DNA from: Ignavibacteria bacterium
GTDB lineage: Bacteria; Bacteroidota; Ignavibacteria; Ignavibacteriales; SURF-24
Reading direction: 5' to 3'
Length of the DNA stretch: 64,000 bases
Assembly: GCA_025612375.1 (NCBI GenBank)
Contig: JAAXKN010000022.1
Span: 7,502-71,501 of the forward strand
Shown: piece by piece, positions 1-64,000 of the stretch
How the letters are laid out: each line of letters begins with the position of its first letter
Numbering within the stretch: position 1 is the first letter of the stretch
Notes under the pieces: generated by a model
What the model was told of the DNA's origin: nothing
The model's input: only the letters and a program-made list of their open reading frames with translations
The model's database searches: none
Made by a program: the position numbers and the translations under genes

Positions 1-2
1 CC

Positions 3-911
3 CCCCTGGATGACTTCGACGGGCTTACTCCTAACCAGATGGAACAGATCCTCTACCGCCCTTTTGAGAATAATACTGTCATCAAATTCGCTAAGAAGGC
101 TATACCCGGCATCGTTGCCGAATCCCCACTTTTCCTGATCGCCTGGGACCTGCTTTCCACTCTCTCCGAAAAGAACGGCGTTAAGCTCTCTTCTAAGGGA
201 TATATGCCTTTTAAACTTGTTAAATCCATCTATGATAAGGGCTACCTGACGGATGACTTAATTGAGGACGGCGATATCGAATTCCGCTCTGAATATGACT
301 GGCTGCTGCTCTTTGTTGTAAGACACCTTCTTCTGATTACGGAACTGGCCGAGATTAAGAATAATACACTCCTGCTTACTAAACACGGCGCGGACCTTTT
401 TGAGCATAAAGCGGATTATACAATCTATATGGAACTCCTTAAGGCTTTCTGCCTCGGCCTCGGATGGGCCAGCACCGACTATTATCCATCGGAGGAAATT
501 GGCCAGGTGGGCTTTATGTTTATGCTCTACCTCCTTAAAAAGTACGGCGGCACTCCGCGCAATCCCGCTTTTTATGAGGAGAAGTACTTCCGCGCCTTCC
601 CTATGCTCACTGTGGAAGAGGATGACGATGAGGATGATGACGAGGATGATGACGATAAGATGGAGTATTCTGACCATGAGGAGGACGTGGACGAAGAGGA
701 GGATGAGTTTGAGGCGGAGTACGTTCCGGATCCCGAGGAGGAAAGAATGGACTGCCTTGAGGTCAGGTTTTTTGAAAGGTTCTGCCTGTGGTTCGGCCTG
801 GCCAATCTTGATATGGATTTGAAACTGCCGGGCGGGGAACCCGGTTTTGAAATGTTTGAAAACATTGGCACGGTTAAAAGAAGTAATCTGTTTGAGAGGA
901 TAATTGTCTGA
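3..911 (+). CDS. Hypothetical protein with acidic insert (5'-truncated by window edge)
   Basis: The frame is open from base 3, so the first ATG at 39 is probably internal; the residues before it (ending LTPNQ) read naturally into MEQIL. The visible part is about 302 residues. Two compact hydrophobic-rich halves are separated by a stretch of roughly 45 residues made almost entirely of Asp and Glu (about bases 612-760), after which the chain resumes with an aromatic, folded-looking C-terminus ending in RIIV. No signal peptide or membrane segment is seen in the visible part. I do not recognise the family. Reverse-strand ORFs over the acidic tract are Ser-rich shadows. The N-terminus lies outside the window, so the true length is unknown. 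Confidence 0.75.
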   Translation, partial: PLDDFDGLTPNQMEQILYRPFENNTVIKFAKKAIPGIVAESPLFLIAWDLLSTLSEKNGVKLSSKGYMPFKLVKSIYDKGYLTDDLIEDGDIEFRSEYDWLLLFVVRHLLLITELAEIKNNTLLLTKHGADLFEHKADYTIYMELLKAFCLGLGWASTDYYPSEEIGQVGFMFMLYLLKKYGGTPRNPAFYEEKYFRAFPMLTVEEDDDEDDDEDDDDKMEYSDHEEDVDEEEDEFEAEYVPDPEEERMDCLEVRFFERFCLWFGLANLDMDLKLPGGEPGFEMFENIGTVKRSNLFERIIV

Positions 912-950
912 GAGTGGCATACCGATGCAATGAGGCATGCCTTCGGCATG

Positions 951-982
951 AGTGTTGTCAGGAAGTGGTTCCTGACAACACT
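951..982. repeat. Perfect 14-bp inverted repeat (REP-like hairpin)
   Basis: Arms AGTGTTGTCAGGAA (951-964) and its exact complement (969-982) enclose a GTGG loop. A partial further copy of the right arm follows at once (GTGGTTCCTGCCAAC, about 987-1001). There is no T-run on either side, so it reads as a repeat rather than a simple terminator. It lies between two convergent genes. Confidence 0.75.
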
Positions 983-1011
983 GACAGTGGTTCCTGCCAA
1001 CGCTGAAAGAA

Positions 1012-1031
1012 GGGCGCGCCGCCGCGCGCCC
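1012..1031. repeat. GC-rich palindrome at 3' end of the GH3 gene
   Basis: GGGCGCG (1012-1018) pairs with CGCGCCC (1025-1031). It sits just downstream of the GH3 stop codon. With the 951-982 hairpin it fills the convergent gap and could act as a transcript 3' end, but no T-tract supports an intrinsic terminator. Confidence 0.5.
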
Positions 1032-1038
1032 CTACAGG

Positions 1039-3438
1039 TTAATGTTTAATTGTGAAGCTTCCGTTTAATCTTATGTCCTCCGAGGAGCTGCCTAGCATTA
1101 CGCTGAATCTGCCGGGCTCTACGGTGCGCTTCATATCGCGGTCCAGTATGCTCAGGTCACCGGGCTTTAATGTAAATTCCACAAGCCTCTTTTCCCCGGG
1201 CAGAAGATGTATCCTCTTAAATCCGCGCAGGTTCTTTACGTACGTTGTTACACTGCTTACTTCGGCGTTAATGTAAAGCTGCGGCACTTCATCGCCCGCA
1301 AGTTTGCCCGTGTTCTCTATTTCAAATGTTACTTTTATTTCACCGTCCGCACTCTGCTCTTCCGGACTTACTTTCAGATTGCTGTACTTAAATGTTGTGT
1401 AGCTCAGTCCGTGCCCGAAGGGATACAAGACTCCCTGTATGCCCGTGGGATCGCTTATGTCCGATGCGGGCTTGAACGGGAAATCCATTGGCAGCTGTCC
1501 TACTGTTTTTGGGAATGTAATGGGGAGCTTTCCGCCGGGATTGTAATCGCCGAAGATTATATCGGCCACGGCCGATCCGCCGAACTTGCCCGGGAACCAG
1601 GTTTCAATTATGGCGGGCACGTACTTATCCACCCAGTTAATTGAAAGCGGCCTTCCGTTCATAAGAACCGCAATTACAGGCGTGCCGGTCTCATAAATGG
1701 CTTTTACAAGATCCAGCTGGTAGCCCGGAAGGTCGAGGCTCGTTCTTGAATGGAACTCCCCTGTAAGCTTCTCATCCTCGCCAAGGACAACAATTGCCGC
1801 GTCAACGCCTTTGGCCATCTCCACGGCTTTATCTATTTCTTCCTTGTCCTTGCCCTTTAATTCGCGCGGCATTATTTCGCTTTCGGGCCAGGCGCTATCC
1901 ACCACGGCGCAGCCCCTGGTGTATTTTATTTCCACATCGGGAAGCTTTTCCCTCAGGCCTTCAAGCACGGTTACAACGTCAACTCTGCTGGGACCGTAGC
2001 GGCAGATATTCGGCTTTTCAGCATCGGCGTTGGGGCCTGCTACAAGAATTGATTTTATATTTTTCTTTAACGGGAGTGTGCCGTTTGCGTTTTTAAGGAG
2101 CACCATCGATTTGTATGAGGCTTCCTTCGCGACTTTCAGGTGCTCTTCCGATGATACTATTTTATCGGCAAGGGATGGATTTTCGACGTAGGGGTGATCG
2201 AAGAGTCCGAGCCAGAACTTTACCCTCAGTACGTCGCTTACTCTTTTATCCAGCGTGCTTATGGGTATTGTGCCTTCCTGGACCAGTTCGCGCAAAGGCA
2301 GTATGAAATCTTCCGGGAGCGTAAAGTCGGTTCTTACATTAAGTCCCGCCTCTACCGACTGCCTGACTGCGTCCTTGGCGTCCTTAGCCACGTGGTGCTT
2401 GTTGAAGATGTACTCCACCGCCCTGCTGTCGGATACCACATAGCCTTTGAAGCCCCATTCATCCCTCAGTTTCTTTGTAAGGAATTCGCTGCTGCCTGTA
2501 ACGGGAATTCCGTTATAATCGTTGTACGAGCTCATTGTGCCCATTGCATGGCCCTCGGTAAATGCGGCTTTGAATGGGGCGAGGTAGATTTCCTCAACTT
2601 CACGCGGGGTTACGTGGGGATCGGTCCTGGATGCGCCGTCGCGTCCCCCTTTGGGTACGCTGTAGACCGCGAAGTGTTTGGGAGTTGAGACAACGCCCTC
2701 CTCTTGAAGCGCCTTTACCTGGGAGATTCCGATGCGCGAGACCAGGTAGGGGTCCTCGCCGTAAGTTTCCACCGTGCGGCCCCAGCGGGGATCGCGCGCA
2801 AGGTCGAGTATGGGTGAATATATGTTTGTATAGCCTAGTATGCGGGCTTCACGGCCCGTGATATGGCCTATTTTTGAGACCAGGTCAACGTCCCATGAGC
2901 TTCCGGTTGCTATATCGGCGGGGAAAAGGGTTCCTCCCTGGTGGCAGACGCCGCGTATGCCCTCGTTAGTAAAATCGACCGGTATGCCCAGGCGCGTTTG
3001 TTCTATAAAGAATTTCTGGACGGTATTAATTGCCGAGGCGTGTTTGGATGGCGGCCAGGAGTATTGCGTATCGGCGTTTTTGCCCTCGTGGCGGCCGTCG
3101 TAGCCGTTAAGATGTTCGTCAATGTTTGCAATGCCGTCTTTCCAGATGCTACTAAGCCAGCTTTCGTTCGGGAGCTCGTCCTTAAGCACGCGGCCGAAGC
3201 CGTAGAGTGTTGCGGTCTGGCAGGTTTTTTCCTCAAGCGTCATGCGGCCTATGAGGTCCTTTACCCTTTCCTCAATATCAAGTTTGGAGTTTTCATAAGG
3301 GTCCATCACGCCGTTTTTATTCAGGTCTATCCAGTCAGTGTGGTAGATATTTAATTTTTCAGGCCGGCTGCCCTGTGCCTGCACGAGGCAGGTAAGGGAT
3401 AATAAGGTAACAATCTGCAGGAAGGAGATTTTTTTCAT
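1039..3438 (-). CDS. Glycoside hydrolase family 3 beta-glucosidase
   Basis: An exported exo-acting GH3 enzyme of 799 residues, the usual length of the BglX-like three-domain form. A signal peptide (MKKISFLQIV... ending LVQAQ) is followed by a DLNKNGVMDPYEN stretch. The (beta/alpha)8 domain comes next, with the KHF motif near residue 254 and the nucleophile Asp in GYVVSDS near residue 337. An alpha/beta sandwich follows (about 430-650, with LKNANGTLPL and GEDEKLTGEFHSR). The last ~100 residues are a fibronectin-III-like domain. The reaction is hydrolysis of terminal beta-linked glucose or related sugars, probably in the periplasm, since no T9SS tail is present. The ATG at 3438 is preceded by GGAAA. 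Beta-xylosidase activity is an alternative within the family. Confidence 0.93.
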   Translation of the reverse strand: MKKISFLQIVTLLSLTCLVQAQGSRPEKLNIYHTDWIDLNKNGVMDPYENSKLDIEERVKDLIGRMTLEEKTCQTATLYGFGRVLKDELPNESWLSSIWKDGIANIDEHLNGYDGRHEGKNADTQYSWPPSKHASAINTVQKFFIEQTRLGIPVDFTNEGIRGVCHQGGTLFPADIATGSSWDVDLVSKIGHITGREARILGYTNIYSPILDLARDPRWGRTVETYGEDPYLVSRIGISQVKALQEEGVVSTPKHFAVYSVPKGGRDGASRTDPHVTPREVEEIYLAPFKAAFTEGHAMGTMSSYNDYNGIPVTGSSEFLTKKLRDEWGFKGYVVSDSRAVEYIFNKHHVAKDAKDAVRQSVEAGLNVRTDFTLPEDFILPLRELVQEGTIPISTLDKRVSDVLRVKFWLGLFDHPYVENPSLADKIVSSEEHLKVAKEASYKSMVLLKNANGTLPLKKNIKSILVAGPNADAEKPNICRYGPSRVDVVTVLEGLREKLPDVEIKYTRGCAVVDSAWPESEIMPRELKGKDKEEIDKAVEMAKGVDAAIVVLGEDEKLTGEFHSRTSLDLPGYQLDLVKAIYETGTPVIAVLMNGRPLSINWVDKYVPAIIETWFPGKFGGSAVADIIFGDYNPGGKLPITFPKTVGQLPMDFPFKPASDISDPTGIQGVLYPFGHGLSYTTFKYSNLKVSPEEQSADGEIKVTFEIENTGKLAGDEVPQLYINAEVSSVTTYVKNLRGFKRIHLLPGEKRLVEFTLKPGDLSILDRDMKRTVEPGRFSVMLGSSSEDIRLNGSFTIKH

Positions 3439-3549
3439 GATGTTTCCGGTTAAATAATTTCATGGAAATTTTTGCTGGGGTAAGATAGAAAAACGAGATG
3501 CAAATGTCCAACGGTGTATGTGCGGATTGGGTACGGGATTCTAATATAT

Positions 3550-3853
3550 GACTAGCCCGTACCTTTAGGTACGGGGAACGGATATTCACCATTTCCCTCT
3601 CTGGGCTTTAGCCCCCGATTATCCGTCCGGTTAACAGGAAAAAAATAAATGGGCTTTAGCCACAGATATTATGAATTGCCACGGACTTCAGGCCGTGGTC
3701 GGGGGCGATTCTCTCTCCCCCCCGGGGCTTTAGCCCCCGATTATCCGTCCCCCCGGGGCTTTAGCCCCCGATTATCCGTCCGGGATTGTGGCCTAAAGGC
3801 CGGGGGGGGGGGGTTGGATTATCGGCCCCCGTACCTAAAGGTACGGGCTAGTC
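3550..3853. repeat. Composite hairpin element with perfect 27-bp terminal inverted repeats
   Basis: Bases 3550-3576 (starting GACTAGCCCGTACC) are the exact reverse complement of 3827-3853. Each end is itself a hairpin around an ACCTTTAGGT core. Between them lie further hairpins built on the same CTTTAG/CTAAAG core, with different stems at 3603-3614 and 3790-3802. There are also two tandem direct copies of a ~30-bp unit (GGGGCTTTAGCCCCCG plus ATTATCCGTCC, 3723-3781). No ORF of note lies inside. The arrangement resembles a MITE or REP cluster. Confidence 0.85.
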
Positions 3854-3866
3854 AAAAAAATGAGAA

Positions 3867-3884
3867 AGCCCTCCAAGGAGGGCT
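3867..3884 (-). terminator. Probable terminator of the GH92 gene
   Basis: AGCCCTCC-AA-GGAGGGCT forms an 8-bp stem 20 bp past the GH92 stop. Read on the minus strand it is followed by TTTCTCATTTTTTT, an interrupted T-tract. The same hairpin with the same flanks occurs at 6443-6460, so it may belong to the repeat element rather than to the gene. Confidence 0.55.
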
Positions 3885-3904
3885 CAAAAAGGCTGAACGC
3901 TGGA

Positions 3905-6184
3905 TCATTCCGAGAACGAATACGGCATATCGCCCTTCGCCGTTCCCCTGCTTTTGTTGGGTTTACTGCTCATGCGGAATTCAAGGCTGCCGCCTTGTAT
4001 CAGGTCCTGGTGCGTCAGGAAATTTTTGGTGTAGTCTTTGCCGTTAAGTGATGCTTTATCGATATAGATGTTCTCATGCGAATTGTCACTGGCTTCAATG
4101 GTAAAGGTTTTTCCGTTTTCGAGGTGGAGCACGGCTTTGCTGAATAAGGGGGATCCGAATACGTACTCCCCTGCCGCGGGGCATACGGAGTACATGCCCA
4201 AGGCTGAAAGTACATACCACGCGCTTGTCTGACCGTTATCCTCGTCGCCGCAGAGGCCGTCGGGCTCGGGAGTGTAAAGTACGTCCATTGCCTCACGCGC
4301 GTGCGCCTGAGCCTTCCAGGGCTCGCCCGCGTAGTTGTAAAGGTATATTGCGTGCTGAACGGGCTGGTTGCCGTGAGCGTACTGACCCATGCCCGCAATT
4401 ACCATTTCCGTAATCTCGTGTATCTGCACTCCGTAATATGAATAGTCGAACGTGGGGGCTGAGGTAAATAAAGAGTCGAGCTTTGCCGTAAATTTCTCCC
4501 TTCCGCCCATGAGGTTCATCAGTCCCGCGGGGTCATGAAATACGGCCCATGTGTAATGCCAGGCGCATCCTTCAGTAAAGGCGTCGCCCCATTTGTCGGG
4601 CCTGAAGGGGCTCTGGAATGTGCCGCTGCTGTTTCTTCCGCGCATGAAGCCAGTGGACTTGTCAAAGACGTTTTTGTAGTTCATGGAGCGTCTGGCAAAG
4701 CGGTCTGTTTCATCTTTGGGGCGGCCGAGCGCCTGTGCGAGCTTCCATATTGCAAAGTCGTCGTAGCTGTATTCAAGCGTGCGGGCGGCGTTTTCATTGA
4801 TTTTGACGTCGTAAGGCACGTAGCCAAGCGAATTGTAATACTTTACGCCGCGGCGGCCTACGGATTCAAGCGGGCCTTCATTTTCGGAGTTCTTCAGTAT
4901 GGCTTCATAAAGTTTATTTATGTCGTATCCCCTTATGCCGTTAAGGTATGTGCCTGCAATAACGGAAGCCGAGTTGGAGCCTATCATGCAGTCGCGGTGG
5001 CCGGGGCTTGCCCATTCGGGTAGCCATCCGCTTTCGTTGTAGGTATTTACAAGTCCCTCCATAATATGGCTGCATAGTCCGGGCTGCATTATTGTTAGTA
5101 GCGGGAAAGCCGCGCGGAAGGTGTCCCAGAAGCCGTTATCTGTAAACATGTAGCCCGGATGAACCACACCGTCGTAGGGGCTGTAGTGGACAACTTTATT
5201 ATCCTTATCCATTTCATAAAGTCCCCTTGGAAAAAGCATGGTTCTGTAGAGCGCAGTGTAGAAGGTTTTCATCTGGCTTTCGGTGCCGCCTTCAATTTCA
5301 ATTCTGGACAAGCCGTCATTCCACACTTTTTCAGCTTTAGTCATGGTTTCGGTAAATGAATCGTTTCCTATTTCCCTTTTCAGGTTCAGCTCCGCCTGAT
5401 CAAAGCTTATAAAAGATGAAGCGGTACGGATGTGGACTGTTTCATTTTCATTAGTTTTGAATTTTACCGCGGCCATTACGTGATCTGCTGTTTCTTCTGT
5501 TCTGCCGGGGAATATTCCCTTTTCGCTCCATGTACAGACTGAATCTATTTCCTTATCAAAATAAACGACGAAGTAGTTATGAAAGTTTTCCGGGACGCCG
5601 CCTTTGTTGTTGCGGCAGTAGCCTATTAGTTTTTTTTCTTTTGGAATGACCTTTATATATGAGCCTTTGTTGAAGGCATCTATAAGTAGGTAGGAGTTAT
5701 CCGTCTTGGGATACTTTACCCGGAACTGCGCTGCGCGTTCGGTGGGGGTTATTTCAACCGAGACGTTATAGTCGCCCAGGTATACCTGATAGTAGTAAGG
5801 CTTTGCAATTTCCCTTTTATGGCTGAACCAGGAGGCGCGTTCGTCCTCAGGAAATTTAAGCGTGCCGGTAATGGGCATAATAGAGAAGCTGCCGTAGTCG
5901 CCAATCCACGGTGAGGGCTGGTGGGTCTGGCGGAAGCCTTTAATTTTATATTCATCGTATGTATACATCCAGCCGCTGCCCATTTTGCCCGTCTGTGGCG
6001 ACCAGAAGTTCATAGCCCAGGGAAGAGCAATGGCAGGGTAAGTGTTGCCGTTGGAGAGTTTATAATCCGAGTCCGTGCCGACGAGCGGGTTAACCAGGCC
6101 AGCCGGGTTAATTTTTTTTGCGCCCTTATCTCCGGCGGAGACAATTGCAGTAAGCAGTAAAACAGTCATCAGGATTCTTTTCAT
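3905..6184 (-). CDS. Glycoside hydrolase family 92 alpha-mannosidase (first copy)
   Basis: A calcium-dependent inverting exo-alpha-mannosidase (GH92, typically alpha-1,2) of about 759 residues. I place the start at the ATG at 6184, preceded by GGGAG six bases upstream and followed by the signal peptide MKRILMTVLLLTAIVSA; the longer ORF to 6250 adds an unlikely leader. The N-terminal beta-sandwich (starting VNPLVGTDSDYKLSNGNTYP) is followed by the (alpha/alpha)6 catalytic domain. Family hallmarks include DNGFWDTFRAAFPL, the GWLPEWASPG region, GCAWHYTWAVFHDP, HGNQPVQHAIYLYNYAG and GLCGDEDNGQTSAWY, the last supplying acidic catalytic and calcium ligands. It has no T9SS tail, so it is probably periplasmic. 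The gene is flanked on both sides by hairpin elements. Confidence 0.94.
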   Translation of the reverse strand: MKRILMTVLLLTAIVSAGDKGAKKINPAGLVNPLVGTDSDYKLSNGNTYPAIALPWAMNFWSPQTGKMGSGWMYTYDEYKIKGFRQTHQPSPWIGDYGSFSIMPITGTLKFPEDERASWFSHKREIAKPYYYQVYLGDYNVSVEITPTERAAQFRVKYPKTDNSYLLIDAFNKGSYIKVIPKEKKLIGYCRNNKGGVPENFHNYFVVYFDKEIDSVCTWSEKGIFPGRTEETADHVMAAVKFKTNENETVHIRTASSFISFDQAELNLKREIGNDSFTETMTKAEKVWNDGLSRIEIEGGTESQMKTFYTALYRTMLFPRGLYEMDKDNKVVHYSPYDGVVHPGYMFTDNGFWDTFRAAFPLLTIMQPGLCSHIMEGLVNTYNESGWLPEWASPGHRDCMIGSNSASVIAGTYLNGIRGYDINKLYEAILKNSENEGPLESVGRRGVKYYNSLGYVPYDVKINENAARTLEYSYDDFAIWKLAQALGRPKDETDRFARRSMNYKNVFDKSTGFMRGRNSSGTFQSPFRPDKWGDAFTEGCAWHYTWAVFHDPAGLMNLMGGREKFTAKLDSLFTSAPTFDYSYYGVQIHEITEMVIAGMGQYAHGNQPVQHAIYLYNYAGEPWKAQAHAREAMDVLYTPEPDGLCGDEDNGQTSAWYVLSALGMYSVCPAAGEYVFGSPLFSKAVLHLENGKTFTIEASDNSHENIYIDKASLNGKDYTKNFLTHQDLIQGGSLEFRMSSKPNKSRGTAKGDMPYSFSE

Positions 6185-6259
6185 AATACTCCCGGTATGT
6201 GTGAAAATAGTTTTACAAATGTAATGAAATTTGCGGGAATTTGTGTGCATGGGTTTTAT

Positions 6260-6429
6260 GAATAGCCCTGACCTTTAGGTCGGGGTGGATCAATACGCAC
6301 CCACACCCTCGGGCTTTAGCCCCCGATCATTCGGGGAAAATCCCGCATTGCGATGGGAAATCTGGGGCTAAAGCCCATTTGGGGAGAGGGGGAATTTCCG
6401 GTTCCACGAGCTAAAGCTCGTGGCTATTC
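6260..6429. repeat. Second composite hairpin element (GAATAGCC ends)
   Basis: Ends GAATAGCC (6260-6267) and GGCTATTC (6422-6429) are inverted. Each leads into a hairpin with a CTTTAG/CTAAAG core: GACCTTTAGGTC near 6270, GAGCTAAAGCTC near 6409. Two more CTTTAG/CTAAAG hairpins lie inside (near 6311 and 6363). It has the same plan as 3550-3853, but the stem sequences differ while the core is kept. Confidence 0.8.
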
Positions 6430-6442
6430 AAAAAAATAAGAA

Positions 6443-6460
6443 AGCCCTCCGAGGAGGGCT
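6443..6460. terminator. Hairpin copy matching the GH92 terminator
   Basis: AGCCCTCC-GA-GGAGGGCT with flanking A-runs, almost identical to 3867-3884. No minus-strand gene ends here, so it is better viewed as part of the repeat element that can also act as a terminator. Confidence 0.4.
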
Positions 6461-6568
6461 CAAAAACCTCGAATCCTGCGCTTCGGGAACCTCGAACTTT
6501 GATCTATTATTCTTATATTTGGATCATTAATCCGGAATATTTTTCAAATTAAATACAGGAATTATTAA

Positions 6569-7561
6569 ATGACTTACCTGCCATCTGCCTCCAGATATGA
6601 GGGCATGACGTATAAAAGATGCGGCAAGAGCGGCCTTAAGCTTCCTCTTATATCGCTGGGACTCTGGATGAATTTCGGCGGCGTGAATATCTATGAAAAC
6701 AGCCGCAGTATGCTATTCAGGGCTTTCGACCTTGGAATTACACATTTCGACCTGGCAAATAACTACGGACCTCCCTACGGCAGCGCCGAGGAAACTTTCG
6801 GCAGCGTTATGGAACGCGACCTCAGGCCTTACCGCGATGAGCTTGTAATATCGACCAAAGCGGGCTACGATATGTGGCCGGGTCCATACGGCAACTGGGG
6901 ATCGAGGAAGTACATCATTTCAAGCCTCGACCAGAGCCTGAAGAGAATGAAGCTGGATTATGTGGATATTTTCTACCACCACAGGCCCGATCCCGAGACT
7001 CCCGTTGAGGAATCCATGATGGCGCTGGACCAGATAGTCCGTTCAGGCAAGGCTCTTTATGCGGGCATTTCAAATTACAGTGCCGAGCAGACAAAAAAGG
7101 CGGTTGAGATTATGAAGGAGCTCAAGACGCCATTTATTATCCACCAGGCAAAGTATAACATGTTCAACCGCTGGATTGAGGACGGACTGTTGGATGTGCT
7201 GGATAAAAACGGCATGGGATGCATTGTGTTCTCCCCGCTGGCGCAGGGACTCCTTACAGATAAGTACCTCAAAGGCATACCCGAAGGCTCACGCGCGTCA
7301 AAAAGCTACAGCTCGCTTAAGGACCAGATTACAGACGACAAGGTTAGAAAGCTGAACGACCTGAACAATATGGCAAAAGAGCGCAACCAGACTCTGGCGC
7401 AGATGGCGCTTGCATGGACTATGAGGCTTCCGGGTGTAACTTCAACGCTAATAGGCGCAAGCCGTGTTGAGCACATAAACGACGCCATCGCCCTCCTTAA
7501 GAACACCTCGTTCAGCGAAGAGGAGATTAAGAGGATAGATTCTATTTTGTACAGCCTCTGA
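6569..7561 (+). CDS. gpr: Aldo/keto reductase, L-glyceraldehyde 3-phosphate/methylglyoxal reductase type
   Basis: A cytosolic NADPH-dependent aldo/keto reductase of 330 residues, close along its whole length to E. coli YghZ/Gpr as I remember it. Shared stretches include RCGKSGLKLP, GITHFDLANNYGPP, STKAGYDMWPGPYG, SLDQSLKRM and FSPLAQGLLTDKYL. The catalytic tetrad is visible: Asp and Tyr in FDLANNYG, Lys in STKAG, His in FYHHRPD. The C-terminal TSTLIGASRVEH segment is the cofactor phosphate-binding part. The family detoxifies methylglyoxal and reduces short aldehydes. It is a single gene on the plus strand between two minus-strand blocks, with its own terminator. Exact substrate cannot be read from sequence. 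Confidence 0.92.
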   Translation: MTYLPSASRYEGMTYKRCGKSGLKLPLISLGLWMNFGGVNIYENSRSMLFRAFDLGITHFDLANNYGPPYGSAEETFGSVMERDLRPYRDELVISTKAGYDMWPGPYGNWGSRKYIISSLDQSLKRMKLDYVDIFYHHRPDPETPVEESMMALDQIVRSGKALYAGISNYSAEQTKKAVEIMKELKTPFIIHQAKYNMFNRWIEDGLLDVLDKNGMGCIVFSPLAQGLLTDKYLKGIPEGSRASKSYSSLKDQITDDKVRKLNDLNNMAKERNQTLAQMALAWTMRLPGVTSTLIGASRVEHINDAIALLKNTSFSEEEIKRIDSILYSL

Positions 7562-7594
7562 TTTTTTGGGGGAATGTCTATGCACCCCAAAAAA

Positions 7595-7620
7595 AAGCCG
7601 GTCCCGCAAGGAACCGGCTT
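7595..7620. terminator. Bidirectional terminator between convergent genes
   Basis: AAGCCGGT...ACCGGCTT stem with a short inner loop. It is followed by TTCTTGTTT on the plus strand and by a T-run (TTTTTTGGGG) on the minus strand. It serves the reductase gene and the long beta-helix gene, whose stop lies at 7647. Confidence 0.85.
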
Positions 7621-7646
7621 TTCTTGTTTCAGGATTTAGAGGAGTC

Positions 7647-10600
7647 TTACTTGAGGAGCATCATTTTCTTAATGCCCGTAAAGTTGGATCCGTCAATCCC
7701 CTTTGCTTCCAGCCTGTAAATATACATTCCGCTTGGCAGGTTAGACGCATTGAATGAAAGTATCTTATGGCCGGCAGGCATTAAGCTGCCATTCATAAGT
7801 GTTAAGACTTCCTCTCCAAGAACACTATAGATCTTCAATGTTACGTTTGCATTTGTCCTAAGGTCAAAGCTGATGGTAGTTGAAGGGTTAAACGGGTTAG
7901 GATAATTCTGATTCAGAGCATATGTTGCAGGAATCCTGGAATTTTCCTGAACTCCGTCGATCATATCCAGATCAGCCGTGCTTCTAGGAAGCAGTTCATA
8001 GCCGTCGTTAGGAGTAGCAGAAGAAGTGTACTGGCTGATGACACCCGTAATGTTAGCAGGCCACCTGATTTCTTTTGTTCCGTCTATATCGGTATCATTA
8101 TCGATAAACACGATTGCCGAATCCTGATCGGCTTCAACCATGATATTGGCATACTTACCGGCTTCAGGCCAAACATTAGTGCCTGTAGACTTCTTGCTGA
8201 CGTTTTTAACTCTTACAAGGCTTCCTTCATATTTTTCTGAATTGACATCCTTCAGGGATATTTCAATCGGAGCAGGAACTCTTGCATTTGTCTTGAGTAC
8301 CGTAACGCTTCCTTTTTCACCTACTTCAGTTGTAAGAGGAACAAATTCAGTTGCACCCTTATACTGATCGATCTTGCCTTTTACAAGTATGCTGTCGCCA
8401 ATGTTCAGCGCGGCTGAAAGTTTCTTGGCTGAATAGAGCAGTACACCTGCAGTTCCGTCAGTAATATAGTAGTTATTTCCACCGGCACTTGCGGTAAAGT
8501 CGGGTGAAACAACAATGCCTTTAGCCTTAAGTGTCTGTCCCTTTCTGTCGGGTATAAAGTCGGTGTTCAAGTCTTCTCTTGCCGTTGCCAGAGAAAGAAC
8601 CGGTACAGTTACGTCTGTTGTATTTCTCGGTATAAGTATGTAACCGTCACTGAGGGTCTGCGAATTCTGTCCGACCACGCCAATGATATCCAGCGGCCAT
8701 TCAGGTTCACTTGTTCCCGGCAGCTTTGTGTCGTGATCAATAAAGAGTGACAAAGAATCTGTACTAGTGCCGACAGTCAAAGTTGTGTCGTTTGAAACCG
8801 GCCATGGCACGCTTGAAGTCATTTTTGAAAGGCCTCTTACAACAACAAGATTACCTTCATACTGTTCAGACTTAAGGTCTTTTACAGTAATGACCACCGG
8901 AGCAGGGACAGAAGCATTTGCTTTAAGAACAACCATGCTTCCCTGGTCGCCAATAACGGTATCAGCAGGGGTGATTTCAGTCTGGCCGTTAAACTGGCTG
9001 ATTACGCCTGTAACCTGAAGGCTGTCTCCCATAGAGAGTTCCCTGGAGAACTTCTTTGTTGAGGAAAGAACAATACCTGCCGTCTTGTCGTTTAAGAAGT
9101 ATACGCTTCCTGTGTCACTGGCCGAGAGGTTGTTTGTAACTACAACAGCTGTTAACTTAAATGTCTGGCCTATTCTGTCAGGAACTAAATCTGTATTCAG
9201 GTCTTCTCTTGCCTCTGCAACTGTAGGAGCCTGAACAGGGGCCTCTTTACCCATTGTAAAGTCGGCGCCAGAGATGATGTTTACCTGTGCAAAGTGTTTT
9301 ACAGTGTCAATAGAGGTCGGGAGCTGGCTCCAGACTTCACTTGACTTCTGGTGCATCTTTAATGCTGTTTCAGTTATTCCGTTTAACTCTGTAGTGGGAT
9401 TATAATAGAGCTTAAGGTCAGCGTTCCAGCCCTTTACACCGCCAAAAGTTGCAACAGAGTAGTTCTTGTAGATTGAACTTCCTGCTGGTGTAGTCAGCTG
9501 GCTTCCCGGATTATAAGACAGGGCAACTGAATCAGGAAGAGTGCCTTTTCCCTTGTGCCAGGTCAGTTCACCAACTTTTTTGCCGTCAACGCCTGTAAAT
9601 ACAGTAGTCATGCTGTCGGCTATTGTGCCTGTTGATGTAACAGAAGGCTTGCCTGTAGCGGCGTATTCATCTGCGCCAACTGAGACAGGGCCCGAAGTTA
9701 AATCTGTACTTCTTTTATCACCGTCGATATCTGTTGTCACCTGTGCAAGCGGTGATCCCTGTGCCTTCACGAGCCATGAAGATGGTCTGATGTGGAGGTC
9801 ATAAGGGCTTGCTGCGCTTACAAAAGATGTTGTAGGATCAGCAAAGAATGAATTGCTTTCTCTTGATCCCATGTTGGCAATGGCACGGTATGAAGCCATC
9901 GACTTAAATGCTACTGAGTTGTTGAAAGCGATTCCGCAATTTCCTTTAGCTGTATCAGCAAAGTATAAGTTGTTATCGCTGTTTTCTGTCATTCTTACAA
10001 ACCATTCCGAACCGGTAGTATTGAAGCAGGATGAGGCAGAGACGCCGGTTCCGACTGCGCTTGTACCCATTGTGTTTACAAACGCGTTATTCTTAAGATC
10101 AAGTGTGGCAGTCTGGAATGACTGAAGATACAGACATGCTGAACGATAGCCTACGTTTGTTCCTTTTGTCACCGCAGGAGGAACCGAGTTATCGAGATAA
10201 ACGGTGTTATTATAGACTTTGAATGTGCCGTTTGTGCCTGTATTTACAAGAGCTAATCCTCTTACGTTTGGAGCACCGGTGGAAGCTGAATATGGCGCCC
10301 TCAGGTCATAGATCATGTTGTTATATATCTTTACAGTTACCGGGGTTCCGGTTGCCATATTCAGATAAATTCCCTCTACTCTGGCATTACCCGTACCGGT
10401 ATTGATACCGCTGGTAACGAGGTCATAGATCTTATTTCCATAAACCTGAACTTCAGTGTTATTTGCAACGTTGTTGCAGGCAATTGCACTTGCCACGCCT
10501 GTTGTTACCTGATCGCCGGCATTGTAAAGTGAACTGATTTCATTGTTACGGATAGTTATTGTACCGCCGCTTAAGTTGGTTCCGCTTGAAGAAGGATTAA

Positions 10601-12149
10601 ACCAGATTCCATAAACATTGTTTGTAGTCATTATATCAGCTTCAATATTCTGGATCTTGTTTTTCTCTATGATAATATTACTCTGGCAATCCATTTCCAA
10701 TGCGCGGATGTCGGAGCCTATACCCGGTGCCGGAATTAAAACGTTTCCAATTGTGTTTCCTGTTATAACGTTTCCGCGGTCGGGATTTACACCGTTTATA
10801 CCAAATGTTTTAATTGCTGAGCGCCAGAAGCCTGTAATGTTACAGTTTTCTATTGTGTTATAGCTGGTTGTCATGCTGGTATCTGTTTCATTGGTGCTTG
10901 CGGTCCACTGCGTATAGAAACGGATGCCAATTGAACCTGCGTGGTTTACCGCTCCGGCGGTAGACTTCATATCAATTTTAAGATTTCTTAAATGATTAAA
11001 TCTTCCCCCCTTAACCATTTTACCATTTAACTGGGAGTTGCCAAGGCAAACACCAAACTCGAACTTTAATGTGTTATTTGCCAGTCCGTTGTCATTTAAG
11101 GTAAGGCCCTGGATTGTAGCATGCTGGGTTCCGTCGAGGCGCACAATAGCATCGGCAGTGTAAGGACCTGAAGTGCTGTTGACGCTGCCATTCATTGGCG
11201 AAAGCACAACTGTGCCGCTTTCATTCATGAGTGTGATGGTATTGGCATCAGAAGTTCCGGCAACATCAATAAGATGGAATACGTCGTCGTAAATGCCATC
11301 GCGAACCTTAAATGTGACAGGTCCTGCTATGCCATTTACGTTCAGCGCCATGGCTGCATCGCTTAAGGACTTATAGTCAGGACTTGATCCGCCGATGCTG
11401 TATGTGCCGGCAGGAATTGGAGCTGGTGTAACGGCTTCAAAGGTAAATACCGTATTTGGATCAGGAGCAGATATTATATTGTTAAAGGTATTACCCATTG
11501 ACTGGTGGTATACTCTTGGAGCTGCAGTTCCGCCGACGTTGATGCTTAAGAATTTACCGGTTGCAGAGCCGGCCTTAGTAATCACCGTATTATCGGCCAA
11601 TCCTATTGAGGCGCTGCCTCCGTTTGAGCCGAGCATATTGCCGTAGACAAATTCTATTTTATTGCTCGTTTCATAAAGCTTCACCTGGAATTCTGAATTG
11701 TTTGATGTGGCTGATTTGCTCCACTTTACATTTTTCCATTCAACAGTAAGTGTGCGGTTTGGAGCGTTTCCTTCAATGAGATAGCTGATGTCTGATGTTG
11801 CGCCGACAGCTAAATCATTCCACAAAGGAGCGGCAATCTGCCTTAACACTCCATCGAGAGCATCTGCCGAGGTTGCACTGGCAAGGCCGGTGCCAAACCT
11901 CAGGAAACCGTTGGTTGAAACCTGGAACTGGGTATAGTCAGTTCCTGCATATTTAAAAGTAAAGCCGATATCGGTTGCATTAGTGTAACCCTCATCGGCT
12001 GTGGCTCCTGTGGCCCAGGTGAACTGTGTCGCTCCCGAAAGAGCAGTAAACGTTCCTGAACCCGCGGAGAACTTGTAATTAAACTGTCCAAAGATACTAC
12101 ATGTAAATAGTACCAGGAATAATCCCACAATTGAAAAAGTTTTCTTCAT
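7647..12149 (-). CDS. Large T9SS-secreted parallel beta-helix protein with two OB-like repeats
   Basis: A 1500-residue surface or secreted protein. The signal peptide is MKKTFSIVGLFLVLFTCSIFGQ. An N-terminal beta domain (TGATADEGYTNATDIGFTF..., about 25-240) is followed by a long Asn/Gly-rich right-handed beta-helix (about 250-830, with turns such as NTIENCNITGFW and VEGIYLNMATG). After a linker come two tandem ~170-residue repeats, each opening with AREDLNT and DRxGQT, that look OB-like. The T9SS type A sorting domain ends the chain (NYPNPFNPSTTISFD ... GIKKMMLLK). ATG at 12149 has GGGAG upstream. Beta-helix proteins of this kind are often polysaccharide lyases or binding proteins; I see no catalytic signature. 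It is the last gene of the minus-strand block. Confidence 0.85.
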   Translation of the reverse strand: MKKTFSIVGLFLVLFTCSIFGQFNYKFSAGSGTFTALSGATQFTWATGATADEGYTNATDIGFTFKYAGTDYTQFQVSTNGFLRFGTGLASATSADALDGVLRQIAAPLWNDLAVGATSDISYLIEGNAPNRTLTVEWKNVKWSKSATSNNSEFQVKLYETSNKIEFVYGNMLGSNGGSASIGLADNTVITKAGSATGKFLSINVGGTAAPRVYHQSMGNTFNNIISAPDPNTVFTFEAVTPAPIPAGTYSIGGSSPDYKSLSDAAMALNVNGIAGPVTFKVRDGIYDDVFHLIDVAGTSDANTITLMNESGTVVLSPMNGSVNSTSGPYTADAIVRLDGTQHATIQGLTLNDNGLANNTLKFEFGVCLGNSQLNGKMVKGGRFNHLRNLKIDMKSTAGAVNHAGSIGIRFYTQWTASTNETDTSMTTSYNTIENCNITGFWRSAIKTFGINGVNPDRGNVITGNTIGNVLIPAPGIGSDIRALEMDCQSNIIIEKNKIQNIEADIMTTNNVYGIWFNPSSSGTNLSGGTITIRNNEISSLYNAGDQVTTGVASAIACNNVANNTEVQVYGNKIYDLVTSGINTGTGNARVEGIYLNMATGTPVTVKIYNNMIYDLRAPYSASTGAPNVRGLALVNTGTNGTFKVYNNTVYLDNSVPPAVTKGTNVGYRSACLYLQSFQTATLDLKNNAFVNTMGTSAVGTGVSASSCFNTTGSEWFVRMTENSDNNLYFADTAKGNCGIAFNNSVAFKSMASYRAIANMGSRESNSFFADPTTSFVSAASPYDLHIRPSSWLVKAQGSPLAQVTTDIDGDKRSTDLTSGPVSVGADEYAATGKPSVTSTGTIADSMTTVFTGVDGKKVGELTWHKGKGTLPDSVALSYNPGSQLTTPAGSSIYKNYSVATFGGVKGWNADLKLYYNPTTELNGITETALKMHQKSSEVWSQLPTSIDTVKHFAQVNIISGADFTMGKEAPVQAPTVAEAREDLNTDLVPDRIGQTFKLTAVVVTNNLSASDTGSVYFLNDKTAGIVLSSTKKFSRELSMGDSLQVTGVISQFNGQTEITPADTVIGDQGSMVVLKANASVPAPVVITVKDLKSEQYEGNLVVVRGLSKMTSSVPWPVSNDTTLTVGTSTDSLSLFIDHDTKLPGTSEPEWPLDIIGVVGQNSQTLSDGYILIPRNTTDVTVPVLSLATAREDLNTDFIPDRKGQTLKAKGIVVSPDFTASAGGNNYYITDGTAGVLLYSAKKLSAALNIGDSILVKGKIDQYKGATEFVPLTTEVGEKGSVTVLKTNARVPAPIEISLKDVNSEKYEGSLVRVKNVSKKSTGTNVWPEAGKYANIMVEADQDSAIVFIDNDTDIDGTKEIRWPANITGVISQYTSSATPNDGYELLPRSTADLDMIDGVQENSRIPATYALNQNYPNPFNPSTTISFDLRTNANVTLKIYSVLGEEVLTLMNGSLMPAGHKILSFNASNLPSGMYIYRLEAKGIDGSNFTGIKKMMLLK

Positions 12150-12376
12150 TTGGACTCCCTGAAGTAATTAAAAAAATAAGATGAATTAAAGAAAAAGACG
12201 AAAACGAAAAGTGAACAGAGCCAAGCGAACGAACAAACTAACCTTTTTCGCAACCGGAGCTTCAAAGCTCCCAGCGAGTGGAATGACCAAGTCAAAGCTA
12301 TAACATTATATATTCAGTTTCAAGAGTTTGTTAATTTATTTCTGAATTGTATAGCCCATTTGGGGATTGCGGCAGA
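12150..12376. other. Intergenic leader of the beta-helix gene
   Basis: About 350 bases separate this gene from the upstream MFS gene. The part near 12180-12290 is A-rich and holds a weak inverted repeat (GGAGCTTCAAAGCTCC, 12256-12271). Apart from the operator-like palindrome at 12377 and the terminator at 12447, I see no gene or RNA here. A minus-strand promoter is likely but cannot be pinned down. Confidence 0.4.
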
Positions 12377-12392
12377 ATTGTATATATACAAT
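12377..12392. promoter_or_regulatory. Perfect 16-bp palindrome ATTGTATATATACAAT, candidate operator
   Basis: The core TGTATATATACA recurs exactly at 44776 and 44933, in front of the TonB-receptor operon. The shape recalls AraR-type operators (B. subtilis AraR binds a TTGTACGTACAA-like palindrome). The nearby regulator at 27932-29008 has AraR-like domain order, so it is the likely binder. Function is inferred. Confidence 0.6.
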
Positions 12393-12446
12393 CAGAGAAT
12401 GGAATACGGAAGCAGGAGTTATTAATGAAGGTGAAGAGAGATTAAA

Positions 12447-12470
12447 AAGCCTGCATTTTACCGCAGGCTT
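12447..12470 (-). terminator. Terminator of the sugar-porter gene
   Basis: AAGCCTGC (12447-12454) pairs with GCAGGCTT (12463-12470). On the minus strand the stem is followed by TTTTTAATC. It lies 32 bp past the MFS stop. Confidence 0.8.
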
Positions 12471-12501
12471 TTACTTTTCCGGTCCATCCATTTTATTCCG
12501 C

Positions 12502-13860
12502 TTAGTTCAGCTCTTCAGCCTCCAAAGGCACCGCCTGGAGGTCGCGCTCTATCTGCTCTAAGGATTTGCCTTTGGTCTCGGGCAGGTACTTAAGGACAAA
12601 CAATAACTGCAGGAGCATCATTAAGGCAAAGAAGAGGAACGACGGGCCTCCGCCAATTGCGGGGTTTTCAGCAACAAAGGGGAACGTCCATGAAATTATT
12701 GTAGCTACTATCCAGTGCGTAGAGCTTCCCAGCGTCTGGCCTTTGGCTCTTACCTTATTCGGGAATATCTCAGAAATAAACACCCATATTACCGCTCCCT
12801 GCGAAAAGGCAAAGAACGCAATAAAGCTTATGAGATAAACGAGCATGTTGTAGCTGCCGAAATTTTTTGTAAAGAATGTAAAAGACACCATTCCAAGTGA
12901 AACTATCATTCCAAGCGAGCCCACAATAAGAAGTGTGCGCCTTCCGAAGCGGTCAATTATCGTCATGGCGATAATTGTAAAAAGGAAATTTGTAAGTCCA
13001 ATGCTCACGCTCTGCAGCATTGCCGTTCCCTGCTGGAAGCCCGCCATTTCAAAAATGCGGGGGGAGAAATATAAAATTGCATTTATGCCCGAGAACTGGT
13101 TGAATATTGCAAGCAGCATGGCATATGCAACAGGTTTTTTATATTCAGACGATAGGAGTTTTTCCTTCTTTGCCCCGGCTTCACTTCTTAAGGATTCTGT
13201 AATTTCTTTAATTTCACCCTCGGCATTCTTCTCCCCTATTTTCTTAAGTATATCCCTTGCCTCTGAAATGCGGCCGCGCTTAACGAGCCACCTGGGGCTG
13301 TTGGGTATAAAGAATATGAGTGAAAGGAAGATTATTCCCGGGAAGAACGCCACGCCAAGCATCCAGCGCCATGAGCCTTCGCCAAGGGCTGAAAAAAGAT
13401 AGTTTGAAAAGAATGAGACCAGTATGCCGATAACGATATTAAGCTGGAAAAACGCCACCAGGCGGCCTCTTAAGTGCGAGGGGGATATTTCAGAAATGTA
13501 CATTGGCCCCACAACGGAAGAAGCCCCTATGCCGAGTCCTCCTATAAACCTGAATACAAGGAACATCTCCCAGCTGTTTGCAAGTCCGCTCCCTACTGCA
13601 GAGATGCAGAAGAAGAGGGCAATTACTATAAGTGAGGCCTTTCTGCCGTACAGGTCGGCAGGTTTGCCGGCCGAGAGTGCGCCGATTACAGTGCCTATAA
13701 GGGCTATTGCAATGGTAAACCCGTGCCAGAAGCTGTCCAGCTGGAAAAGCTGCTGAATGGCTTTTTCAGCTCCCGATATAACGGCCGTATCGAAGCCGAA
13801 AAGGAATCCGCCCAGTGAAGCGGCGGCGGCGGCAAAGAATACGGTTTTTCTTTCTTTCAT
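12502..13860 (-). CDS. Sugar-porter family MFS transporter (XylE/GalP-like)
   Basis: A 452-residue inner-membrane monosaccharide:H+ symporter with twelve predicted helices. Sugar-porter signatures are all present: GGFLFGFDTAVISGAE in helix 1, the GRK motif after helix 2 (YGRKASL), a central PNSPRWLVKRGR loop, DRFGRR after helix 8, and the C-terminal PETKGKSLEQIE. The ATG at 13860 is preceded by CGGAG. The gene lies between the T9SS phosphoesterases and the beta-helix gene and ends in a clear terminator. It probably imports the monosaccharide released by the locus (mannose or glucose); specificity is inferred from context only. Confidence 0.92.
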   Translation of the reverse strand: MKERKTVFFAAAAASLGGFLFGFDTAVISGAEKAIQQLFQLDSFWHGFTIAIALIGTVIGALSAGKPADLYGRKASLIVIALFFCISAVGSGLANSWEMFLVFRFIGGLGIGASSVVGPMYISEISPSHLRGRLVAFFQLNIVIGILVSFFSNYLFSALGEGSWRWMLGVAFFPGIIFLSLIFFIPNSPRWLVKRGRISEARDILKKIGEKNAEGEIKEITESLRSEAGAKKEKLLSSEYKKPVAYAMLLAIFNQFSGINAILYFSPRIFEMAGFQQGTAMLQSVSIGLTNFLFTIIAMTIIDRFGRRTLLIVGSLGMIVSLGMVSFTFFTKNFGSYNMLVYLISFIAFFAFSQGAVIWVFISEIFPNKVRAKGQTLGSSTHWIVATIISWTFPFVAENPAIGGGPSFLFFALMMLLQLLFVLKYLPETKGKSLEQIERDLQAVPLEAEELN

Positions 13861-13941
13861 AATTTCTCCGGTAGTTTGTTTAATTATTGGATTTTCTTTG
13901 GGACTGCGGTGCCGGAAGGAGTGCGCAGGAAAAAACGTTCT

Positions 13942-16506
13942 TTATTTTGCAAGGATGAGTTTCCTGGTATCTGTAAACCTGCCTGCTTCCATCCTGTAGA
14001 AATAAACGCCGCTAGGAAGTCCCGCCCCGTTAAATTCAACTGTATAGCTGCCCGCGGCCTTGTAACCATTTACAAGCACAGCAACTTCATTGCCGAGGAT
14101 ATTAAACACTTTTAACTTTACGTGCCCTGCCACGGGGACGGAAAAAGTAATTTTAGACGACGGGTTGAAGGGATTAGGATAGTTCTGCCTGAGCGCAAAG
14201 TTACGGGGCCTTTCGCCTCCGGATTCAGAAACAGCGCTTGTGTTGTCTGTAACTATTAAGAGCTCCGGTGAATTTATGGTTTCCCTCGAATAAAAGTCCA
14301 CGCTTACATTGGATCCCGACTTATCCTTCAGTGCGATGCTGAGCGTTGAATCGTTCTTCTGCTCCTGGATTGCAAGGGCTGTTACGTCCCACGAGCCTGT
14401 AACGGTTTCGCTGTCTATTACGGTGCAGGAGTCGAGGGAAGTCAGGCCTATTATTGGTGAAGCCTTCCACCTGAGGTCAGACTCATGCCAGGCGTCGCCG
14501 GAGGCCTCATAAAGGTCTGCCCTTGCCTGAGTGCCTGAGGTGAGGCTTTTAGGCCTCACCTTCAGTTTCAGCGTGGCGGACAGTATGTTGCCTTTAATAT
14601 CCTTCATAGGAAATTTGATGAAGGACCTGCATCTGTATGTGTCTGAGGTTCCTTCCAGGACGCGCAGACACGTATCAGCGCCGAAGAGTTTGTCGGCATA
14701 CATCATTCCGCCTCTGACGTAGCCGTCTTCTGCAGGTTTTATGGTTTGAACTGAGCCGTCGGTTTTCTTAAAAATTGCCTTTACTTCCTTATTGCCGTTC
14801 ATATACAATGTTTCGTTTAAGGATTTTCCGTTCAGAGCGCCCGTCCATTCAAGCAGTTCCCAGCCTGTCTCGGGCACCGCGCTAACTTTAACGTTCGTAA
14901 ACTCATAAAATTCACTTCCCTGCGGGGTCACGGTAATTGTTCCGTGTTCAGCTTTTCCCGTTTTCAGTTTATAGGTATTAATTTTACTGAAGAGGGCTGT
15001 AAGTTTTATGTGAGAATTCATGGTAAGTGTAATTACTGTGTCTTTTCCCGTGGCGCCTTCGGTCCAGCTTTCAAGCTTGTAGCCCGTTTTGGGGTGAGCC
15101 TTAACGGTAACGGTTGTTCCGGCAGCGTAGTAGGGTCCCGCGGGTGTAACTTCAAGCGTACCGTTTCCAAGGGCTTCAGTTCTCAGTTCAAACTGCCCCT
15201 GAATTTCTGTAAATAATGCCGTAACGGTTTTATTTCCGTCCATCAGAATGGAAACAGGGTTCTGGTTTCCGGAGAGGCCGCCCGTCCAGCCTTCGAATTT
15301 CCAGCCCAGGTCTCCTTCGGCTTTAAGTGTAACCGTTGAGCCCGCGAGGTAGTTGGGGGCCTCGGGAGTTTTAGTTACAGTTCCGCTGCCCGTTTTATTT
15401 ACGTTCAGGTCGTATGAAGTAAGCAGAACCTCTTCCGACATTTTCTGTCCAAGTCCGCAGTAAGCCTGAAGCTTTATCATTCCGGTTGTGCTGTTGAGTA
15501 AAAGGACTGCGTAGCCGGGCATATCGGCCATGCGGAAATCGGAGACAAACCCGGCTTCAAAATCCAGGTATCTTTTTCTTGAGTACGCGCCCGAGGGGTC
15601 AAAGCCCGGTTCCATGTCAACAAGGTTAGATCCGTATGTGGTGGTATAGGCCGACGGTGTATTTTTATTTCTGTTGCTTATAACGCTGTTGACCGCTATC
15701 TGTATGAAAGGCCCATAGGGCGTCTGGCGCCTCAGGACGGAATACTTATGCAGGTGGCCCGCAAGTACTATGGCGTTGTTTTTTGCGATCAGGTTCATTA
15801 GCTCGTCGCGCTTAAGTGAATCCTTCTCAAAAATGTTCCACAGCCTGCCCGAGACAGGAACAATGGGCATGTGCGTTGCAACAATCTTAAATTTTGCAGT
15901 TGTGTTGGTCAGTTCCTGCTCAAGGAACGGGATCAGGTTTCCCGTGTCGTAGCAGTCAATGCTTATTATCTTAACGTCGCCCGTGGTATAGGTGTAAAAT
16001 TTACTTGTAACAGATTTACCAATCTCGTTTGTAATAAATGGGGGCACAACCTGCATGTAGGCCTCAGCCTGCCCGGGGCCGGTCTGGTCGTGGTTGCCCC
16101 TTGTAATAAGCCACGGCACCGAGAATTCCGGTGCCCTGAGGCCTCCGGTTGCGTGGCGTGCCATATTAAGCGCCAGGTCGGCTCTTCCTGCCAGGCCTTC
16201 CATCAGGTCGCCCAGCTGAATAACGCCCTGGACGTTCAGCTCAGGCTTCTGCGACATTGCAAGGATTTCCGAGATGAAATCGTCGTGGTTATTTCTTGTA
16301 TTAGGAACGTATTCCTGGGTAACCTGGCGGTAGTCGTCGCCCTGTGCCGCAAGCCACGTGGAATCGTGGTCTTCCCACCAGTCGAAGTGGGTGTCGCCCA
16401 TTATAATAAAGCTTTTTTCGCCGGGAGTTTGTGCATTGAGGCCGGTCAGGAAAGCCATCAAAAAAAGGCCCGTCAAAGCAATTTTATGTAGTATAATTTT
16501 CTTCAT
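13942..16506 (-). CDS. T9SS-secreted metallophosphoesterase with bacterial repeat domains and DNRLRE-type module (copy 3)
   Basis: 854 residues with a signal peptide (MKKIILHKIALTGLFLMAFLTGLNAQ). The calcineurin-like phosphoesterase domain (about 30-290) has metal-ligand motifs GDTHFDWW, QLGDLMEG, TRGNHDQ, VATHMP and AGHLHKY. Three ~75-residue divergent InlB-B/Flg_new-type repeats follow (G.GTVTKTP..., GNGTLEVTP..., EHGTITVTP..., each with a GW-E-W-TG pattern). Next is a DNRLRE/CBM96-like beta-sandwich (PAEDGYVRGGMMY ... RCRSFIKFPM ... SWDVTAL ... FYSRET). The T9SS domain starting NYPNPFNPSSKITF ends the chain. The ATG at 16506 has AAGGAA. It is the third of three tandem paralogues in transcription order. 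The family hydrolyses phosphomono- or diesters; the substrate is unknown. Confidence 0.9.
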   Translation of the reverse strand: MKKIILHKIALTGLFLMAFLTGLNAQTPGEKSFIIMGDTHFDWWEDHDSTWLAAQGDDYRQVTQEYVPNTRNNHDDFISEILAMSQKPELNVQGVIQLGDLMEGLAGRADLALNMARHATGGLRAPEFSVPWLITRGNHDQTGPGQAEAYMQVVPPFITNEIGKSVTSKFYTYTTGDVKIISIDCYDTGNLIPFLEQELTNTTAKFKIVATHMPIVPVSGRLWNIFEKDSLKRDELMNLIAKNNAIVLAGHLHKYSVLRRQTPYGPFIQIAVNSVISNRNKNTPSAYTTTYGSNLVDMEPGFDPSGAYSRKRYLDFEAGFVSDFRMADMPGYAVLLLNSTTGMIKLQAYCGLGQKMSEEVLLTSYDLNVNKTGSGTVTKTPEAPNYLAGSTVTLKAEGDLGWKFEGWTGGLSGNQNPVSILMDGNKTVTALFTEIQGQFELRTEALGNGTLEVTPAGPYYAAGTTVTVKAHPKTGYKLESWTEGATGKDTVITLTMNSHIKLTALFSKINTYKLKTGKAEHGTITVTPQGSEFYEFTNVKVSAVPETGWELLEWTGALNGKSLNETLYMNGNKEVKAIFKKTDGSVQTIKPAEDGYVRGGMMYADKLFGADTCLRVLEGTSDTYRCRSFIKFPMKDIKGNILSATLKLKVRPKSLTSGTQARADLYEASGDAWHESDLRWKASPIIGLTSLDSCTVIDSETVTGSWDVTALAIQEQKNDSTLSIALKDKSGSNVSVDFYSRETINSPELLIVTDNTSAVSESGGERPRNFALRQNYPNPFNPSSKITFSVPVAGHVKLKVFNILGNEVAVLVNGYKAAGSYTVEFNGAGLPSGVYFYRMEAGRFTDTRKLILAK

Positions 16507-16538
16507 GTAATTCCTTTTTATAAAACTCTGTTATTAAA

Positions 16539-19016
16539 TTACTGCAGGAGCATCATCTTTATGGATTTTGAAAACCCGGCGCTTTCAATTGAGCAGATAT
16601 AAACGCCGCTTGAAAGTGCGCGGCCTGTTTTATCCTTAGCCGTCCACGTCTGGCTGTAGAAGCCTGCCGGGCGGTAGCCTTCAAACAGCACAGCTATTTC
16701 CCTGCCCCTGATGTCGTAAACCTTAAGTTTAACGTTACCCGGCTTTGCAAGGCTGTATTTAATTTCAGTTGCCGGGTTGAAGGGGTTGGGGTAATTCTGC
16801 TGCAGGCCGTATTCCAGGGGGATTTTTTTGCCGTTTTCCTGAACGCCTGAAGTTTCGTCCGTTATAATCAGCAGTTCAGGCGAGCCTGAGGTCTCCCTGC
16901 TGTAAAAATCAATTATGCGGTTTGTGGACTCGTTATCTTTGATCATAAATGTTATAAGAGAGTCGGCTGCGGCTTCCTGTTTAACCATACCGGTAACGTC
17001 CCATGAATAGGTCATATTGGTCTGGTTAATAATTGAATATGAGTCCAGTTCCGTTCCGGTCTGCGCGGTGCCCGTCCATTTCAGTGCGACTTCGGCCCAG
17101 GTGTCGTTTGACATATAGAAAGCGTTTGCCATAACGGGTGCGCCGTTCGGGAGTCCGTTGGGTTTTACTTTGATCTTCAGGATTGCCGAGAGTATATTCC
17201 CCTTAATTCCCTTAATGTTAAATTTCAGAAATGAGCGGCACCTGTAGCTGTCGGAAGTTCCCTCATAAACTCTAAGGAGTGTATCGGCGTTAAAATTCTT
17301 ACCGGAATAGATGAGGCCGCCTCTTACGTAACTGTCCTCAGCCGGCTTTAGTTTAAGCACCGTTCCGCCCGACTTCTTAAAAACCGCTCTTGCGTCCTTT
17401 GCACAATTTATAAGGAGTGTATCGGGGTTTTTGCTGCCCGATTTGTCGCCCGTCCATTCAAGGAACTCATATCCATCTTCCGGCACCGCATTGATAGTAA
17501 GCACCGTTCCTTCCAGGACCTCATCGTCCGCGGCGTCTGAGTTTACGGATCCGTGGAGTGTTCCCCTCAGGCGGGGGTTGAACTCAATTAAATTTCTGAA
17601 ATATGCCTTTAAGCTTTTGTGGGCATTCATTGTAACGGTAAATTCCAGTGCGTGCCCTAAAGAAGCGTCTTCCCATTTGTCCAGTTTAGTCAGTGAGTCA
17701 CCGGGCACGGCTTTAACCTTTACCACTGTACCCGCGTCGTAATATGGTCCCGGGGGGTCGAGTATGATCTCACCTTTTCCTTCCGTTTCAGCCCTCAACT
17801 CGAACTTTCCCTCAACCGGGACGAACTTTGCGGTTATGTATTTTGTGGTATCGACTTTAATTACTGTGGGATTTTGGGTACCGGTCACGTCTCCTGACCA
17901 GCTGTCGAACTTCCATCCCAGGGCTCCTTTGGCCGTAAGGGTAACCAGGCTGTCCTTAAAGTGCACCGTATCGTCGGGGGTTTCATAAACCGTTCCCTGT
18001 CCAACAATAGTCTGATTTATCTTAAAGCGTTTAAGGCTGGCATAGAGGTTAGAGATCTTGAAGTTTGCCTTAAAAGTTGTCTGGTCCATCACCCTGCTGT
18101 CGCTTGCGCGTATGTGTTTAAGGTACATTGTATTGCCGTCCATTTCGAGCTCTGTATAGCCGTAGTAGCCCGATTGTGCCTGATCGAAAGAATAGTCTAC
18201 CAGGTAGGCGTTTCCGTCCTTATTCTCGTCAACGCTCATCAAAGGGGCGCCGCTGTTACCTGTAACGACGGTTGTCACGCCGTTTTCGGGGTCAACCGGG
18301 GGGTTCATCTGCCCGTTCATATTCATTTTCTTGGTTCTGACGTATATATGGGCGTGGCCGTTAAAGATCACGTCGCATCCGTACTTGTACAAAGGCACTC
18401 CCCATTCCTTGTGTATTACGTCCTCGTAGACCTTTGCGCCGAAATTAAATATCGGTTTATGCCATATTACAAAAAGCCACGGTTTGGGGTTGTTCTCAAT
18501 TGCATCCAGAAGCACCTGTTTCTGCGGGCCGGTGTATGAGTCCTCCGTATTCATCAGGACGAACCTGGCATTCTCATAATCGAAATAGAAATATTTTCCG
18601 TCATTGCCCATTTTGGCCTGGCCGGGGAGGTACTTGTTCCAGTTGGCAAGGCCTGTAGACATCAGTTCGTCGTGGTTTCCAGAGACAGCCATGTATTTTG
18701 GGGGAAACTGGTCCTGCCCTGTGCCGCCCAGAATTTCATTGCAGGATTTCTGCCACGTATCCCAGAGGGTAGTTGAGCGTCCGTCTTCAACCACGTCGCC
18801 AACGTTAATCATGAATTTATAGTCGGGAGTATTTTTCATTATTGCCTGAAGCACTGAGCGGTGGGCATCGTCGTTGGTGCGTGTATCGCCGTAGCAGATC
18901 CATTTCCACTTTGTTGTCTGTGCATTAACTTCAGCAATAGAAAGCAGCATTATTGTTAAGAGCAGTAATTTGCAGCTTAACTTTTTAGGGATAAAATCCA
19001 ACAGCTTTTTCTTCAT
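16539..19016 (-). CDS. T9SS-secreted metallophosphoesterase, purple-acid-phosphatase-like (copy 2)
   Basis: About 825 residues. I choose the ATG at 19016, which has AAGGAAG just upstream and opens a normal signal region (MKKKLLDFIPKKL...); the ORF can be extended to a GTG at 19034. The phosphoesterase motifs are ICYGDTRTND, INVGDVVEDG, AVSGNHDEL, VIWHKPIF and FNGHAHIYVR. It has the same modular tail as its neighbours: three InlB-B-like repeats, a DNRLRE/CBM96-like sandwich (PAEDSYVRGGLIY ... YRCRSFLKF) and a NYPNPFNPATEI sorting domain. The gap to copy 3 is 32 bp, so the two are co-transcribed. The acceptor substrate may be a phosphorylated surface glycan; this is inference. Confidence 0.9.
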   Translation of the reverse strand: MKKKLLDFIPKKLSCKLLLLTIMLLSIAEVNAQTTKWKWICYGDTRTNDDAHRSVLQAIMKNTPDYKFMINVGDVVEDGRSTTLWDTWQKSCNEILGGTGQDQFPPKYMAVSGNHDELMSTGLANWNKYLPGQAKMGNDGKYFYFDYENARFVLMNTEDSYTGPQKQVLLDAIENNPKPWLFVIWHKPIFNFGAKVYEDVIHKEWGVPLYKYGCDVIFNGHAHIYVRTKKMNMNGQMNPPVDPENGVTTVVTGNSGAPLMSVDENKDGNAYLVDYSFDQAQSGYYGYTELEMDGNTMYLKHIRASDSRVMDQTTFKANFKISNLYASLKRFKINQTIVGQGTVYETPDDTVHFKDSLVTLTAKGALGWKFDSWSGDVTGTQNPTVIKVDTTKYITAKFVPVEGKFELRAETEGKGEIILDPPGPYYDAGTVVKVKAVPGDSLTKLDKWEDASLGHALEFTVTMNAHKSLKAYFRNLIEFNPRLRGTLHGSVNSDAADDEVLEGTVLTINAVPEDGYEFLEWTGDKSGSKNPDTLLINCAKDARAVFKKSGGTVLKLKPAEDSYVRGGLIYSGKNFNADTLLRVYEGTSDSYRCRSFLKFNIKGIKGNILSAILKIKVKPNGLPNGAPVMANAFYMSNDTWAEVALKWTGTAQTGTELDSYSIINQTNMTYSWDVTGMVKQEAAADSLITFMIKDNESTNRIIDFYSRETSGSPELLIITDETSGVQENGKKIPLEYGLQQNYPNPFNPATEIKYSLAKPGNVKLKVYDIRGREIAVLFEGYRPAGFYSQTWTAKDKTGRALSSGVYICSIESAGFSKSIKMMLLQ

Positions 19017-19059
19017 AACTTCTTCCTTTTCCACCAGATGATTTTTATAAATTTCAGCG

Positions 19060-21189
19060 TCATTTGAGCAGGTTCATTTTAATTGAGCTCAAATAGTCGG
19101 GGGCCTTCATTGTAAGTATGTATATTCCGCTCGGGAGTGCGCGTCCTGCCTTATCCTTAGCATTCCATGTAAACCGGTAAGTGCCCGAGGGCTTAAACGA
19201 GTCTTCAAGGACAGAGATTTCCCTACCCATTATGTCATAGACCTTAAGGCTTACGTGTCCGGCCCCGGGTGTGCTGTAAGTAATTTCCGTAGCCGGGTTA
19301 AAGGGGTTGGGGTAGTTTTGTTCCAGCTTATATTGCGCCGGGACTGTATTGCCGCCATTTACAACCCCGGAAGTATTATTCTCAACCACAATCAGTTCCG
19401 GCATATCGGAGCTTTCGCGGGAGAAGAAGTCGACCGTGCGGTTAAAGGCAGATTTGTCCTTTATCAGCAGGCTAATGACTGTGTCGCCCGAGGCAACAGC
19501 CTGTTTTACTTTTTCTGTCAGGTTCCAGGAGTAATAATTCCCGGTTTTATTTATTGTCATGCATGAATCCATGAGGCTTTCTGTTACAGAGGGGACATTC
19601 CGCCACTGTATATCGTATTCTTTCCAGCTGCCGCCTGAAAGAAAGTAGACAAAAGCTCTTGCGCGGTTCCCGTCGGGAAGGCTGCCCGCCTTCATTTTAA
19701 GCGTTACAGAAAGAGGGTCTGCCTTAAGGCTTTTAATATTAAACTTAATGTACGATCTGCACCTGTAGGAGTCGCTCGTTCCCTCAAGCACTTTTAAGAC
19801 AGTTTCCTTGCCCATGTTTTTGCTTGAGTACATGAGCCCTCCCCTTACGTAGCTATCCTCAATTGCCTTAAGGCTTACGGGAGCCTCATCTTTTTTTTTG
19901 AAGAGTGCCTTAACTTCGCAGTCGCGGTCCATAATAAGGGTATCTTCAATAAAGCTTCCGTTTTTTTCTCCCGTCCACTCCTGCAGTTCCCATCCCTCCT
20001 GGGGCTGAGCGGAAATTTTAACTACCGTATTCTCGTTATACACTCCCCCCGGAGGATCGAGAATTACCTGTCCCAAACCGCTTTTGCCCGTAATAATATC
20101 GCACGTAGGGTTAGTCTCGCCATAAATTGCAGTAATAGATTTATCGTAGTTCATAATAATTGTATCGGGATTACTGCTGCCGCTTAAGCTGCCATACCAC
20201 CTGAGGAATTTCAAGCCGTTATTGGGGATAGCTGTAACCTGCACAACTTCGGCAGAATCGTAAAAAGCTTTTGAAGGGCTGAGGTTTATTGTGCCATGGC
20301 TGCCCGGGTCTACCTTCAGTTCGTACTGGTTTTCGCTTGAAAGCGGGTAGAAGGATCTTAGGACAGTATCTTTAGTTACTGTATAGACGTAATATCCGCG
20401 CGTGTTGCCGGATCCCAGCTGGAAGCTGAGGGCGGTATTAAAATATACCAGAATTCCTTTATCCATTGCCTGGCCGTTTACGTGCTGGTGGCCCGCAACG
20501 TAGTACTTTACGTTGTGCCTGTTCATCAGGTCAAGCACTTTAGATCTGTATGAAGGGCCTATATTAAAGTAAAGGCTGTCCTCGTTCTGTCTTGCCTCAA
20601 AGACGGGCACGTGTGCCGTTACAATTTTAATGGGGAAATCTTTGTTGGCGGTAAAGAAAGAGTCCATTTCGGCCAGCTGGTTCATGGAGCGTGCCTTTGC
20701 AAGCGGGTCGTCTGCAATATATGCCTGGGTGTTAAGCACGTAAAAAGCGGCCAGGTTTTTATACGTAAAGCCGTAGTATTCCCTTTTAGCGGGGCCCCTG
20801 CCGTAATTGTGCGCAAGCCACTTATTAATTGAAGTCATTGTAACCGAGGCCGGTGTGGTTCCGATGTCGTGGTTGCCCGGCATGGGGTACCACGGGATAG
20901 CGGTAATCATAGCCTGGTCGAACATGTCGAACTGTCCTGTGTTTCCGCTGGATTCTATGAGGTCGCCGCCGACCAGTATAAGGTCCGCCTGCCGTCTTGA
21001 GATTCCGTTTAAGGCTTTCTTAATCCAGTCGGCAGGATAGAGCGCCTCGCCGTTATAGTCAGTTTTTCCGAAATGGATATCGGAGAAGAAGGCAAACTTC
21101 AGTGTATCTGCTGAGGCCTGGCCTTTCAGCTGGCTGCAGTTTGCCAGTGATAGCAGGCATAAAGCAGCTGTTAAAAAATATTTACGCAC
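19060..21189 (-). CDS. T9SS-secreted metallophosphoesterase (copy 1)
   Basis: 709 residues starting at a GTG (21189) with GGAGA upstream. The signal peptide is MRKYFLTAALCLLSLANCSQLKGQ. Catalytic-domain motifs are FFSDIHFGK, VGGDLIES, MPGNHDIG, TAHVPVF and AGHQHVNG. It carries two InlB-B-like repeats instead of three, then the DNRLRE/CBM96-like module (IEDSYVRGGLMYSSK ... RCRSYIKF ... FFSRESS) and a NYPNPFNPATEI sorting domain. It is first of the tandem trio; the gap to copy 2 is 43 bp. The three share the C-terminal modules more closely than the catalytic domains, which suggests duplication followed by diversification of the enzyme part. Confidence 0.9.
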   Translation of the reverse strand: MRKYFLTAALCLLSLANCSQLKGQASADTLKFAFFSDIHFGKTDYNGEALYPADWIKKALNGISRRQADLILVGGDLIESSGNTGQFDMFDQAMITAIPWYPMPGNHDIGTTPASVTMTSINKWLAHNYGRGPAKREYYGFTYKNLAAFYVLNTQAYIADDPLAKARSMNQLAEMDSFFTANKDFPIKIVTAHVPVFEARQNEDSLYFNIGPSYRSKVLDLMNRHNVKYYVAGHQHVNGQAMDKGILVYFNTALSFQLGSGNTRGYYVYTVTKDTVLRSFYPLSSENQYELKVDPGSHGTINLSPSKAFYDSAEVVQVTAIPNNGLKFLRWYGSLSGSSNPDTIIMNYDKSITAIYGETNPTCDIITGKSGLGQVILDPPGGVYNENTVVKISAQPQEGWELQEWTGEKNGSFIEDTLIMDRDCEVKALFKKKDEAPVSLKAIEDSYVRGGLMYSSKNMGKETVLKVLEGTSDSYRCRSYIKFNIKSLKADPLSVTLKMKAGSLPDGNRARAFVYFLSGGSWKEYDIQWRNVPSVTESLMDSCMTINKTGNYYSWNLTEKVKQAVASGDTVISLLIKDKSAFNRTVDFFSRESSDMPELIVVENNTSGVVNGGNTVPAQYKLEQNYPNPFNPATEITYSTPGAGHVSLKVYDIMGREISVLEDSFKPSGTYRFTWNAKDKAGRALPSGIYILTMKAPDYLSSIKMNLLK

Positions 21190-21322
21190 AATTATTCTCC
21201 AGAATGTATTTCAGCCAGAAAATATTTCTGCAAAAAATTAACCGGGAACAGGCAACCTGTACCTGCTAAAAGGAGTTGTTACTTTAGGACAAAAGTAAAT
21301 CGCCCATCCCCGGTTAAATTCA

Positions 21323-23599
21323 TTATTTCAAAGTGCTCATTGATGGTATTGCAGCTTCGGTAGTATTACCCCACTGCTTGTTAGGCCTGGGGCCCATTTC
21401 GAGGACGAGGCTTCCGCCGTCCTTAATGTCCGAGTGCTCAAACCATGGAATTGTAAGAGGCCTGCCGTTAAGCTGAGCCGACTGAATGTATTTATTTTTT
21501 GCCGAAACGTTTTTAGCTTCAACAGTAAAAGTTTTATTGTCCCCCAGATTGAGTGTAACCTTACTGAACAGAGGGCTTCCAATGTCGTATGTTGGCCTTC
21601 CCGGTGTAACGGGATAAAAGCCCATGGCGGTAAAAATATACCAGGTTGAAAGAGCGCCGCCGTCTTCATCGCCGCAGATTCCGAGGGGGTCGTCGTCGTA
21701 CCACACGTTCATGAGTTCGCGGACGCGTTTCTGAGTCTTCCATGGCTGGCCGGCATAGTTATAAAGATAAGGTATATGGAAGCTGGGCTCGTCGCCCATT
21801 GCAAATTCGCCAACAAGGCCGGTGGCATCGGGGAACTGGCCGAGGAAGAAAAACTTCTCGGTATTAAGGGGCTCGTTAAAGAGCTGGTCGAGTCTTTTAA
21901 GGAAATTATCGCGTCCGCCCATGAGGTTCATAAGCCCTGCCACGTCGTGCTGAACGCTCCAGGTGTAAGTCCATGAATTGCACTCTGCGAAGTAAGCGCG
22001 TCCCCCCTGGCCGCCGGAGAGTTTGGGGTCGAAGTTGGGCACCCAGTTGCCGTCAGCCGTCTTGGGCGACATGAATCCGGTAGCCGGGTTGTAGAGGTTA
22101 GCGTAGTTATGGGCCCTTTTCATGAAGTACTCATAATCATCTGTTTTTCCCAGGGCCTTTGCAAACTGTGCAAGGCACCAGTCGTCGTAGCAGTTTTCAA
22201 GCGTTACGGCAACAGCCTGCCTGCGTTCAAATGGGTGGACTTCCTTAACCCATTCCTTCTGACCTTCGGGAAGCGCCGGGAAGAAGCCTTTTGTAAGATA
22301 AACGTCGTCGAGCTCTGTCTTAGGTCCGTTAGCCCAGGGAAGCAGTGTTGCCTCGCAGGCATTTTTCTTCAGGCCTTCATAAGCCTTCTCAACGTCAAAA
22401 TCCTTAATTCCCTTGAGGTATGCGTCAGCAAAAATTGAAGCCGCGTGCTGCCCTATCATGCATGCGTGGTCGCCCCTTAAGAGGGGGAAAGAAGGCATCC
22501 AGCCGCTCTGCTCGTACATTGAAACGTAGCTGCGGAGCTTGTTGACCTGCATTTCGGGGCTGATTAAAATGTGCAGGGGGTGCAGGCAGCGGTAAGTATC
22601 CCAGAGCCAGTCGTCCACATAAAAGCTGTGTCCGCCGTCTTCGTGTATCTTATGGTCGTAGCCGCTAAAGTATTTTCCGTATTCAGAAACATTAACCATT
22701 CTTTCGTGGGCCCTGTAGAGGGCTGTATAGAAAATTCTCTTTTGTTTTTCAGTGCCGCCTTCGACTTTAATTTTTGCAAGTGTATTGTTCCATATTGTGC
22801 GCGCGCGGTCTTTAAGATTAGAAAAATCCCAGGCCGGAATTTCTCTTTTCAGGTTATCCTCTGCCTGATCAAGGCTTATGTATGAAATGCCGACCTTAAC
22901 GCCTACGGTCTCACTTTTGCCGAAGGTGTAGTTTACAAAGGTTCCTACGTTTTCGCCTTCAGCTGAAGTGTTTTTATTGCTTACCGTTTCACCCGTATAT
23001 GTTCCGGAAGACTGGAAGGGGTGGTCGAACTTAGCATAGAAGAAGTAGCGTACGCCTTCATCGTCCTCGTAGCCGCGGATAGTTGAATTATCCAGTATTT
23101 CAACTCTTCCTTTTTTCTGTGCCCTCAGGATTATGTGCGACTCCTCAGGCCTTGTAAAGGTGAATCTGAAGAAAGCGGAGTGCTCCGTAACGGTGTATTC
23201 AGCATTTATGTCGTAATCTTCCAGTCCTACCGAATAGTAATACGGTGTAGCCGTTTCATTGTCGTGGTCGTACATGGATGCATAATCGGACTTTTTAAGC
23301 TTCAGGCTGCCTGAGGTAGCCATAATGCCGAAGGCATCTGCAATCCTGTGTGAAGTAATGTTAAGCGGAAATTCATTTATTTTATCGGCAAGGTATTTGT
23401 CCAGCGAGGTGCCCTTAGACGGGGCGATACGGATCATGCAGTTCGGGAGCTGTACTACGGGCAGCGTAGGCTGAAGCATATGCCCAATGCCGCCTATATT
23501 GGGGTCCACGTAATCAACCAGCTCTTTAGGCGTCTGTCCGTACAAAAAACTTCCTGTCAGAATAATCAACAGTACAGTAATTATTTTTTTTCTCAGCAT
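21323..23599 (-). CDS. Glycoside hydrolase family 92 alpha-mannosidase (second copy)
   Basis: About 758 residues from the ATG at 23599 (GAGAG upstream); the extended ORF uses a TTG at 23620. The signal peptide is MLRKKIITVLLIILTGSFLYGQ. GH92 landmarks: VDPNIGGIGHMLQPT near the N-terminus, DDWLWDTYRCLHPL, GWMPSFPLLRGDHACMIG, CNSWTYTWSVQHDVAGL, PYLYNYAGQPWKTQ and GICGDEDGGALSTWY. It differs clearly from the first GH92 (HMLQP versus SDYKL region; MPSFP versus LPEWAS), so the two probably differ in linkage specificity. It has no T9SS tail and is likely periplasmic. The gene sits just downstream of the kinase and transporter, as expected for a mannoside catabolic operon. Confidence 0.93.
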   Translation of the reverse strand: MLRKKIITVLLIILTGSFLYGQTPKELVDYVDPNIGGIGHMLQPTLPVVQLPNCMIRIAPSKGTSLDKYLADKINEFPLNITSHRIADAFGIMATSGSLKLKKSDYASMYDHDNETATPYYYSVGLEDYDINAEYTVTEHSAFFRFTFTRPEESHIILRAQKKGRVEILDNSTIRGYEDDEGVRYFFYAKFDHPFQSSGTYTGETVSNKNTSAEGENVGTFVNYTFGKSETVGVKVGISYISLDQAEDNLKREIPAWDFSNLKDRARTIWNNTLAKIKVEGGTEKQKRIFYTALYRAHERMVNVSEYGKYFSGYDHKIHEDGGHSFYVDDWLWDTYRCLHPLHILISPEMQVNKLRSYVSMYEQSGWMPSFPLLRGDHACMIGQHAASIFADAYLKGIKDFDVEKAYEGLKKNACEATLLPWANGPKTELDDVYLTKGFFPALPEGQKEWVKEVHPFERRQAVAVTLENCYDDWCLAQFAKALGKTDDYEYFMKRAHNYANLYNPATGFMSPKTADGNWVPNFDPKLSGGQGGRAYFAECNSWTYTWSVQHDVAGLMNLMGGRDNFLKRLDQLFNEPLNTEKFFFLGQFPDATGLVGEFAMGDEPSFHIPYLYNYAGQPWKTQKRVRELMNVWYDDDPLGICGDEDGGALSTWYIFTAMGFYPVTPGRPTYDIGSPLFSKVTLNLGDNKTFTVEAKNVSAKNKYIQSAQLNGRPLTIPWFEHSDIKDGGSLVLEMGPRPNKQWGNTTEAAIPSMSTLK

Positions 23600-23689
23600 A
23601 ATAATTCTCTCAAGATACAATTAGAAAATAAATTTGTTTATCGGATGAAATTTCTTCTTTATCATCCAGCCGCAATGATGAAAACTTTT

Positions 23690-24808
23690 TCAGGATTTTT
23701 TCTGCCCTGAATCCAGCTGATTGAGTGCAAAGGCGTAAGCGCCTACAGAAACTGCTTTGCTGGTACCCATCTTTGAGATTCCGACTCCCAGGCGGCGCAA
23801 GGGATCGTATGTTACGGTTCTGCTGCTGCCCGGGACCTTAATTTCCTTTTTATCTCCCTTAAGGAAGGCTTTAAGCTCATTTTCATCTTCCAGGTTAAAT
23901 GTTTTAACCGCAAGGCGCGGGAAGCATTTGCCCGAAGGGAGCAGATAGTTTGAGTTCATCTCTTCTACTATTGCCGGGAGGAACAGTTTATGCGCGCCTG
24001 CAATTCCGCCGCCTATTACGGCAAGGCCGTCAATGAGTGTAAGGGCGTTTGCAAGAGCGTCGCCTACAACCTCGGCCATCTGTCTGAAAGCGTATATTGC
24101 CGCGCCTTTATTGCCGGGCATTTTTCCTTCTGCAATTTCATAAATTTCCCTCGGTTCGGGGGCGTCTTCGGGGGCTATATGAAGCGATTCCGCGTAAACT
24201 CTTCTTACGGCGCGTATGCTTGCGCCTTCTTCGGCATTGATTGAAGGGTTGATCTTATTCCTCAAAAGCCATATCTCGCCCGCGCCCGAGTTATCGCCCG
24301 TAAAAAGCTCGCCGTTACGGACTATGCCTGCGCCGAATCCGGTGCCCAGTGTTACGCCAAAGAGATTGCTGAAGCGCTTGGGGCTTCCGGCTTCTTCAAG
24401 AAGAGAGTTTACATAGGGAAGAAATCCTGCTATGGCCTCGCCGTAGACAAACAGGTCGCCGTCGTTATTTATAAAAACGGGGAGCTTAAATTGCTCTTCG
24501 AGCATGGGTCCAAGAGCAATTCCGCCCCTGAAGGCCGGGAGGTTGCCCAGGTCGCCAATTATTCCCATCGGGTAATCGGCAGGGCCGGGGAAGGCAAAAC
24601 TTATTGCCGATGGCGCATAAGGAAGGCTTTCCCTTACTTTGCTGAACCCGTTAATAATGTTAGAGAGGCAATGGCCCAGGTCGTTTCCGTTTGATGGAAG
24701 CGTTACAGGGCTTACAATTTCTTTATTTGACCTGATTGCGGAGAATACAAAATTTGTACCCCCGGCATCCAGCGTCATAACTATACGTGTGTCATTTTCA
24801 AGCTTCAA
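23690..24808 (-). CDS. ROK-family sugar kinase
   Basis: A 372-residue cytoplasmic ATP-dependent hexokinase-like protein. The phosphate-binding motif DAGGTNFVFSAI is near residue 15. GVTLGTGFGAGIV and ALIDGLAVIGGGIAG-like segments complete the ROK/ASKHA fold. The CxCGxxGC zinc signature of many ROK proteins is absent. The start is a TTG at 24808 with a strong GAGGAG eight bases upstream, and it overlaps the end of the MFS gene by 11 bases, indicating translational coupling. An ATG at 24778 has no ribosome site. It would phosphorylate the imported monosaccharide (glucose, mannose or fructose); context favours mannose but the sequence does not decide. Confidence 0.88.
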   Translation of the reverse strand: MKLENDTRIVMTLDAGGTNFVFSAIRSNKEIVSPVTLPSNGNDLGHCLSNIINGFSKVRESLPYAPSAISFAFPGPADYPMGIIGDLGNLPAFRGGIALGPMLEEQFKLPVFINNDGDLFVYGEAIAGFLPYVNSLLEEAGSPKRFSNLFGVTLGTGFGAGIVRNGELFTGDNSGAGEIWLLRNKINPSINAEEGASIRAVRRVYAESLHIAPEDAPEPREIYEIAEGKMPGNKGAAIYAFRQMAEVVGDALANALTLIDGLAVIGGGIAGAHKLFLPAIVEEMNSNYLLPSGKCFPRLAVKTFNLEDENELKAFLKGDKKEIKVPGSSRTVTYDPLRRLGVGISKMGTSKAVSVGAYAFALNQLDSGQKKS

Positions 24809-25991
24809 TTTTAATCTCCTCTTTTATATTTTCTGCAGATACGGCTGCGGGTTTCTGTTTCATTGACCGGAAAGCCAAAAAGCTCAGGTATACGAATATC
24901 AGGAGCGGAACCGTGAGTGCCAGCGCCACAGAAGAGCTTGCAATAACACCCATTAAAGCCGGTATTATTGCGCCGCCTGCAATAGCCATAACCAGAAGTC
25001 CTGAAAGCTCGTTGCTTCTTTCGGGAATGCTGTCTATGAGAATTGAGAATATGAGCGGGAATATGTTTGCAAATGCAAGTCCCGCGACAAAGATTGAACC
25101 GAGCACGAACCACTCAACAGGGACAAATATGCCTGCAAGAGCAAGTACGCCTATAACCGAGCTCCAGACGAAGAATTTCTTGGGTGAGAGGTAGCTTAAT
25201 ATGATAGACCCCAGAAGCCTCCCTATTGCAAGCGAGGTCATAAAGAACCCTATGCTGATGGTGGCAAGTTTTTCTATATCCATGTTAAACTGTGTCTGGA
25301 GGTGTTTTGCAATCCATGAGGCCACGCCTACCTCGGCTCCCACGTAGAAGAAAATGCCTAAGACCATGAGAAGGACGTAGGATCTTTTCAGGAGTGCAAA
25401 GCTGCTTTTAATGCTAGCCCTTGGCTGAAGGCTGCTTTTTTCTGACGGCTTTACCTTAAGCATTGTAACGCTTATAAGCGTAATTACAACTACAACCGCG
25501 TAAATAAGGAATATGCCCTGCCATACAAATCCCAGCGCAACAACCAGCGGCACAATATAAGGCGCGGTGTTGGAGCCGATGCTTTTAATAAACTGCGCAA
25601 AAGTGAGATTTCTGGAATACCTGCCTTCGGCAGAAACATCCCTCATCATCGGGTTGCCTACAACCTGGAGGGCGGTAATTCCAAGTCCTATAAAGAAAAT
25701 TGCGGCAAGTACATATTCGTATCTTGAAGTGCTGAATACCGGAACCAGCTCTCCTGCTAAAATAAGGCTCAAGGACATAATGAGTAATTTTTTCTGTCCC
25801 AGTTTATCGACCAATATGCCGAGGGGGACTGAAAAAAGTCCGAATGCCAGAAAACCAAAGAAAGGCAGGAGTCCCGCAACAGCAGGCGCCAGGCTGAACT
25901 CTTTAGTGACAAAACCGACAAGCGCTCCAACGGCATCTCCAAATCCCATGATGAAGAATACCAGAAAGATTGGTAAGGTTTTTAACTTCAT
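24798..25991 (-). CDS. MFS sugar transporter (FHS/FucP-like)
   Basis: A 397-residue inner-membrane protein with about twelve hydrophobic helices. The start (MKLKTLPIFLVFFIMGFGDAVGALVGF) and the PLGILVDKLGQKK loop resemble fucose/glucose-galactose permease-like H+ symporters. The ATG at 25991 has AGGAC upstream. The gene overlaps the ROK kinase by 11 bases and follows the PpiC gene by 36 bases. In Bacteroidota-type genomes such permeases are typically paired with a sugar kinase for hexose uptake. Substrate is inferred from the neighbouring alpha-mannosidases. Confidence 0.85.
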   Translation of the reverse strand: MKLKTLPIFLVFFIMGFGDAVGALVGFVTKEFSLAPAVAGLLPFFGFLAFGLFSVPLGILVDKLGQKKLLIMSLSLILAGELVPVFSTSRYEYVLAAIFFIGLGITALQVVGNPMMRDVSAEGRYSRNLTFAQFIKSIGSNTAPYIVPLVVALGFVWQGIFLIYAVVVVITLISVTMLKVKPSEKSSLQPRASIKSSFALLKRSYVLLMVLGIFFYVGAEVGVASWIAKHLQTQFNMDIEKLATISIGFFMTSLAIGRLLGSIILSYLSPKKFFVWSSVIGVLALAGIFVPVEWFVLGSIFVAGLAFANIFPLIFSILIDSIPERSNELSGLLVMAIAGGAIIPALMGVIASSSVALALTVPLLIFVYLSFLAFRSMKQKPAAVSAENIKEEIKIEA

Positions 25992-26027
25992 TTTAGAAAG
26001 TCCTGATATATTTGAAATAATTAGTTG

Positions 26028-27905
26028 TTAGTCGCGTTGTCTATTCCAAAGATCCTGAAACCATTTCTCTTCATGATTAATATCAATTGCCATGGGAACA
26101 GCGGACCTGTTAGGAAAATGAGATTTCCTGAGGAGCATGCTGCCTTTAATGAGTTCAACTTCTTTTAAGTTATCTTTGCTTATATATATTTTATAATTTC
26201 CCAGTGATCCGGTTATGATCTCCTGAATCTGCAAGTGGAGTTTTTCCTTCAGCATTTGAGCGTGAATATCCTGGCGGGCCTCATCCAGAGTTTTGAGTCT
26301 GCCGGTTTCAAAACCGAGCAGTTTAATAACCGCGAACTTATTGTCATCCAGTTTAATTGGAGCGGAAACCTCTCCGGGTTTCATTGAAAAGGCGGTTTCC
26401 CCCAATTTTCCCCACGTATTTCTTGCAACAGCAATTCCCTCGGGGGATTCGCTGCCACGGGGGGCCTGGCTTGAATACCCGGCTGCAAGTTTTTCAATAT
26501 CTTCTCCCTGGCTGATGCGCATTGAGAGGCTTTGTGCCAGTTTTTCATCGCCTACAATAATTTCTCTTATGCGGCACAGATCAGGAAGGCGGAACATGGA
26601 AGGATTTCCAGAGTACCAGTTCTTCATTTCATCCTCACTTATTTCAGTCTCCCGGCCGAGTTCGTGAAGATATATCTTCGAAAGCAGGTCGTCCTTCCAC
26701 ATTCTTGTCTGTTCTTTCACATAAGCTGATTTATTACAGCCTTTTTTGTACCCGTCGCTCATAACGGTTTCCGTAATCACAACGGTACGGATGAGGTAAG
26801 AAAAGTCGTCTTCAAATTCTTTTTTTGAGCGGTAATTCAAAAGGTAGGGCCCGAAGCGGAGCTTATCCCAGAAGTCCCCCACGGTCCAGAGGCTCCCGTC
26901 CTGAAACTTCATGAACGGCTCACGGAGGCTGCCGGATATGTCTGAAGGCATATCTTTGAGCTCCTGGTTAAGAGCCTCAGGAAGCTTTGCCTTTTCGCTG
27001 AATTCAAGCTTGGATGAAAGCGCATTAAGGACGAATGAGTAAACCTTTTTGTTTATTGTAAACTTTCTCTGCTCCATCAGGCGGGGCATCACGTTCTTAA
27101 ATTCAGATACAGTTTTTCTTTCCCTTAGTATTTTTTCAATTTCGGGCGTCCAGTAGCTCAGGCTCTGCAAAGAATATTTAGGGTGGGGAACGGCTTTCCT
27201 CAGGTTAAATATATAGTATTTGCCGTCTACAGGAACAACGCCGCTTGTCTGCCCTTTTTTAAGGGAATAAACTAATTCTTCAACTTTGGGAAGTGCTTCG
27301 CCGAATTCAATTTCCTTGGTTTCAAGGAGGGGCTTGCCATCCTTTGTCTTAAAGGAACCGGGCTTCTTTCCCTTTTTAATTTCACCTGAAGCTTTCATGG
27401 CAGAATTCTCATCCGGGAAGACGAGGTAATCCACAACTCTTTCCTCTCTAAACCTGGGATAAGCTTCTGCAAGCTCGCCGGGAGTGATATTAACCTTATC
27501 TGTTATCTCCTTCTGCATCCAGTTTTCATAAACGGCTTCTTTTTCGTACTGGCTGAGGGTTCTTTTGACATTAAGGAGAGTATCGAACCCCCTTTTTGAC
27601 GCGTAGTCCGATAGAATTTTCCCGGCAATTATTGAAGCAAGCAGGTCCTGCTTCCTTTCCAGATCCGTAGAAAACTCCCTTAGCGCAGGGGCAAAATTAA
27701 GCCTTTCAGAAAACTCCCGCATTCCCACACTGAGGTCACCAATGCGGAGTACCGGGCGGTCCTGATCCTCAGATTCATTGCGGGCAGCCGAGGAATCCGC
27801 AGCCGGCAGATTATATTCCGGGGCTGCGGCTTCAGCTGATGCTGCTCTGAGGCATGAATTCGAAAGAACTATTGCCGTCAGTATTGATATTTTCAAAAGC
27901 TTCAT
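26028..27905 (-). CDS. PpiC/SurA-like periplasmic peptidyl-prolyl isomerase
   Basis: 625 residues, exported. The signal sequence is MKLLKISILTAIVLSNSCLRAASAEA. An N-terminal SurA-N-like helical region includes ERLNFAPALREF. A first parvulin-like segment (about 150-235, ending GVVPVDGKYYIFNLRKAVPHP) is followed by a second, better-preserved PpiC domain (about 440-545: CRIREIIVGDE, GIAVARNTWGKLG, FSMKPGEVSAPIKLDDNKFAVIKLL). The family folds outer-membrane barrels and secreted proteins. Its place inside a carbohydrate locus, between regulator and transporter, suggests a role in folding the locus-encoded TonB/PorV barrels or T9SS cargo. A SNSC tetrapeptide could be a poor lipobox. Confidence 0.82.
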   Translation of the reverse strand: MKLLKISILTAIVLSNSCLRAASAEAAAPEYNLPAADSSAARNESEDQDRPVLRIGDLSVGMREFSERLNFAPALREFSTDLERKQDLLASIIAGKILSDYASKRGFDTLLNVKRTLSQYEKEAVYENWMQKEITDKVNITPGELAEAYPRFREERVVDYLVFPDENSAMKASGEIKKGKKPGSFKTKDGKPLLETKEIEFGEALPKVEELVYSLKKGQTSGVVPVDGKYYIFNLRKAVPHPKYSLQSLSYWTPEIEKILRERKTVSEFKNVMPRLMEQRKFTINKKVYSFVLNALSSKLEFSEKAKLPEALNQELKDMPSDISGSLREPFMKFQDGSLWTVGDFWDKLRFGPYLLNYRSKKEFEDDFSYLIRTVVITETVMSDGYKKGCNKSAYVKEQTRMWKDDLLSKIYLHELGRETEISEDEMKNWYSGNPSMFRLPDLCRIREIIVGDEKLAQSLSMRISQGEDIEKLAAGYSSQAPRGSESPEGIAVARNTWGKLGETAFSMKPGEVSAPIKLDDNKFAVIKLLGFETGRLKTLDEARQDIHAQMLKEKLHLQIQEIITGSLGNYKIYISKDNLKEVELIKGSMLLRKSHFPNRSAVPMAIDINHEEKWFQDLWNRQRD

Positions 27906-27931
27906 TTATTCCTGCACCTGCTTAATATACT

Positions 27932-29008
27932 TTAGTCTTCCATATAGTAGCCGCCCTTCTGGTCAGGCAGTATTAACTTGGGCTCTAATCTCACCCTGAC
28001 CGAAGGGGCGTCGGGGTTTTTCATTTTTTCAATCAGGATTTCGGCGGCCTTCATTCCTGCCAGGTCGTTAAACTGTTCAACAGTAGGATAATAAGGCTGA
28101 TCATAGCTGTTGTTGTAGCCGAAGATGTGGCAGTTAGGCGGTATTTTAAGATTCAGTTCCTGCAGTCTTTTATGCATGTCGGGAATCATTGTATCGTGGT
28201 TCAGGCAAACGCCGATATTTTTATGTGAGGAGCTTATTGCATTCAGGTTTTCAATAAACTCCTCCAACGGCAGAATGATGCCCTGGTCATTGCCGTAAAG
28301 CACGTGAAGGGCTTCCTTGTAGCCCATAAGTTTCTCATCCGACGAGGAAACGAGGACAGAAGTATCGTTTGCCGGGACGAAAATAATTTTATCGCAATGC
28401 CTGTTGTATTTCAGGTAAGAGCATACCCTGAACATTGCGTCCCGGTTATTGATTATGACGTAGTCAGTATCCAGGTTCTCAATAAAGCGGTCGATGAGCA
28501 CAAAAGGAAACTTATTATTCTTCAGTTCCACTATGTGCGAATAATCGTCGCGGTAGTGGTCCTCGAGGAATATAATCATGCCGTCGACGTTGTGCGACAT
28601 GAGGTTTTCCACGGTTTCCTTTTCTTTCTCGTGGCTCATATTGGAGATGGAGACCAGGAGCCCGATATGCTCTTTTTCCAGGGCCTTGCGCACGCCGGAG
28701 AGAATATCGAGAAATATTCTGTGGATGCTGAAGTCCTTTGGAATAATGAGCGCCACCTGCTTGTTCTTCTGTTTCGGGTAGATCCTGTTTACATAGAGCC
28801 CCTTGCCCTGGCGTTTTGTAATCAGGCCCTCCTTCTCCATTTCGATCAGCGTGCGGTTGACAGTTGCGTAGCTGTAGCCTATATTCTGGATAATGTCTCT
28901 GACCTTTGGCAATTGGTCATTTTGTTTGAGACCATTCTTCTGAATAAATTCAAGCAGCTCTTCACGCAATGCTTCGTACTTCTTCATAGAGTTAGCTTTT
29001 TCTTTCAA
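27932..29008 (-). CDS. GntR-family regulator with LacI-type sugar-binding domain (AraR-like)
   Basis: A 358-residue repressor-type protein. Residues ~8-80 form a GntR winged helix (LPKVRDIIQNIGYSYATVNRTLIEMEKEGLI). From ~85 on it has a periplasmic-binding-protein fold of the LacI/GalR type (VALIIPKDFSIHRIFLDIL ... NVDGMIIFLED ... FPFVLIDR ... GYKEALHV ... HIFGYNNSYDQPYYPTVEQ). This is the domain order of AraR. A TTG at 29008 has GAGGGG seven bases upstream and is preferred over the ATG at 28987, which has only a weak A-rich site. It should bind a sugar released by the locus and control the surrounding genes, with TGTATATATACA palindromes as candidate sites. It is likely co-transcribed with the upstream symporter (61-bp gap). 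Confidence 0.9.
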   Translation of the reverse strand: MKEKANSMKKYEALREELLEFIQKNGLKQNDQLPKVRDIIQNIGYSYATVNRTLIEMEKEGLITKRQGKGLYVNRIYPKQKNKQVALIIPKDFSIHRIFLDILSGVRKALEKEHIGLLVSISNMSHEKEKETVENLMSHNVDGMIIFLEDHYRDDYSHIVELKNNKFPFVLIDRFIENLDTDYVIINNRDAMFRVCSYLKYNRHCDKIIFVPANDTSVLVSSSDEKLMGYKEALHVLYGNDQGIILPLEEFIENLNAISSSHKNIGVCLNHDTMIPDMHKRLQELNLKIPPNCHIFGYNNSYDQPYYPTVEQFNDLAGMKAAEILIEKMKNPDAPSVRVRLEPKLILPDQKGGYYMED

Positions 29009-29069
29009 TATTATTCCCCTCAGTATTTATTTTACTTTTGTCCGTATTCATTTTAGTAAGTTTTTTTTA

Positions 29070-31094
29070 TTAGTCCTGCAAATCCATCTGCCCGGCGGCC
29101 TTTACGGCAGCCGTTTCAATTAATTTCTCAGCCGCTAATACATTGTCTTTTTTCGGGAGGTTCCTGTACCAGAACCAATACATCCCTGAAAGGCAGACAG
29201 CAAATATTGCAGATGTAACAAAAAATTCATTGTAGGAGCGTACCATCAGCTGCATGGGCAGGAGGAAAAGTGTAATCTGCCAGCCCAGCGTAAAAGGTAC
29301 AGCAAGTATGTCGTTCCTGTGTTCTTTTTCCATTTTTTTTCTTACCGGCGCCTCAAGCCTGTTCTTATAAGGTTTCCACAGCCCGAAGGGCCTTGTTTTG
29401 CGGTAAAACTCATTTATCACGGCGTCCTCGGCAGGCGGAGTCAGGTAAGTGCCCGCAACGGTAGCGGCAAGTGAAACGACCGAGACAATCAGGAACTGCT
29501 GCCATTCGAGCAGTCCCGGGAAGATCCTTGTCTGCAGTACCGCAGTTACAATTCCGACGGCTGTTCCTATTGCAAATCCGCTTCCGTTATAGCGCCACCA
29601 GTAGAATTTAAGCAGCGCGGGTACGGCCAGGCCGCCGCCCAGCCCCATAATAATCCATCCCCAGATCTGGTTAATGCTGTGGACGTTATAGGCAAGTACA
29701 TAGCCCGCCGAGACCAGCATTATTGTAAAGGCGTAAGTTGCCCAAAGGAGTTCCCTGTTGCCGGCCTTAAGGCGCATATAGCGCTGGTATATGTCGCGCG
29801 TAAAATAAGCCGTTGTCATGTTTACGCCGGAATTAAAGGCTGAAAGTGCGGCCGCAATAAATGCGATGAAAAGGAAGCCCCTTATGCCCACAGGGATCTG
29901 GAACAATATGACGGCAGGGACAATTCTTTCTGTATTTATTGTGCCGTCGTAGCTCAGGAGCGTCAGTTTCGACTGCCAGTCGTCGTGCAGAAGGTTTTTA
30001 ATTCCGCTAATCAGTTCGGGTGAATAATGTGCCGGCGAATTCATAATGCCTGTAAGGGCATCTGACCAGTGCTCGCGCGAAATGCCGGGGACGTACTGTT
30101 TAATGAGCTCTGAGGTCTGCAAAAGCACGCCCTGGTCGGGGAAGAAGCTGTTGACCAGGAAAATGCCCAGGACCGCAAAGCCGATCATCATGGGCCAGCG
30201 GAACATCATAAGTGAAGTCCACAGGAAACTGAGCGAGCCGCACTCGCGTTCGTTTCTGGCGCCGAAATACTTAGGGTCGGCCCCTGCGGTGGATGCCCCG
30301 ATAAAGACATTTCTCAGTAAATAAAAGAACGCAAAGAGTGCCAGATCCTGATAATTTTCATATCCTTTTGGCATTGTAACATTCCATTTGAGCGAAGACT
30401 TAGCCCACTCGCTGTTGCCGGTTACCGAGTGTGCCAGCTGTGAGAGGTCTGCCCCGGAGTCTGAAATTTTCATGAATGCCATTACTGATATCAGAATAAT
30501 CATTGAAATAACGATTACGGACTGGAAAAGGTCCGTAAATACGACGCCGTAGAACCCGGAGATCATTGTATAGACCGTGGCAACAGCTATCATCATAAGC
30601 GCGCATTCAGCCGGTGAATAAGGCAGGAACATTGAAGTAAACATTCCGAGCGCCTTAATGAGATAAGCCAGCATTCCGATTGTGGTAACAATAACCGAAA
30701 TTGCCGATATGAGTCTTGCAAAGCGTCCTCCCCAGTTGTTGCCGAAGCGGAATTCCATCCATTCGGCGCCTGTCATGCATCCGGAGCGGTAGTGCCACTT
30801 GCCTGACCACAGAAGCATAAATGTAAGAACGAGAACGGCTCCGCCCCTGAATTCTATGTAGAGTCCCCGCGGGCCGAGCATATAAAGGAACGACACTATC
30901 AGCATGGTTCCGGCCATGTCTATATATGAGGACATACCGGAGATTCCCATAGCCCACCACGGGAGCTTGTTTGCTCCCAGGAAGTAGTCCTCCAGGCTTC
31001 CCGAGGCCCTTCTTTTCAGGTAAAGGCTCAGGCCCACAAGGACAGATAGGTATAAGGATATAACTATGAAATCAACAGAGTTCAAGTGCTGCAT
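29070..31094 (-). CDS. Sodium:solute symporter (SSS family)
   Basis: 674 residues with about 14 membrane helices, typical of large SGLT-like SSS carriers. The N-terminus (SVDFIVISLYLSVLVGLSLY) is followed by DYFLGANKLPWWAMGISGMSSYIDMAG, the helix-1/2 signature. Further on come GAEWMEFRFG and the unwound sodium-site region AFIAAALSAFNSGVNMTTAY. The C-terminus is a charged tail. ATG at 31094 has AAAGGA upstream. It sits between the GH71/99-like enzyme and the regulator, so it probably imports a sugar or oligosaccharide product of the surface hydrolases across the inner membrane. Substrate specificity is not visible in sequence. Confidence 0.9.
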   Translation of the reverse strand: MQHLNSVDFIVISLYLSVLVGLSLYLKRRASGSLEDYFLGANKLPWWAMGISGMSSYIDMAGTMLIVSFLYMLGPRGLYIEFRGGAVLVLTFMLLWSGKWHYRSGCMTGAEWMEFRFGNNWGGRFARLISAISVIVTTIGMLAYLIKALGMFTSMFLPYSPAECALMMIAVATVYTMISGFYGVVFTDLFQSVIVISMIILISVMAFMKISDSGADLSQLAHSVTGNSEWAKSSLKWNVTMPKGYENYQDLALFAFFYLLRNVFIGASTAGADPKYFGARNERECGSLSFLWTSLMMFRWPMMIGFAVLGIFLVNSFFPDQGVLLQTSELIKQYVPGISREHWSDALTGIMNSPAHYSPELISGIKNLLHDDWQSKLTLLSYDGTINTERIVPAVILFQIPVGIRGFLFIAFIAAALSAFNSGVNMTTAYFTRDIYQRYMRLKAGNRELLWATYAFTIMLVSAGYVLAYNVHSINQIWGWIIMGLGGGLAVPALLKFYWWRYNGSGFAIGTAVGIVTAVLQTRIFPGLLEWQQFLIVSVVSLAATVAGTYLTPPAEDAVINEFYRKTRPFGLWKPYKNRLEAPVRKKMEKEHRNDILAVPFTLGWQITLFLLPMQLMVRSYNEFFVTSAIFAVCLSGMYWFWYRNLPKKDNVLAAEKLIETAAVKAAGQMDLQD

Positions 31095-31182
31095 AGTTTA
31101 TCCTTTTAATACCGGGGCTTTTTATGGTGCCATTCATATAAATATTTATTTTTCCTTTGATTTAATTTTCGGCAAAAGTTCT

Positions 31183-33249
31183 TCACCTGAGCAGGAGCAT
31201 TTTTCTGCTTTGGAGCAGATCCCTGTACTGCAGGCGGTAAAAATATATTCCGCTGGGGGCATCGGCTCCCTGGCTGTTCTTTCCATCCCATGAAATCTGG
31301 TACGATCCGGCATTCATGTAAGAGGAGACCAGTGTTTTAACCTTCTGCCCCATTATGTTATAGATGCTCAGATCCACGTTATAGCTGTCGGGAATGGAAT
31401 AGCTGATTACCGTAGTCGGGTTAAAGGGATTAGGGAAATTCTGAAGCAGCTCAAAATTTTCCGGGAGAATATTACCCCTTCCCTGCAAGCCCGAAAAAGC
31501 GGCATCGGATATCTTCACAGAATAAACTGAAGCCCCGGGGGTGCAGGTTTTTATTCCGTCTTCAATGAAGACATAAATTGTATCCCATCCCTGGTTGAAA
31601 TAAGATTTTGTTTTAATCTGAACCGACTGTCTGTTTGACTCGTCGTGAATATGAATATCGCCAGGCATCCAGCGGAAGAGCTGTGTCCTCTGCCCCTGCA
31701 TGGAAGAAGAGACCGACACAACAAATTCGTTGCTTACTTCAAGCGACAGCATCAGGTCAGCTGAGCCGCCCGAGAGCTGGAGGAGCTTATCCTTCGGGAA
31801 TTTATATGCTATTACCTGGTTTTCGTCGGCGCGCCTCTGCTCTGAATAGGACGTACCTGTAAGGCCGGGGACCAGAAAGTCAAGCTCTTCCTGGGAGTTA
31901 TTTGTAATAAACTTCAGGAATCCGGGGTACCTGTCGGGTAAAATGCTGCTTAAGGGGAATTCCTTATCCAGCATCTTTTTTCCCTGCCCCACGAGCCACA
32001 TATAGAAATCCGTTTCAAGCCCCTCATAAGTAACAAAGGTGCTGGCGCCAACGGGGGGATCGTTCGTGACCTTAAAGATTGCGGTTCCCTCGTCAATTTC
32101 ATCAAACATTGCCTGATAGATCATTGTAGCGCCGGCTTTTATATCTTCATAATACTGTTTCCAGAGGAACTGCCCCTTAAGGCGCGGTATCTGGTTTGAA
32201 GGTGATTCCGGCTTCATATTATGCCAGCTGAAGCCCGGGAAAGCGACGGGCAGGTATTCCTTTGCGTTTTTACTGCACCAGGCTATATCGGGGGCGGTAA
32301 CGTTCTGCGTGAACTCCGTTACGGCCTGCGGGGAGTTATATCTTCCAACAAACCAGGGGCTTACGATATCGGCCTTCAGTATGATCTTGTGCACGAGGCT
32401 GTCGTTAAGGCAGTCCTGCGAAAGTGTTCTCCAGTAAGTTGGAACGCCTACCATAACGGTGTTGCCGCCATATACGGGATCGTTCTTAAGAAAATCGATG
32501 AGTGTGGAGCATTCCTGGAGTGAATACTTTCTTCCGTCGTTAAAGCCTATGCCCCAGACTGCAACTACAGGTTTACCGTTATGGAACTGGTAAGAGCTGT
32601 CCTTTGTCACCTTCATCTGGTCTATAAGCCTTTTCCAGTCGTTAATAACATACTGCATCTGACCTGCCTGCAGGCCTGAGAGGTCGTACATTACAGCAAA
32701 AGTTCTGCCGTACTGGTTAGCTCCCGCGCGGCAGCTTTGGAGCACGTTATTAAACTGGGTGTAGCCTGCAGAAGTTGTTGATTTAACTTCCGCCGCAAAT
32801 CTCTGAATAAAAACGCCGTCGATGCCGTAGTCCTTCATCCATTTGAAATGGCGGACAACGGATTTTCTGTTCTGCGAGCTGAAGACATATGCGGTGCTGC
32901 CGTCGGCATGCAGAAACGAGGTGGCGTATTTTTCGTCGGCATCAAGGTCCGTTACGTCGGGCCAGAGGTCTATCTTGCAGCTTCCGGGTGCAAAAGTGCC
33001 AGTCTGTGTGTAATGGTACCATCCCCTTTTAATGGCGTCGCTGGGGACAGCAAACCAGCCCTGGTAGCCGCACATGATCTTGCCTGTAAGGCTCTCAGCC
33101 TGATTCGTGAGTGTAATTGGGGCAGGACCGGAGCTGCTCTTTTCATCGGCATTCTGGTAAAGCCCGGGCCGGGTCTGAGCCTCTGCATCCGCCGCTGCTG
33201 ATAAGAGCAAAGCGGCAAAAAAAGCATATTTAACAAATTTATTTTTCAT
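31183..33249 (-). CDS. GH71/GH99-like glycosidase with T9SS sorting domain
   Basis: 688 residues with a signal peptide (MKNKFVKYAFFAALLLSAAADAEAQ). The catalytic region (about 50-420) carries GYQGWFAVPSDAIKRGWYHY, DLWPDVTDLD, VVRHFKWMKDYGIDGVFIQRF, FAVMYDLSG, KPVVAVWGIGF and MIYQAMFDEIDEGTAIF. I recognise this as the GH71/99-like clade often labelled xylosidase/arabinosidase in Bacteroides. A ~120-residue beta domain follows, then the T9SS tail (NFPNPFNPTTVISYS ... SRKMLLLR). Acidic residues in the FDEIDEGT segment are the likely catalytic pair. A role as a surface endo-alpha-mannosidase is inferred from the family and the adjacent GH99-like gene. The ribosome site is weak. Confidence 0.85.
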   Translation of the reverse strand: MKNKFVKYAFFAALLLSAAADAEAQTRPGLYQNADEKSSSGPAPITLTNQAESLTGKIMCGYQGWFAVPSDAIKRGWYHYTQTGTFAPGSCKIDLWPDVTDLDADEKYATSFLHADGSTAYVFSSQNRKSVVRHFKWMKDYGIDGVFIQRFAAEVKSTTSAGYTQFNNVLQSCRAGANQYGRTFAVMYDLSGLQAGQMQYVINDWKRLIDQMKVTKDSSYQFHNGKPVVAVWGIGFNDGRKYSLQECSTLIDFLKNDPVYGGNTVMVGVPTYWRTLSQDCLNDSLVHKIILKADIVSPWFVGRYNSPQAVTEFTQNVTAPDIAWCSKNAKEYLPVAFPGFSWHNMKPESPSNQIPRLKGQFLWKQYYEDIKAGATMIYQAMFDEIDEGTAIFKVTNDPPVGASTFVTYEGLETDFYMWLVGQGKKMLDKEFPLSSILPDRYPGFLKFITNNSQEELDFLVPGLTGTSYSEQRRADENQVIAYKFPKDKLLQLSGGSADLMLSLEVSNEFVVSVSSSMQGQRTQLFRWMPGDIHIHDESNRQSVQIKTKSYFNQGWDTIYVFIEDGIKTCTPGASVYSVKISDAAFSGLQGRGNILPENFELLQNFPNPFNPTTVISYSIPDSYNVDLSIYNIMGQKVKTLVSSYMNAGSYQISWDGKNSQGADAPSGIYFYRLQYRDLLQSRKMLLLR

Positions 33250-33328
33250 AAAACAAATATGTATTAATTATAAAAATGACTTATACAATCCTGCAAGTTA
33301 CGCTATTTCCCGTTCAGGCGCCTCAATT

Positions 33329-34495
33329 TCAATTCTGAAAATCCTTCCTGAAATTTTCAAGAATACCCAGGTATCCCGTCCCGTAGCCGTGGTACCAAAA
33401 GCCCTTAGTCAGTTCAAAAGGCTTTTGCGTAGGCATAGGGGATTCACTTACCGGTTCTATCTGAGAGTCCTCGTGCCATTCATTCCAGGAGGTTACCACA
33501 AGAACTTTCAATGGAACGGTTTGATTTTTCAGCACTGTTTTAGCTGAGCTTAAAAAGTTCTTAAAAGTATTAACGCTGTCTCTGGGAATAACCGGGTGCT
33601 GCATTTCCTTTCTGACTCCAAGGTCGTTAAAGCCCGGAAGAACATCAACCCAGAAACTTTTTGAGCTCTTATTTACAATATTCATCCACGGGTCGTAGAG
33701 TTCGGATTTTGTTCTGTTAACAAAGTCCGCTGCGTTCGACACCCAGCTCTGGCTTACATGCGGGTTATAAGCCGTAACGGCTTCCATATAATTAAGGTGC
33801 GATTCAGAGAACTGGTTCCAGTATACCTCATCGCCCACGACGTAAAGGCCGTCAAATCCGCGGTTTTGAAGCAGAGTGTCGGCGCTTTCAAAGAGTCTTT
33901 TAATGTCGCCCTGCATGGTGCGGGTAAGATAAATATAAAGCACCGGTTTGTTGTCGATTTTTAAGTAATTCGGGCTATTGAAGTGGTTTTTGGCCATATA
34001 GTCCAGATTACTTAAAAACCGGGTGATATAGGTGTCATTTACATTTATCGGCACACCGTCCTTGGGTTCATATAAAAGGCAGTATCCCATATTTTTCCGG
34101 AAGCCGGAATTTTTCAGCTGTCCTTCAAGTATCACGTTGTCTGTTGAGCTTCCCTGTCCCCACCAGCTTTCGATCCAGAAGTCTATTCCCGCCTGAAGGC
34201 TCCACTGAACGTGCCGGGAAATTACATCCTGGTCGATACAGTCATATTTACCCAACAGGGGCATCTGCTGCGGCTGAAGGTTTTCCCTGAGGTTATCGCC
34301 TTTCCAGTGATCCTTATTTGTGTACCAGGGGTAGTAGCACACGCCGATTAAGAGGCGGTTATCTGAGCTGGAAAACTTCATTTCAGCATTCTGAACATTT
34401 TCCTCCTGTTTTTCGGGAGCAGCAGGCGTATTTTTCCCGCAGGAGATAAATCCTGTTAAAAGTCCAAGCGTCAATATTGCAAGTAAAGTTCTCAT
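33329..34495 (-). CDS. GH99-like endo-alpha-mannosidase lipoprotein
   Basis: 388 residues. The N-terminus MRTLLAILTLGLLTGFISCGK has a lipobox (FISC), so the protein is probably lipid-anchored and may be surface exposed. GH99-type motifs: IGVCYYPWYTNKDHW at the start of the barrel, AGIDFWIESWWG, KPVLYIYLTR, DGLYVVGDEVYW and the catalytic-acid segment VTSWNEWHEDSQIEP near the C-terminus, where the two Glu of WNEWHE match the conserved GH99 carboxylates. GH99 enzymes cut alpha-mannan backbones or Glc/Man-alpha-1,3-Man internally by an epoxide-type retaining mechanism. It stands 79 bp upstream of the GH71/99-like gene, pointing to joint action on one glycan. Confidence 0.87.
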   Translation of the reverse strand: MRTLLAILTLGLLTGFISCGKNTPAAPEKQEENVQNAEMKFSSSDNRLLIGVCYYPWYTNKDHWKGDNLRENLQPQQMPLLGKYDCIDQDVISRHVQWSLQAGIDFWIESWWGQGSSTDNVILEGQLKNSGFRKNMGYCLLYEPKDGVPINVNDTYITRFLSNLDYMAKNHFNSPNYLKIDNKPVLYIYLTRTMQGDIKRLFESADTLLQNRGFDGLYVVGDEVYWNQFSESHLNYMEAVTAYNPHVSQSWVSNAADFVNRTKSELYDPWMNIVNKSSKSFWVDVLPGFNDLGVRKEMQHPVIPRDSVNTFKNFLSSAKTVLKNQTVPLKVLVVTSWNEWHEDSQIEPVSESPMPTQKPFELTKGFWYHGYGTGYLGILENFRKDFQN

Positions 34496-34518
34496 TAAAT
34501 TCCAAATTAAATAATGCA

Positions 34519-34541
34519 GGGCGGGCCTTTCGGCCCGTCCC
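34519..34541. repeat. Intercistronic GC-rich hairpin
   Basis: CGGGCC (34522-34527) pairs with GGCCCG (34532-34537), extended by GGG/CCC with one bulge. It lies between the CBM9-protein stop and the GH99-like start and is not followed by a T-run on the minus strand. It may be a processing or mRNA-stabilising hairpin that sets higher levels of the upstream genes. Confidence 0.5.
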
Positions 34542-34555
34542 GCACAAGGAGTGAT

Positions 34556-37525
34556 TTATTTAAGAAGCATCAGCTTTTTAGAAATCACCTTATTATTGAA
34601 GTGGATAGTATAGATATACATACCGCTTGAAAGTTTTTCTGCATTAAAGTTAACAGAGTGCATTCCAGGTGTCTGGAATGTATTTACAAGTGTAGCAACT
34701 TCCTGACCCAGAATGTTGAGAACCTTCAGCGTAACGATACCGCTTTCAGGGAGCTGGTACCTGATAGTGGTTGAAGGGTTGAACGGGTTTGGATAATTCT
34801 GGTCGAGTGCGTAAACGTTCGGTCCCTTAGGATCGCGTACACCTACGATGAGTGCAGAATCGAGGCCGAGTACGCCTATCATTACGTGCTTAATGAATGT
34901 TGCATTGTCGCCCTTGCCGCTAACTCTGAAGTCATGGCCGCCGTTTTCACCGTTTGCGAAATAAGCATCCGGGAGGTAGAAGGTATGCATTTTCCACTGG
35001 TTGGTACCAAGGATCATTGCATCGCCTGCGCCGTTTGCCCATGTGTTATTGGTAGCCTGATAGTTAAGAGCAACGCCGCCTGAGCTTAAGGTATCGTAAT
35101 ATTCAATAGTTACAAATACTTCTTTTGACGGTTTGCCCTGGTACATAACAGTATCGGCGATTGCATGGTAGAAGTAACGACCGCCTGTGCCGTCAACGAT
35201 TGAGTTCTGAGAGCACCATTTTCCGCCTACGAATACGCTCTTTGTAATGCCATCTGACTGTGCATCGGCAGCAGAGACCATATAGCTTGTTGAATCGCCC
35301 CTGTTGATATAATAGTCGGCAATACCAACTTTGACCTGGTTGAGGATCATGTTCATTTCATCGCTTTCGATCCTGAAGTCGGCTCCGCCGTTTTCGCCGT
35401 TATTGAACTTTGCGTCTCTTATTTCAAAGATTGCGGTTTTCCATGTACCGGTACCTGTATGGCTGATCCATGGTGTGCTTGTATAAGCCTTAGTGTTGCC
35501 ATCGTACTGAACTCTGAACTTACCGGTTGTAGGCTCATCAAAGTATTCGAGCTGTATGAAAAGGTGAGGATGATAACCGTTTTTGATTACGTCGTCGCTG
35601 ACAGCCAAATAAGCATATTTGTTTTTAAGAAGGGCGCAGCTTTTTTCACCCTTGCTAATGATATCAACAGCGCCGTCGCCGGTTTTTTCAACCTGAGTTA
35701 TGAACTGTTCGAAGTTCTTCTGACCGAAGTCCATAATAATGCCCTTATCGACAAGAGGAATCGGTTCGAGGCTGAGAGTTCCCCAGGCTTCATCGTCGTC
35801 ATTAGGAGCGCCGAAGGAGAGTCTGCCGCTGTTTTCAGCAATACCGTCTGCGTCGTTTATAGTATAACCGAAGAGCGGGTTGAAATTATCCTGATCGTTA
35901 TAAACGCCGGGGTTAAGTGTAACGCCGTCTTTAATAAGGTCGAGCGGAATAGAAGCTTCAATAACATAACCGGTTTCGGTTTTTTTGACTTTTCTAATTA
36001 TAGTGTTCGGCAGAGCTTCGCCGGTCTGTGAAGTTGAATGTTTCCAGAGGCCTGCAGCAGCTTCGTCGGCCGGGAGGAAGATGAAGTTTTCGCCCTTTCC
36101 GTAGGTTGCATCATCTCTTTCAGGTATAGGTTTGCCGCCGACAATATTATGGAATACGTCAACATAAAGGCCGATACCGTCTTTGCCTTCCCATGTGCTT
36201 CCGTTAACGTTAACGACGTTATCTGTAATGTTAGCGCTTACATAGAAGTTTAAATCATCCCAGAAGCATTTTACTTCACCCGAAAGGTCCTTAGGATCCC
36301 AGAGGCCCGGTTTGCCCGGGTCAGTAACGCCGGGTTCGCCTGTTTCAGCCACAGGGACGTTTTTGCCGTCGAGAACCCATGTGCGGTAGAATTCGTCGGT
36401 TCTGAAGCCCAGGGCGTCGGTTTTGGTCTCGAGTTTGCTGCCGACCTTCTGCCAAGCCCAGTCCTTGAGGTCGCCGTCGATGGTCGGGGGCTCAAGAGCC
36501 TTATAGCTGGCGAAAACACCTGGATCAGGAATTGGCGGCAGAGGGGCCTTAGGAAGAAGGCCTACCATAATACGGTTAACTGCAATAGTATTAGGCAGGT
36601 TGATCTGGAGGCGCATGTCGGCCTTGCCGTTTTCCCTTCCTGTAAACTGAGCGTCATTTAGTTCAAAAGTAACTGTGCGCCAGCTCTTCCAGCCTTTTGC
36701 ATAAACCCATGGTGTGCTCTTATAAGCATTTGTAGTAGCGTCATACTGAAGGCGGATCTTGTTAGTGGGATCCTCATCCCAGTACTGAACAGAAACAAAA
36801 AGATTCGGGTGAGCCAATGCAGGGTCTGTTCCATAGATCAGGGAGTCGGCCACGTCGATATAAAGGTAGTTGTCCTGAACCAGTGTAGTAACAGCCTCTT
36901 CGCCGTCTTTTACAACGATCTGTCTCTGGCTGTCCTTACCCGGGCGCTCAGTCATGTTAAGCCCAAGTGAGTCATTAACCGAACCCCATTCGAAATAATA
37001 ATCGATAGGCACAAGGCTAAGGCCGTTGATGTGCATCTTGCCGTTGGTAACGAGCCTGAAGTCGGCACCGTGAGCCTGGCGGTGACCGAAATAAGCGTCA
37101 TCGAGATAGAAGCCGAAAGACTTCCACTGGTTTGTACCTGTTGTCTGAATTGCAGTACCATATTCCTTATTGGCATTTGCGTCGCCTATAGCATCATAGA
37201 CGAGTTTTATTTCAACGCCCGGTTCATCGTAGTATTCGACGTTGACAATAAAGAACTTGTTTGTTGTCAGCTGGTAGAAGAACGATTCATCCAGCTGGAA
37301 ATACATAGCGGATTTAACATTTTCGGAGCAGTATTCTGTTCCGAGTTTGATTCGATCCTTAATTTCTCCGTCTTCACCTGTGCCGTTGGCAACAAGCTTC
37401 ATGTAGCGGCCGGGCAGATTCTTTCCCAGGTTGATTGAAATGCCCTGGGCAAAGATTTCAGATGTACCGAAAAGAAGTATGAATAATGCCAATCCGGTAA
37501 AGAACATTTTGAAATTTTGTTTCAT
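34556..37525 (-). CDS. T9SS-secreted CBM9-containing surface glycan-binding protein
   Basis: 989 residues with signal peptide (MKQNFKMFFTGLALFILLFGTSEIFAQ). A central CBM9/DOMON-like domain (about 340-595) starts EPPTIDGDLKDWAW and contains VKCFWDDLNFYVSANITDN and GIGLYVDVFHNI. Around it are four copies of a ~130-residue beta-sandwich: two before and two after. Each has a VEYYDEP/VQYWDED-type strand, a LQYD-type strand, a W...TF.L.DA.F turn and a (G)AD(F/M)R(L/V) strand. The T9SS type A tail ends the protein (NYPNPFNPSTTIRYQ ... SKKLMLLK). No catalytic motif is seen, so it is best read as a glycan capture protein. It is the fourth gene of the TonB operon. ATG at 37525 has AGGAGAG upstream. 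Confidence 0.85.
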   Translation of the reverse strand: MKQNFKMFFTGLALFILLFGTSEIFAQGISINLGKNLPGRYMKLVANGTGEDGEIKDRIKLGTEYCSENVKSAMYFQLDESFFYQLTTNKFFIVNVEYYDEPGVEIKLVYDAIGDANANKEYGTAIQTTGTNQWKSFGFYLDDAYFGHRQAHGADFRLVTNGKMHINGLSLVPIDYYFEWGSVNDSLGLNMTERPGKDSQRQIVVKDGEEAVTTLVQDNYLYIDVADSLIYGTDPALAHPNLFVSVQYWDEDPTNKIRLQYDATTNAYKSTPWVYAKGWKSWRTVTFELNDAQFTGRENGKADMRLQINLPNTIAVNRIMVGLLPKAPLPPIPDPGVFASYKALEPPTIDGDLKDWAWQKVGSKLETKTDALGFRTDEFYRTWVLDGKNVPVAETGEPGVTDPGKPGLWDPKDLSGEVKCFWDDLNFYVSANITDNVVNVNGSTWEGKDGIGLYVDVFHNIVGGKPIPERDDATYGKGENFIFLPADEAAAGLWKHSTSQTGEALPNTIIRKVKKTETGYVIEASIPLDLIKDGVTLNPGVYNDQDNFNPLFGYTINDADGIAENSGRLSFGAPNDDDEAWGTLSLEPIPLVDKGIIMDFGQKNFEQFITQVEKTGDGAVDIISKGEKSCALLKNKYAYLAVSDDVIKNGYHPHLFIQLEYFDEPTTGKFRVQYDGNTKAYTSTPWISHTGTGTWKTAIFEIRDAKFNNGENGGADFRIESDEMNMILNQVKVGIADYYINRGDSTSYMVSAADAQSDGITKSVFVGGKWCSQNSIVDGTGGRYFYHAIADTVMYQGKPSKEVFVTIEYYDTLSSGGVALNYQATNNTWANGAGDAMILGTNQWKMHTFYLPDAYFANGENGGHDFRVSGKGDNATFIKHVMIGVLGLDSALIVGVRDPKGPNVYALDQNYPNPFNPSTTIRYQLPESGIVTLKVLNILGQEVATLVNTFQTPGMHSVNFNAEKLSSGMYIYTIHFNNKVISKKLMLLK

Positions 37526-37595
37526 AATGACTCTCCTGAAACTAGTTTGAAAATAGTGAAATATAACAACTCCTTACAAGAACTCTTTTTTACCT

Positions 37596-37617
37596 GGGCC
37601 CGTTGTCCCGCGGGCCC
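37596..37617. repeat. Intercistronic hairpin GGGCCCG/CGGGCCC
   Basis: A 7-bp perfect GC stem with an 8-base loop lies between the PorV/PorQ-like gene and the CBM9 gene. Its T-rich side (GTTTTATATATTTTTTTT) faces the plus strand, so it is not a good terminator for the minus-strand operon. A role in differential mRNA stability is possible. Confidence 0.45.
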
Positions 37618-37634
37618 GTTTTATATATTTTTTT

Positions 37635-38675
37635 TTAGAAAGCGATTTTAGCGCTGAACTGCTGCACGGAACCGAAATTTTTCATTTTAGCATATGAGTA
37701 ATCGACGCCGATGCCGCTATGCTTAACGCCGACGCCGAGAGTAAGGCCTTCCTCGCTGTCTTTAACGAAGAGCGACTGGTAGCCGGCCCTCAGCATGAGG
37801 AATTCAGAAAATGTATATTCAAGGCCTGCGTTCATGCTTTCGAAGTTATCGTTGGGGTGTACATAATCGGCAGCAAGGACCAGGTTGTTCATATCAGATT
37901 TTATGACGTGATAAGCGACTCCGAAGCGGAGGATCATAGGCAGCGACCATTCTTTTGTATGGAGTTCGGAGATCACGCTTGTGTTGTTGCCGTCTTTAGT
38001 AGGGTCTATATCTGTCAGGAGCATAGCGTCCACGCCGGTCATCTGAAGTTTGGAGCCCATGTTAGAAATTGACATTCCGAGCTGCAGGCGGTCCCATGGA
38101 AGGGTGTAGAGGACGCCGAAATCCATAGCAATTGCGTCTGCGCTCATGTGCCAGATTCTGCGCTGTATATATTTGAAAGATGTGCCGAAAGAGAACCTGT
38201 CTGTAAGGCTTATGCCGTAGCTGAGGCCGAGGGCGACGTCGGCGGCGTCGAATTTTGTGCCTAGGCCTTCTGGTTCTTCAACGGTTCTGAACTCCATTTC
38301 GGGAGTTGAAAGGGATGTTACTGAAAGGCCGAAGCTTCCGGCCCCGCCCGTATGGACTACAGCGCCTGCATAGATAAAATCCATGCCTGCGATCCACTTT
38401 GTATAGTTGAAGTTAACTTCATTTTCACTAAAGCGGTCGAGTCCGGACGGGTTCCAGTACATTGCTGTAGCGTCGTTGGAGATTGCAGCAAAGGCGCCTC
38501 CCATTGCAGTAGCCCTTGAGCCCACGCTGAATTCAAGGAAAGGCGCTGCGGTAGTTCCCCTTTTGGACTGAATGTCGCCTGCAAAAGTGCCGATGTTTAA
38601 TGCAAGCAGAATTGTTATGGTACTAAATAATTTCGATTTCATGCACCTGCTCCAGAATAATATTTTTGTTGTCAT
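37635..38675 (-). CDS. PorV/PorQ-family outer-membrane protein
   Basis: 346 residues (335 if started at the second ATG, 38642). Both starts have a ribosome site (GAGGAA before 38675, GGAG before 38642); the second gives the cleaner signal peptide MKSKLFSTITILLALNIGTFAG. The protein begins with the family signature (FLEFSVGSRATAMGGAFAAISNDATAMYWNPSGL) and continues with alternating amphipathic beta strands. It ends in a C-terminal Phe (SAKIAF), as barrel proteins do. PorV/PorQ proteins act in T9SS as shuttles or outer-membrane binding partners for cargo. Here it follows the 1070-residue gene by 22 bp and precedes the CBM9 gene, suggesting a dedicated partner for the secreted proteins of this operon. 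Confidence 0.88.
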   Translation of the reverse strand: MTTKILFWSRCMKSKLFSTITILLALNIGTFAGDIQSKRGTTAAPFLEFSVGSRATAMGGAFAAISNDATAMYWNPSGLDRFSENEVNFNYTKWIAGMDFIYAGAVVHTGGAGSFGLSVTSLSTPEMEFRTVEEPEGLGTKFDAADVALGLSYGISLTDRFSFGTSFKYIQRRIWHMSADAIAMDFGVLYTLPWDRLQLGMSISNMGSKLQMTGVDAMLLTDIDPTKDGNNTSVISELHTKEWSLPMILRFGVAYHVIKSDMNNLVLAADYVHPNDNFESMNAGLEYTFSEFLMLRAGYQSLFVKDSEEGLTLGVGVKHSGIGVDYSYAKMKNFGSVQQFSAKIAF

Positions 38676-38697
38676 GTTTACCGTTCCTCATCCCAGA

Positions 38698-41600
38698 TTA
38701 ATTGATGATTGCAAAGAGGCCGATTTTCTGACCGAGCTCTTTTGCATCGATGTGATAAACATAAATTCCGAATGCGACTTCAAGTCCCTGCTCTGTTGTA
38801 AGGTCCCAGAACTCAGAGCCGTCGGACATTGCGCCGCTGTGGTCAATTGTTCTAAGAAGAACGCCGTTCTGCGTAAATATCTTAATTGTGCATTCTGCCG
38901 GCAGATGCGTAAAGGATATCTTGCGTTCACCGCGGCTGTTAGTGCCGGTAGCCCTTTCCCAGGATGCTGCCAGTATGTAAGGATTGGGAACGACTGCAAC
39001 GTTATCGAGCATTGTCTTATTGCCCGGTTTGAGCAGTTTGCTGGCAGTGGTTGAAAATGTGAATTTGTCTTTTGTTGTAAACGGCACTTCAGAAGTAAAC
39101 TGGTATACGTCACCCTGCTCCGGTTTGACAGATTCCGTGGATGAAGCGACCATATTAAGCAGCCAGGGGAACATGTATTTGCCGTCGCGTGTCTTTGTGC
39201 CAATATATAAAGGTTCGTTAATATCCCACTTGCCGTTCTTTGTGAACAAAGTCTCCTTCAGGTAGCAAGGCACTTCCTCGCCGGTCTTTGAATCAGAAAC
39301 CTTGAAGTAGGTATCCATAACGGCGGTTGCCTGAGCATTAGAGAAGGCCTTACCTATTTTGCTATCCGAGAATTCGATATTGAAGTTGACGGGGAAGATG
39401 ATCTGCTCCGTGGTGCCGTAGTCTATTCTGACTTCGGTTGTGGCTTTTGAGCCGGGTTTCCAGCCGGAGCCTGTATTGATTGCAAAAAGCGAAGGTTTGG
39501 CGTTTTTGAAGTTTACTGCCATACCGCTGAAGATGCCGCTTGTCCAGGTTGTGTCGTACTTTTTCCATTCGTAAGTGGTCTGATGGCTTTCGGTATCAAC
39601 CGGGGCGTACATAAATGGAACGGGCTGGTTCTGAATTTCATATTTATTGGCCGTAAGGTCGAGTATGGAATATGAAGTGGCAAAGGGTATTCCGATGCCG
39701 GTTTCGATGCCGTCCTTTGCTTCAAAACTTACTTCAAAGGTATGGTCTTCGGGCAGCTTATCGGGGTCAATTACGGTTACAGAAAGGCTTCCTGTTGTTG
39801 TATTGCTGACGTCCTGTTTAACCAGTGAATTCTGGATGGAGCCGGGGGTGTAATTGGTGGCCTGGGCATTAGGAATTACCACCGCCACGTTTTTGCTTAT
39901 ATCCTTAAGCTCGCCGTATTCCTCGTTAGTCACGATCTGGCATTCGGAAGGGGTCATGGGTGAAAGCCCGCGCTCATCCATGCCTTTATAATATCCCTTG
40001 TCGTAGGATACCACGGCATAATAGTAAGTTACACCGTTCTGTACGTTGTTTGAATCGATATAGAAATGTTTTATTCCGGTATCGTAGCCCATATTGTAAT
40101 GAATGCCGGCGCTGTACTGGTCGCCGAGTTCGGCTCCGAGTGCAACGGGGTGAATTCCCTTGATGCCGTCGTTAAGGTCGAACTGAGCGATGGGGTTTTT
40201 ATAAACTTTGCTTCCGTAGGCATCAGTAATTACCTGCGCCTCGGTCATCTGCGGGTTAGTGCCGCGGTAAATCCTGTAGCCTTCAAAGTCCTGGCCGTAG
40301 ACCGGGTCGAGCGATTTTTCAGCAATGTCGTCCCAGTATAAAGTAACCTTCTTGTTGCCGGGAATTGCATGAACAGTAGGAGTAAGAGGCGGCTTAGTAA
40401 ACCTGTAGTCGTTGTTGTAGATTTTCTGGGCCGTCTGTGCGTTTCTGAAAATGGTAACCTTGTCCTCGCCGAAAATCCAGCAGACGGAGAATCTTTCAGT
40501 CTGTTTGAGGTCGAGCTTAAAAGGTCCGGAAGCGAATACCCACATATTGTTTGAGTTCTGTGCCGGGGTTTCAAAAAATCCTGGCTGGATGCAGTTCCAG
40601 ATTGCCTCATCGTCGGCGGCATGCATAGAGCCGTAGGCCGGCGAATAGAAAGAAGTAAGTCCTATCTGGTCCGATTCATCCTTATCGGTTTTACCGAAGT
40701 TAGGTTCTCCCTGGTCAGGCCTTCCGTTGCCTTCAGTTCCGTCGGCATCGGGTCCGGTGTAGTTAGGGTCCATGGGGCCGATGCCGTCGCTTCCGACGTC
40801 ATCTACCTCCGCCATCCAGTCGCCGTCTTCGTCGCCGGACCAGTGCATTTTAGCCGGTCCGTAGTTACCGATTGAGCCCATAGCATAGACGCCGGCGTCG
40901 TTATTTCTTTTTTCGTCAATGAGTCCGTCGTTGTCGTTATCCGTTCCGTCGTCCGGGAATCCGGGGCTTTCGAGGTATTTCCAGCCGAGGTAGCCCGGAA
41001 GAGTAAGTTTATAATTATCCCAGTTCTCGGTTCTGTTGTCGTTATCCCAGGCGAAGACGAAGTTATCGCCCTTTGAGTAACCGGAGTTATCGTCGGCGTC
41101 ACCCAGGCCACCGGGGTGAGTATCGGCGAAGGCACCGAAATAGATATTCCTGTCGTAGACGTTGTCTGAAACGTTAGAGACCTGGAAGTGTATAAAGACC
41201 TCATCCTGAGCCAGTGGGTGAGCCCACTGGAACATTCTTGTTTCAACCTGGAGACCCAGGCCGCGGCGCGTAGTATCGCTTGCAAAAGGATAATAAGGGA
41301 ACTCCGAGTTATAGGAGTCGTCCATTACATACATGCATTCCTGGTCGGAGCTAGCCTGGTCCTTTCCAAAATAACCGTTCCAGTGGCCGTTCCATGAGGC
41401 ATCCTTACCGGGCCATGAGGGGGGGAAAGTAGTCGGGTCTATTACATTTGCAATTTCACTTTTTGTATCGATCTGGCCAGTAACGGGGTTAACGCGGCGT
41501 CTTTTATCATTGGCGTAACCGGGCAGAGGGTTCCAGAAATATTCCACGTTGGTTGCCGATTTATCGGCAAAGTCCTCATAGGATTCGCTCGCGATATGCA

Positions 41601-41910
41601 GTTCCTGTCCGTCCTTGCCTGGCACGTCTGCTGCAACGAGTATAGACATCTGGTGTACGTGGCTGTGGCCCGAACCGGTAGGCCAGGCGCCGGATTTGGT
41701 TTTATTGCCGACCTCGCCGAAAGTGCCTTTATTTTCAATTATGGATTCCACGCGGTTCGAGGCCAGCGTGAGTCTTTTTCTCTGAGTTCTTTCGCCCTTT
41801 GCGGGGTCGAGGAATACGCCTCCGCCGGTCTGAGCAAAGATGTCTGCACTCAGAAGCAGAAAGAAAGCGGCAGCAAGTCCCGAGAGCATTACAGATGACA
41901 TTTTTTTCAT
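38698..41910 (-). CDS. Large secreted protein with fibronectin-III-like domain and divergent T9SS-type tail
   Basis: 1070 residues; signal peptide MKKMSSVMLSGLAAAFFLLLSADIFAQ. The first half is rich in Asp/Asn/Gly, with calcium-loop-like stretches (DNDNDGLIDEKRNND, DPNYTGPDADGTEG). A fibronectin-III-like domain around 500-650 includes KVTLYWDDIAEKS and YRIYRGTNPQ. The end resembles a T9SS domain but has VVPNPYILAASWE in place of NYPNPFNP and finishes GQKIGLFAIIN. The family recurs next to TonB receptors and PorV-like proteins in related genomes, by my recollection. It may be a lid or surface partner of the TonB receptor in place of SusD; that is inference. ATG at 41910. Confidence 0.75.
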   Translation of the reverse strand: MKKMSSVMLSGLAAAFFLLLSADIFAQTGGGVFLDPAKGERTQRKRLTLASNRVESIIENKGTFGEVGNKTKSGAWPTGSGHSHVHQMSILVAADVPGKDGQELHIASESYEDFADKSATNVEYFWNPLPGYANDKRRRVNPVTGQIDTKSEIANVIDPTTFPPSWPGKDASWNGHWNGYFGKDQASSDQECMYVMDDSYNSEFPYYPFASDTTRRGLGLQVETRMFQWAHPLAQDEVFIHFQVSNVSDNVYDRNIYFGAFADTHPGGLGDADDNSGYSKGDNFVFAWDNDNRTENWDNYKLTLPGYLGWKYLESPGFPDDGTDNDNDGLIDEKRNNDAGVYAMGSIGNYGPAKMHWSGDEDGDWMAEVDDVGSDGIGPMDPNYTGPDADGTEGNGRPDQGEPNFGKTDKDESDQIGLTSFYSPAYGSMHAADDEAIWNCIQPGFFETPAQNSNNMWVFASGPFKLDLKQTERFSVCWIFGEDKVTIFRNAQTAQKIYNNDYRFTKPPLTPTVHAIPGNKKVTLYWDDIAEKSLDPVYGQDFEGYRIYRGTNPQMTEAQVITDAYGSKVYKNPIAQFDLNDGIKGIHPVALGAELGDQYSAGIHYNMGYDTGIKHFYIDSNNVQNGVTYYYAVVSYDKGYYKGMDERGLSPMTPSECQIVTNEEYGELKDISKNVAVVIPNAQATNYTPGSIQNSLVKQDVSNTTTGSLSVTVIDPDKLPEDHTFEVSFEAKDGIETGIGIPFATSYSILDLTANKYEIQNQPVPFMYAPVDTESHQTTYEWKKYDTTWTSGIFSGMAVNFKNAKPSLFAINTGSGWKPGSKATTEVRIDYGTTEQIIFPVNFNIEFSDSKIGKAFSNAQATAVMDTYFKVSDSKTGEEVPCYLKETLFTKNGKWDINEPLYIGTKTRDGKYMFPWLLNMVASSTESVKPEQGDVYQFTSEVPFTTKDKFTFSTTASKLLKPGNKTMLDNVAVVPNPYILAASWERATGTNSRGERKISFTHLPAECTIKIFTQNGVLLRTIDHSGAMSDGSEFWDLTTEQGLEVAFGIYVYHIDAKELGQKIGLFAIIN

Positions 41911-41959
41911 AATTCAATTCCAGTTTAATTTTATTTGATAAAATTATTTTGTAAACAGA

Positions 41960-44626
41960 TTAAATTTCCACTCTGAAGCCCAACTTAACGAGTCTTGGCG
42001 CAGGCTGCTGGCCGGGGTCCATTCTGTAGTCATAGAGCGAATTAAACCTTGCGTATTTCTGGTGCACCAGGAGATCGCGGATAGGGATCTGCGGCAGTCT
42101 TTCAACTCTGGTGTAATCAAACACATTCTGGACTGAAAGGAAGAGGCTGGTTGCGACACCGGCAAGGGTAAAATTCTTATAAACTCTTAAATCCATTGAA
42201 TATTCGGGTTTGAAGCGTCCCTGGTTCTGGAGCTGAATATTAGTTACCGGGAAATAATCGGTCAACGGGTTATACGGGTAGCCTGAGCTGAATTTGTTAA
42301 GGGAAGTAATGCCCCAGTCCTCGCCCTGTATTGTAACCGTAGCGTTGAGGACGTGCCTCTGGTCCCAGTTAAGGGGGATGAGAGACTTGGTGGTTAAGTT
42401 TTTGTTCATTTCAGTTCCCGCGGTGCGGAAAGCTTCCTTTGGGTCGGAGCCGTTACCGTCTGCCACCTGGAATGTATAGTCTATTGCTGCCGAGAGCATA
42501 CCGGTTTTCAGCAGGTCGAGGGAAATTGTGGTGCCCCAAACGTTGCCGAAGTCGGCATTGGCATACTGGCCGTATTCGAGCGCATAGTAAGTTTCGAAGA
42601 ACTGTGTGCCTGAAAGGCCGCGGTAATCCTTATAATAGCAGTTAGCATTTAGCACGAGGTTGGAAGCCACCTGCTGCTGGAGGCCTATTTCAAAGACCGT
42701 GGTGCGCTGTGCTTCGAGGTCGGCGTTTCCAATAAAGCTGCTGAACCTGGCGCCTTCAACTTCAAACTCGGGGTTTTCATAAAGCCTGTCAGATTCCGGG
42801 ATCTGGAAGAACTGTCCGTATGAAACGTGCAGGTTACCTTTATCCGAGATCGGGAATGCGAGGCCCAGGCGGGGGCTCAGCTGAGTTTTGGCAGTAGCGT
42901 CCCTGTAAGCCACCGACTGGTCCACTCCGAGATTATTGTGCGGGTCGGTCATATTGACCGGGACCTTGCTTTTAGAGTTATAGTAGTCGAACCTGAGGCC
43001 GACGTTTACAATAAAGTCCTCGACTTCAATTTTATCCTGGAGGAAGGCGGCCATTTCCACCGGTTTTCTGAAATAATAGTTATGCGAAGCGGCAGTAACG
43101 TCGTCGATCTTCAGCTGCCAGTTGGTATTGGCGTCGCGGCGTACGGCAAAGTTTTCATTTTCCAGCTGATACTGTCTGTACTCTATTCCGGCCTTAAAGA
43201 GGTTATAGCGGTCTACCTGTCCTGTAATTTCGTATTTAATTGCCTTAGTATCGTTTTTCCTGTAGAGGAAATTAGGATCGATTCCGCCCACGTTAAAGAT
43301 GTTGTTAGGCATGGTGCGTGAGGGCTGGATACCGGCAACAAATATGGAGTCGAAAGGGTTTTCATTTGCATAGATCTTCAGGCGCGTTGTATAGTATGAA
43401 AGCTGGAGCTGGTGGAAGAAATTCTGATTTATAGTATGGGTAATAGTAAAAAGGTTATTCAGGCTTTTCAGGTAATCGGTTCTGAGGTAATCGGGGTTAA
43501 ACATATTTGCGTGGCTTGTGCCGCTGTAAGGTTTATACTCCGAGTTATCGCCTATTACAAGATAATTCAGTTTAACGTTTGTAACCGGGTTATAGGTAAT
43601 CTTTGCCTGGAAAGAGGCAGCCATAGCCGGGCTGAGTGGGACCATAGCGCTGTCGCCTGAGGACTGTTCCATATATTTAGAAGCGTCCTGCCCCTGGAAG
43701 TAAACCGTATCGCCGGGTGTATGGATTCTCTGACCGTAGAGGTAGCCTTCCTCGTTGCGGTATCTGCCGGAGAGGAAGTAGTGCACTTTATTGCTCAGCA
43801 AGGGCACGGGTCCGCTAAGTGAGCCTTCGACATATTTCTGTGAAAGAGGATTAATCTTATTAATATTAAGGAACATATCGGAATGGGACGTCAGGAAGTC
43901 GCCCGCGTAGGCCGAGAAAGTTGCGCTTGTTTTGTCGCCGCCCTCTTTGGTCATGATATTAACGATTCCCGACATTGCCTGGCCGTACTCGGCGTTAAAA
44001 GTACCGCTTATGACCTGGAGTTCCTGAACGTTATCGTTCTGCACGTCGACGGCGAGGCCGCCCGAGAAGGGGTTAGAGACAGCCATACCATCTATATAGT
44101 ATTTAATTTCAGAAGAGCGGCCGCCTCTCATATGCATACCGCCGCCGGCGTCTGTTGTAATTCCGGCCTGGAGAGAGAGGATGTCGCCAATATTTTCAAC
44201 AGGAAGTGTTTTAATCTGGTCTGAACCGACTACCGACTGAGAAGAAGTAAGGTCGTGTATAATGACATCCTTCTGAGCGATTACCTCGACGGTGTTAGTG
44301 CTGACGAGAGAAGATTTCATATTAAAGTCCAGGCGCGTAGTTCTGTCGGCGCTCACGGATATATTTTTCTGTATGACTGTATTATAGCCGATAAAGGAAG
44401 CCTTAACCTCCCAAGTACCCGGAAGGACATTAATGATAGAATAGTAGCCTTCTGCATCGGAGACTGCCCCGAGTGCAGTTCCCGTCACAAGAATTGTAGC
44501 ACCGATCAAGGGCTCACCAGTGTCGGCATCTTTAAGTCTGCCCGAAATTTTTCCGGTAGTTCCGGCCTGCAGTGCAGAATTGAATAAAAGAATAGCAAAT
44601 AGCCAATGGACTATTGTCTTTTTCAT
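41960..44626 (-). CDS. TonB-dependent receptor with CarboxypepD-regulatory-like domain
   Basis: About 888 residues from the ATG at 44626 (GAGG upstream); the longer ORF begins at a TTG. The signal peptide is MKKTIVHWLFAILLFNSALQAG. An N-terminal CarboxypepD_reg-like beta domain (GKISGRLKDADTGEPLIGATI...) is followed by the plug (IKTLPVENIGDILSLQAG, GMHMRGGRSSEIKYYIDGMAV, FNAEYGQAMSGIVNI). A 22-strand-type barrel then ends LVKLGFRVEI. Such receptors import oligosaccharides or chelates using TonB/ExbBD energy. No SusD gene follows; instead come the 1070-residue protein, PorV-like protein and CBM9 protein. It is the first gene of the long minus-strand block and lies behind two TGTATATATACA palindromes. 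Confidence 0.92.
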   Translation of the reverse strand: MKKTIVHWLFAILLFNSALQAGTTGKISGRLKDADTGEPLIGATILVTGTALGAVSDAEGYYSIINVLPGTWEVKASFIGYNTVIQKNISVSADRTTRLDFNMKSSLVSTNTVEVIAQKDVIIHDLTSSQSVVGSDQIKTLPVENIGDILSLQAGITTDAGGGMHMRGGRSSEIKYYIDGMAVSNPFSGGLAVDVQNDNVQELQVISGTFNAEYGQAMSGIVNIMTKEGGDKTSATFSAYAGDFLTSHSDMFLNINKINPLSQKYVEGSLSGPVPLLSNKVHYFLSGRYRNEEGYLYGQRIHTPGDTVYFQGQDASKYMEQSSGDSAMVPLSPAMAASFQAKITYNPVTNVKLNYLVIGDNSEYKPYSGTSHANMFNPDYLRTDYLKSLNNLFTITHTINQNFFHQLQLSYYTTRLKIYANENPFDSIFVAGIQPSRTMPNNIFNVGGIDPNFLYRKNDTKAIKYEITGQVDRYNLFKAGIEYRQYQLENENFAVRRDANTNWQLKIDDVTAASHNYYFRKPVEMAAFLQDKIEVEDFIVNVGLRFDYYNSKSKVPVNMTDPHNNLGVDQSVAYRDATAKTQLSPRLGLAFPISDKGNLHVSYGQFFQIPESDRLYENPEFEVEGARFSSFIGNADLEAQRTTVFEIGLQQQVASNLVLNANCYYKDYRGLSGTQFFETYYALEYGQYANADFGNVWGTTISLDLLKTGMLSAAIDYTFQVADGNGSDPKEAFRTAGTEMNKNLTTKSLIPLNWDQRHVLNATVTIQGEDWGITSLNKFSSGYPYNPLTDYFPVTNIQLQNQGRFKPEYSMDLRVYKNFTLAGVATSLFLSVQNVFDYTRVERLPQIPIRDLLVHQKYARFNSLYDYRMDPGQQPAPRLVKLGFRVEI

Positions 44627-44775
44627 GGAAAGGTGCCTCAAATTTGTTAAAAACTTTAACTGTGCCGATCTATTAAATTAATTTTTTCAGCCGGAGGAAG
44701 ATAAAATTATAAGAGAACCACTTAAAGTTTGGTCTTGAGACGAGCAGCGTAAGCTTTGTTTCTTTACACGGTCAA

Positions 44776-44787
44776 TGTATATATACA
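44776..44787. promoter_or_regulatory. Candidate operator TGTATATATACA (site 1 of TonB operon)
   Basis: A perfect 12-bp palindrome about 150 bp upstream of the TonB-receptor ATG. It is identical to the cores at 12379-12390 and 44933-44944. Its probable binder is the AraR-like regulator at 27932-29008. Confidence 0.6.
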
Positions 44788-44806
44788 ATTGCATCAAAAT
44801 GTTGAC

Positions 44807-44822
44807 GGAAATATATATTTCC
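44807..44822. promoter_or_regulatory. Perfect 16-bp palindrome GGAAATATATATTTCC
   Basis: It lies between the two TGTATATATACA copies in the same control region and is a different sequence. It could be a site for a second regulator or part of the minus-strand promoter. Evidence is symmetry and position only. Confidence 0.35.
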
Positions 44823-44932
44823 CGATTTTTAAAAGCAAATAGTTTTTAAAATAAATTCAAAATAATATAACAGGATAAAGAGGTACCAAAATATACACTA
44901 CGAACCAGCCTTAAAACGCCTAAAATCCACAT

Positions 44933-44944
44933 TGTATATATACA
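44933..44944. promoter_or_regulatory. Candidate operator TGTATATATACA (site 2 of TonB operon)
   Basis: A second exact copy, 157 bp from site 1, close to an integral number of helical turns. A pair of distant operators would allow DNA looping, as known for AraR-like and LacI-type repressors. Confidence 0.6.
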
Positions 44945-45352
44945 GATAATTTTCAGGCCAATATTGTTCTGCCATAAAAATTCAGAAGGCGGGCACAATA
45001 TATTTTCAAAACACCGGGGGGGGAATTAATAAGGAGAAGCTCCCATTTTTTTCTAAAATCAGGTTGCTTGTTTTAATAATATAAACTATTTTGCTGCTGA
45101 ATCTTTAACAGAGGCTATTTAAGCCGGGGGTTCCTGCTTTCGGGGGAAACTTTCAGATCAGCTATCTTTTTCAGACGGCCTGACATATGGATTTTCTTAA
45201 GCGCAATAACCATTCTCCAACATTCCTGCTTATAATACTGCGCTGCAGCGGCAGATAATTTTCGACAAAAAAATCCCTTTTCAGGCTATTTCATTAAACT
45301 GTTTCTTGCAAATTAATTAACTTTTCAAACAATTATTTTTCAGGAAGTTTTT

Positions 45353-46912
45353 ATGAAGAAAATGCTATTTTTGTCCTTATTTCTGTTTGTTCTGTTTGTA
45401 AGCTCTTCATACAGCCAGATAACAAACTTAACAGTCGTTGGCAGCACCGCGAGCTTTTCGGTAAGATCGGGTGATAATTTCGGCTGGAGCTACAATGTGC
45501 CCAACGCGGGCGATACGACGCTTGTACAGATCTGGATTGATGCCGACCAGAACGGGGTGCTTAATCCCGCAGTTGATGTGCTGTGGACATTCTTCAACCA
45601 GATTGACGGCGATTCACGCGGGCAGAACGGGCCCCCGGATATTGACTACACGGCAAATAAGTCTGTGGCATTTGAAAGTCCGCTTGGGCTTGCACCTGCT
45701 CATTACATAATGCTTTTCAGGAATCACAGACACTACACCACTTTCACCGGTGTTGTAAACCATATGAATTCACCCGTCTACACGATTTCAGGGACTGTCA
45801 GTGTGCCTGCCGGGATGAGCAAAAAGAACATAGTTCTTTCGCTTAATGCCGAAGGTGAAAACGGGACAAACCTCTTCTGGGATGCCGCTACGGATGAAAA
45901 CGGGAACTACACAATTGAAATGAGCGCTGATACATCTGGCAACCCCTGGGTTGTCAGACCGGACAACACCTTCATAATGGGTGCAGCCGTTCTTGACAAG
46001 AATGAGAAACAGCTGGTCATTTCACCAAAGCAGACCTCATACACAGGAAACAACTTTACCTTTACGGCACCAAGCGCGACAATTACAGGAACTCTTAAGG
46101 ACGACAACGGAAACTCTGTCATTGGCAGCGATGTGAGCCTTGTGGCCGGCGAAGGAGCTTTTTACCGCTATGCTCCAACTGACACGGCAGGGGTATATCA
46201 CCTGGGGCTCCTCCCAAGCGAAGTGCCGCAGGAGGTTATTGTGCTTGAATCCCATTCACGCGGTGAAGGTAATGTCTTAAATGCCTACACCAAGGTAGGC
46301 TCCGTATCTGCAGGGAACAACATTACACGCGACCTGATTTTATTCAGGCCGAACGCCACAATCAAGGGCAAAGTTACACTTGACGGACATGCCCCGGGCT
46401 TCATGATGAATTTATCATGCCTGAACTCAGATTCGCTGTTTACAAATTTATTGACAGATAACGAGGGAAACTTTACAGCAAACGTCACATCAAAAGTTTT
46501 CAATTATACTATCTACCCGGTAATTGACTATATGAACGGCGGACAAAATTACTTCTTTACGCCGCTTACGGCTCATCCGGGACAGAGCGGCCTGGTTCTT
46601 AGTATTTCAACAACATCAGATGTAAACAACGAGACGCCTGCCGCACCTTCAGAATTCAGGCTTTCGCAGAACTATCCCAATCCTTTCAACCCGGTTACAA
46701 CAATTAAGTACTCGGTTGCAAAGGAAGGTTTTGTAAGCCTTACGGTTTATAATCTTATAGGCAGCAAAGTTGCAACCCTGGTAAGCGAATACAAGCCGGC
46801 AGGCCAGTATTCAGTGCAGTTTGACGGCCGCGGTCTTGCAAGCGGAATTTACCTCTACAGGCTGGAGTCGGGTAATTTCAGCGCATACAAAAAGCTTATT
46901 CTGATGAAGTAA
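45353..46912 (+). CDS. T9SS-secreted protein with carboxypeptidase-regulatory-like domains
   Basis: 519 residues; signal peptide MKKMLFLSLFLFVLFVSSSYSQ. The N-terminal ~120 residues form a beta domain with a DADQNGVLNPAVD calcium-like loop. Two or three Ig-like carboxypeptidase-regulatory-type domains follow (YTISGTVSVPAGMSKKNIVLSL, ATITGTLKDDNGNSVIGSDV, ATIKGKVTLDGHAPGFMMNL). The T9SS tail starts at NYPNPFNPVTTIKYS and ends YKKLILMK. No enzyme motif is visible; it is probably a surface structural or binding protein. SD AGGAAG precedes the ATG. It is transcribed divergently from the TonB operon across the shared control region, and so could be co-regulated. Confidence 0.85.
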   Translation: MKKMLFLSLFLFVLFVSSSYSQITNLTVVGSTASFSVRSGDNFGWSYNVPNAGDTTLVQIWIDADQNGVLNPAVDVLWTFFNQIDGDSRGQNGPPDIDYTANKSVAFESPLGLAPAHYIMLFRNHRHYTTFTGVVNHMNSPVYTISGTVSVPAGMSKKNIVLSLNAEGENGTNLFWDAATDENGNYTIEMSADTSGNPWVVRPDNTFIMGAAVLDKNEKQLVISPKQTSYTGNNFTFTAPSATITGTLKDDNGNSVIGSDVSLVAGEGAFYRYAPTDTAGVYHLGLLPSEVPQEVIVLESHSRGEGNVLNAYTKVGSVSAGNNITRDLILFRPNATIKGKVTLDGHAPGFMMNLSCLNSDSLFTNLLTDNEGNFTANVTSKVFNYTIYPVIDYMNGGQNYFFTPLTAHPGQSGLVLSISTTSDVNNETPAAPSEFRLSQNYPNPFNPVTTIKYSVAKEGFVSLTVYNLIGSKVATLVSEYKPAGQYSVQFDGRGLASGIYLYRLESGNFSAYKKLILMK

Positions 46913-46940
46913 TCTTAAAAACAGAATATTAGTTAATCAA

Positions 46941-46969
46941 AAGCCCCGGGCAGCATGATCCCGGGGCTT
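46941..46969 (+). terminator. Strong intrinsic terminator
   Basis: AAGCCCCGGG (46941-46950) pairs with CCCGGGGCTT (46960-46969), followed by TTTTTTT, 28 bp past the stop of the preceding gene. Confidence 0.93.
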
Positions 46970-47538
46970 TTTTTTGTCCGGCATGCTTTTTCAGCCCTTC
47001 CCCGCCGGCTGTTTTACCCCGGAGGAATATGTCGCGGCTGCCGCGGCTCCGGGGGGTGGTTGGGATCGTTTTCCCCGGGGGTTCCCGCATTCACCTTCGG
47101 TGAATTTGGTCACCCCCGGCTACAAACAAAGCGCCCCATCCGGGGCTTAGTAACTGCGTCTTTCTAAATGCTCTTAATTTCACGGGTTTTCTGAATTCCT
47201 GTGTATACACCGCAGGAGTATAATCAGGGGATATAGTGCACATAATAAGGACACCGGTATCTTGATTTAGTCGGTTTAATGTTGTAGCTTGATCATGTTC
47301 TTTTAGAGGCTTTCCGGTTTTTTGGCCTGGTTCGGTGATTCACAATTCTTTTTGTAAGGGCGGACTCCCCCGTCGCCTGAAGTTTCTCGGTTTATAAAAG
47401 TTACACAGATAAATAAACACCAGCTCCGGTGCAGGGCATAAAGCAGCTTTACTAATATCAGCTTTACCCGAACAGCTGTGCATGCATTTACTATGCCGCG
47501 CTTCACCGGATTAACCAATAACATCCGAGGGGAAACAC
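46970..47538. other. Intergenic region with repeat remnants (569 bp)
   Basis: Around 47040-47155 there is GC-rich inverted-repeat material (CATTCACCTTCGGTGAATTTGG and a GCCCCATCCGGGGC hairpin near 47132-47145) of REP type. A perfect palindrome GTGTATACAC is at 47201-47210. The short ORF that could be drawn at 46955-47167 runs through the terminator and repeats and is not a gene. The promoter of the next gene must be in the last ~300 bases but is not clear. Confidence 0.5.
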
Positions 47539-48801
47539 ATGACAACATTCCGTACAATTAAGAACTGCTTTCTTATTCTTTTTACTTTAATTCCTCTTAC
47601 ACTGCAGGCGCAGTGGGTGCAGACCAATCTGCCCTCCAATGCGGACATTCTCGATATTTTTGCTGATGGAAGCACAGTTTTTGCCGGCACAAAAACCTCA
47701 GGGCTCTATATTTCAAAAGACAACGGCATGACGTGGACGCAGTGTCAGGAGCATAAGGTCCTCTCATACGGAGGCTTTGAATCTCTTGACGGCAAGATCT
47801 TCTGCACAGTGGGCGGCGCGGGCGTGCATTATACGACCGATCTGGGTGCTACGTGGAAGGATGTAAACAACGGCCTGAACGTAATGAATACCTCCACCAC
47901 GGTCCTGTGCGGCGGGAACCTTTTTGCCCTGGTCCTCAGCGACGGCATCTACCGCTCCACCGACAAGGGAGCCAGCTGGACCAAGCTTACAGGCGGACTT
48001 GCCGAGTTCAGTTCGCTCAATCAGCTTATAGCCTGCGGCAATACACTTTATACCGCCCAGTATTTAAAGGACGCCTACAGCAGCTCCGATCAGGGGCAGA
48101 CGTGGAAGATCGTACAGCTAGGAAACCCCAATCCGATTGTTTTCACACTTGTATCCTGCAATAACCTGCCTTTCCTTTTTGCATATGGAAAGGGATTTTT
48201 TTATTCCACAGATAACGGGCAGACATGGCCATCACTGAGGAAAGATCTGGTTGCAAATGATATTGTCTATGAAGGCGGGAATTATTTTGCCTTCGGGTAT
48301 GCAGATGGAGGAAAACAGTGGGGCGTTTTCAGGTTTAAGCTGGGAGACACAACCCTTACTCCGATGAACAGCGGGCTGCCGCAGTCGGCAATTATAACTA
48401 AGGCTTTAAATACCGGCAAGTACATGTTTGCCGCGGTAAAGAACAACGCCGCAGGAACCGATAAAAACGGCATTTACAGGATTGCAACTTCGGAGCTGGG
48501 AGCAACAGATGTGGAAACCGCCGCGGGCACGCGCCCTGAAAAGTTTGAGCTAAGGCAGAATTACCCTAATCCTTTCAACCCCACAACCACAATTACGTAT
48601 TCACTTCCCGAGGCGGGGCACGTAAGGCTGGCTGTTTACAACCTTTTGGGAAAAGAAGTAGCGGTGCTTGCCGATGAATACCAGGCTGCAAGTGTTCACA
48701 CAGTTAATTTCAATGCAGAAGGCCTCACAAGCGGAATTTACCTCTACAGGCTGGAGGCAGGAAAGTTTACGGCATATAAAAAGCTGCTGCTGCTGAAATA
48801 G
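47539..48801 (+). CDS. T9SS-secreted Asp-box (BNR/sortilin-like) beta-propeller protein
   Basis: 420 residues; signal peptide MTTFRTIKNCFLILFTLIPLTLQAQ. The body has five Asp-box motifs at regular spacing (SKDNGMTW, TTDLGATW, STDKGASW, SSDQGQTW, STDNGQTW), the hallmark of BNR/YCF48/sortilin-type propeller blades. A T9SS sorting domain follows (NYPNPFNPTTTITYS ... YKKLLLLK). Asp-box propellers occur in sialidases, xyloglucanases and binding proteins; no catalytic residues of these families stand out, so a binding or adhesive role is likelier. AGGGGAAACAC precedes the ATG. It is monocistronic with a terminator just downstream. Confidence 0.87.
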   Translation: MTTFRTIKNCFLILFTLIPLTLQAQWVQTNLPSNADILDIFADGSTVFAGTKTSGLYISKDNGMTWTQCQEHKVLSYGGFESLDGKIFCTVGGAGVHYTTDLGATWKDVNNGLNVMNTSTTVLCGGNLFALVLSDGIYRSTDKGASWTKLTGGLAEFSSLNQLIACGNTLYTAQYLKDAYSSSDQGQTWKIVQLGNPNPIVFTLVSCNNLPFLFAYGKGFFYSTDNGQTWPSLRKDLVANDIVYEGGNYFAFGYADGGKQWGVFRFKLGDTTLTPMNSGLPQSAIITKALNTGKYMFAAVKNNAAGTDKNGIYRIATSELGATDVETAAGTRPEKFELRQNYPNPFNPTTTITYSLPEAGHVRLAVYNLLGKEVAVLADEYQAASVHTVNFNAEGLTSGIYLYRLEAGKFTAYKKLLLLK

Positions 48802-48826
48802 TTTCACATAATATAAAGATAACAGA

Positions 48827-48855
48827 AAGCCCCGGCATTTATGGATGCGGGGCTT
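48827..48855 (+). terminator. Intrinsic terminator after the beta-propeller gene
   Basis: AAGCCCC (48827-48833) pairs with GGGGCTT (48849-48855), followed by TTTTG. Confidence 0.88.
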
Positions 48856-48869
48856 TTTTGTTGGCGGAT

Positions 48870-48885
48870 GTGCAATATATTGCAC
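48870..48885. promoter_or_regulatory. hipBST operator 1, GTGCAATATATTGCAC
   Basis: A perfect 16-bp palindrome just upstream of the -35 element of the toxin-antitoxin promoter. It shares GTGCA/TGCAC ends with the second palindrome at 48931. Likely bound by the HTH antitoxin. Confidence 0.75.
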
Positions 48886-48892
48886 TTTGCCC

Positions 48893-48921
48893 TTGACTTT
48901 TACATTAAAGAGAGGTAATTT
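48893..48921 (+). promoter_or_regulatory. Promoter of hipBST
   Basis: TTGACT (48893-48898), a 17-bp spacer and TAATTT (48916-48921), lying between the two operator palindromes. The predicted start gives a leader of about 20 bases, without a clear ribosome site. Confidence 0.7.
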
Positions 48922-48930
48922 TACTTAAAA

Positions 48931-48946
48931 GTGCATTATAATACAC
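48931..48946. promoter_or_regulatory. hipBST operator 2, GTGCATTATAATACAC
   Basis: A near-perfect palindrome (one mismatch pair) that ends two bases before the hipB start codon. A bound repressor here would cover the transcription start and the ribosome entry region. Confidence 0.75.
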
Positions 48947-48947
48947 T

Positions 48948-49154
48948 ATGGATAAAGAAGAATTAGGCAAATACATCAAGGCCAGGCGAAGCATTCTGGG
49001 AATTTCGCAGAATGATCTTGCTGAAATAGCAGGCATTTCCATTCGCAGTCTGAAGGATATTGAAACTGGTAAGGGAAATCCCACGCTGGAGCAGCTGAAA
49101 AAAATTTTAGGGCCTCTGGGTCTTCATATCAGTCTGGAGGTAAACAATGGATAG
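48948..49154 (+). CDS. hipB: HipB-like XRE antitoxin/autoregulator
   Basis: 68 residues, almost wholly a helix-turn-helix of the XRE/Cro type (LGKYIKARRSILGISQNDLAEIAGISIRSLKDIETGKGNPTLEQLKKIL). The family binds operator palindromes and represses its own operon. In HipBST systems HipB supplies DNA binding while HipS does most of the neutralising. Its gene overlaps hipS by 8 bases, indicating coupling. There is no Shine-Dalgarno sequence before the ATG, which instead abuts operator 2; initiation may be weak, or from a short near-leaderless transcript. Confidence 0.88.
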   Translation: MDKEELGKYIKARRSILGISQNDLAEIAGISIRSLKDIETGKGNPTLEQLKKILGPLGLHISLEVNNG

Positions 49155-49470
49155 AACAGCCCTGGTATATTATAATGATATTCCAGCGGGCAGGCTCACT
49201 CAGGGTGAAAACGTATATACCTTTGAATATGAAGATACATATCTAAAGGATGCAGGACTTCCTGCAATAAGCCTCAGTTTTCCAAAGCAAAAGGAAGCCT
49301 TTACCGCGCAGGTTCTATTCCCTTTCTTTTATGGGCTGCTTTCAGAAGGAGAAAATAAGATTATTCAATGCCGCAGGTTGAAAATTGATGAAAATGATCA
49401 TTTCACACTTTTAATTAAGACCGCCGGCAGCGACACCATTGGCGCGGTAACTGTAAGGGAGATGGAATGA
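49147..49470 (+). CDS. hipS: HipS-like antitoxin (HipA N-subdomain-1 homologue)
   Basis: 107 residues corresponding to the N-terminal subdomain 1 of HipA, encoded as a separate small protein. Visible family features are ALVYYNDIPAGRLTQG, YTFEYEDTYL, PAISLSFPKQ, LFPFFYGLLSEGE and IKTAGSDTIGAVTV. In the E. coli O127 HipBST system the equivalent protein, HipS, is the antitoxin that binds the kinase HipT. A GGAGGT site lies just before the ATG. The stop overlaps the hipT start by 4 bases. In a HipA-type locus this domain would be fused to the kinase; here it is clearly split. Confidence 0.85.
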   Translation: MDRTALVYYNDIPAGRLTQGENVYTFEYEDTYLKDAGLPAISLSFPKQKEAFTAQVLFPFFYGLLSEGENKIIQCRRLKIDENDHFTLLIKTAGSDTIGAVTVREME

Positions 49471-50447
49471 ACTACTGTCCCGGATGTTTAAGAGAAGGCC
49501 ACACCACCTACTGCGGCCCATGCAGGAGGATACTATTTGGCGGAAAGAAAGTTGACCATATCCTCCCCTTCAGCCGTCCTGATTTTGATCTGGCAAAACT
49601 CAGCCAAAGCGGAAGGCTATCAATTTCAGGCATACAGGTTAAGCATTCACTGAGGCTGGAAGGAAACAGGCTCAGCCTGACTGAAGAGATGGGGGAATAT
49701 ATACTTAAGCCGGTTCCCCGCGGGACATACCTGAACCTTTCAGCTGTTCCTGCAAATGAGCATGTAACCATGCAGACTGCCTCCCAGGTCTTTAAGATCA
49801 AAACTGCCGCCAATGCCTTAATATTTTTTTCGGACGGCGAGATGGCCTATATTACAAAAAGGTTTGATGTGACTGAAAGCGGACACCGGCTTCTGCAGGA
49901 AGATTTTGCACAGATAATGCAGAGGACTCAGGAGACACATGGGCGGAACTACAAATACGAGTCTTCATACGAAGATATAGCCTTTCACATGAAAAAGCAT
50001 ATAGGGGCTTATGCCATTGAGGCGGAAAAATTTTTCAGGCTTGTATTGTTTAATTATCTCGTCTCGAACGGAGATGCACACCTTAAAAATTTCTCTCTCC
50101 AAAGAAACAGTGAATTCGGGGATTATCTTCTTACGCCCGCTTACGACCTAATGAATACTTCCCTTCACGTTCCTGGTGAATCGGATACAGCTCTTAAGCT
50201 TTTTTCAGGGGATTATACAACTGAAGCCTATGAGGCGGGAAGCAAATATACGCGCGCTGATTTTTATGAATTTGCGCTGAAGATAATGGCCCCTCCCGTC
50301 AAAAGCCGGATAGATAAAATCCTGAAAGAGATAGTTTCGCACGAAGAAGGAATTAAGGATCTGATTCAAAGGTCCTTTCTTCCTGATGATATGAAGACGC
50401 TCTATCTGGCATCCCTGGAGTTAAGAAGGGAGAGGCTCCTGTCCTGA
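49467..50447 (+). CDS. hipT: HipT-like serine/threonine kinase toxin
   Basis: 326 residues. An N-terminal cysteine cluster (CPGC...CGPC, residues 4-19) looks like a small zinc knuckle. The kinase part has the Gly-rich loop LSISGIQVK; its Ser-Ile-Ser (52-54) matches the SIS autophosphorylation motif of HipT. ATP-lysine region YILKPVPRG, ENEH-like ANEHVTMQTA, catalytic loop SNGDAHLKNFSL and metal-binding TPAYDLMNT complete the HipA-like kinase. HipA/HipT kinases phosphorylate aminoacyl-tRNA synthetases and halt growth; the target here is unknown. All key residues seem present, so the toxin is probably active. The SD site is GGGAG. Confidence 0.88.
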   Translation: MNYCPGCLREGHTTYCGPCRRILFGGKKVDHILPFSRPDFDLAKLSQSGRLSISGIQVKHSLRLEGNRLSLTEEMGEYILKPVPRGTYLNLSAVPANEHVTMQTASQVFKIKTAANALIFFSDGEMAYITKRFDVTESGHRLLQEDFAQIMQRTQETHGRNYKYESSYEDIAFHMKKHIGAYAIEAEKFFRLVLFNYLVSNGDAHLKNFSLQRNSEFGDYLLTPAYDLMNTSLHVPGESDTALKLFSGDYTTEAYEAGSKYTRADFYEFALKIMAPPVKSRIDKILKEIVSHEEGIKDLIQRSFLPDDMKTLYLASLELRRERLLS

Positions 50448-50457
50448 AATTTATTGC

Positions 50458-51168
50458 TCAGCAGTTTCCGTCCGAGGAGCAGCTGAAGCCATTATTGCTT
50501 TCAGGGTTATGCTTTATCCAGCGGTTATACACCTTTTGGAGGACGTCCAGGAAGTACTCAGCAGGCTGGGCGCCTATTACGCCTATCTTCTCATCGAAGA
50601 GGAAAAAAGGGACGCTGTGGATATCGAACTGGTGAGCCTCATATAGGTCCGCGCGCACATTATCCATGTAGGTTCCATTCTCAAGTGCCTCATGAAGTCC
50701 CGTGGTATCGAGACCCAGTTCACCGGCTATTTCAACCAGTACGGGTATGTCGTCCACATTCTTCCCTTCCGTAAAATAAGCCTTAAAGAGTTTTTCTCCG
50801 GCTTCATTCTGCATTCCCTTTTTCTTTGCGAACTGCAGGAAGGCGTGGGCTTTAAGCGTATTTGCAACAACCGCCTTATCAAAATTATATTCAAGTCCAA
50901 CCCCGGCGGCGGCTTCTGTAACCTGGCGGTTAATCTCACGGGCCTTTTCCATGCTCCAGCCTTTCTGGCGCGCAAGATAGTCGTATACGTTTATTGAAGT
51001 ATCGGTTTTGGCATCGGGGTTAAGGAGGAAGCTTTTCCACTCCACCTGTACCTTATCTTTATATGGGAACTGTTCAAGCGCCATTTCAAACTTGCGTTTA
51101 CCCATATAGCAGAACGGGCAGACTATGTCGCTCCAGACTTCCACCTTCATTTTATTATCTGTATTCAT
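50458..51168 (-). CDS. DsbA-family oxidoreductase, FrnE-like
   Basis: 236 residues, thioredoxin fold with a helical insertion. The active-site CPFC is at residues 17-20 (VWSDIVCPFCYMGKRKFE). The cis-Pro loop is HSVPFFLFDEK and GAQPAEYF follows, both typical of the FrnE/2-hydroxychromene-2-carboxylate isomerase-like branch. There is no signal peptide, so it is cytoplasmic, like FrnE. The C-terminus ends FSCSSDGNC, adding two more cysteines as in some FrnE proteins. A role in disulfide or oxidative-stress chemistry is likely. AGAGG precedes the ATG. It converges on the hipT stop with 10 bases between. Confidence 0.88.
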   Translation of the reverse strand: MNTDNKMKVEVWSDIVCPFCYMGKRKFEMALEQFPYKDKVQVEWKSFLLNPDAKTDTSINVYDYLARQKGWSMEKAREINRQVTEAAAGVGLEYNFDKAVVANTLKAHAFLQFAKKKGMQNEAGEKLFKAYFTEGKNVDDIPVLVEIAGELGLDTTGLHEALENGTYMDNVRADLYEAHQFDIHSVPFFLFDEKIGVIGAQPAEYFLDVLQKVYNRWIKHNPESNNGFSCSSDGNC

Positions 51169-51389
51169 TAAATCCTCTTAAAAATATCCTTAACAGCAAA
51201 TGCTTTTTAAAGCAGTTTTTCTTTTCAACTTAAACGGATTTAATGCAGCAATAGTTTCATTAAACTGAAGGAAGAAGAAGATAATTGTGGCCAAAAAGAT
51301 CTTTTTATGTTATTATTGGACCTGAACATTTACTCTTTCTCTCCAGCCCGAAGGCAAATTCTTATTTCAAATATATTAGGGGGATACTA

Positions 51390-53816
51390 ATGAAAAAACT
51401 TTCCGGACTGCTATTTCTTGCACTTGTCCTTTCTGCTCCAATATGCGCGCAGAGCTCAAAGGTTATTCTTGACGAATCGTTTTATGACAACAGCAACAAC
51501 TGGCCCATGCTTGATGAGGATAAGGTTGAGACCTCAATTGACGAAGGCTGCTACATAATTGAAACTTCCAACGATAACGGCACCGAGATTTTCAGGGAGA
51601 CAGCGCTCGACTATTCAAAGAACTTTTCCATTGAAACCGAATGCCAGCTCGTTGAGGGTGAGGACAACTACAGCTACGGCATAATCTTCGGCTATAAGAA
51701 CTGGAACAACTATTACCAGTTTCTGGTTACTCCCACCCGCTTCTATAAAATAACACACGTTTACCAGGGCATTATTGAAAGCACAGGATGGGTAAAAAAC
51801 CAGAGCGTTTACGCACGGGACTATTCCAACAAGATCAGGATCGTGAAGATTAACGACTGGATAGGCTTTTACCTGAACGATACTTTTATTGATGACCTGA
51901 AGGATAAGCTGGTTCCTTCTTTTGTGGATGCCATCAGAGCGGACGGCTTTGCAGGAAAACAGATAGGACTTGTGCTTAACGCAAAGATGAAGGTAAAATA
52001 TGACAAGCTGGTAGTTACCGAGCTTGGGGACGCTGACGCTGCAGTGTATATGGATCAGGTGAACCAGAAGGCAGCCGGGACGAGGCTTGTTACTTTGCTT
52101 TCGGACGACTTCAGCGACAACAGGAACAACTGGGCCGGCAGCGATAAAGATTCCAGTTCTGTAAAAGGCGTAAAAGACGGTGTATATTCATTTGAAAGCA
52201 GAAGCAAAGATGCTTTTAAGTCTTCCAAAAACGTATTCCTTTCCGAAGGCGGCGATTATGAAATACAGTGCACTGCAAAATGGGTAAGCGGTACAGACAG
52301 CAGCTACTACGGCATTTTATGGGGATACTTTAACTGGAAAGGATACCAGGAGTTTTCTCTTAATCAAAAAGGAAGCTGCCGCTACCTGAATGCAGTTTCA
52401 GGAAAGGAAACCGCAGTCTCCGCCAGTTATCAGCCCGGGGCAGAAAACCTCATAAAGATATCAAAAGTAAGGGATTCACTTTATTTTTATGTTAACGGCA
52501 CACTGGCCCTTAAGGCACAAAACATAAGTCCTGCAGGCAGCGAGGCGGGATTTATAGTTTACAATAAGCAGAAGGTATTATTCGACAACCTGAAGATAAC
52601 CCAGGCAAGAACATATCCCAAAGTGCTGCAGGAAGTTACAACTGCCGAAGAGACACTGCAGAAGAACGAGGGCCCTTTCTCCGATAAAAACACACAGAAC
52701 GGCTTTACCAAGCTCTGGAAACCCGGCATTCTTGAATGCACACACAGCACCGGTGACGGCCATGCCGTGTGGGACGAGTTCTATATAGATCCCAAAGAGG
52801 ATTTTATTATCAGCGAGAAAATTAAATGGGTGAGCGGCGATACCACGCAGGGTTATGGAATTGTATGGGGGCAGAGGGACTGGAAGCATGCAAATGAGTT
52901 TCTGATCAGCCGCGACGGCTATTTCAAATGTATCAGCTTCATTGATGACAATACAATTACAACCGGCTGGAAGAAGGCGCCCTGGTTCCTTAAGAGCACT
53001 GAGAATACGCTTATGGTGAAAAAATGCGGAAGCTTTGTGGAGTATTATATAGACAACCAGCTTGTGGATATACTTCCCTTCTACGGAGTCTTCGGGTATT
53101 CAACGGGACTTTTGGTATTCGGCAAGCAGACCGCAGGCATTGAGAACCTGACAATTAAAGAGCTTAAGGTTTCGAAGCCGGTATTTGAACTAAACAAAAT
53201 AACCTTTAAGGAAGACTATAATCTGGACAAACCCTCGCTGCAGGGGATGGACAGGTCGGGAAACCAGATCCTTCTTACAGACAAGGGAAAGCTTCACCTT
53301 GCGGCCCGCTTCCCCGAGCTTCAGGCATATACCGGCTCGGACGTGTCGCAGTATACGTCGGGCAACATGCTGTATACTGAAACAAGGTCGAGCACAAGGT
53401 ATCCCAACCAGCCTTTCTACCAGGCAAACAACGATGTGCTTCCTTCTTTCGACGATCAGGGAAGGCCTTCAAAAGCCTTCAGCGTGGAGGTTACTGTGGG
53501 CCTTATGAGCAGCGCGCACAGCAGGGGCGCAGGGCTTAGAATAGGAGGCAGCGACTTTCTGGTTGATGCCGATGGAAATTATGTAATGGACATAAAGGAG
53601 CCTCAGCCCTTTAAAGACGATACAAAGCCGGGCACAAAGATCTACCGCCTGAAAGTGGAATGCGAGGTAAACGGACTTATGTATTTCTATATTAATGGCA
53701 AAATGGCCGGATTTGCACTTGAGGCAATAAAGGACAGGAGTGCCGGACCGATTATCTATGCGTTCAACACGCTTACGGAAGCATGGTTCGATGATTTTGT
53801 AATAAGGACATACTAA
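51390..53816 (+). CDS. Secreted multi-repeat concanavalin-like (DUF1080-type) protein
   Basis: 808 residues from the ATG at 51390, which has GGGGG upstream and opens the signal peptide MKKLSGLLFLALVLSAPICAQ; the ORF upstream of it is non-coding in character. Three ~190-residue jelly-roll repeats follow, each with a D-(E/D)-(S/D)-F start (LDESFYDNSNNW, LSDDFSDNRNNW), a YSYGIIFGYKNW / YYGILWGYFNW / QGYGIVWGQRDW strand, a FYLNDTFI / FYVNGTLA / YYIDNQLV strand and a closing KLVVTEL/NLKITQ/NLTIKEL. A fourth, divergent copy is at the C-terminus. It lacks the T9SS tail carried by its neighbours. It probably binds carbohydrate; no catalytic site is seen. Confidence 0.8.
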   Translation: MKKLSGLLFLALVLSAPICAQSSKVILDESFYDNSNNWPMLDEDKVETSIDEGCYIIETSNDNGTEIFRETALDYSKNFSIETECQLVEGEDNYSYGIIFGYKNWNNYYQFLVTPTRFYKITHVYQGIIESTGWVKNQSVYARDYSNKIRIVKINDWIGFYLNDTFIDDLKDKLVPSFVDAIRADGFAGKQIGLVLNAKMKVKYDKLVVTELGDADAAVYMDQVNQKAAGTRLVTLLSDDFSDNRNNWAGSDKDSSSVKGVKDGVYSFESRSKDAFKSSKNVFLSEGGDYEIQCTAKWVSGTDSSYYGILWGYFNWKGYQEFSLNQKGSCRYLNAVSGKETAVSASYQPGAENLIKISKVRDSLYFYVNGTLALKAQNISPAGSEAGFIVYNKQKVLFDNLKITQARTYPKVLQEVTTAEETLQKNEGPFSDKNTQNGFTKLWKPGILECTHSTGDGHAVWDEFYIDPKEDFIISEKIKWVSGDTTQGYGIVWGQRDWKHANEFLISRDGYFKCISFIDDNTITTGWKKAPWFLKSTENTLMVKKCGSFVEYYIDNQLVDILPFYGVFGYSTGLLVFGKQTAGIENLTIKELKVSKPVFELNKITFKEDYNLDKPSLQGMDRSGNQILLTDKGKLHLAARFPELQAYTGSDVSQYTSGNMLYTETRSSTRYPNQPFYQANNDVLPSFDDQGRPSKAFSVEVTVGLMSSAHSRGAGLRIGGSDFLVDADGNYVMDIKEPQPFKDDTKPGTKIYRLKVECEVNGLMYFYINGKMAGFALEAIKDRSAGPIIYAFNTLTEAWFDDFVIRTY

Positions 53817-53834
53817 GATTTTCACGCATTAAAA

Positions 53835-53865
53835 AAGCCCCGGCCTTTAATAAGGTCCGGGGCTT
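53835..53865 (+). terminator. Intrinsic terminator
   Basis: AAGCCCCGG (53835-53843) pairs with CCGGGGCTT (53857-53865), followed by TTTTTA. It lies just past the stop at 53816 and could also stop the convergent small gene. Confidence 0.9.
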
Positions 53866-53884
53866 TTTTATAACCGCCATACTG

Positions 53885-54109
53885 TCAGGCGTTCTGCCTG
53901 AAGAGCTTTTTTAAAAGCCTGGTTTTGAGGCTGTGAAGCTTGGGATAGGCCGGTGATGCGCCAAAAATTCCCGCCAGTTCCAGCGCCAGTCCCAGTCCGA
54001 TCATAAATCCCTCAAGAAAATCCGGCAGTCCGGCGTAAAAATGTTTCAGTATATAAGTAATTCCTATCAGAAGCATGCCGAGGCTAAGAATTTTATTTGG
54101 CTTTCTCAA
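53885..54109 (-). CDS. Small membrane protein
   Basis: 74 residues starting at TTG (54109) with AGAGGAAA directly upstream. Two hydrophobic segments (ILSLGMLLIGITYILKHFY and FLEGFMIGLGLALELAGIFG) are followed by a basic tail (KTRLLKKLFRQNA). No family is recognised. The strong ribosome site and clean two-helix layout support a real gene in an otherwise empty gap. Confidence 0.6.
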   Translation of the reverse strand: MRKPNKILSLGMLLIGITYILKHFYAGLPDFLEGFMIGLGLALELAGIFGASPAYPKLHSLKTRLLKKLFRQNA

Positions 54110-54245
54110 AGATTTCCTCTCATATTATATATTAAGGTAAGACTTGTTATATTAAGATAAAGACCTGCCGGCCCGTGTTAAACCGGCAGGACATATTTAA
54201 CAAAAATAAGTATAATAATAAAGCCGCTTATTGAAGGGAATTGCC

Positions 54246-55094
54246 ATGAATACAAAAGAATTTATAAAAATGACGGACCGGTTCACGAAAACGGAGAAGA
54301 TGCCGGTGCTTTTTGTAGGGCACGGATCGCCCATGAATGCAATTGAGGAGAACGAATTTGTTGAAGGCTGGCGCGAGGCCGGGCGTACGCTTCCCCGCCC
54401 CAATGCCATACTGTGCATCTCGGCGCACTGGGAAACGAGGGGGACGTATGTAACGGCCGTGGAAAAGCCCATAACTATACACGACTTCGGGGGTTTCCCC
54501 AGGGAGCTGTACAGCGTGGAGTATCCCGCGCCCGGGAGTCCCGCCCTTGCGCACGACACGAGGGAAATTATTACAAAGACGGATGTTGAGTTTGAGAGCA
54601 AATGGGGTTTGGACCACGGCTGCTGGAGCGTGGTAAAGCACATGTATCCCGAAGCGGACGTTCCGGTAGTGCAGCTGAGTCTGGATCATAATCAGGGGCC
54701 GCAGTACCACTACGAGCTTGCAAAAGAGCTTGCGCCGCTCAGGAAAAAGGGTGTTTTAATTATGGGAAGCGGCAACATGGTGCATAACCTGGGGATGGTG
54801 GCGTGGGACAAGCTGACCCAACCGGGCTACGCATACGACTGGGCGCTGGAGGCGAGTGACAAGATGAAAGGATATATAATGCAGGGCGATCACGCTCATC
54901 TTATAAACTACAAGCAGCAGGGCACGGCAATACACCTGGCCGTTCCCACGCCCGAGCATTACCTGCCGTTACTCTACGCGCTGGCATTGAAGGAAGAGGA
55001 TGAAAACGTAACCTTCTTTAATGACGCTCCCGTGGGAGGGTCGCTTACTATGACGTGCGTAAGGATAGAATCTCAATTAAAAATTAAAAAGTGA
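54246..55094 (+). CDS. ygiD: LigB-type extradiol dioxygenase (YgiD/DOPA dioxygenase-like)
   Basis: 282 residues from the ATG at 54246; AAGGGA lies just upstream, and a TTG at 54231 would overlap that site. The class III extradiol-dioxygenase fold is shown by VLFVGHGSPMNAI (metal-binding His), CISAHWETRG (second His), YPAPGSPALA, WGLDHGCWSVVKHMYPEADVPVVQLSLD (third His) and GSGNMVHNLG. E. coli YgiD (4,5-DOPA-extradiol dioxygenase) has the same length and motifs. It would cleave catecholic rings with a divalent metal, in the cytoplasm. Physiological substrate in this organism is unknown. It is a single gene with no catabolic neighbours. Confidence 0.92.
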   Translation: MNTKEFIKMTDRFTKTEKMPVLFVGHGSPMNAIEENEFVEGWREAGRTLPRPNAILCISAHWETRGTYVTAVEKPITIHDFGGFPRELYSVEYPAPGSPALAHDTREIITKTDVEFESKWGLDHGCWSVVKHMYPEADVPVVQLSLDHNQGPQYHYELAKELAPLRKKGVLIMGSGNMVHNLGMVAWDKLTQPGYAYDWALEASDKMKGYIMQGDHAHLINYKQQGTAIHLAVPTPEHYLPLLYALALKEEDENVTFFNDAPVGGSLTMTCVRIESQLKIKK

Positions 55095-55162
55095 AGGCAG
55101 GGGGAACGGATAAGCACAAACCGTGATTAAAGGCCGGTTTAATTACAAAATATCCCTTCCAA

Positions 55163-55197
55163 TTGACTTGCTAATAATAACGGAAAGCGTTATTATT
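55163..55197 (+). promoter_or_regulatory. higBA promoter with overlapping operator
   Basis: A perfect inverted repeat, AATAATAACG (55173-55182) and CGTTATTATT (55188-55197) with a 5-base spacer, lies directly in front of higB. It overlaps a plausible promoter (TTGCTA at 55168, 17-bp spacing, TATTAT at 55191). Likely the HigA binding site. Confidence 0.75.
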
Positions 55198-55204
55198 GCA
55201 TTAT

Positions 55205-55486
55205 ATGATACGCTCATTTAAGAACTCGGATTCCGAGAAGATATTCAACCGGGAACACTCACGGGCGGTCCCGGCAAATCTCCTTGAAAAAGCATGGGTA
55301 AAATTAGCAATGATTCATGCTGCTGTGAGATTGGAAGATTTAAGAGTTCCTCCTGGCAATAAGCTGGAAAAACTGAGCGGGGACCGTGAAGGGCAATTCA
55401 GCATCAGAATAAATCAGAAATACCGTATTTGTTTTTACTGGCAGGATTCTAATGCCTTTGATGTTGAAGTAACTGATTATCATTAG
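55205..55486 (+). CDS. higB: HigB/RelE-type mRNA-interferase toxin
   Basis: 93 residues from the ATG at 55205 (MIRSFKNSDSEKIF), the normal start position for HigB; a TTG three codons earlier lies within the operator. The RelE/ParE fold is indicated by RAVPANLLEKAWVKLAMIHAA, LEDLRVPPGNKLEKLSGDREGQFSIRIN and KYRICFYW...EVTDYH. HigB toxins cut translated mRNA on the ribosome; the Arg/Lys/His residues in the RINQKYRICF and TDYH segments correspond to the active-site region. Toxin-first gene order is characteristic of higBA. higA follows 51 bases downstream. Confidence 0.9.
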   Translation: MIRSFKNSDSEKIFNREHSRAVPANLLEKAWVKLAMIHAAVRLEDLRVPPGNKLEKLSGDREGQFSIRINQKYRICFYWQDSNAFDVEVTDYH

Positions 55487-55537
55487 TTTTGCAAAGAATG
55501 CAGAAGCTTTCTGCTATAATAAAGAAAGGTTATTTAT

Positions 55538-55864
55538 ATGAAAACCGGAAAAGAAACAGTTAAGAAATTCGCCCCGGTACATCCAGGGAAGATACTGCTT
55601 GAAGAGTTTCTGGAGCCAATGGAAATCACACAGTACAGGCTTGCCAAGGAGATTAATGTTCCGGCAAGGCGTATTAATGAGATAGTGCATGGAGAAAGGG
55701 GAATTACGCCCGATACCTCCTTAAGGCTTGCAAAGTTTTTCGGAATGTCCGAGACATTCTGGCTGAACCTGCAGAACCTTTATGATGTTGAAGTTCTGAA
55801 AGATCAGCTGCAGGATGTATTGAGAAGCATTCATTCCTATTCCGGGATGCAGAAAGCATCATAA
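55538..55864 (+). CDS. higA: HigA antitoxin, XRE family
   Basis: 108 residues. The family start VHPGKILLEEFLEPMEITQYRLAKEINVP leads into the HTH (ARRINEIVHGERGITPDTSLRLAKFFG) and the conserved SETFWLNLQNLYDVE helix. HigA neutralises HigB and represses the operon by binding the palindrome upstream of higB. It ends with a hairpin terminator. No sign of decay in either partner. Confidence 0.93.
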   Translation: MKTGKETVKKFAPVHPGKILLEEFLEPMEITQYRLAKEINVPARRINEIVHGERGITPDTSLRLAKFFGMSETFWLNLQNLYDVEVLKDQLQDVLRSIHSYSGMQKAS

Positions 55865-55919
55865 GGGAAGCAGAATTTACTATCGCCATTTCTTCCCGTT
55901 GGACTTTGCACATCGAACG

Positions 55920-55947
55920 TTTTTGTTGCTCCAGAGCACAACAAAAA
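55920..55947 (+). terminator. Probable terminator after higA
   Basis: TTTTTGTTGCTC pairs with GAGCACAACAAAAA, one bulged base. The stem is AT-rich and is not followed by a clean T-run on the plus strand, so it may work better in the other direction. Confidence 0.4.
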
Positions 55948-56283
55948 TTAAAACAATTTACAAACTTACACTTACCGCAAGTGTTCATTGGAGCCTTAAT
56001 TTATCATAAGGAAGTATGGTAATGGTTCAAAGAACAAAATCCTCATGTAAACCTTCAAATTCCAATCCAATTGGAGCAGAGAAAATATCGTAAATCTCTA
56101 CAGGTTCAACGTGCTACGTTCGACGTTCAACTGTAAAACCCAAAGGCAGGGCCAGGGAGAGCATTTTTAATTACGCAATCAGCAAGTCCCGAAGGGACGC
56201 TCTGCCTATAGGGGTAATTAATGCAGAATACGCCATCTGCAAAATTGGATATGGATTACGACATCAACATAAAGGAGGTCACA
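55948..56283. other. Intergenic region with REP-like nested inverted repeat
   Basis: About 56090-56220 holds nested symmetry: TTAATTAC ... GTAATTAA on the outside (about 56168-56222), and GTCCCGAAGGGAC in the middle with CTGCCTATAGG beside it. Fragments ACGTTCGA and GTTCAAC recur upstream of this. It is REP-like repeat material, without coding character. Confidence 0.5.
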
Positions 56284-56826
56284 ATGAAAACCGATGAGAA
56301 CCGGCTTGTCAATGCATTCCTGGAATTGTATATGGTACGTGAATGTTCCTTTCTTCCGGAGCAGAGGCGGTACTTAAACATAGCGATGAACAACATCTTA
56401 AAGGAGATACTGTGCAATTACCCCACGGGTCCCCTAAGCGTGATAAGGGACATCAACGCCATGCGTGGCATTGAGTTCAGGTTTTGTCCCGACACGCATC
56501 CCGAGCGGGAGATCCGCTATCCCGGTTACGAAGTAAATCCCTCCACGTACATATCGTTCGAATCGTCCATTTACGCCATCGGCAGTGAGCCCGTTGTTGG
56601 GGTAAGCATCTGGAAGAAGGACAGGTACGACGACATATTATACAATCCCGTAGCGGGCAATTACTACCCCACCAACATATTATACACCTCGAGCCGTGAG
56701 GCGCTGGAGCTTGAGATAAGGGAGATATACTACAGCATAATAGATTACCTGGACCGTGATGATTTTGACGCAGTGAAGTTTTATTTCTTCCACAGGTTCT
56801 TATGCGGCGAGGTATGCAGGTATTAA
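56284..56826 (+). CDS. Hypothetical protein (180 aa)
   Basis: The start is chosen at 56284 because AAAGGAGGT, a full anti-Shine-Dalgarno match, stands five bases before it; the ORF upstream runs through repeat DNA. The protein is soluble, mixed alpha/beta, rich in Tyr and Ile (RRYLNIAMNNILKEILCNYP, YPGYEVNPSTYISFESSIYAIG, YYPTNILYTSSREALELEI) and ends with two Cys (FLCGEVCRY). There is no signal peptide. I do not recognise the family. A terminator follows directly. The very strong ribosome site implies high expression when transcribed. Confidence 0.7.
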   Translation: MKTDENRLVNAFLELYMVRECSFLPEQRRYLNIAMNNILKEILCNYPTGPLSVIRDINAMRGIEFRFCPDTHPEREIRYPGYEVNPSTYISFESSIYAIGSEPVVGVSIWKKDRYDDILYNPVAGNYYPTNILYTSSREALELEIREIYYSIIDYLDRDDFDAVKFYFFHRFLCGEVCRY

Positions 56827-56851
56827 GCGGTTCCGGAGGATGAAAAATGGC

Positions 56852-56880
56852 AAAGCTCCGAGGATTTTACGCGGAGCTTT
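56852..56880 (+). terminator. Intrinsic terminator
   Basis: AAAGCTCCG (56852-56860) pairs with CGGAGCTTT (56872-56880), followed by GTTATTTT. Confidence 0.8.
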
Positions 56881-56962
56881 GTTATTTTAAACGGGGTAAA
56901 TTTTGATTTTTATCATTTTTACCGCACAGACAACTTAAAACAAATATACGGACATACAGGAT

Positions 56963-57277
56963 ATGAACGATACTGATATTCAGGAAAGACAGGAGACATC
57001 AAATGCTGCCGCTTCGAATGCTACATCTGCAGGTAATACAGGTGCAAATCCTAGTGTGACAACAGGAGACTGGTTTTTAACCATATTAATAACAGCCATA
57101 CCGCTGATCGGTTTAATAATGCTTTTTGTATGGGCATTTGGCGGCGGGGCGAACGAGAACAAGAGCAGCTGGGCTAAGGCTATGCTTATATGGGTATTGA
57201 TACTTGGCGTTATAGCCGGCATACTTGCCTACGTAGTATACAAAGCCTACACTCACCGTTACTCATGGGACATGTAA
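56963..57277 (+). CDS. Small two-helix membrane protein (paralogue A)
   Basis: 104 residues. A Ser/Asn/Ala-rich soluble N-terminus of ~33 residues is followed by TGDWFLTILITAIPLIGLIMLFVWAFGG (helix 1), a short NENKSSWAKA loop and a second helix (MLIWVLILGVIAGILAYVVY), ending in a short polar tail. The core is nearly identical to the protein at 57500-57784. Similar small proteins of unknown function occur in many bacteria. No function is claimed. Confidence 0.75.
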   Translation: MNDTDIQERQETSNAAASNATSAGNTGANPSVTTGDWFLTILITAIPLIGLIMLFVWAFGGGANENKSSWAKAMLIWVLILGVIAGILAYVVYKAYTHRYSWDM

Positions 57278-57499
57278 AATAAGCTGAGGCGGAGATACAA
57301 TGTTTCCGCCTCTTAATTCCACTCAATAATACCATACTTCAATAATATTTAGCCTTACAAACATTTCATTTACTCTTAATATTTAATGTATTAACTTGCC
57401 CTGGTCGATTCTAAAGGTCCGCTTCTGCTGATATAACAACATTTATATAGATTTTGTTTTCATTAACATCAAATAAAACAAACACTTAGGAGCATGGGT

Positions 57500-57784
57500 A
57501 TGAATGAAGTTTACACAGAAGAAAGAAGAGAGTCAGGTGTTTCAGCCTCAAATTATCCTATCAGCACAGGCGACTGGTTTATAACGATTCTGATAACAGC
57601 CATACCGGTTGTAGGCATAGTGATGTTATTTGTCTGGGCCTTCGGAGGCGGAGTAAATGCAAACAAAGCGAACTGGGCCAAAGCCACATTGCTCTGGATG
57701 CTGATAGGGGGTGTTTTAGCCATGCTGTTATTCGGCACTATAATAGCGGCCTTTTTCGGCAGCCATCACGCGGCAGAGATCTGA
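57500..57784 (+). CDS. Small two-helix membrane protein (paralogue B)
   Basis: 94 residues from the ATG at 57500, seven bases after AGGAG; an ATG at 57494 sits too close to that site. STGDWFITILITAIPVVGIVMLFVWAFGGG and NKANWAKATLLW match paralogue A, while N- and C-termini differ. The pair is separated by 222 bases, indicating a local duplication with independent leaders. Confidence 0.75.
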   Translation: MNEVYTEERRESGVSASNYPISTGDWFITILITAIPVVGIVMLFVWAFGGGVNANKANWAKATLLWMLIGGVLAMLLFGTIIAAFFGSHHAAEI

Positions 57785-58065
57785 TTTTTGGCGGGGGTGG
57801 GGATATAAAATTATGTTTCCACCTTTTGCCTGCCTGATAATAATCAATTGCCGAAAAAAGATTTCATAAAGGTGTAGAGTGCAGATTCCTCACAGAAAAA
57901 GTCCCAAATTTGTATTATGGGGAATTTTCAAATCATACATTTATCGTATCGAAATAGCCCCACATGAAGTTCATAAAAATCGAATACAACAGAACCATTC
58001 CAGCGCACAAATGAGCACACAAATTGCAATACTATTTGATTTATTAATTTCTATTAAATTGGAAC

Positions 58066-58094
58066 TTGACATGACACAAGTTTTTTGCTATTTT
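58066..58094 (+). promoter_or_regulatory. Strong sigma-70-type promoter at the head of the defence block
   Basis: TTGACA (58066-58071), 17-bp spacer, TATTTT (58089-58094), 24 bases upstream of an ATG with AAGGA. It fixes the start of the next gene at 58119 rather than at the upstream end of the open frame. Confidence 0.75.
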
Positions 58095-58118
58095 AAACAT
58101 AAACCAACAAGGATTGTT

Positions 58119-58499
58119 ATGAAAATAAATTTTTGGAAACCGGCACTAGCTACAGGCATTATTAAATTAACCGTTCACAGAGATGGGAACATGGGATTTT
58201 CAAGCGGCGCAGTAAAGAAATTAAATATTGATGAAAAAAGCTACGTAAAAATCGGCACTAATGGATCCGATACAAGAGATAGTAATTTATATCTTATGCA
58301 TACAAATGACTTTGATGAAAACGCACTTAAAGTAAATAAGGCTGGAGACTACTATTACCTTAATACAAAAAGCTTTTTCAATGAATTAAATATCGATTAT
58401 ACAAAAAAAAAGCTTGTATATGATATTGTTGAAATGGACTACGATGGCAATACTATATATAAGCTGATTAGAAGAGAACTTGAAAGAAAGAAGAAATAA
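58119..58499 (+). CDS. Small protein of unknown function at the head of the defence block
   Basis: 126 residues from ATG 58119, behind a good promoter and AAGGA; the open frame extends to 57879, but that part overlaps the promoter. The protein is basic, with a beta-rich start (TGIIKLTVHRDGNMGFSSGAVKKLNI) and middle (DSNLYLMHTNDFDENALKV, YYYLNTKSFFNEL), and ends in RRELERKKK. There is no signal or membrane segment. I do not recognise the family. Codon usage is AT-rich like the genes that follow, so it probably travels with the defence block. Linkage to it is inferred from position (123-bp gap). Confidence 0.65.
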   Translation: MKINFWKPALATGIIKLTVHRDGNMGFSSGAVKKLNIDEKSYVKIGTNGSDTRDSNLYLMHTNDFDENALKVNKAGDYYYLNTKSFFNELNIDYTKKKLVYDIVEMDYDGNTIYKLIRRELERKKK

Positions 58500-58622
58500 T
58501 ACTTAACTATAAAATATGCAAGAATATATTTCCACAAAAGGACTAGATAACTGAGAACTAAAGATCTCTGAGCCCAAGAATGATGATTATAGATCATTAA
58601 CAATTACACTAAAGGTATCAAA

Positions 58623-60497
58623 ATGTCAAGAGGTTGGATATTTGACGAACCACCTGCTTCAGGGAAAAGACTTATGGGCGATCCCGCCGAACAAGTATTT
58701 GCAACAGATTTATCTACATTCATCAGAGAGGTAATTCAAAATACAAAAGATCAAAAAGAAGAGGATCAAAAATCCCCTGCCCAAATTACATTTAAATTTA
58801 TCGAGTTGTCTGGTGAAGAGCTTCATGAATTCCTAAATAAAATAGAATGGGATAATCTCAGAGAGCATATCAAAACCAGCAGGAATGGAAATAAGGGTGC
58901 GAAACTGAAAAGAGCGCTTGAAGAGATTGAAAAAAAGAAAAAACTTTTGCTCTTAATAATTGAAGAAAAAAATACAAGCGGCTTGTGCGGTCCTGAATTC
59001 GGATATGAAGAACCAATACACGAAAGGATGAATTTTTCATCTTTAGTCCGAGATGAATTATTTAGCAATAAACAATCTGGCAATGCTGGAGGGAGTCACG
59101 GGCTGGGCAAGGCTGTATTATGGGCATTTTCAAAAATTTCAGTCGTGTTCTTTAATTCACACTTGAAATATGTTGGGAAGACACAGGAAACATGCAGACT
59201 GATAGGACGAGCAAACCTAACTTGGCATGAAATCGGCAAGGACAAATATACCGCAGACGGTTGGTATGGGAATATAGAAAGCATTTCCCAAGGAAAGAGA
59301 TCTGTATCCATGTGGGGAAATAATGCGGAAGAATTTGCTGAAAAAATTAAGATTGGAAGAGGTTCAGAAATTCAATCCGGCACTTCTATATTAATCGCGG
59401 GATTTTACGAGCCAAATGAAGATAAAGAAAGGGAAATAGAAGAAATAATTGCCGATATGGAGAAAGCTGTTCTAGAATGGTTTTGGCCCTGTATTTTCTG
59501 CTCTGCTCCCAGTCTTGAAGTTTCTTTCGAATTATGGGAAAACAAAAAACTCCGACTTCACAAGGACATTAAGGAAGAGGGAATCTCAAGTCCATTTGTA
59601 AAGGCTTTAAAGGCATATGAAAGCGGTACATTAAAAGAAAAGTTAACCAGCATTGGAGATGTAATAAAAAGAGAAATAGAAGTTGCTATCCCCCCTAGAA
59701 TAGATAGTTCAGGTCATACGACTCATTGCAAAGCAACTTTAATAATAAGATTATCTGACCCTAAAGAGGAAAAATATAGGATAAACTACTTAGGTTTTTT
59801 TCGTGGATCACGAATGATAATTAAGTATGAAAACAAACAAGATATTTCAATGACCGCAAAGCCCTTCCATGCCTTTTTAGTTTGCGGGAAGGGCAGAATT
59901 GAAAATGATCCATGCAATGAAACATTGGAAATTTTTCTAACTACAGCCGAACCTCCGTCACATAATGATTGGGATGCTTATTCTAAACTGCATGAATTTT
60001 ATAAACGAGGCTCTAATTCTGCACTAGCCGAAATGAAAAGAAACGTTTATAATGTCCTTAGAAAAGAGGTTTCAGAAGATATTCCTCAAGGACAAGAAGG
60101 GCCCAAACTGCTGCAGCAGAAATTCCGGCTGGGGAAAGGAGAAGCAGGGGGAGGTGAAAAACGCTTATTTAAATTTGATAATATGAGCGCCTATCTGAAA
60201 AATGACATTTGGAATTTTAAAGGTAGAATCAAAGCAAATCCTGAAATAAAGAAGAACTGGACAGCTGAAGTTAAGTTTCAGTTTCTTGATGAAGAAAACG
60301 AAACAGAGAATGCAATTATTAATAAATTAACGGTATCAACTGGAAATTCTAAAATCATAGATCATAAGGCAATAATAAACGTTCCTGCGGGGAGAAATGT
60401 AGTCGAATTTAGCGGCGATACAAGACCTGATTCTTATCCGGTTGACCCAGATTCCTGCAAAGTTCAAATAAACATTGCTGCAAAGGAGGAAGATTAA
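58623..60497 (+). CDS. GHKL-type ATPase (MORC/MutL-like) of a restriction-linked defence system
   Basis: 624 residues. ATP-binding motifs of the GHK superfamily are visible in order: N-box E36-xxx-N40-xx-D43 in FIREVIQNTKDQ; motif II in IIEEKNTSGL (114-121), where the usual Asp appears replaced by Glu115; and the glycine-rich lid GGSHGLGKAVLW (156-167). A charged helical insert (about 60-107) separates motifs I and II. The second half (330-480) is a beta-rich S5-like region with basic residues (RGSRMIIKYENK), then a C-terminal beta domain after residue 520. Related ATPases occur beside Vsr, Dcm and PLD nucleases. It is translationally coupled (TAATG) to the next gene and may act as the ATP-driven clamp that licenses cleavage. 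Confidence 0.82.
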   Translation: MSRGWIFDEPPASGKRLMGDPAEQVFATDLSTFIREVIQNTKDQKEEDQKSPAQITFKFIELSGEELHEFLNKIEWDNLREHIKTSRNGNKGAKLKRALEEIEKKKKLLLLIIEEKNTSGLCGPEFGYEEPIHERMNFSSLVRDELFSNKQSGNAGGSHGLGKAVLWAFSKISVVFFNSHLKYVGKTQETCRLIGRANLTWHEIGKDKYTADGWYGNIESISQGKRSVSMWGNNAEEFAEKIKIGRGSEIQSGTSILIAGFYEPNEDKEREIEEIIADMEKAVLEWFWPCIFCSAPSLEVSFELWENKKLRLHKDIKEEGISSPFVKALKAYESGTLKEKLTSIGDVIKREIEVAIPPRIDSSGHTTHCKATLIIRLSDPKEEKYRINYLGFFRGSRMIIKYENKQDISMTAKPFHAFLVCGKGRIENDPCNETLEIFLTTAEPPSHNDWDAYSKLHEFYKRGSNSALAEMKRNVYNVLRKEVSEDIPQGQEGPKLLQQKFRLGKGEAGGGEKRLFKFDNMSAYLKNDIWNFKGRIKANPEIKKNWTAEVKFQFLDEENETENAIINKLTVSTGNSKIIDHKAIINVPAGRNVVEFSGDTRPDSYPVDPDSCKVQINIAAKEED

Positions 60498-61492
60498 TGG
60501 TCTTAATAACAAAAAAGGAGGTTTTTTATCCTTATAGCTATTTAAACTCTCAAATAGAATTAACCATCTCTTCTTTTTTACTCGATCATAAAGAAAAAAT
60601 GGAATTTGTTGATAAAGATAATTTTACAATTGATTTAACAGATCAGAACTGGGATAAAGCCGCCATCAAACTTTCAATTGAACTAGACGGTAATTGGATC
60701 AATGACGTATTTCCATTTCCTGAATCCTACTCACCGGGGTATGAGGCATTGATTATATATTCGTGTAAAGAAGCAAAATGGCGGAAATTCATAAAAATGC
60801 AGGCAGTGGAAGGAAATACGAAATGGGAAGGAGAGCTCAAAATTGATAAAAAAGATATTTCGAATGAAGTACAGTTTTCATTCGTGATAGTAAGATCTGC
60901 AGATTCTCCAGATCCCGTATCAGGCTATGCAAAACGAATGGGCGAAAAAATCCTATCCTCAAATGAATGGAAGCTTGTCATCTATAAGTCTTCAGCAATT
61001 CCGGGACAGCATCTTCATATAGAGTGGGAGAATTTTAGCCAATCTCGAAATAAGATTAGGAAAAAATACAAAAATGAGATGTATTATTTAGATTTTGAGG
61101 GTGATGCACCGAAACTCTACCTAAATGAAGGTATACCAAATTTAAAAGTTTATTTTGAAAATAAGAGTCATTATGGTAAAGTATCGGCAATCAGAGATGC
61201 TATTTTTAACAATATTAGTCAATCAATATGGCAGGCGCTAATCCTTTCCTCAAGTATCGGGATAAAGAAAGCTGAGGAATTATCTGATTGGCAGAAAGCA
61301 GTACTTTTACAATTTGTTCATAAAGTAATAGATAATTCGGAAAATGAAAAAATTCTTGATGAATTTCTCTCCAGAATAAATGATTATCAAAGATTTGCTG
61401 AAATTTTCTCACATCTACAGCTAGTAATAAGTCAGAAGATTAATACTGAGAAAGCTATATCCTCTCTATTAAACATAACTTGGACAGAGTAA
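60497..61492 (+). CDS. Unknown protein, defence-block component
   Basis: 331 residues; the start overlaps the ATPase stop by one base (TAATG) and has a full AAAGGAGG site, so the two are made together. The N-terminal ~170 residues are beta-rich (AAIKLSIELDGNWINDVFPFPES, EVQFSFVIVRSAD), resembling a beta-sandwich. The C-terminal third is helical (AIRDAIFNNISQSIWQALILSSSI, ILDEFLSRINDYQRFAEIFSHLQ). I see no nuclease, helicase or methylase motif. I do not recognise the family. Tight coupling implies a partner of the ATPase, perhaps an adaptor. Confidence 0.7.
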   Translation: MVLITKKEVFYPYSYLNSQIELTISSFLLDHKEKMEFVDKDNFTIDLTDQNWDKAAIKLSIELDGNWINDVFPFPESYSPGYEALIIYSCKEAKWRKFIKMQAVEGNTKWEGELKIDKKDISNEVQFSFVIVRSADSPDPVSGYAKRMGEKILSSNEWKLVIYKSSAIPGQHLHIEWENFSQSRNKIRKKYKNEMYYLDFEGDAPKLYLNEGIPNLKVYFENKSHYGKVSAIRDAIFNNISQSIWQALILSSSIGIKKAEELSDWQKAVLLQFVHKVIDNSENEKILDEFLSRINDYQRFAEIFSHLQLVISQKINTEKAISSLLNITWTE

Positions 61493-61495
61493 ACA

Positions 61496-62161
61496 ATGGA
61501 ACTAAAGAAACTTAACAAAAATGGGCAGAAATTTGTAGATGAAGAATTCCTGTCTGGCGATAGCGATAAAGTCCTCCCAAATGATTCAGATCTGTATGAA
61601 GATTTTGGAAGAAAAGTTGATCTGACGGAGCTGAAAAAAGCAGTCGATTTTTGCATCAATAAATATCCCAAGTATGATCCAGGTATTGATGCATATCTTG
61701 CTCCGATAATTCATAAAGAGTTAAATCTAACTCCTGGAGAAGCTGCCGACAAAGAGATTTGGTTCTTTCTATCTGTTGCACAATTTCCCGAACTTGTGAG
61801 GCATAGATGGAAACCCTTTGAGTCAACAATTACCAGGGATAGATTTCTTGGCGAGATAAGGAAGAATACCTTTTATAGACTCTGGCTTGGTGCTCAGCTT
61901 ACACAAAAGGACGGGAATTATAATCTCACAAGTAAACTTTTTAAAGCCGGACAGCAATTTGTCGATGATTGCATGGAAAGAAGATGCAGTCAAACATATG
62001 ATTCTATCAATTCCCTGGTAGAGAATCTGTCAGCTAAGAATCGAAAGATTTATAGGTCAGTTATAAAGAAGTATATGCAGCGTCTTTCATTGACTGTACT
62101 TGAATATCTTGATAAGGATAAATCCGAGAAAATGTTGTCCGAAATTGAAAGCAAGCTCTAG
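61496..62161 (+). CDS. Unknown protein, possibly DUF6339 family; defence-block component
   Basis: 221 residues, mostly helical, starting three bases after the preceding stop. Conserved-looking stretches are DKEIWFFLSVAQFPELVRHRWKP, ITRDRFLGEIRKNTFYRLWLGAQLTQKDG and YNLTSKLF. From memory this resembles DUF6339 proteins found beside cytosine methylases in restriction loci; I could not verify that. No catalytic motif is evident. It sits between the ATPase pair and the Vsr gene, all in one direction, so it belongs to the same operon. Confidence 0.65.
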   Translation: MELKKLNKNGQKFVDEEFLSGDSDKVLPNDSDLYEDFGRKVDLTELKKAVDFCINKYPKYDPGIDAYLAPIIHKELNLTPGEAADKEIWFFLSVAQFPELVRHRWKPFESTITRDRFLGEIRKNTFYRLWLGAQLTQKDGNYNLTSKLFKAGQQFVDDCMERRCSQTYDSINSLVENLSAKNRKIYRSVIKKYMQRLSLTVLEYLDKDKSEKMLSEIESKL

Positions 62162-62213
62162 ATTCAAAGATAGCCTAAAAGTATAATGAGAAATAAATAA
62201 AAGGTTGTTCATA

Positions 62214-62639
62214 TTGGCAGATCATTTATCAAAGGAGAAACGAAGCTGGAATATGAGCCGGATCCGCTCAAAGAATTCCAAACCCGAGCTAATTGTAAGA
62301 TCATTTTTACACAAACAAGGATTCAGATTCAGATTGTACAGCGCAGTATTACCGGGTAAGCCTGATCTCGTTTTATCAAAATACAAAACTGTTATATTTA
62401 TTCAAGGATGTTTTTGGCACAGGCATCCAAATTGCAGCAGAGCAACAATGCCAAAGTCAAACATTATTTATTGGAGAAAAAAATTTGAATCTAACCAGCA
62501 AAGAGATAAGTCAGTAAAAAGAAGTTTAGAAAAACTTGGATGGAAAGTGATTACGGTGTGGGAATGTGAGTTAACTAGACCCCAAAAGAAGGATCATACT
62601 TTAGAAAGTATTGTTAAGAAAATCACTAAATCAGATTGA
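62214..62639 (+). CDS. vsr: Vsr-type very-short-patch-repair/patch endonuclease
   Basis: 141 residues if started at the TTG at 62214, nine bases after AAAGG; this gives MADHLSKEKRSWNMSRIRSK, the normal Vsr opening. In this frame Glu25 (KPEL), Asp51 (GKPDLV) and His69/His71 (CFWHRH) coincide with E. coli Vsr numbering as I recall it, but position 64 is Gln (FIQGCFWH) instead of His. The zinc-site Cys66 and Cys74 are present, and VITVWECEL near the C-terminus is typical. Vsr nicks T:G mismatches that arise from deaminated 5-methylcytosine. Beside a cytosine methylase it may serve repair or be the effector nuclease. Confidence 0.87.
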   Translation: MADHLSKEKRSWNMSRIRSKNSKPELIVRSFLHKQGFRFRLYSAVLPGKPDLVLSKYKTVIFIQGCFWHRHPNCSRATMPKSNIIYWRKKFESNQQRDKSVKRSLEKLGWKVITVWECELTRPQKKDHTLESIVKKITKSD

Positions 62640-62709
62640 TATTGTATTGGGTTAATGCGTATTATTGAAATCAAAATATTTCGAATTAGAATACTATAAA
62701 AAGGACAAT

Positions 62710-63777
62710 ATGGTCTTTAGACTTGGAGAACTGTTTAGTGGTCCAGGGGGGATTGGACTAGCTGCAAAAATGGCAAAAGCCTGTACAGATAAAGAAGTTT
62801 TTGAAATTTCACATGTCTGGGCAACAGATTATGATAAAGATTCTTGTGCGACTTTCCGCAATAATATATGCCCCGACAATCCCAAAAGTGTAATTTGCGA
62901 GGATATTCGGAAGCTGGATTACAATAAACTTCTTAATATTTCAAAAATAGATGCTCTTGCTTTTGGATTTCCCTGCAATGATTTTAGCGTCGTAGGTGAA
63001 CAGAAAGGCATGGATGGTATTTATGGACCATTATATGAATATGGTGTAAAAGCATTAAAATTTTTCAAACCTAAATGGTTTCTTGCAGAAAATGTTGGTG
63101 GACTTAGAAATTCAAACGATGGAACAGCCTTTGATAAGATATTGAGTGAGCTATCCAGTGCTGGATACTTAGTATATCCTCATCTTTATAAGTTCGACCT
63201 GTATGGCGTTCCTCAATCAAGACATAGGATTATAATAATCGGAATAAGAAAGGATTTGAATATAAAATTTGGTATTCCTTCACCACTTCCTTATAAGGCT
63301 ATCAATGTAAGCTGTAAAAATGCTATTGAGAATCCTCCAATACCAAAAGATGCGCCAAATAATGAGCTTACTAATCAATCTGACGTTGTAATTGAAAGAC
63401 TGAAGTATATTAAGCAGGGCGAAAATGCTTTTACAGCTGATCTCCCCCAACATCTAAAATTAAACGTAAAGAGTGCAAAAATAAGTCAAATATACAAAAG
63501 ATTAGATGAATCTAAACCTGCTTATACAATAACAGGAAGCGGAGGCGGCGGGACACATGTTTACCACTGGAAGGAAAATCGTGCGTTGACAAATAGAGAG
63601 CGGGCTAGGCTCCAAACATTTCCTGATACTTTTATTTTCTCTGGTTCCAAAGAAAGTGTCCGTAAGCAAATAGGAATGGCTGTTCCCCCTTCGGGAGTTA
63701 AGATTATTTTAGAATCGGTCCTTAAAAGTTTCGCCGGAATTGAATATCCACAAATTACATCTAATATTGAGATTTAG
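62710..63777 (+). CDS. dcm: C5-cytosine DNA methyltransferase (Dcm family)
   Basis: 355 residues from ATG 62710 (AAGGA four bases upstream), which puts motif I (GELFSGPGGIGLA) at the N-terminus as usual. Motif IV is FGFPCNDFSVVG with catalytic Cys89. Motif VI is ENVGGL, motif VIII QSRHRIIIIG, a late conserved block PAYTITGSGGGGTH (target-recognition/IX boundary) and RERARLQTFPDTF; motif X is QIGMAVPPSGVK. The recognition domain is short. It methylates cytosine C5 in host DNA, giving the self mark for the linked nuclease system and creating the substrate class repaired by Vsr. The recognition site cannot be read from sequence. Confidence 0.93.
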   Translation: MVFRLGELFSGPGGIGLAAKMAKACTDKEVFEISHVWATDYDKDSCATFRNNICPDNPKSVICEDIRKLDYNKLLNISKIDALAFGFPCNDFSVVGEQKGMDGIYGPLYEYGVKALKFFKPKWFLAENVGGLRNSNDGTAFDKILSELSSAGYLVYPHLYKFDLYGVPQSRHRIIIIGIRKDLNIKFGIPSPLPYKAINVSCKNAIENPPIPKDAPNNELTNQSDVVIERLKYIKQGENAFTADLPQHLKLNVKSAKISQIYKRLDESKPAYTITGSGGGGTHVYHWKENRALTNRERARLQTFPDTFIFSGSKESVRKQIGMAVPPSGVKIILESVLKSFAGIEYPQITSNIEI

Positions 63778-63857
63778 AATTGGAAGGATAGCGGATTTAC
63801 AATAATAATTTACTCGAAATAAACTTTGGGTAACTCTGGAATAAATGGAGACGTTAT

Positions 63858-64000
63858 ATGCTGACAGGTCATCTTATTAAATCAATTCTTATTGAGCCTG
63901 TAAAAAAAGGGGCTGATAGTCTTTTTATTGTATCAGGTTTTGCTTCTCCTACGATGGCATCTAAACATATAGAATTAATTGAAGAGAAACTAAAAACACA
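63858..64000 (+). CDS. PLD-like restriction endonuclease, 3'-truncated by window end
   Basis: The ATG at 63858 follows GGAG eight bases upstream and opens a frame that is still open at 64000 (47 residues visible). The stretch DSLFIVSGFASPTMASKHIE resembles the start of phospholipase-D-superfamily restriction nucleases (NgoFVII-like), where a strand ending in SG(Y/F)AS precedes the HKD site. The catalytic part is outside the window, so this is provisional. It is 80 bases downstream of dcm in the same direction and would be the cleaving subunit of the system. Confidence 0.55.
   Translation, partial: MLTGHLIKSILIEPVKKGADSLFIVSGFASPTMASKHIELIEEKLKT

Follow-up and report, generated by a model that had tools for sequence, protein, structure and literature searches.

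Known systems related to the locus

For GHKL ATPases encoded in restriction loci, an analysis from 2008 (Iyer, Abhiman and Aravind 2008, PMC2292703) predicted a role in manipulating DNA superstructure and kinship with the ancestors of the eukaryotic MORC silencers; the signature given there for one such family, paraMORC2, in which an S5-fold domain follows the GHKL ATPase domain, is ExxxH. The literature searched yielded no experimental test of paraMORC2 proteins. VcSduA (GHKL Shedu type I-D, paraMORC3), in which a GHKL ATPase and a nuclease are joined in one protein, has been proven to act in phage defense; its model is an entwined dimer whose middle domain resembles a clamp (PMC12137116). 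The restriction-modification (R-M) systems CglI and NgoAVII combine a DNA methylase with a PLD+B3 nuclease that needs a DEAD-Z1 ATPase to cut DNA (PMC4267653). In NgoFVII-type type II R-M, a C5 methylase adjoins a PLD+B3 nuclease. Finally, PDC-M33 is a candidate system in PADLOC-DB 2.0.0, of which no description was found in the literature searched.

The operon analyzed here is built from parts that are known, namely, paraMORC2, PDC-M33 and NgoFVII-type R-M, and is a compact version with one apparent transcription unit and no helicase. No description of its fixed three-gene core (hereafter A-B-C), of the exchange of partners around this core or of the helicase-free combination with a PLD+B3 nuclease was found in the literature searched. 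In the best reading of the data, A-B-C is a portable, ATP-driven DNA-surveillance module, presumably acting on DNA directly, that works beside R-M systems.

Organization of the operon

The window is the whole 64,000-nucleotide stretch that was analyzed (C22:7502-71501 of genome G000); the same contig ends at 73534. The following genes are located at the end of the window:

58119..58499, + strand: X, 126 aa, member of a small family with dispersed occurrence (open reading frame; the phylum has homologs in 5 further genomes, none at A-B-C loci)
58623..60497, + strand: A, paraMORC2-like GHKL ATPase, 624 aa (PDC-M33A in PADLOC, E 1.6e-23; conservation across 85 homologs)
60497..61492, + strand: B, 331 aa (no family match; AlphaFold2 pLDDT 90.7; 3' of A in 89/89 copies)
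61496..62161, + strand: C, DUF6339 protein, 221 aa (Pfam E 8.4e-12; PDC-M33C E 1.4e-8)
62205..62639, + strand: Vsr mismatch endonuclease (TIGR00632, 139 bits against a cut-off of 97.85; Pfam Vsr E 1.4e-29)
62665..63777, + strand: M, C5-cytosine DNA methyltransferase (Pfam DNA_methylase E 1.3e-73; motifs)
63858..64000, + strand: R, NgoFVII-type PLD+B3 restriction nuclease, start in the window (RE_NgoFVII E 2.9e-38; RE_NgoFVII_C E 9.7e-40)

The operon thus runs in the order A (GHKL ATPase), B, C (DUF6339), Vsr, C5 methylase and R. As the sequence-only reading had described, the genes are co-directional, tightly spaced and AT-richer than their surroundings: all are on the plus strand up to a single terminator, and the G+C content of 58119-63777 is 35.3%, compared to 47.1% for positions 1-57800 of the window. 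The translational coupling of the ATPase to the next protein, also proposed there, is borne out by a 1-base overlap (TAATG) at the A/B junction; C starts 3 bases past the end of B.

The sequence-only reading further saw a Vsr nuclease and a C5 methylase, on which Pfam and NCBIfam agree, and the start of a PLD nuclease at the window edge. The DNA beyond position 64000, obtained from the same contig, completes this frame as R (C22:71359-72333, 324 aa), which matches both RE_NgoFVII and RE_NgoFVII_C. Downstream of R, folding predicts a strong terminator hairpin (-22.1 kcal/mol, z -5.3), which a generic terminator scan does not list because its stem extends into the T-tract.

No helicase is encoded in the operon and no Z1 domain was detected in the whole genome (5.2 Mb, 140 contigs), with Corynebacterium glutamicum, the home of CglI, as the positive control; the lack of an obvious helicase or Z1-type protein, as initially perceived, therefore extends, for Z1, to the entire genome. 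The terminator 3' of R indicates that no helicase is concealed further down the operon, and a hidden downstream helicase was rejected on this ground, given also that the contig ends 1.2 kb later and that Z1 is missing from the genome.

The X family is present in 6 of the 297 genomes, in a dispersed manner. Because none of the other A-B-C loci contains a member of this family, X was rejected as a core component and probably does not belong to the core. By eye, members of the family in the phylum are near HNH, DUF262-like or TIR-like genes; X is possibly a small defense-island protein.

The ATPase and the proteins encoded with it

The A protein contains the motifs R35EVIQN, N117TSGLCG, G156GSHGLGK, S252GTS and E443PPSH447. 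It falls below the threshold for every Pfam family and matches none of the Pfam HATPase models; nevertheless, its initial recognition as a GHKL ATPase holds, with the nucleotide-binding motifs invariant or nearly so across 85 homologs. In E443-P-P-x-H447, E and H are present in 100% of these sequences (family form E-P-P/x-x-H), whereas the MORC motif (GhXhhpXXRhl in S5) is found in 0 of the 85. By its ExxxH signature, A is a paraMORC2-like GHKL ATPase, and the classification of A as a MORC proper was rejected. The link initially drawn to the GHKL ATPases of R-M loci surveyed by Iyer et al. was right. In the available text of that survey (PMC2292703), paraMORC2 resembles A in its GHKL motifs, ExxxH and lack of the MORC motif, and resembles the loci studied here in its C5 methylase and Vsr neighborhoods and patchy distribution; the same text, as far as available, does not describe a fixed A-B-C triple, and the present operon differs from those it covers in having no helicase and an NgoFVII-type PLD+B3 nuclease. 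VcSduA (PMC12137116) likewise is a paraMORC-group GHKL ATPase in phage defense, but its nuclease is fused, whereas Pfam detects neither DUF4263 nor any other recognized nuclease domain in A.

Of the two proteins initially listed as unknown, B has no family match in Pfam, NCBIfam or PADLOC, whereas C belongs to DUF6339/PDC-M33C. The similarity to PDC-M33 (A to PDLC04582, E 1.6e-23; C to PDLC04586, E 1.4e-8), which is seen also in the homologs, is distant, and neither B of the window nor B of four other loci matched any PADLOC model. Structures were predicted with homologs from plasmid records left out. The model of B, the ATPase-coupled protein to which no fold could initially be assigned, consists of a beta-sandwich N-terminal half and a helical C-terminal half (AlphaFold2 pLDDT 90.7, pTM 0.64, the latter leaving the domain packing unsure), and its Foldseek matches are generic beta-sandwiches with low TM-scores. 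The model of C is mostly helical and confident (pLDDT 94.8), with no match to its fold in PDB (best Foldseek E 2.1) or among viral structures. No DNA-binding or nuclease motif or family was detected in B or C, and profile searches of A, B and C revealed neither an HTH nor any other regulatory domain. A nuclease role of B or C was rejected, with no support from families, PDB or structures.

The Vsr-methylase-nuclease cassette

The methylase M has the motifs PC (F-P-C-N), ENV and RHR, and may actually start at an ATG near 62710. The R protein combines a PLD nuclease domain, with HxK at H95 and GSANYT at 113, with a B3-like DNA-binding domain, and is distantly similar to R.NgoVII, the structure of which is known (4rct). 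In a tree of 89 methylases (FastTree; the support values are approximate, and a letter make-up warning applies to the window row), M of the window clusters, with support of 98-100, with M of M-R pairs that lack A-B-C (up to 71% identity), and is not grouped with the methylases of other A-B-C loci. Elsewhere in the phylum, NgoFVII-type R is located beside a C5 methylase, sometimes with Vsr, and with neither A-B-C nor a recognizable helicase (L120, L121, L123); in L122, it is accompanied by a broken-up methylase frame and Vsr, and L124 is more distant.

Because M clusters with A-B-C-free M-R pairs, Vsr-M-R can be considered a separate cassette and, judging by gene content, is an NgoFVII-type type II R-M cassette in its own right. 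Like CglI and NgoAVII (PMC4267653), it includes a DNA methylase and a PLD+B3 nuclease, but the operon lacks the DEAD-Z1 N-protein and contains Vsr and the GHKL module instead. Given that the close R-M relatives lack A-B-C and an adjacent recognizable helicase, R of the NgoFVII-type subfamily probably cuts alone.

Distribution and partners of A-B-C

Among 84,980 species genomes scanned, 75 loci were recovered, which represent the best 80 of the 217 matches that were confirmed; being based on two peptide patterns, this is a lower bound. The loci among these best matches come from actinobacteria, Myxococcota, haloarchaea and others, so that A-B-C, already catalogued as a defense candidate, occurs in many bacteria and archaea; none was found in viral contigs. 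The neighborhood comparison suggested by the sequence-only reading shows that the three genes are kept together: for each of the 89 A copies that have 2 kb or more of sequence on the 3' side, B and C come next, in this order and on the same strand, across Bacteria and haloarchaea, an arrangement that exceeds chance, and the A and B genes most often overlap by just 4 bases or 1 base. In some loci, B or C seemed to be lost, but this resulted from over-long ORF calls and disappeared when domain coordinates were used. Neither of the two outcomes that the sequence-only reading had named as refuting it occurred, the A-B-C neighborhood being conserved and the frame past the window edge being a nuclease.

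The partners, by contrast with this fixed core, vary. Within loci of at least 18 kb, a C5 methylase is located at most 6 kb from 59 of the 71 A-B-C copies, and Vsr is found within the same distance of 23; the methylases of A-B-C loci represent several unrelated, distant lineages of the methylase tree. Seven loci from Myxococcota have no C5 methylase within reach, suggesting that methylation may not be essential. A second genome (G262) encodes A-B-C beside M, Vsr and NgoFVII-type R, plus a FokI-like nuclease. Outside actinobacteria, HhH-GPD glycosylases, which are also suited to the repair of m5C damage, are the commonest other neighbor family (11 of the 75 proteins scanned), and are present at haloarchaeal loci, some of which adjoin DISARM genes. 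In actinobacteria, the genes bordering A-B-C loci encode an SF2 helicase with a sacsin-like part or a UvrD-like helicase, or belong to Mza. Although Mza and DISARM are neighbors of A-B-C in actinobacteria and haloarchaea, respectively, the Z1 helicase, DrmA and DrmB are all absent among the operon proteins. Thus, A-B-C swaps partners and yet stays intact, which argues against its being tied to any single methylase or nuclease.

Several further features of these loci were recorded. In eight haloarchaeal loci (L021, L023, L027, L033, L036, L037, L041 and L048), two A-B-C sets, most of them complete, are oppositely oriented close to a single C5 methylase; such paired sets possibly encode heterodimeric ATPases. 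A 508-aa family adjacent to A-B-C (L029:3108-4634 and 11 other haloarchaeal loci) displays, by eye, residues of a GIY-YIG nuclease (GxY, YxGE, R, E, N), with no Pfam match, and the neighboring protein, at about 258 aa, looks like a C5 methylase on visual inspection. The C5 methylases of L026, L030 and L013, at about 580-640 aa, are long enough for a fused repair domain, e.g., a glycosylase.

Proposed mechanism and alternative explanations

We consider it reasonably probable that the operon consists of two cooperating, separable modules, with A-B-C likely functioning as an ATP-gated clamp beside an NgoFVII-type R-M cassette. In this scheme, M would place m5C on the host DNA, R, a PLD nuclease guided by its B3 domain, would cut DNA that lacks the mark, and Vsr would mend T:G mismatches that result from m5C deamination. 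GHKL ATPases form closed dimers when they bind ATP, and by analogy A would do the same. Most likely, A, B and C together would form a clamp that loads onto invading DNA and either stalls this DNA or passes it to a nuclease. The reading draws on the constant A-B-C order, the conserved GHKL and ExxxH motifs, the C5 methylase, Vsr and HhH-GPD neighbors, the grouping of M with A-B-C-free pairs, the second locus in G262 and the precedent of VcSduA. Observed in the sequences are the genes and the end of the operon, the intact motifs and a conserved A-B-C that is separable from R-M; DNA clamping, a defense role and cooperation with R-M are inferred. Adjacency of the modules does not prove joint action, and no experiments on A-B-C were found in the literature searched. 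A more doubtful extension, which we put forward tentatively, is that A-B-C is an as yet undescribed, portable ATP-driven DNA-clamp defense module in which C has a new fold; in Bacteria and Archaea alike, it would combine with unrelated C5 R-M cassettes and license or reinforce whichever nuclease is encoded alongside.

The sequence-only reading treated the genes as a single defense system. One six-gene system was rejected, with M-R pairs lacking A-B-C, and A-B-C lacking R, found elsewhere; what emerges instead is an A-B-C module beside an R-M cassette that also occurs alone. A narrower version of this idea, in which A-B-C replaces the DEAD-Z1 N-protein as the ATP-dependent partner of R, making all of the operon a single ATP-dependent restriction system, draws on the architecture that R shares with R.NgoAVII and CglI, both of which require an ATPase (PMC4267653), on the missing N-protein and Z1, with the C. 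glutamicum control positive, and on the presence of R nearby in the two genomes of the phylum sample that clearly contain A-B-C. Nevertheless, this explanation appears quite improbable considering that the close R-M relatives (L120, L121, L123) do without A-B-C or a recognizable adjacent helicase, and that R was found at no other A-B-C locus among the 75 scanned (best 80 of 217 matches).

The opposite possibility is that A-B-C is a fully independent defense system (PDC-M33) that only shares an island with R-M cassettes, Mza and DISARM. The Myxococcota copies without a nearby methylase, the matches of A and C to the PDC-M33 candidate and the wide variation of neighbors all point in this direction; however, the proximity of a C5 methylase to 59 of 71 copies is, in our judgment (no expectation was calculated), above island co-location, and the operon genes are co-directional to one terminator, so we regard full independence as unlikely. 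Pairing with several unrelated R-M cassettes would be compatible also with A-B-C regulating or safeguarding the cassette, through its expression or by limiting self-damage, but this is highly improbable for proteins that contain no HTH or other regulatory domain and that, in Myxococcota, are free-standing. Returning to the clamp beside an R-M cassette, the clean split between the two modules makes the role of the ATPase beside R-M directly testable, and A-B-C is a defined minimal unit for structural work, including C, the fold of which has no PDB match.

Acquisition and genomic surroundings

The operon is horizontally acquired. The A gene is absent from 58 of 58 relatives, and in a genome of the same genus (G001), the flanking genes are common to both and the operon is absent. 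R-M cassettes appear to turn over in this neighborhood. Near the equivalent site in G001 (L141, G001:C37:17000-36000, 4754-7568), there is a different R-M cassette, a Vsr-C5 methylase fusion followed by an EcoRII-type nuclease.

On the 3' side of the operon terminator, an orphan frame of 294 aa (L002:7611-8495), unrelated to the operon, shows an HD-like pattern by eye. The terminal 54 bases of contig C22 are the start of contig C38 in reverse, indicating an assembly break at a repeat. Just upstream of the operon, at window positions 55196-55864, there are frames resembling a HigB/HigA-type toxin-antitoxin pair, with HTH_3 in the second frame and the toxin part recognized by eye.

Follow-up and report, generated by a model that had tools for sequence, protein, structure and literature searches.

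The two proteins encoded between a GHKL-S5 ATPase and a Vsr mismatch endonuclease in the window, i.e., the whole 64,000-nucleotide stretch of Ignavibacteria DNA that was analyzed, are core and obligate partners of that ATPase. We consider it probable (roughly 0.6) that the ATPase (A), the middle protein (B) and the DUF6339 protein (C) form one complex, a divergent form of the PADLOC candidate PDC-M33 built on a paraMORC2 GHKL ATPase and serving as an accessory to defence. It sits here beside a complete NgoFVII-type type II restriction-modification (R-M) set, consisting of a C5-cytosine DNA methyltransferase, a PLD nuclease and Vsr. An earlier note on this DNA had proposed that B and C define what is new in the system. 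This idea is not supported, since A and C match the catalogued PDC-M33, a divergent PDC-M33B is the probable identity of B, and paraMORC2 ATPases have been on record since 2008; the cassette is a divergent, longer-B form of a catalogued, untested candidate. Two anonymous open reading frames thereby become fixed partners of a paraMORC2 ATPase of bacteria and archaea.

The reading frames at the locus are all intact, those of B and C exist with the positions and lengths previously reported, and A, B, C, Vsr and the C5 methyltransferase are encoded in one direction (Table 1). The TAATG overlap and the short spacing described earlier were confirmed in the sequence: the TAA stop of A (60495-60497) and the ATG start of B (60497-60499) have one base in common, and 3 bp separate the end of the B stop codon (61492) from the start of C (61496). 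The contig runs about 2 kb beyond the window edge and the NgoFVII-type gene comes next, followed by a gene for a 294-aa protein without family. The NgoFVII-type protein carries a PLD domain at its N terminus and a B3-like domain at its C terminus, each scoring above cut-off. As the methyltransferase, Vsr and the nuclease make up a complete type II R-M set, the locus is read as A-B-C plus an NgoFVII-type R-M system. Its GC content is 0.35, compared with 0.42-0.52 across the remainder of the window, and B was absent from all four other genomes searched in the family of the window genome. The low-GC island and this absence together indicate that the locus is probably an acquired element.

Table 1. 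Genes and gene junction of the locus, in window coordinates.
Feature	Position	Strand	Evidence
A: GHKL-S5 ATPase, paraMORC2-like, 624 aa	58623..60497	+	PDC-M33A 1.6e-23; motif conservation, 94 homologues
TAATG: A stop / B start overlap, AAGGAGG just upstream	60495..60499	+	Sequence
B: 331 aa, Ig-like beta-sandwich plus helical domain (predicted), probable divergent PDC-M33B-like protein	60497..61492	+	AlphaFold2; family alignment; profile match to PDC-M33B
C: 221 aa, all-helical (predicted) DUF6339 protein, PDC-M33C-like	61496..62161	+	PF19866; PDC-M33C; AlphaFold2
Vsr mismatch endonuclease, 144 aa	62205..62639	+	TIGR00632 6.1e-41, above cut-off
C5-cytosine DNA methyltransferase, 370 aa	62665..63777	+	PF00145 1.3e-73
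NgoFVII-type PLD restriction endonuclease, 324 aa: 5' part	63859..64000	+	PF09565 2.9e-38, PF20731 9.7e-40; runs beyond window, complete at L002:6360-7334

The status of B and C as core components, already suggested by the earlier note, is based on the conservation of the gene order. One genome per species (84,980 species) was scanned with the A alignment. Of 215 confirmed matches the best 80 were retained, and these yielded 75 loci, a sample that leans to the closest relatives of A. In 72 of these 75 loci, all retrieved by A alone, A, B and C are directly adjacent in this order, while the remaining three (L017, L024, and L060) are truncated where their contigs end. In homologous loci A and B overlap by 4 bp in 64 cases and by 1 bp in 14, and the gap between B and C is -4 bp in 45, +1 bp in 15 and -1 bp in 12. 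Since homologues of B and C follow A so consistently, usually translationally coupled through 4-bp or 1-bp overlaps, the two frames are not chance coding. Furthermore, the pairwise distances of A-B, A-C and B-C correlate at 0.96-0.97 in 88 cassettes, values which clade structure can inflate, whereas those of A and the nearest C5 methyltransferase correlate at 0.49 in 72 loci, with a contribution of clade structure as well. Within the actinobacteria, where loci often contain two methyltransferases, the respective values are 0.91 for A-B and 0.25 for A-methyltransferase. This contrast indicates that A, B and C descend as a unit, whereas the methyltransferase is swapped more readily.

Concerning the ATPase, the match to PDC-M33A covers its N-terminal 276 residues. 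The N box (E36..N40) and the G2 box (GGSHGLGK, 156-163) are conserved among 94 homologues, E443 and H447 of the E443xxxH447 motif are identical in 94/94 sequences, and the EPPxH of A recurs in a canonical PDC-M33A. The G1 box is different, as an aspartate is found in 91/94 sequences while A of the window has E115; the other two exceptions come from L041 and L037, haloarchaeal loci with several cassettes each. In GHKL proteins this aspartate contacts adenine, and thus ATP binding by the window protein should not be assumed. No nuclease domain or motif was found in A, nor a nuclease motif in B or C. When solved structures were searched by sequence with profiles of A, B and C, nothing convincing was matched. 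Viral contigs scanned with A contained no match, and the phage collection contained one partial A relative.

B was rightly described as unrecognised, having no match in Pfam, NCBIfam or PADLOC. Its AlphaFold2 model (pLDDT 91.6, pTM 0.62, the relative placing of the two halves being uncertain) predicts a beta-sandwich at residues ~16-178 and a helical domain at ~186-330, in agreement with the fold that had been expected. In the B family F180 and W265 are invariant, and R96, P205 and N210 nearly so. A Foldseek search against the PDB returned a single match below 0.001, a carbohydrate-binding sandwich with a query TM of 0.20, the remainder being generic Ig-like sandwiches; homology to Ig or carbohydrate-binding sandwiches was not accepted, as these folds are generic and the query TM is only ~0.2. 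Genome contigs scanned with the window B alone contained no relative. The PDC-M33B model matched 1 of 84 members of the B family, at 0.0032, and did not match the window B directly. A profile-profile comparison with PDC-M33B was collinear over 195 columns with an E-value of 0.0005 (single comparison) at a probability of only 31%, and with fewer sequences the E-value was 0.0058. Given this profile-level match and the identical gene slot, B is probably a very divergent PDC-M33B, an assignment that sequence alone does not prove.

For C the label "unrecognised" did not hold. It matches Pfam DUF6339 (PF19866) at 8.4e-12, above the curated cut-off, and PADLOC PDC-M33C at 1.4e-8, and its AlphaFold2 model is all helical (pLDDT 94.8, pTM 0.91), so that the helical, DUF6339-like protein anticipated earlier is supported on both counts. 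In the C family R104 and R128 do not vary, and D65 and H73 are almost invariant. No stretch of the C alignment was sufficiently conserved for a viral-contig scan. The window protein departs at nearly fixed columns, with Q134, L131, P80, and N141 in place of mostly E, W, R, and D, respectively. Judging from these substitutions and E115 of A, the window copy may be altered or weakened. A likeness of C to CID7, seen at 0.0025 with a 7-row C profile, was gone with a 68-row profile and was rejected. Foldseek of C gave nothing below E 1.7 against the PDB and nothing significant against viral models, and a literature search found no paper on DUF6339. A fold that is confidently predicted and yet unmatched makes DUF6339 a clear target for structure work. 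Consistent with the reported lack of catalytic motifs, neither B nor C contains a catalytic Pfam domain. A match of either protein to DrmB or Z1 would have spoken against a distinct identity, and neither was found: DrmB (DUF1998) was not matched in Pfam or PADLOC and is not among the B fold matches listed, and Z1 was not matched in Pfam. In the AlphaFold and Foldseek check, too, neither protein was assigned to a solved structure, to DrmB or to Z1.

The A-B-C unit is found in many bacterial and haloarchaeal genomes next to phage defences based on DNA methylation. Among the loci from the best 80 of 215 matches, a C5 methyltransferase is present in 39/41 actinobacterial, 15/17 haloarchaeal and 4/5 other loci, mostly within 250 bp of the cassette, and in none of the 12 myxococcal loci within the flanks read. 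Cassettes free of methyltransferase are six myxococcal ones (10 kb each side) as well as L099 and L100, from the phylum of the window genome. Coupling of A-B-C to R-M is therefore not universal, and the myxococcal neighbours show no common R-M theme, with the exception of DrmA/DrmB in L015. These stand-alone cassettes fit the main rival to our reading, namely that A-B-C is a self-sufficient defence effector and its R-M neighbours are mere defence-island companions or suppliers of self-marking methylation. A Synechococcus plasmid (L010) with an A-B-C-methyltransferase run and no recognised nuclease in the flank read points in the same direction, as does the listing of PDC-M33 (M33A/M33B/M33C) by PADLOC as a separate multi-gene candidate. 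However, the methyltransferase is very near in nearly all non-myxococcal loci, closer than a shared defence island needs, and the effector would have to act although none of its three proteins showed a nuclease motif; we thus regard it as unlikely.

The nuclease beside the cassette varies, being of the NgoFVII type in the window locus and L014, HpaII in L098, AspBHI/Mrr in L037 and GmrSD-N in L030. A set of YprA/DrmA-type, UvrD and large SF2 helicases is an alternative partner, helicase partners occurring in actinobacteria and haloarchaea. A Z1 protein is encoded in 16 actinobacterial loci as a separate neighbouring gene, and DISARM genes occur in several haloarchaeal loci, DrmA/B/C being often near the cassettes there. 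It has also been considered that A-B-C is a stand-alone, nuclease-free, MORC-like ATP-driven clamp which would trap or compact foreign DNA via a new-fold helical protein and which would have been repeatedly plugged into unrelated self-marking restriction systems, a proposal that we find rather improbable.

Vsr adjoins the cassette in the window and is present in 26/41 actinobacterial loci of the same sample (best 80 of 215 matches). MutL physically binds and stimulates Vsr (PMC6116569), and A-B-C might likewise be MutL-like and dedicated to helping Vsr when methylation damage undergoes very-short-patch repair, with no role in defence. In the haloarchaea, an HhH-GPD glycosylase family protein occurs in 16 loci and adjoins the methyltransferase where inspected; a mismatch glycosylase could plausibly substitute for Vsr, which would also suit a repair helper. 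The proposal is weakened by the lack of Vsr in all 17 haloarchaeal and 12 myxococcal loci (best 80 of 215 matches), by myxococcal cassettes that lack both Vsr and methyltransferase, and by the complete restriction nuclease in the set at the window and L014, and it appears very unlikely. Neither Vsr nor the methyltransferase is a constant component of the A-B-C unit. It is equally hard to credit that B and C are a regulatory or toxic pair licensed by A, e.g., an abortive-infection effector upon restriction failure, since they match no toxin or enzyme fold, even if the conserved polar residues of C (R104, R128, D65, and H73) are taken as a putative active site and many defence systems add an abortive layer.

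Returning to A-B-C as one complex accessory to defence, GHKL-S5 proteins with DNA roles undergo ATP-driven dimer closure. For the MORC and paraMORC proteins encoded in R-M operons, Iyer and colleagues suggested that they form a DNA loop between the site of recognition and that of cleavage (PMC2292703). The gene unit, the motifs, the predicted folds and the exchange of partners are the demonstrated parts of a model along these lines. A would dimerise upon ATP binding and close on incoming DNA like MutL or MORC, and B would bridge A and C via its sandwich and helical domains. C may contact DNA or the partner nuclease through the conserved D65/H73/R104/R128. The clamp would then hold or loop unmethylated incoming DNA, so that the neighbouring type II nuclease could cut more effectively, while the methyltransferase would mark self and Vsr would repair deamination damage. 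Complex formation, DNA clamping and stimulation of cleavage are what we infer, and the individual mechanical steps are put forward tentatively, each being somewhat doubtful.

Compared with known systems, all three genes of an NgoFVII-type R-M system (C5 methyltransferase, PLD endonuclease with B3-like domain, and Vsr) lie directly 3' of C, and we know of no requirement for a GHKL ATPase, B or C in type II R-M of this kind. MzaABCDE and Z1-helicase MutL-type systems have a GHKL ATPase beside a C5 methyltransferase and Vsr. The window locus likewise combines these three, and some actinobacterial A-B-C loci also contain Z1, but the window locus, as far as it is assembled, has no Z1 helicase, and the searches did not identify B or C as Z1. 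Membership in DISARM was raised by the haloarchaeal DrmA/B/C neighbours and rejected, as neither DrmA nor DrmB turned up in the examined stretches of the window locus and its PLD protein is of the NgoFVII type rather than DrmC. VcSduA, a paraMORC3 Shedu GHKL protein, is anti-phage and requires its ATPase glutamate (PMC12137116). It resembles A as a GHKL ATPase of defence whose middle region is clamp-like (PMC12137116), but possesses its own DUF4263 nuclease, whereas A has no detected nuclease domain and B and C are separate genes instead.

Genomic embedding is the basis on which PDC systems were put forward as candidates, and experimental validation is still awaited for most of the core set (PMC12988326). 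Our literature search found no paper naming PDC-M33 and no experiment showing defence by PDC-M33 or any paraMORC2 protein. The window cassette shares with PDC-M33 the GHKL ATPase with EPPxH, the middle protein, the DUF6339 protein and their identical contiguous order. Canonical loci in the phylum of the window genome (L097-L100) contain A, a B of 229-281 aa that the PDC-M33B model recognises and a C with a strong DUF6339 match, and Vsr and a C5 methyltransferase adjoin two of these four. In contrast, the window B is longer (331 aa), is missed by the M33B model and matches at the profile level only, and the scores of the window A and C are far lower than those of a canonical member. The PDC-M33 candidate is thus extended to a large subfamily, with a middle protein that no library recognises.

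Finally, Iyer, Abhiman and Aravind described the GHKL paraMORC2 ATPases of R-M loci in 2008, giving as the mark of paraMORC2 an ExxxH in the C-terminal part of S5 (PMC2292703). A agrees with this description in having N-terminal GHKL motifs and an ExxxH later in what is, by its motifs, the putative ATPase region. The patchy bacterial and archaeal spread, and the R-M context with C5 methyltransferases, Vsr, and SFII helicases, correspond to what the same paper reports (PMC2292703). Its text, on the other hand, names no B or C family, and the legend of its figure 2 has unnamed domains X1-X3 (PMC2292703). The myxococcal and haloarchaeal cassettes broaden the known spread of paraMORC2, and A-B-C offers a small system for studying how bacterial MORC-type ATPases act on DNA, a problem that dates from 2008.

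Two or three A-B-C cassettes, each comprising a GHKL ATPase (A), a beta-sandwich/helical protein (B) and a DUF6339 protein (C), are carried by each of the haloarchaeal loci L041, L037, L021 and L033. In all four loci, one A protein has lost both the G2-box lysine (K163, replaced by S or A) and S158 (numbering of the window A), while another A is intact, and this suggests from the sequences that active and inactive ATPase subunits may be paired in these multi-cassette loci. At positions 338-1114, MT837792.1, a 6.2-kb record labeled Bacteriophage sp., also encodes a partial A relative with 26% identity.

In the window locus, the low-GC ORF preceding A may actually start at an internal ATG close to position 58119. 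The two small ORFs further upstream would read, by their sequence, as a HigB/HigA-like toxin-antitoxin pair. The 294-aa protein encoded past the window edge had no match in Pfam and is perhaps an additional component of the locus. A second NgoFVII-type locus was L014, in whose 520-aa protein the FokI cleavage domain was matched at the cut-off (1.2e-5).

Features neighboring the A-B-C cassettes (the L002 stretch lies on the window's own contig)
Location	Feature	Context
window 55196-55864	two small ORFs, HigB/HigA toxin-antitoxin-like	adjoin low-GC island
window 57879-58499	low-GC ORF, family not recognized	directly before A
L002:7611-8495	294-aa protein, HDIGY stretch	just past window, directly 3' of NgoFVII-type nuclease
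L014:6182-7744	520-aa protein, FokI-cleavage-domain match	between methyltransferase and A
L037:4106-5626	507-aa protein	recurrent haloarchaeal cassette neighbor; homologues in 12 loci
L037:5626-6399	258-aa protein, methyltransferase-like IENVP stretch	recurrent haloarchaeal cassette neighbor; homologues in 17 loci
L037:8012-8644	HhH-GPD DNA glycosylase family protein	15 other haloarchaeal loci carry homologues
L047:4594-9393	~1600-aa protein, weak sacsin-like stretch and SF2 helicase	homologues in 23 other loci

Concerning the remaining neighbors, the sacsin-like/SF2 helicase gene recurs beside actinobacterial A-B-C cassettes, where it adjoins genes for a UvrD and a DrmA-like helicase. Among the haloarchaeal neighbors, the 258-aa and 507-aa proteins had no match in Pfam. 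The HhH-GPD family gene adjoins the C5 methyltransferase gene in the haloarchaeal loci inspected, and its product is possibly a stand-in for Vsr as the repair companion.
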